A stretch of DNA of 15,782 nt, from the NCBI GenBank assembly GCA_020629995.1, contig JAHDCH010000025.1, forward strand, positions 1,430-17,211, in the 5' to 3' direction. Shown here piece after piece: positions 1-15,782 of the stretch. Position 1 is the stretch's first letter; each line of letters starts with the position of its first letter. Made by a program: the position numbers and the translations under genes. This DNA comes from Pseudaestuariivita sp. GTDB taxonomy: Bacteria > Pseudomonadota > Alphaproteobacteria > Rhodobacterales > Rhodobacteraceae. The notes under the pieces were generated by a model. The model made no database searches. It was not told the origin of the DNA and was given only the letters and a program-made list of their open reading frames with translations.

Positions 1-1068
1 TCGCCTGCCGAAACGCCTGCTGCGCAACCTGCTCCGCGCCCGCGCCGTGTTTCTGCCGGGGATCTGGTCAAACCGATCCGGCCCCGCCGCCCGACCAAGC
101 CGGTTGTTCTGCCCAGCAGCGCGCGTACAGATGTGACGCCGCCGCTGATCCTCACACCCGAGGACATGCCGCCCGCCGCCCCTGCCGGAGCCGATGAAAA
201 GCCGCTGGCAATGCCCGAGTTCAAGGACAAGAGCGTAACGCCCGCGCGGCCTGCGCCGGTGCCGGAAACGGTGACACAGCAGGATGGGGTACGGGCGCAG
301 CAAAGCGTTCCGCGCGCGCGGTCGTCGGCCAAGCGCAGCGATGCGGATGTCTGGCATCGTCTGGGTACCCAGCCGCTGAGCGCTGCGCATCTGGAGCGCA
401 ACCGCATCATTTCGGCCACCCGCCGCGATCCCGCGCACACGGCCTTTGACGTCCTGCGTACGCGGCTTTTGCAGGCTTTGGACGACAACGGATGGAAACG
501 CGTTGCCATCACATCGCCGACCAAGGATTGCGGCAAGACGTTCATCGCGGCCAACCTTGCCATGTCGCTGAGCCGGCAAGAGGCGTGCCGGACCCTGCTT
601 TTGGATATGGATCTGCGCGCGCCGTCGCTTGCGCGGGTGCTGGGTGCCTCGGACCCCGGCAGCATGGGAGATTTCCTGCGTGGCAGCCTGCCCGCAGAGG
701 AGCATTTCCTGAGGCTGGGCGACGATGGTTTAAGCATTGGGCGCAACATCGCGGTCGGCCTGAATGGCCTGCCCGAGGGCTATGCATCGGAGCTGTTGCA
801 ATTGCCCGAGACCAGCGATGTTCTGGACCGGATGCATCGGGATCTGAACCCGGACGTGGTGCTGTATGATCTGCCGCCCGCGCTGTTCCACGATGATGTG
901 ATGGCGTTCCGCCCGCATATCGATGGCGTGCTGCTGGTGATCGGTGGCGGGATCACAAAGGCCAGTGAAGTCAAGGAAGTTGAACGCCGTCTGGGCGATT
1001 CGACGCCTTTGTTGGGCGTGATCATGAACAAGGCCGAAGGGCCGACTGTCAGCACCTATAGCTACTGA
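1..1068 (+). CDS. CpsD/CapB-type P-loop ATPase (bacterial tyrosine kinase of polysaccharide export), 5' partial
   Basis: Cytoplasmic ATPase of the bacterial tyrosine kinase group that works with Wzz-type co-polymerases to control assembly and export of capsule or exopolysaccharide. The frame is open to the left edge with no ATG, GTG or TTG before the GTG at 133, so the true start is probably outside. The first ~110 visible residues are Pro/Ala/Arg-rich and look disordered. The kinase domain follows. It has a Walker A loop SPTKDCGKT (nt 514-540), a Walker A' segment LLLDMDLRAPS (nt 595-627) and a Walker B-like VVLYDLPP (nt 856-879). The first Gly of the usual P-loop is Ser. The C-terminus ends STYSY, a short tyrosine tail with only two Tyr, where enterobacterial Wzc has a longer cluster. 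No membrane segments are visible, so the kinase is separate from its Wzz partner, as in CpsC/CpsD. The likely partner is the convergent gene at 1111-2415, whose stop is 42 bases away. The family is clear; kinase activity itself is inferred. Confidence 0.88.
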   Translation, partial: SPAETPAAQPAPRPRRVSAGDLVKPIRPRRPTKPVVLPSSARTDVTPPLILTPEDMPPAAPAGADEKPLAMPEFKDKSVTPARPAPVPETVTQQDGVRAQQSVPRARSSAKRSDADVWHRLGTQPLSAAHLERNRIISATRRDPAHTAFDVLRTRLLQALDDNGWKRVAITSPTKDCGKTFIAANLAMSLSRQEACRTLLLDMDLRAPSLARVLGASDPGSMGDFLRGSLPAEEHFLRLGDDGLSIGRNIAVGLNGLPEGYASELLQLPETSDVLDRMHRDLNPDVVLYDLPPALFHDDVMAFRPHIDGVLLVIGGGITKASEVKEVERRLGDSTPLLGVIMNKAEGPTVSTYSY

Positions 1069-1110
1069 TCCGGGAAGGCTCTTCGCGCCCTTGCGTGCGC
1101 GCCTCGCAGG

Positions 1111-2415
1111 TTAGGGATCGGTGCGCATCGACCGGCCCACGACATTCGACAGGCTGTCCCGGAGGAAGGCGCCCAATGTCGCGGCGATCCCCAGCCCTAT
1201 TGCCAGCGCGCCCAGCATCCAGCTCCAGTTCATCTGCCGGTGCGATTGCGATTTGATGATCGGGATCGAGATGACCGGTTGCACGTCCAGCTGCTTTTCC
1301 AACTGCGCCGACGTCCGGATCACCGGATTCAGCGTTTCGATCAGAAAGGCCAGACCCAATCCGGCCAACAGCGACGCCACGCCGCCCATGATCGCGGTCT
1401 GTTTGCGCGACCGGGAGACAGGGTGTTCAGGCACAAGCGCGGTCTCGAGTACTTCGAACCGTTCGCTGCGCTGCTGGTCAGCCAGGGCCTGCGCCATTTC
1501 CGCGTCGGCCTTGCGGCGGGTGATCGCGCTGTATTGCTCAGCCAGCTGTGTCTGTTGCCGGGTCAGGGCGTTCAGCTCGCGTTCAACCGTGGGCGCGGCG
1601 GCAATGGCCGTTTCGATCTGGTTGATGCGGCCGCGGACCAGCTGACGCTGATCTTCCAGCAGGGTCACCTGACGGTTCAGCTCTGCTTCGCGCAGGCGGC
1701 TGCGGTTGGATTGCAGCTCGACCAGCTGGCGGTCGATGTCCAGTTCGGTTTCGCGCAGGGTCGCAAGGCGGTCGCGCTGTTGCACGATGCCTTCGGGCAG
1801 GCTTTCGGCATTGGCCTGCTTGAACGCCGCGACCTGAGCTTCCAGCGCGAGGATTTCATCATTGATCCGCGCGTCTTCGGCTTCAAAGAACGACAGCGCC
1901 TCGCGGGCCCGCACCTCGCCACGCGTTTTGCCGAATTCGACGACCTGGGCGAGGAATTCGTTGGCCACGTCGGCGGTCAGTTGCGCGTCGTCAAGCTTGA
2001 CCGTGATGATCAGGCCCGAAGGTGTCTGCGTGGGCTGAAACGCCTGCGCGGCGTTCAGGATCGGCGTCAGCGAGGCGGATGTGCGCAGGTTGAACACCTT
2101 GTCGCCAATCGACAGGTCAGGAATGTTTGCGAACAGATCGAATTTTTCGATGATGCGGATCAGGTTGTCGCGCGCCATCAGCCGCTGTTCTATCAGGCGC
2201 AGCTGGTGCGCCGCATCGGTGCGCTGGGTCGTGCTGGTCGGCTCCGCGATTTGCGGGCTTTCCAGCTGGATGACCGAAGTCGCCTCATAGATCTTGGGCT
2301 GGTTCAAAGCGAACCGGACCGAAGCTACACAACCGATACACACAACAAGTGCCACGATCCACCAGCGGCGGCGCAGCAACGACAGGACTTCGGCGACGGA
2401 ACCAACCTGGTTCAT
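1111..2415 (-). CDS. Wzz/GumC-type polysaccharide chain-length determinant (co-polymerase)
   Basis: Inner-membrane polysaccharide co-polymerase of 434 residues that sets chain length and couples to a CpsD-type kinase. The Wzz fold starts at residue 1. A basic stretch LLRRRWW leads into TM1 (about 18-37). A periplasmic region with the family-typical YEATSVIQL segment follows at 43-51. Long charged, Glu/Gln/Arg-rich stretches at about 165-325 are very probably coiled coils. A proline-bearing PEHPVSRSRK motif (329-338) precedes TM2 (about 340-361). A third hydrophobic stretch at 398-417 adds a probable extra membrane pass before a short tail. There is no P-loop, so the ATPase partner is separate, fitting the convergent kinase gene. 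The ATG at 2415 is supported by GGAGA (2421-2425) five bases upstream. The gene is 166 bases downstream of the NRPS on the same strand and may be read from its own promoter as well as by readthrough. The family call is firm; the polysaccharide is unknown. Confidence 0.92.
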   Translation of the reverse strand: MNQVGSVAEVLSLLRRRWWIVALVVCIGCVASVRFALNQPKIYEATSVIQLESPQIAEPTSTTQRTDAAHQLRLIEQRLMARDNLIRIIEKFDLFANIPDLSIGDKVFNLRTSASLTPILNAAQAFQPTQTPSGLIITVKLDDAQLTADVANEFLAQVVEFGKTRGEVRAREALSFFEAEDARINDEILALEAQVAAFKQANAESLPEGIVQQRDRLATLRETELDIDRQLVELQSNRSRLREAELNRQVTLLEDQRQLVRGRINQIETAIAAAPTVERELNALTRQQTQLAEQYSAITRRKADAEMAQALADQQRSERFEVLETALVPEHPVSRSRKQTAIMGGVASLLAGLGLAFLIETLNPVIRTSAQLEKQLDVQPVISIPIIKSQSHRQMNWSWMLGALAIGLGIAATLGAFLRDSLSNVVGRSMRTDP

Positions 2416-2484
2416 CTTGTTCTCCGCAATGGGCCCCCAATGCGTTCAGACCCGAGCGACAACGTGTTGCCCAAATCTTTCCAC

Positions 2485-2513
2485 AATCTAGAGGAATTGC
2501 CTCAAAATTTCCA
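2485..2513 (-). promoter_or_regulatory. Candidate sigma70-type promoter for the chain-length determinant gene
   Basis: On the - strand TGGAAA (2508-2513) lies 17 bases from TAGATT (2485-2490). Each matches four of six bases of the -35 and -10 consensus. The spacer contains the small dyad GAGG-CAATT-CCTC (2491-2503), which could be an operator. Transcription would begin near 2478 and leave a leader of about 60 bases before the ATG at 2415. The stretch is clearly more AT-rich than the genes around it. The consensus match is moderate, so this is a suggestion only. TTGTCA at 2525-2530 is an alternative -35, but its paired -10 is poor. Confidence 0.3.
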
Positions 2514-2520
2514 TCTTTTC

Positions 2521-2575
2521 CATGTGACAAAAGGGGAAACAAACAATTTCGCTCCCCAAGTCACGGTCATGTGAC
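2521..2575. repeat. CATGTGAC direct repeat, second copy inside a GTCAC/GTGAC dyad
   Basis: CATGTGAC occurs at 2521-2528 and again at 2568-2575, 47 bases apart. The second copy forms part of an inverted repeat, GTCAC (2560-2564), six bases, then GTGAC (2571-2575). The dyad starts seven bases past the NRPS stop codon and lies upstream of the candidate promoter for the Wzz gene. It could be a regulator-binding pair or a weak hairpin. No T-run follows on the - strand, so I do not call it a terminator. Confidence 0.3.
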
Positions 2576-2581
2576 GGTGGA

Positions 2582-5500
2582 TTACCCCGCGCGGCGCGCG
2601 CGCATGGCCCGGCGACGTGCCATCATGTCACCCCGCGCAGCCGCCCGGGCATTTGCGGGCGGATGCGCGCCCTGTTCCGGGGCCGGTGCAGCATCCTGGC
2701 CGATTCGGCCCGCGAGGCCCGAGAGCGTCGGAAAGCGGAAGATATCGGTGATGCTGAGCGAGGGCAGATTCAGTTGCGCCTTGATCTGACGATGCGCCTG
2801 CACGGCCAGAAGTGAGTGCCCGCCAAGGTCAAAGAAGTTGTCGCGCGGGCCGATTCCTTCGACCCCCAGGATGCCTTCCCAGATTTCGGCAATCTGGCGT
2901 TCGATCCCGCTGGTCGGAGCCGCCTGAACCGCACGGGGCGCTTTGATCCGGGTTTCGGACCCGGGTGCGGGCAACGCTTTGCGGTCGACCTTTTTGTTGG
3001 GGGTCAGCGGAAAGCTGTCCAGCCGGACAAAGGCCGAGGGCAGCATGTACTCGGGCAGGGCGCTCAGCCCGGCTTTGACAGCCGCCTCGTCGGCCGATCC
3101 GGTGAAATAGCCGACCAGACGGGTGTCGCCCGGCGTGTCCTCGCGCGCGACCACGGTGGCTTGGGTCACGTCTGCAACTGCCTCCATCCGCGCTTCGATT
3201 TCACCCAGCTCTATGCGATAGCCGCGCAGTTTCAGCTGGAAGTCGGCGCGCCCGATGAACTCGACATGCCCATCCCCGCGCCAGCGCACCAGGTCACCGG
3301 TGCGGTACATGCGCCCGCCGTGGAACGGATCGGGCAAAAAGCGTTCGGCGGTCAGGTCTTCGCGCTGGAAATAGCCCCGGGTGACGCCATCGCCCGCAAT
3401 ATAAAGCTCGCCCGGCGTACCCACGGGCACGGGCTGCTGATCGTCGTCCAGCACATACATGCGTTGGTTTTTCAGTGGCGTGCCGATGTTGACGACCGCT
3501 TCGCCAGTATGGGCGGTTTCGGTCGAGGACCAGATCGTCGTCTCGGTCGGGCCATACATGTTTTCGATGGTGGCGTCCGTGGCGGCGTTCAGGTCATCGA
3601 CCAGTGCGCCGGGCAGCGCTTCGCCGCCGATCATCAGGTGTTTGACGCCTTTGAGGGCAAAGCGCGCCTCGTCATCCATCGCGATCATGCGGGCCATCGA
3701 CGGGGTGCATTGCAGGTGGGTGACCTCGTGGCGGATCAGCTGGGCGGCGATGGAAAAGTCATCCTCGGGGATGCGATTGCCGACATTGGCCATCTGCACC
3801 ACGTCCGCCAGCGGTTTGAGCCCCTCGAGGACCTGAGGCACCGGGATGCCATAATCGATCAGGCAGGCGACCTCGGTCACGCCGATGCGTTTGAGGCTTT
3901 CGACCCGGGCGGTGGCGTCTTCGATGGTGCCAAAGAGGCCGCTGTCTTCGAAATAGCGGGTGAAGGCGAAATCGAGGATGCCTTCCATATCCTCGTCCGA
4001 CACGCCGCCCAGATCGATGTCCATCGGGTTCTTGGCGTTCTCGGGCCGTTTGAAAGCGGGGAAAGCCCAGGCATAAGCCTTGATCAGCGCGGCGGCCGAG
4101 CGGAGGTAGTCTTTCATCGGCTCGCGGGCGATCTCGCGCGCCTCGTCGCGGGTGGCGGCGAGATAGGTGTGCAGCATCAGGGTAACCTGATGGTCCGCCG
4201 GGTCATGGCCGTTGTCGCGCAGCGCCTGGTGGTAGATCTTGATCTTGTCGGCCACCTCGTCAACTGATTGGCCCAGAAGGTGGGTCAGCACGTTGGCGCC
4301 GATCTCGCCTGCGTCTTTCCACGTCTGCGGGTTGCCTGCTGTCGTGACCCAGATCGGCAGCTCTTTGGACACGGGGCGCGGCTGGGTGACCACGGCGTGC
4401 GGCGTGCCGTCGCCCTTGGGGAATTCGACGGCCTCACCGGCCCAGAGCTTGCGCAGGGTATGGATGCTGTCGAGCATCGCAGGCTTGTTGGCGGGGGGCG
4501 TGTTTTCGGGGCGGAGGACAAAATCGTCAGGCTGCCATCCGCTTGCGATGGCAAGGCCCACACGGCCATTGGTCAGGTTGTCGATCACGGCCCATTCCTC
4601 GGCGATGCGCGCGGGATGGTGCAGCGGGGCGACGCAGGATCCGGCGCGGATGGCGAGGTTTTCTGTCACCGCAGCGACGGCTGCGCCGGTGACAGACGGG
4701 TTGGGGTAGGGGCCACCAAAGGCGTGAAAGTGACGCTCGGGCGTCCAGATGGCCTTGAACCCGTTCTTGTCAGCGAATTTCGCGCCTTCGAGCAGCAATT
4801 CGTATTTTTTGGGGCCGACGCCATCGTCATTGCCCCAGTAGAAGATCGAAAAATCCATCCCCTTGCCGGTCGTGCCCATGCGGCCCGACGAGATCATGGC
4901 GCGGTTGTCGTCGCCCGACAGCACCACCTTGAACCCGCGCGCGAGAGTATAGAACAGCTCGAGCACCGAGATGTCGAAGCTGAGCGAGGTGACCGCCAGC
5001 CACGTGCCCGCCGGGTCATGCACCAGCCTGTCGTCCATGCCGGCAAAGAAATTGGCGACGTTGCGGTGTTCGACCATCACGCCCTTGGGCTTGCCCGTCG
5101 AACCGGAGGTGTAGATCAGATAGGCCAGATGCTCGGGCGTCACGCCGCTGTTCGGCGCGGTGTCCGGCTGCGAGGCAAGGCGCGGATCAGTGTCGAGTTC
5201 GAGCACCTGCGCAGAATGTTCGGGCAAATCAGCGGCCAGATCGCTGGTGGTGACGATGACGGGCGCGCCGCTGTCTTCGATGTACAGGGCCACGCGGTCG
5301 GCGGGGTAGTCGGGATCAAGCGGGACATAGGCGCCGCCCGCCTTGAAGATCGCCAGGGCCGCGACCACCAGATGCGGGGTGCGGCGGGTGTGCAGACCGA
5401 CCAGAGTGTCCGGGCCAACGCCCATCTGGCGCAGGACATGCGCGGCGCGGTTGGCGCGCGCGTCCAGCTCGGCATAGGTCAGCTCGGTTGCGCCAGAGAC

Positions 5501-6967
5501 CAGCGCAGTGGCGTCGGGCGTTTGCGAAGCCTGCGCGGTGATCAGGTCGTGGATGCAGGCCGGAGTGACCTCTGCGGCGGTGGTGTTCCAGGTGGTCAGG
5601 ACTTCGGTACGCTCGGTCTTTGGCATCTTGCCACCGTTTGACAAACGTTCGGCCAGCCGTTCCGCATCGCGGTCCGACAGGCGGGCGCTGTCATAAGTGA
5701 CGTGATCGGCATGGATCGTCAGCGCAGTGCCGGGGATATGGGTTCCGGTGCCCAGGCCAATGGCGGGGGTGGTGACGTCAAGGCCGGGATGGCGCAGCGC
5801 GATGTCGGTTGCAAAGGAACTGTCGCCCGGTTCGGGCGTCCAGAACGAGACGTGGCCGGGCAGGCCCGGCGCGGCGTGAGCCAGGGTGTGGCCGGTGTCG
5901 GCCAGCCTTTGGGCCAGTGCTGCGGCATCGTCTTTGAGGGTGACCGGATGCCGGCCAATGGATCCACCAGACACGCCGGTATCTGCGGCCAGCGTCACAG
6001 GCTCGGCCGCAGCCAGCGCCTGCGCCCAATGCGCATCCTGCGGAGCGGCGGCGGCATAGGCGGCTGTCAGGGCCGCGCGGTGGTCGGGTGCAGGCAGGTC
6101 CAGCACCTGCCCGACCGTGAGGCCCGAGAACACGGCTGCTTGTCCGTCCTTGCGGACGGCCTCGCTGATGTCGAGAGCACCCTTGCCGCAGGCAATGCGC
6201 AGGGGATCAAGGGAGAGCACAGTGCCGGGCACGGCGCTGCCTTCGGTGGCAGCAGCCTTGCGCACGAAAACGGGGCCGCCGGGCAGGTCCAGCTTGGCTG
6301 TGGTCAGCGGGTTGCGGTAATCACCGTGATCCAGCGCGCGCACGGTACGGGCCAGCACGGCGGCATCGAGGCGCGGGTCCAGCAGACCGCCCGCCTCGGG
6401 CCGGTCATCGCGGCGATACAGGCTGCGTTGCGCGAAATCCTGTGGCGTGCCTTGGGTTTCGCCCGCCTCGATCGCGGCGATCACGCGGGGGAACGAGGCC
6501 AGTGCGGCCTCGTACGCCTTGGTGTTGAGTGTCAGCGCTGTGTCAGAGGCGGTGATGTCGAACATCTCTTGTGCGACGATATTGCCTGCATCCACGCCGG
6601 GCGTGATGTGGTGCCATGTGATGCCGTGCTGGCCTTCGCCATTCAGCAGCGCCCAGACCGGCGCGTTCAAACCGGCGTAGCGCGGCAGCGGCCCGTCGTG
6701 GAAATTGATCGCTCCGCTGCCCGCGCGGGCCAGCACGTCCTTGGGCAGCAGCCGCAGGTTTGCGACGGAAAAGATCCAGTCTGCCGTCTCAATCCGCTCG
6801 GCCAGACCAGCGCCCGGGCCTGTCACCGCGTGGCCCGCGCCGCGCGCCCAGTCTGCCACCTGCGTTGAAGCGGTGACAACCTGCGCGATGCTGTGGCCTG
6901 CCTCTGTCCACTGGGTGGCGCATTGGACCAGAAGGGATTCGTCGCCGATAAAGATCGCGGTGGTCAT
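2582..6967 (-). CDS. NRPS loading module: formyltransferase - split adenylation domain with inserted luciferase-like monooxygenase - carrier protein
   Basis: Cytoplasmic NRPS protein of 1461 residues. Residues 1-295 are a methionyl-tRNA formyltransferase-like domain with the catalytic trio N88, H90 and D126 and a C-terminal subdomain around 245-275. About 330-460 resembles only the end of a condensation domain; no HHxxxDG motif is present. The adenylation domain has A1 (496-507), A3 (617-636) and A4 FDIS (664-667). It is then interrupted at about 690-1065 by a MupA/Atu3671-type luciferase-like flavin monooxygenase (WTPERH at 741-746). It resumes with A5 YGPTETT (1138-1144), A7 (1221-1226), A8 (1239-1258) and A10, with K1326. 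Aligned pocket residues D-I-L-Q-M-G-M-I-W-K are close to the glycine code. The carrier serine is S1385. The last 21 residues are Arg-rich. The ATG at 6967 is chosen because it overlaps the previous stop (TGATG), is preceded by AAGGAAG and begins the formyltransferase fold. The longer frame upstream is a shadow of the glycosyltransferase gene. Confidence 0.93.
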   Translation of the reverse strand: MTTAIFIGDESLLVQCATQWTEAGHSIAQVVTASTQVADWARGAGHAVTGPGAGLAERIETADWIFSVANLRLLPKDVLARAGSGAINFHDGPLPRYAGLNAPVWALLNGEGQHGITWHHITPGVDAGNIVAQEMFDITASDTALTLNTKAYEAALASFPRVIAAIEAGETQGTPQDFAQRSLYRRDDRPEAGGLLDPRLDAAVLARTVRALDHGDYRNPLTTAKLDLPGGPVFVRKAAATEGSAVPGTVLSLDPLRIACGKGALDISEAVRKDGQAAVFSGLTVGQVLDLPAPDHRAALTAAYAAAAPQDAHWAQALAAAEPVTLAADTGVSGGSIGRHPVTLKDDAAALAQRLADTGHTLAHAAPGLPGHVSFWTPEPGDSSFATDIALRHPGLDVTTPAIGLGTGTHIPGTALTIHADHVTYDSARLSDRDAERLAERLSNGGKMPKTERTEVLTTWNTTAAEVTPACIHDLITAQASQTPDATALVSGATELTYAELDARANRAAHVLRQMGVGPDTLVGLHTRRTPHLVVAALAIFKAGGAYVPLDPDYPADRVALYIEDSGAPVIVTTSDLAADLPEHSAQVLELDTDPRLASQPDTAPNSGVTPEHLAYLIYTSGSTGKPKGVMVEHRNVANFFAGMDDRLVHDPAGTWLAVTSLSFDISVLELFYTLARGFKVVLSGDDNRAMISSGRMGTTGKGMDFSIFYWGNDDGVGPKKYELLLEGAKFADKNGFKAIWTPERHFHAFGGPYPNPSVTGAAVAAVTENLAIRAGSCVAPLHHPARIAEEWAVIDNLTNGRVGLAIASGWQPDDFVLRPENTPPANKPAMLDSIHTLRKLWAGEAVEFPKGDGTPHAVVTQPRPVSKELPIWVTTAGNPQTWKDAGEIGANVLTHLLGQSVDEVADKIKIYHQALRDNGHDPADHQVTLMLHTYLAATRDEAREIAREPMKDYLRSAAALIKAYAWAFPAFKRPENAKNPMDIDLGGVSDEDMEGILDFAFTRYFEDSGLFGTIEDATARVESLKRIGVTEVACLIDYGIPVPQVLEGLKPLADVVQMANVGNRIPEDDFSIAAQLIRHEVTHLQCTPSMARMIAMDDEARFALKGVKHLMIGGEALPGALVDDLNAATDATIENMYGPTETTIWSSTETAHTGEAVVNIGTPLKNQRMYVLDDDQQPVPVGTPGELYIAGDGVTRGYFQREDLTAERFLPDPFHGGRMYRTGDLVRWRGDGHVEFIGRADFQLKLRGYRIELGEIEARMEAVADVTQATVVAREDTPGDTRLVGYFTGSADEAAVKAGLSALPEYMLPSAFVRLDSFPLTPNKKVDRKALPAPGSETRIKAPRAVQAAPTSGIERQIAEIWEGILGVEGIGPRDNFFDLGGHSLLAVQAHRQIKAQLNLPSLSITDIFRFPTLSGLAGRIGQDAAPAPEQGAHPPANARAAARGDMMARRRAMRARRAG

Positions 6968-7953
6968 CAGGCATCTTCCTTTTGCAAGGAGCGGGAGGAG
7001 GGACTGCGCGCGGGCCACAGCGCGGCCAGATCGTGGGCGAGCATGTCGCGCAGGAAATGCGGCGGATCGGCAGGTGGCTTGCGCTGGATCACGCGCCGCA
7101 CCCGCCACAGCAGCCCGCCCGCCAGATGCGCAAGCGTCGCGCAGATGGCATAGGCCGTGCCGTGGTTCTTGGTGTAGTAGTGCCAGCGGCTCTGGAACCA
7201 GTAGCGCGGCGTGCGCGTCCACCGTTTCATCCCGGTCGAGACGCTGCCGATGTGGGTCACTTCGCTGCTGCGGACATAGACGGTCGGCCACCCGGCACGG
7301 GCGGCACGCAGGCACAGGTCGGTTTCTTCGAAGTAGAGAAAGAACGTCTCGTCAAACAGGCCAATCTGATCAAGCACGTCCTGCCGCATCATCAGCGACG
7401 CGCCGGCCAGCCAATCAACCTGTTGCGTCTTGGCGGGCAGGTCGAGAGGCACCCGTTTGGATTTCAGCAGGCGCGAGATCGGGCCGAAGCGTGCGGCGCC
7501 TTCCAGCTCGCCGGCGATCGAGGGGAAGCGGAAGGCGGTGATGTGCGGGTCGCCCTCGGGGCCGTGAATGTAGCTTCCGGCAAAGCCAACCTTCGGATCT
7601 TGCTCGAGCGTCTCGTAAAGGCGTTTGACCGAGCCGGGATCGGGAAAGGCGTCGGAGTTCAGGATGTAGACATAATCGGGCCGTGCGCCGCCGGTCAGGC
7701 CCGCGCGGATGCCGACGTTGTTGCCTGCGCCAAAGCCGCCGTTGCGGCCCGACTGCAGCACGCGCACGGGCCAGCCTCGGGCCTCGACCTCTGCGCGAAG
7801 ACGCTCTTCGGAGCCATCGCCGCTGTCGTTGTCGACGATCACGACTTCGCCGGGCAGGCCTTGGGTTTCGCGCAGGGCCGCGGCGACGGCCTTGACCGTC
7901 ATGTCGGCGGTGCGAAAATTCAGCACCACTGTCAAAAGGGTCGGCGCGGTCAT
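6967..7953 (-). CDS. Family 2 glycosyltransferase, WbbL/rhamnosyltransferase-like
   Basis: GT-A fold, family 2 glycosyltransferase of 328 residues that transfers a sugar from a nucleotide donor to a growing lipid-linked oligosaccharide on the cytoplasmic face. Visible features are the N-terminal nucleotide-binding strand LLTVVLNFRT (6-15), VIVDNDSGDGS (38-48), NGGFGAGNNVGI (71-82), the DxD-like NSD (99-101), the acceptor-side VDWLAGA (179-185) and the catalytic-region EETDLC (209-214). THIGSVST (233-240) is also typical of the WbbL rhamnosyltransferase group. A hydrophobic stretch at about 268-284, followed by basic residues, could hold it at the membrane. The ATG at 7953 overlaps the PKS stop by four bases (ATGA), and its own stop overlaps the NRPS ATG. 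It therefore sits between the two assembly-line genes and should be made in step with them. The family is firm; rhamnose as donor is only suggested by similarity. Confidence 0.9.
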   Translation of the reverse strand: MTAPTLLTVVLNFRTADMTVKAVAAALRETQGLPGEVVIVDNDSGDGSEERLRAEVEARGWPVRVLQSGRNGGFGAGNNVGIRAGLTGGARPDYVYILNSDAFPDPGSVKRLYETLEQDPKVGFAGSYIHGPEGDPHITAFRFPSIAGELEGAARFGPISRLLKSKRVPLDLPAKTQQVDWLAGASLMMRQDVLDQIGLFDETFFLYFEETDLCLRAARAGWPTVYVRSSEVTHIGSVSTGMKRWTRTPRYWFQSRWHYYTKNHGTAYAICATLAHLAGGLLWRVRRVIQRKPPADPPHFLRDMLAHDLAALWPARSPSSRSLQKEDA

Positions 7954-10900
7954 TCGGCGGCCTTTGGCGGCGTCATCGGCTCGGCGCTGAATTGCGCTTC
8001 GGCGCTGGTGATGCATTCCTTGATCCGGGCGGCCAGCACGCGGACGTTGGGTTCCAGCACCATGGAATCGTGGTCGCCCGGCACCTCGAACACTTCGATG
8101 TCGGGGATGAACTGCGTCCAGTCGTTGTCATCCAGCAAGTAGGACCGTTCGGACGACACCTTTTGCCCGCCCGACACCGTCCAGTGCCCCACCAGCGGAG
8201 GCCTGAACAGCGCGAGCCGGCCATCCCACGGTTGCACCTGATACTTGGTGACGGCTTCCATGAAGGCGGCTTCGATGGCGGCGTTGTGGAAGGCGTGATC
8301 GGGTGCGGCCTCGGGTGCGGGCGCTGTTCGTTTGGTGATTTCCCAGCGGATCCTCCGCAGCGGCCAACCCAGCAGATGCCCCAGGCCCTGCCGGCGGATG
8401 TCCTGCACGAAGATCATCGCGCGATCGACAGATTTGAGCGGTCGGCGCACGGGCAGCGGCGTGTCGAGCATGACCAGAAGCGAGACGGTCTCGCCCTCGG
8501 CCTCGAGCTGGCGCGCGATTTCCAGCGCGGTGATCCCGCCGCCGGAAAAGCCGCCCAGCATGTAGGGGCCGCTGGCCTGGACGGTGCGCATTTCGCGGAT
8601 GTAATCGGCGGCTGCGGCGCGCAGATCGGTATGTGGTGCCTCGCCGCCATAAAGGCCGCGGGCCTGAAGGCCATAGAACGGACGATCCGCGCCGATCAGA
8701 TGCGCAAGATGGCGCAGGTTGAGCACGTTGCCGAACATGCCGGCAACAAGGAAGAACGGCGCCTTGGGGCCGCCTTCGCCATCGTGCATCGGTACCAGAT
8801 GTGTATACCGCCGCGCGGGCGCCGCGGGCCGCTCATCGGGCCCGTCCGAGCCCGCCTCGCTGGTGGTGCCCGTGTCGCCTGTCTGTTCGGCGATCAGCGT
8901 GGCGCATTTGCGGATGGTGGGCGCTTCGAACAGGACCGAGATCGGGAATTCGATGCGGTAGGCCTTTTTGACCATGGCAAACAGGCGCACAGCGATCAGG
9001 GAATGGCCGCCGAGGTCAAAGAAGCTGTCTTCGACACCCACGTTGGACACGCCCAACAGGTCTTCCCAGAAGCCGACCAGCGTGCGTTCGATATCGGTCT
9101 CTGGTGGGGCATAATCGCTGTCGAGCTCGGGCCGGTCGAATTTCTGGCCGTCCGTTTCGGTGGAAAGGCCGGTGGCGGCGGTCTGTTCGGCCAGCGCGGC
9201 CAGATCAAGCGAGGACACGATGACCTGGCTGTGCCCGGTGGCCAGCGCGCGGCGGAAGGCTTCGGCGCCTTCGTGCGGCAGGATGCCCTGGCTGAGGTTG
9301 TGGTGCAGGCGCTCTTCGGCGGGCGACAGGGGCTGGTCGCCGGGGGCTGCGTCAAACTCCAGCTCGGCGGGCGTCAGGCGTGGTGCCTTGGCAAAGGCGG
9401 CCACGCTGTCGATCCGCTTGATGGTAAAGCCGGACAGGTCGAGGCAGACGTTGCCGTTTGCATCGGCCAGCGTCACGTCAAACTGGGCCACGTCGCCGGA
9501 TGCTCCGGCGTGGCGGACCCAGCTGGTGATCTCGGCAGGCAACGGGCGGAACACGCGGATCTGCGGATAGGACACAGGCACCCAGAGGTGATCGCCCTTG
9601 TAGCCGTCGATCAGCTGCATGGCCCAGCCTGTCGCGATGTCGAGCAAGGCGGGATGCAGCAAAAAGCCGTCGGTCAGATCGCCCGTGGCGTGATCGGGCA
9701 GGCGCAGCGAAGCAAGCCCCTCACCTGCGCCGAAGGCGGTGGATTTCAGAACGCGCCACCGGGGGCCGAACTGCAGATGTGCCTCTTGTGGCGAGGTCAG
9801 ATCGCCGCTGGCCTGATCGGGGCATCGCGCGGCGATGGCGGCGGCGTCGAGTTTGTCGGGCACCGCCATGGGCACCAGAGCAAGCGTCGCCTGCGCATGT
9901 GTCTGCCAGCCCGAGCGACCGTCCAGAAGTGCGGGGGTTTGCACTTCGAATCCATAGCCTGCATCGCGCCGCGACAGGCGCAGGCGCATGTTTTGCGGCG
10001 TTGCATCCGCAACGTGAAGCGGGCGCAGGAATGTCAGGTCGCGGATTTCGAACGGACCCGTTTCGCCATGCGCGGACAAGGCCTCGGCGGCCAGCTCGAT
10101 ATACCCAGTGCCGGACACCAGCGCGTCGCCCGTGCCTGTGCGGTGTTCATCCACCCACCAGTCGCGGGTGGCGTCGTAGGTGGCTTCGAACAGGCGGTTG
10201 CCTTGTGCGTCGAACGTGGCGTGGTCCAGCATCGGTGCCGTCACTTCGGTGCGCGGCGCGTCGGCTGTGCCAGTGCGCCGGGCGATGGCATCGGCGGCCA
10301 TGCCGACCTCGGCCCAGATGCCCCAGCCCAGGGCAGTCACGCGCGTCTGACCTTGCCGCGATTTGGCATAGGCATTCAGAAATTCGTTGGCCGCGACATA
10401 GTCCACCTGCCCGGCAGGCGCGGTCACGGTCGAGGTCGAGCTGAACAGGGCCATCCACTCGAGGTCGCCGTCAGGGAACGCCTCTTCCAGCACTTTCATG
10501 CCGTGGATCTTGGGGGTGAAGACGTCTTCGATCCCCGAAGGCGATTTGGTCAGCAGGGGGCCATCGTCAATCACGCCGGCCGCGTGGATCAGGCCGCTGA
10601 TCGGGCCAAAGCGGTCTTCGGCCATTGAGCGGGCGCGGCGGATGTCTTCGATGTTGGATACATCCGCGGCGCAAACCAGCACCTCTCCGCCCATCGCTTC
10701 GAGCCGTTCGACAGCGCGGATGTTGCGGGCTGTGCGATCCTGCGGACCGTGGCCGCGTTTGTGCGCGTCCCAGTCTGCGCGGTCCGGCAAGGCGGTGCGC
10801 GACAGCAGGACGATCCGGGCCTTGTGCCGCTGGATCAGGTCTTCGGCTATGGTCAGGCCGATGCCGCCAAAGCCACCTGTCAGCAGAACGGTCATGCCAT

Positions 10901-13900
10901 CCGCAAACGGAGGCGTGTCGGCGCCAAGGTCTGCCTTGCGGTGGGTCAGTTCAAACCGTTTGGCCCCGCGCAGCGCGGCTGTCTGACTGTGCGGTTCGGC
11001 CAGCAGCTCTTCGAGCAGGGCAAGGTCCAGCGCGGCAAGCGCCTGGTCATGCGCGGCGCGGTCCTTGCGCCGGCTTGGCGCCTTGGGCAGCACAATATCG
11101 AGCGATGAGGCCGTCACACCCTGCGCTTCGCGCGGGAACACACGCAGTGGGCCTTGGGCCGTGGCTTTTTCGGGATAAGGGAGCGCTTCGCCCCTCACCT
11201 GTGCTGCGCCAGTGGTGACGCAGGTGATGTGGATGGGTTTGGGCAGCGCTTCTTCTTCGATCGACTGGGCGAGGAACAGCAGCGAATAGAATCCCTGCTC
11301 GACGTTTCTGTGAAAGAAGGAGGATCCGGGCCGGAACGTTTCGGCGTCGGTGGTCAGCCAGAAATGCGCGATGCGCTCGGGCACCATGCCGCGCTGGACC
11401 AGATCCTGGATCAGCAGGTCATAGCTTTCGCGGCCCCGTTCGGGCGCGATCACATAGGTGGTTTCGCTGAGCCGCATGAACGCATCGCCAGCGGTCACCT
11501 CGACGATTGTGTGACCTGCGCTTTGCAATTGGTCCGACAGGCGGCGGGCAAGGCCGGTGTCATCCATGAACATCAGGCACGTGTGCGGATCGGTGCCCGC
11601 GAGGCCGGCCTCAAGGTCATAGGGGCAATCGGGCAGGGCCGGTTTCCATGCCGGGCGGGTGCCCCAATCGGTCACCTCACCCTCGCGCATCAGCAGATCG
11701 GGCAGGGCGGTTTGCGCGGTGCCGGGTTCGATGAAATAGGACTGGCGCTGGAACTGGTAGGTGGGCAGCGGCACGCGGTTGCGGCGTGCCTCGCCCCAGA
11801 TCTGGTCCCAGTCAAACACAGCACCCAGCGCCCACAGACGGCCAAGCGTGCCCATGTGGTAGACGTCGTCGGGCGTGTCGTCCTGCGGATGGCGCAGGGA
11901 CGACAGCACTTGCTGGCCCGGCACCTGTCCGTGCTGGCGCGTCAGGCTGCTGAGCGCTTTGCCCGGGCCGACCTCGAGGTAGATGCGGTTCGGTGTGGCG
12001 CTGAGCGTGGTGATACAATCGGCGAAATGTACGGTTCCGCGCAGGTGCTGGACCCAGTAATCGGGATCGGTTGCCTGATCGTCGGTGATAAAGGCGCCGG
12101 TGCGGTTCGACACGAACGGGATCTGCGGCGGGTTCAGCGGGATTGACCGGAGGAAAGCGCCAAAGTCCTCGAGAATGCCTTCCAGCATGCGGCTGTGCGC
12201 GGCGATGTCGATGGCGACGCGCTGACAGTCGATGTCTTGCGCCTTGAGCCGCGCTTCAAGCGCTTCGAGCAGGTGATCGGGGCCGGAGGCGACCGACAGT
12301 TCGGGCGCGTTGACAGACGCGAGGTCGAGATCGTCGCCAAGATGTTTTTGCAGATCGCCCGCGGGCAGGTTCACCGACAGCATGCCGCCTGCAGGGACCG
12401 TATCGAACAGTGTGCCGCGCAGGTGGACCAGGCTGATGCAGTCTTCGAACGACATCACGCCTGCCAGACATGCGGCGGTGTTCTCGCCCATCGAATGGCC
12501 GACCAGCGCCGAAGGCGTGACGCCCCAGCTGATCCACAGCTGCGCCAGCGCGTATTCGGTGATCATGATCAGCGGCAATTGCACGCTGGGCTTTTTCAGC
12601 CGCTCATCGGCCTCTTGCGTGTCCGCCTCGCTGGGGAGCCACAGCGCCCGGATGTCGTAGTCCAGCTTGGGGCCGAGGATGTCGAGCCCGCGGTCCATCC
12701 AGTCGGCAAAGACCGGTTCGGTCTCGTAAAGGCCACGCGCCATGCCCGCGTATTGCGCGCCGCCGCCTGGGAACATGAACACCAGTTCGGGGGTGTCCAG
12801 CGCGGTATGGGTAAAGACGCGCTTGGCGTCGTTCTTGTCCAGCAGATCGGCGGCCTCGGCGTGGCTTTCGGCCACCACCACGCGGCGCTTTTCAAAGGCG
12901 CGGCGGCCTTTGTGCAGGGTCCAGGCGATGTCGGCCAGCGGCTGATCGGTGCCGCGCAAGTGCTGGGCCAGCGCCGTGCCGTTGGCATCAAGCGCCGATT
13001 TGTTGCGGCCTGACAGGGTAATCAGCTGGAAGGGCCAGTCGCTGTCCTCGGACGCGGGACGCGCGGGGGCTTCTTCGAGCACGACATGCGCATTGGTGCC
13101 GCCAACGCCCAGCGAGTTCACACCGGCCCGACGCGGGCCGTTCCGGCTGGTCCATTCGGTCAGCGCGGCGTTCACCGCGAAAGGCGAGGTTTCGAAATCG
13201 ATGGACGGGTTCGGAGCCTCATACCCCAGCGATGGGGGCATCTCGCGGTGGTGCAGGCCCATGGACGCCTTGATCAGGCTGGCCACGCCTGCGGCCGTAT
13301 CCAGGTGGCCGATGTTCGTCTTGACCGAACCGATACGGCAGAATTGCACCTGATCCGTCGTTTCGCGAAAGGCCTCGGTGAGGGCGGCGACCTCGATCGG
13401 GTCGCCGAGATACGTGCCCGTGCCGTGGCATTCGACATAGTCGATTGTGTCGGCTGTGACGCCCGCGATGGCTTGTGCTTCGGCAATGGCGGCGGCCTGA
13501 CCGCCAACGGAAGGCGCCAGATAGCCGGCCTTGTCCGCGCCGTCGTTGTTGACGGCCGAGCCTTTGATGACGGCCCAGATGTGATCGCCATCCGCGATGG
13601 CGTCATCGAGGCGGCGGAGCACGACTGTGCCCGCGCCCGAGCCAAACACCGTGCCTTGGGCGCGGTGGTCAAAGGCGTGGCATTGCCCGTCGGGGCTCAG
13701 GATTTCGTTTTCCTTGTAGAGGTATCCGCGCCCTTGAGGGAATTCGATGGTCACCCCGCCCGCCAGAGCCATGTCGCATTCGCCGTTCAGTAGCGCCTGC
13801 GCGGCGTAATGCGCGGCGACCAGCGAGGTGGAACAGGCTGTCTGCACGTTGATCGACGGGCCGGTGATGTCGAGGAAATGGCTCACCCGGGTCGACAGGA

Positions 13901-14387
13901 AGTCTTTGTCGTTGCCGGTGTGGCGCAGCAGGAACATGCCCGTCGATTGCACCAGATCGGGGTTCGAACAGACATTGAAATAGAAATAGCTGCCCATGCC
14001 GCAGCCTGCGAACACGCCGATAGCGCCTTCGAAATGCTCGGGCATGTGGCCGGCGTTTTCCAGCGCTTCCCACGCCGTTTCAAGGAACTGGCGGTGCTGG
14101 GGGTCCATGATGGCGCTGTCCTTGGGCGACAGGCCAAAGAATTCGCCGTCGAACATCTCGAACCCGTCAAGATGCGCGCTATAGGGGACATAATTCTTGT
14201 GGCGGACCAGCGCGGCGGGTTCCCCCGCGGCCAGCAAAGCGTCTTCGTCAAGGCGGCGGATCGACGAACGGCCATTGCGCAGGTTGTCCCAATACGTGCC
14301 GATGTCCGCAGCACCGGGAAGGTGCGCAGCCATGCCGACGATTGCGATATCGCCCGATGTGTCGTGTGTACCGCTCATGTCACTCAT
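7950..14387 (-). CDS. Type I polyketide synthase module: KS-AT-KR-DH-ACP-TE
   Basis: Single-module cytoplasmic PKS of 2145 residues with built-in release. The ketosynthase (12-440) has C185, H321 and H361. The acyltransferase (535-820) has S632 in GHSMGE, R657 and an atypical AAHS (729-732) where malonyl enzymes show HAFH. The ketoreductase with its structural half (900-1365) has TGGFGGIG (1170-1177), K1293, S1317, Y1330 and N1334, plus an IDD (1273-1275) matching the LDD of B-type reductases. The dehydratase-like domain (1385-1665) keeps H1415 and D1583, but Ser replaces the Pro of HxxxGxxxxP and Gly (1587) replaces the Gln/His of DxxxQ/H. The ACP serine is S1796. The thioesterase (1875-2125) has S1948, D1975 and H2106. 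KR precedes DH, the reverse of the usual order. The ATG at 14387 (MSDMSG) is preferred over GTG at 14414 because GGGA sits a good distance upstream. It is translationally coupled to the glycosyltransferase and probably accepts the NRPS carrier's acyl group. Confidence 0.93.
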   Translation of the reverse strand: MSDMSGTHDTSGDIAIVGMAAHLPGAADIGTYWDNLRNGRSSIRRLDEDALLAAGEPAALVRHKNYVPYSAHLDGFEMFDGEFFGLSPKDSAIMDPQHRQFLETAWEALENAGHMPEHFEGAIGVFAGCGMGSYFYFNVCSNPDLVQSTGMFLLRHTGNDKDFLSTRVSHFLDITGPSINVQTACSTSLVAAHYAAQALLNGECDMALAGGVTIEFPQGRGYLYKENEILSPDGQCHAFDHRAQGTVFGSGAGTVVLRRLDDAIADGDHIWAVIKGSAVNNDGADKAGYLAPSVGGQAAAIAEAQAIAGVTADTIDYVECHGTGTYLGDPIEVAALTEAFRETTDQVQFCRIGSVKTNIGHLDTAAGVASLIKASMGLHHREMPPSLGYEAPNPSIDFETSPFAVNAALTEWTSRNGPRRAGVNSLGVGGTNAHVVLEEAPARPASEDSDWPFQLITLSGRNKSALDANGTALAQHLRGTDQPLADIAWTLHKGRRAFEKRRVVVAESHAEAADLLDKNDAKRVFTHTALDTPELVFMFPGGGAQYAGMARGLYETEPVFADWMDRGLDILGPKLDYDIRALWLPSEADTQEADERLKKPSVQLPLIMITEYALAQLWISWGVTPSALVGHSMGENTAACLAGVMSFEDCISLVHLRGTLFDTVPAGGMLSVNLPAGDLQKHLGDDLDLASVNAPELSVASGPDHLLEALEARLKAQDIDCQRVAIDIAAHSRMLEGILEDFGAFLRSIPLNPPQIPFVSNRTGAFITDDQATDPDYWVQHLRGTVHFADCITTLSATPNRIYLEVGPGKALSSLTRQHGQVPGQQVLSSLRHPQDDTPDDVYHMGTLGRLWALGAVFDWDQIWGEARRNRVPLPTYQFQRQSYFIEPGTAQTALPDLLMREGEVTDWGTRPAWKPALPDCPYDLEAGLAGTDPHTCLMFMDDTGLARRLSDQLQSAGHTIVEVTAGDAFMRLSETTYVIAPERGRESYDLLIQDLVQRGMVPERIAHFWLTTDAETFRPGSSFFHRNVEQGFYSLLFLAQSIEEEALPKPIHITCVTTGAAQVRGEALPYPEKATAQGPLRVFPREAQGVTASSLDIVLPKAPSRRKDRAAHDQALAALDLALLEELLAEPHSQTAALRGAKRFELTHRKADLGADTPPFADGMTVLLTGGFGGIGLTIAEDLIQRHKARIVLLSRTALPDRADWDAHKRGHGPQDRTARNIRAVERLEAMGGEVLVCAADVSNIEDIRRARSMAEDRFGPISGLIHAAGVIDDGPLLTKSPSGIEDVFTPKIHGMKVLEEAFPDGDLEWMALFSSTSTVTAPAGQVDYVAANEFLNAYAKSRQGQTRVTALGWGIWAEVGMAADAIARRTGTADAPRTEVTAPMLDHATFDAQGNRLFEATYDATRDWWVDEHRTGTGDALVSGTGYIELAAEALSAHGETGPFEIRDLTFLRPLHVADATPQNMRLRLSRRDAGYGFEVQTPALLDGRSGWQTHAQATLALVPMAVPDKLDAAAIAARCPDQASGDLTSPQEAHLQFGPRWRVLKSTAFGAGEGLASLRLPDHATGDLTDGFLLHPALLDIATGWAMQLIDGYKGDHLWVPVSYPQIRVFRPLPAEITSWVRHAGASGDVAQFDVTLADANGNVCLDLSGFTIKRIDSVAAFAKAPRLTPAELEFDAAPGDQPLSPAEERLHHNLSQGILPHEGAEAFRRALATGHSQVIVSSLDLAALAEQTAATGLSTETDGQKFDRPELDSDYAPPETDIERTLVGFWEDLLGVSNVGVEDSFFDLGGHSLIAVRLFAMVKKAYRIEFPISVLFEAPTIRKCATLIAEQTGDTGTTSEAGSDGPDERPAAPARRYTHLVPMHDGEGGPKAPFFLVAGMFGNVLNLRHLAHLIGADRPFYGLQARGLYGGEAPHTDLRAAAADYIREMRTVQASGPYMLGGFSGGGITALEIARQLEAEGETVSLLVMLDTPLPVRRPLKSVDRAMIFVQDIRRQGLGHLLGWPLRRIRWEITKRTAPAPEAAPDHAFHNAAIEAAFMEAVTKYQVQPWDGRLALFRPPLVGHWTVSGGQKVSSERSYLLDDNDWTQFIPDIEVFEVPGDHDSMVLEPNVRVLAARIKECITSAEAQFSAEPMTPPKAAE

Positions 14388-14423
14388 CAAAGGTTCCCGA
14401 AGGCGCAATGCCACAGTTTCCTA

Positions 14424-14460
14424 CCGGGGAAATGCGGAAATATTGCGGCAAATTCCCCGG
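14424..14460. repeat. Inverted repeat upstream of the PKS gene (possible operator or attenuator)
   Basis: Perfect 8-base arms CCGGGGAA (14424-14431) and TTCCCCGG (14453-14460) flank a 21-base centre. The centre itself carries TGCGG twice (14433-14437 and 14444-14448), 11 bases apart, about one helical turn. The element ends 37 bases upstream of the chosen PKS start, in an AT-richer gap. It could bind a dimeric regulator or form a hairpin in the PKS leader. No T-run follows on the - strand, so a simple terminator is unlikely. Confidence 0.4.
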
Positions 14461-14506
14461 ATGCCTGCGCATTTTCCCAAGAAATGTGGGGTTTTGCGCG
14501 TGCCAC

Positions 14507-14536
14507 AATCTCGCCTTTTCATCAAAGGGATTGCAA
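14507..14536 (-). promoter_or_regulatory. Weak candidate promoter for the PKS-glycosyltransferase-NRPS unit
   Basis: On the - strand TTGCAA (14531-14536) lies 18 bases from GAGATT (14507-14512), matching seven of twelve consensus bases. The -10 region reads AGATTGTGG, the same nine bases that overlap the candidate -10 of the Wzz gene (2481-2489). The whole gap 14388-14576 holds no convincing gene. I see here only this element, the dyad nearer the PKS start and two TGCCACA copies. The promoter call is tentative. Readthrough from the flippase gene is also possible because the strand is the same. Confidence 0.2.
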
Positions 14537-14576
14537 GTGGGGCATTGTTTCGCGGGCGGAAACCCGGCTGATTGCG

Positions 14577-15782
14577 TCAGCCCAGACCGGCCAATTCCGA
14601 CAGTGGCAGGCGGTTGATCCACAGCGCTCCGGCGCCGAGGGCCGCGCCGATCACGGCAAAGGTGGCGTCGTGCAGCGGGTCCCATGCGCCCATATGCCGG
14701 GCCAGCCAGACGACCACGGGGTAGACGACAATCATCGCAATGCCCTGCCCGATCAGCGCGCCGAACAGCCCCGCCATGCCAAAGCCGATGACCAGACCTG
14801 CAATCATCAGCACCGCCCGTGCCAACGCGAGGGCAAAGAAGCGGCGGCTGTCGCCCGCGGCCAGCGCAGCCTGATCGTAGGTCAGCGCGATGATCTGCGG
14901 GATCTGCATCACTGCGATCAGGCTGACGATGGGCCCGGCGAGGTGATAGCGCGGGTCATACAGCAGTTCGACCAGCCAGACGCCGAGGCAGGCAAAGATG
15001 ATCTGCATCCCCAAAAGAGCGGTCGTCACGGCCACGCGCATCTTGCGCAGCTTGGCGAAATTCGCGGCGCTTTCGGTTGGCGGCGTCTCTCGGTAGATGG
15101 GGATCAGGATCTTGCGCGTGATCATTCCGCCCAAAAGCAGGGGGAAGGAGGCGAGGAAAAATCCGATGTTGTAGACGCCGAACGTGTCCAGATCGAGAGC
15201 CTTGCCCAGAACGATCCGGTCGCCCTGAGCAAAGAAAAAGCCGCAGACCGTCGACAGGAACACCCATTTGCCAAAGTTGATCAGCTCTTGCGCGGCGGGC
15301 TTTTCCCAGCGGAATGAGTTGTTTGGGCCCGGCAGATAGGCGCGGAACAGGATCAACTGCGCGGTGGCGGCCAGGATATAGCTGACCACCAGCGCCCAGA
15401 CCGATCCCCACCACAGCGCCAGCCCCACCGCCGTGGCGATGCCAACAAGCTGCACGGCGATTTCGATCGCGGTGACGCGGCCCAGCACAAGGTGGCGGTT
15501 GGCGGTGTCTTTCTTGGTGGGATCGCAGCCGTTGATGATCAGGATCAGCGAGGCGACGGGCAGGTAATAAAGCAAATCCGGTTCGGCATAGAACCACGCG
15601 GCCGGCCAGGCGATGCCGCAGGCCACAACCCACAGGCACACGCCGCGGATCACCTGAATGGTCCATGCGGTGTTCAGGAAATCGCGGTCGTCGCCGCGTT
15701 TGGATTGCATGATCGCGGGCGTCACGCCCACGTCCGAAAACATGGCAAGCCCCATCAGGATCACCATGATCAGGGCCATCAT
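14577..15782 (-). CDS. Wzx-type polysaccharide flippase (MOP superfamily), N-terminus cut by window edge
   Basis: Integral membrane transporter that flips lipid-linked oligosaccharide repeat units across the inner membrane in Wzx/Wzy-type pathways. The visible 401 residues are almost all hydrophobic helices joined by short basic loops, and I estimate about ten to eleven membrane segments. Near the N-terminus, FSDVGVTPAIMQSKRGDD and the following NTAWTIQVIRG are characteristic of the polysaccharide_synt family. The Met codons at the window edge are probably not the real start. In this family about 40-60 residues, including the first helix, precede that segment, so the gene should continue to the right. 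It is on the same strand as the PKS, 189 bases upstream, and may share the transcript. Its presence with Wzz, kinase and glycosyltransferase marks the region as a polysaccharide assembly locus. A lipid II or teichoic-type flippase is a less likely alternative. Confidence 0.88.
   Translation of the reverse strand: MMALIMVILMGLAMFSDVGVTPAIMQSKRGDDRDFLNTAWTIQVIRGVCLWVVACGIAWPAAWFYAEPDLLYYLPVASLILIINGCDPTKKDTANRHLVLGRVTAIEIAVQLVGIATAVGLALWWGSVWALVVSYILAATAQLILFRAYLPGPNNSFRWEKPAAQELINFGKWVFLSTVCGFFFAQGDRIVLGKALDLDTFGVYNIGFFLASFPLLLGGMITRKILIPIYRETPPTESAANFAKLRKMRVAVTTALLGMQIIFACLGVWLVELLYDPRYHLAGPIVSLIAVMQIPQIIALTYDQAALAAGDSRRFFALALARAVLMIAGLVIGFGMAGLFGALIGQGIAMIVVYPVVVWLARHMGAWDPLHDATFAVIGAALGAGALWINRLPLSELAGLG

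Follow-up and report, generated by a model that had tools for sequence, protein, structure and literature searches.

In LgrA, the initiation module of linear gramicidin, a formyltransferase (F) domain, an adenylation (A) domain and a peptidyl carrier protein (PCP) domain are joined in one protein. The glycine modules MtaG and MelG of myxothiazol and melithiazol contain a flavin oxygenase between the A-domain motifs a4 and a5, and this oxygenase releases the completed chain, which leaves as an amide. Their glycine code is close or equal to DILQLGMIWK, the code given for glycine-MOX domains (PMC12283262). For conglobatin, formylglycine has been proposed as the start, followed by extension with malonate (PMC4504003). 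MtaG and MelG were compared with the locus described here by their description and by their code.

Wzx/Wzy-dependent exopolysaccharide loci carry acetyl-, pyruvyl- or sulfotransferases that decorate the polymer. In the dlt operon an unmodified amino acid is moved by a membrane transferase, and the capsule polyketide synthases (PKSs) RkpA and WcbR are thought to make lipids. The dlt operon and these PKSs apply carrier-protein or PKS chemistry to a surface polymer. Literature searches on Atu3671, or on RkpA with polyketide and K-antigen, found no paper, and among the open-licence papers listed on roseobacters, polysaccharides, flippases and a PKS or a nonribosomal peptide synthetase (NRPS) there was no title or abstract describing the present system. 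PMC12016528 deals with another cluster.

Results

The window, meaning the whole stretch of 15,782 nucleotides that was analysed, contains six genes. A BY-kinase gene (polysaccharide tyrosine autokinase-like; positions 1..1068, plus strand; TIGR03018, 76 bits, below its cut-off) has its 5' part before the window. The remaining genes are on the minus strand: a Wzz chain-length determinant (1111..2415; PF02706, E 2.4e-6, over the cut-off), an NRPS of 1461 amino acids (2582..6967), a GT2 glycosyltransferase (6967..7953; PF00535), a type I PKS of 2145 amino acids with an ATG start codon (7950..14387) and a Wzx flippase (14577..15782; PF13440, E 6.5e-38) that is cut by the contig end. Thus every gene that the sequence-only reading had named around and between the two-protein NRPS-PKS is present, and the kinase lies on the opposite strand to the rest. 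The glycosyltransferase overlaps both assembly-line genes, as had been noted; inspection of the junctions gave 4 bp with the PKS (ATGA) and 1 bp with the NRPS (TGATG).

For comparison we used 81 related loci, consisting of the window's own contig and the best 80 of 353 confirmed matches. The PKS, glycosyltransferase and NRPS genes follow directly in this order on the same strand in 60 of the 81. With start codons taken from our own gene caller, overlaps of 4 or 1 bp were counted in those 60 loci at 35 glycosyltransferase-NRPS junctions and 26 PKS-glycosyltransferase junctions. Because the overlaps recur, the interleaving is conserved and not due to chance. There is no phosphopantetheinyl transferase (PPTase) in the window; a cluster named PPTase, for which one member was tested, lies directly downstream of the NRPS in 64/81 loci.

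Wzx, Wzz and the BY-kinase of a Wzx/Wzy-dependent polysaccharide locus are all in the window together with the glycosyltransferase, and Wzy, WecG and initiating transferases occur in related loci. Wzy is missing from the window, and a relative with 47% identity is located on a small separate contig (C144) of the same genome; the name of this family relies on a weak Wzy_C match and on a stronger match for another cluster.

In the NRPS, whose domains also read on the minus strand, the core of the F domain (6479..6787; PF00551, E 5.2e-19) is followed by an A domain (3152..5536; PF00501 and TIGR01733, in two stretches) and a PCP domain (2702..2896; PF00550). The A domain is split by an LLM flavin monooxygenase (3800..4852; TIGR04020, 474 bits), which occupies residues 707-1057, between motif a4 at residue 665 and a5 at 1137-1143. 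The sequence-only reading had recognized a formyl-NRPS and had overlooked this luciferase-like monooxygenase. The best PDB match of the NRPS is LgrA (6mfz, E 1.5e-222) and the nearest solved chain to the monooxygenase is PuwE (6ket, E 9e-99). Catalytic residues of the NRPS overall are kept in 78-80 of 80 homologues, including the F-domain Asn/His/Asp in 79, with one gap. The A-domain code, read by motif positions, is the glycine-like DILQMGMIWK, and the homologues have DILQ[M/L/F/Y]GM[I/V]WK. The kept F-domain residues and the glycine code support the earlier suggestion of formylglycine.

The protein therefore has the composition of an F-A-PCP initiation module like LgrA. It differs from the LgrA, conglobatin and oxazolomycin modules in its A-domain flavin monooxygenase, its single PKS module and its position in a polysaccharide locus. 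It shares with MtaG and MelG a glycine A domain in which a flavin oxygenase is placed between motifs a4 and a5, but here the oxygenase is at the start of the line, behind a formyl group, and its module hands on to a PKS. Since the NRPS starts with an F domain and ends after the PCP, instead of being a terminal module with a thioesterase in the same protein, we did not file it with the MtaG/MelG members.

The PKS has, all on the minus strand, a ketosynthase (KS; 13221..14351; PF00109/PF02801), an acyltransferase with a GHSMGE motif (11925..12782; PF00698), a ketoreductase (KR; 10308..10892; PF08659), a dehydratase after the KR (DH; 9399..10235; PF21089/PF14765), an acyl carrier protein (8895..9083; PF00550) and a thioesterase (TE; 8025..8735). 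In the TE, PF00975 covers the first part and the Ser/Asp/His residues are kept; its 3' limit was set by eye to take in the conserved His. Catalytic residues of the PKS are kept in 66 homologues. With a single extension module, a C4 unit is predicted and not a lipid.

At least two kinds of Wzx/Wzy-pathway gene were found in 59 of the 67 loci that are 20 kb or longer and in none of 20 control regions, with profiles built from the target loci, controls of 20 kb and targets of 20-26.6 kb. The other 14 of the 81 loci were shorter than 20 kb; counting all 81, 64 have at least two kinds. Three of the 67 (L013, L033 and L082) show no pathway kind. The sequence-only reading would have been contradicted by NRPS-PKS pairs lying mostly away from polysaccharide genes, and the comparison came out the other way. 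Among the clusters that recur in 6 or more of the 81 loci, those annotated (c21 and c23 left out) belong to the assembly line, to the PPTase, or to polysaccharide or sugar metabolism, and no efflux, uptake or resistance family was seen.

The association was also seen at the level of genomes. In a sample of 198 Rhodobacteraceae-family genomes, one per genus save one genus, the NRPS is present in 68, about a third. By fixed E-value cut-offs, a Wzx match was found in 63 of these 68 genomes and in 8 of the 130 others; the corresponding counts were 65 and 10 for Wzy, 62 and 4 for Wzz, and 66 and 11 for the glycosyltransferase. The associations were assessed by Fisher tests, which ignore the tree, and a photosynthesis control showed none (p 0.76). 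Of the NRPS genomes, 5/68 have no Wzx match. Two NRPS genomes lack matches to Wzx, Wzy, Wzz and the glycosyltransferase altogether; one of them (G144) has a PKS match of only 43% and the other (G158) is an assembly of 300 contigs. The eight genomes with Wzx and no NRPS were all inspected in part, and three (G085, G097 and G155) have NRPS relatives that fall short of the cut-off. A post hoc count that includes these three finds the NRPS in 64 of the 65 genomes whose Wzx reaches 45% identity or more; the one that lacks it (G147) is an assembly with 73% completeness. The same three are among the 12 PKS-only genomes, of which the other nine are partial matches. An Alphaproteobacteria-wide sample gave 7/385, five of them from the window's family, the window genome included; the system is therefore rare elsewhere in the class at that cut-off.

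The assembly line is missing from eight related loci, which have Wzx, Wzy and glycosyltransferase relatives and no NRPS match; sulfotransferases are present in four of them and hexapeptide-type proteins in two. The NRPS locus L033 also holds a cluster mate of a hexapeptide-type protein from these sister loci, and in G126 the NRPS and a sulfotransferase are on one contig. Variant and decayed assembly lines adjoin kept export genes. In G097 the line appears to have decayed and Wzx, the glycosyltransferase, Wzz and the BY-kinase are kept, so the polymer seems able to exist without the line. The gene order is different in Hyphomicrobiales and Deinococcus, with polysaccharide genes still near, and a Deinococcus plasmid carries similar enzymology in a capsule-like locus, with release by a condensation domain.

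Discussion

Many marine and soil bacteria carry an assembly line inside a cluster for making and exporting a sugar coat, and the link between this NRPS-PKS and one type of polysaccharide system is strong. Most likely, an assembly line of the antibiotic-making kind serves in these clusters to provide a formylglycine-based group for the polymer. We think it probable that the two proteins are dedicated to providing a polysaccharide, exported in the Wzx/Wzy manner, with a single small acyl group. The decorating part of the locus would then be an NRPS-PKS line and not a single transferase as in other Wzx/Wzy-dependent loci, and, in contrast to the dlt operon and to RkpA or WcbR, it would deal with a formylated amino acid extended with malonate.

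We infer the order of the reactions, the transfer by the TE to a sugar and the exact structure of the unit as follows. The A domain would load glycine onto the PCP and the F domain would formylate it there. The inserted monooxygenase probably places a hydroxyl group on the alpha carbon of the thioester-bound formylglycine, as has been described for the glycine modules of myxothiazol and melithiazol. The KS would couple the formylglycyl unit to one malonyl unit, and the KR and DH would lead to the thioester of a 4-formamido-3-hydroxybutanoyl or a 4-formamidobutenoyl group, which may carry an extra oxygen. The TE would transfer this acyl group to one of the sugars in the repeat unit, after which the matching Wzx would flip the decorated lipid-linked unit, and Wzy and Wzz would polymerise it. 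The effect of the monooxygenase may be to oxidise the unit, or it may go as far as taking out the nitrogen of formylglycine; in that branch, the hydroxylated formylglycine would fall into formamide and a glyoxylyl thioester, and the unit on the sugar would be without nitrogen.

It is unlikely, in our opinion, that the product is a small molecule, free or glycosylated, such as a signal, metallophore or antibiotic, which has its genes in the polysaccharide locus and perhaps uses the same flippase. A free product is the usual outcome for an NRPS-PKS line with a TE, and a Streptomyces LLM-NRPS belongs to a metabolite cluster of the ordinary sort. The genes of roseobacters and Paracoccus have been handled in print as secondary metabolism, and the fabrubactin oxygenase FbnE is reported to make chelating alpha-hydroxycarboxylates. 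However, the relatives of Wzx, Wzy, Wzz and the glycosyltransferase co-occur with the line even when unlinked, and the lack of efflux, uptake and resistance families among the recurrent annotated neighbours also argues against a free product. Neither oxazole formation nor a metallophore role was retained, as there were no partner genes among the annotated neighbours; the cyclodehydratase (CongE/OzmP) of the formylglycine-oxazole starters of conglobatin and oxazolomycin is absent from the six window genes.

The joining of PKS, glycosyltransferase and flippase in an operon would also suit a primer, anchor or cap required by the polymer, and PKS genes are known in capsule loci, as with RkpA in Sinorhizobium and WcbR in Burkholderia. 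This is still less probable, because a C4 unit is no lipid, the sister loci do without the NRPS, and the export genes of G097 are kept beside a line that looks decayed. That both gene sets merely ride on the same islands or plasmids, with no common function, is very improbable. The line is carried on plasmids in some cases (a match was found in 29 plasmid records, not all of the line's family), but the pairing holds in 14 of the 63 genomes where Wzx is unlinked, on another contig or more than 1.4 Mb off; polysaccharide genes remain near in Hyphomicrobiales and Deinococcus in spite of the changed gene order, and the assembly-line genes overlap a glycosyltransferase.

Decoration of an exported polysaccharide is the reading we prefer, and a wider form of it is put forward more tentatively, as a possibility that falls somewhat short of even. 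An NRPS-PKS family across phyla (Rhodobacterales, Hyphomicrobiales, Deinococcus) might supply exported polysaccharides with a C4 acyl group that is derived from formylglycine and flavin-oxidised, with a flippase matched to the decorated unit, sulfotransferases taking the line's part in sister loci, and other decorations from variants without oxygenase and dehydratase. On this wider reading, the hybrid clusters of roseobacters at present classed with secondary metabolism would be genes for coat decoration.

If decoration is true, glycan decorations would be among the products of assembly-line biosynthesis, with a predicted group that can be measured, and in this abundant marine family about a third of the sampled genomes (68/198) would be concerned. 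Hybrid NRPS-PKS genes that the literature consulted counts as metabolite clusters without a product would be accounted for, and genome miners should then read them as coat genes. The surface chemistry of biofilms and of association with algae would become open to genetic study, and the locus would also provide a compact formyl-glycine-oxygenase-PKS system for investigation.

One exported neighbour (c6) is found in 40/81 loci and is absent from the window genome and its sister genome; hence it is not core. A member had no Pfam or NCBIfam match, and its profile gave only weak unrelated PDB matches. By eye, it has the look of an SGNH-type enzyme.

Association with a polysaccharide system

The window covers most of a 17.2-kb contig from a 70%-complete genome, and the closest named homologue of its NRPS belongs to Pseudaestuariivita atlantica (86% identity). 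On the minus strand the transcription order is Wzx, PKS, GT2 glycosyltransferase (GT), NRPS and Wzz, and the tyrosine autokinase (BY-kinase) gene is on the plus strand. The flippase, GT2, Wzz and kinase that the sequence-only reading placed around the NRPS-PKS were all found, as was the overlap of the GT gene with both assembly-line genes (4 bp with PKS and 1 bp with NRPS). No gene for the carrier-protein activator (PPTase) lies beside the NRPS (2416-2581), and none was found in the remainder of this incomplete genome; a sister genome has a partial match on another contig (G072:C23:178088-178480).

We sampled 198 Rhodobacteraceae genomes from 197 genera and called the NRPS in 68 of them at E<=1e-200. 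Wzx was found in 63 of these 68 genomes vs 8 of the 130 others, Wzy in 65 vs 10, Wzz in 62 vs 4, GT in 66 vs 11 and PKS in 68 vs 12, with Fisher p values of 1e-36 and smaller in a calculation that ignores the phylogenetic tree. The control family PF00124 (photosynthetic reaction centre) showed no association with the NRPS (30/68 vs 54/130, p 0.76). In 49 of the 63 genomes Wzx and the NRPS were no more than 18.3 kb apart, and in 12 Wzx was on a separate contig, which may partly reflect assembly breaks; in the remaining two it was on the NRPS contig at 1.49 and 1.87 Mb, distances that owe nothing to such breaks. Five NRPS genomes had no Wzx match, and two of them (G144 and G158) also lacked matches to Wzy, Wzz and GT.

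A scan of genome contigs confirmed at least 353 NRPS relatives. The best 80 and the window contig, a sample leaning to close relatives, were read as 81 loci with a codon-model gene caller, and neighbour clusters were named from one member each or from the window genes. By number of loci, the clusters were PKS (71), PPTase (66), GT (65), Wzz (42), Wzx (39), Wzy-like (38), WecG (37), BY-kinase (35) and the initiating sugar transferase (15). PKS, GT and NRPS were directly adjacent in 60 of the 81 loci, with Wzx immediately upstream in 17. With loci shorter than 20 kb set aside, 64 of the remaining 67 held at least one kind of Wzx/Wzy-pathway gene (the exceptions were L013, L033 and L082), compared with one of 20 control regions, each of 20 kb and picked blindly from NRPS-positive genomes. 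The conserved polysaccharide neighbourhood that the sequence-only reading proposed to look for is borne out by at least two kinds in 59/67 loci vs 0/20 controls. Outside Rhodobacterales, as assigned by record title, 12 of 14 loci had at least one kind, and the PKS was often divergent from the NRPS. On annotated Paracoccus, Ruegeria and Aminobacter plasmids, glycosyltransferases, a sugar transferase or export genes adjoin the line. Taken as a whole, there is strong evidence that the NRPS-PKS is tied to one type of Wzx/Wzy polysaccharide system.

Predicted product

The NRPS consists of a formyltransferase (F) domain, an A domain with an inserted flavin monooxygenase of the MupA/Atu3671 type (TIGR04020, 474 bits) and a PCP, and the PKS of KS-AT-KR-DH-ACP-TE. 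The AT motif GHSMGE is presumably malonyl-type. Residues that we take to be catalytic were scored across homologues of the NRPS (80) and of the PKS (66). In the F domain, Asn, His and Asp were kept in 79/80 (one gap) and the PCP Ser in 78/80 (two gaps); KS Cys, His and His, AT Ser, KR Tyr and Asn, DH His and Asp, ACP Ser, and TE Ser and Asp were kept in 66/66, and TE His in 65/66 (one gap). At positions assumed to be those of PheA, the A code of the 80 homologues was D-I-L-Q-(M 38, L 25, F 14, Y 3)-G-M-(I 77, V 3)-W-K, with K in 78 and a gap in two at the last position.

PMC12283262 gives DILQLGMIWK as the code common to four glycine domains into which a MOX is inserted. As described in PMC10204066, the oxygenases of myxothiazol and melithiazol are sited between a4 and a5 and hydroxylate the glycine alpha carbon, and the resulting carbinolamide cleaves to a glyoxyl thioester. 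The window insertion likewise lies between a4 and a5, and by analogy the formyl group would lend the nitrogen of the starter an amide character like that encountered by such a hydroxylase in myxothiazol. We expect a C4 acid carrying a 4-formamido group or, should the carbinolamide collapse, one that lacks nitrogen.

Probable role of the acyl unit

We favour, as the more probable reading, that the line decorates the polymer, a role for which no description of this NRPS-PKS was found in the open-licence literature. PMC4062626 lists PKS Inhi_1972 and NRPS Inhi_1974 of Phaeobacter inhibens, judged by their numbering probably the same pair, and PMC8273931 lists a hybrid cluster on Paracoccus marcusii pCP157_02, probably our region L139; there both are treated as secondary metabolism. 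Release of a free metabolite is the less likely alternative, favoured by the one Streptomyces region read, where an LLM-NRPS (luciferase-like flavin monooxygenase) belongs to an ordinary metabolite cluster; the oxygenase module is thus no diagnostic feature by itself. It is highly improbable that the association is mere hitch-hiking.

An anchor or primer as the product is doubtful because of the line in G097 (L165, G097:C17:144000-163999). Its gene order is intact and Wzx, GT, Wzz and BY-kinase persist beside it, but the line itself looks decayed: by eye, KS Cys, AT Ser and the PCP and F motifs are lost and no oxygenase is left, and one in-frame stop interrupts the PKS, although the long frames are otherwise open. 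A decoration that the polymer can do without would account for this pattern better than an anchor. The G085 line (L164, G085:C42:14000-33999) lacks the oxygenase and DH, has an apparently degenerate KR and retains F, A, PCP, KS, AT, ACP and TE (A code DILQLGLIWK by eye); these losses predict a different acyl unit.

Condensation domains couple acyl groups to amines or hydroxyls. The Deinococcus actinosclerus plasmid CP029777 (L142), from a different phylum, shows similar enzymology: a separate formyltransferase, an A-monooxygenase-PCP NRPS, and a PKS whose KS-AT-KR-DH-ACP series is closed by a condensation domain where the window PKS has TE, compatible with transfer to an acceptor. Annotated neighbours are CapK, polysaccharide biosynthesis, UDP-glucose 6-dehydrogenase and sugar transferase genes. 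The locus also encodes a GNAT/FemAB-like protein and a PGA_cap protein.

Eight regions were read, from the eight genomes in which a relative of Wzx, Wzy or GT was found and no NRPS was seen. Four held sulfotransferases and two a hexapeptide-type protein (L124 by Pfam match, L126 by cluster only), a cluster mate of which is also present in NRPS locus L033. BLASTP with seven sulfotransferase queries detected no sulfotransferase in any ORF from the 81 NRPS loci; in G126 one is on the NRPS-bearing contig, beyond the stretch read as L082.

The annotation of L139 gives the formyltransferase a gene of its own, which overlaps the NRPS gene; upstream, next to a WecB/TagA/CpsF glycosyltransferase, is another NRPS gene. 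Another recurrent neighbour (40/81 loci) is c6, an exported family of about 314 aa that bears a GHSLVG motif, resembles the SGNH type by eye and matches neither Pfam nor NCBIfam. Its longer neighbour c13 starts with a similar stretch followed by an unnamed part of about 550 aa, as in the pair L038:15230-16174 and L038:16171-18693.
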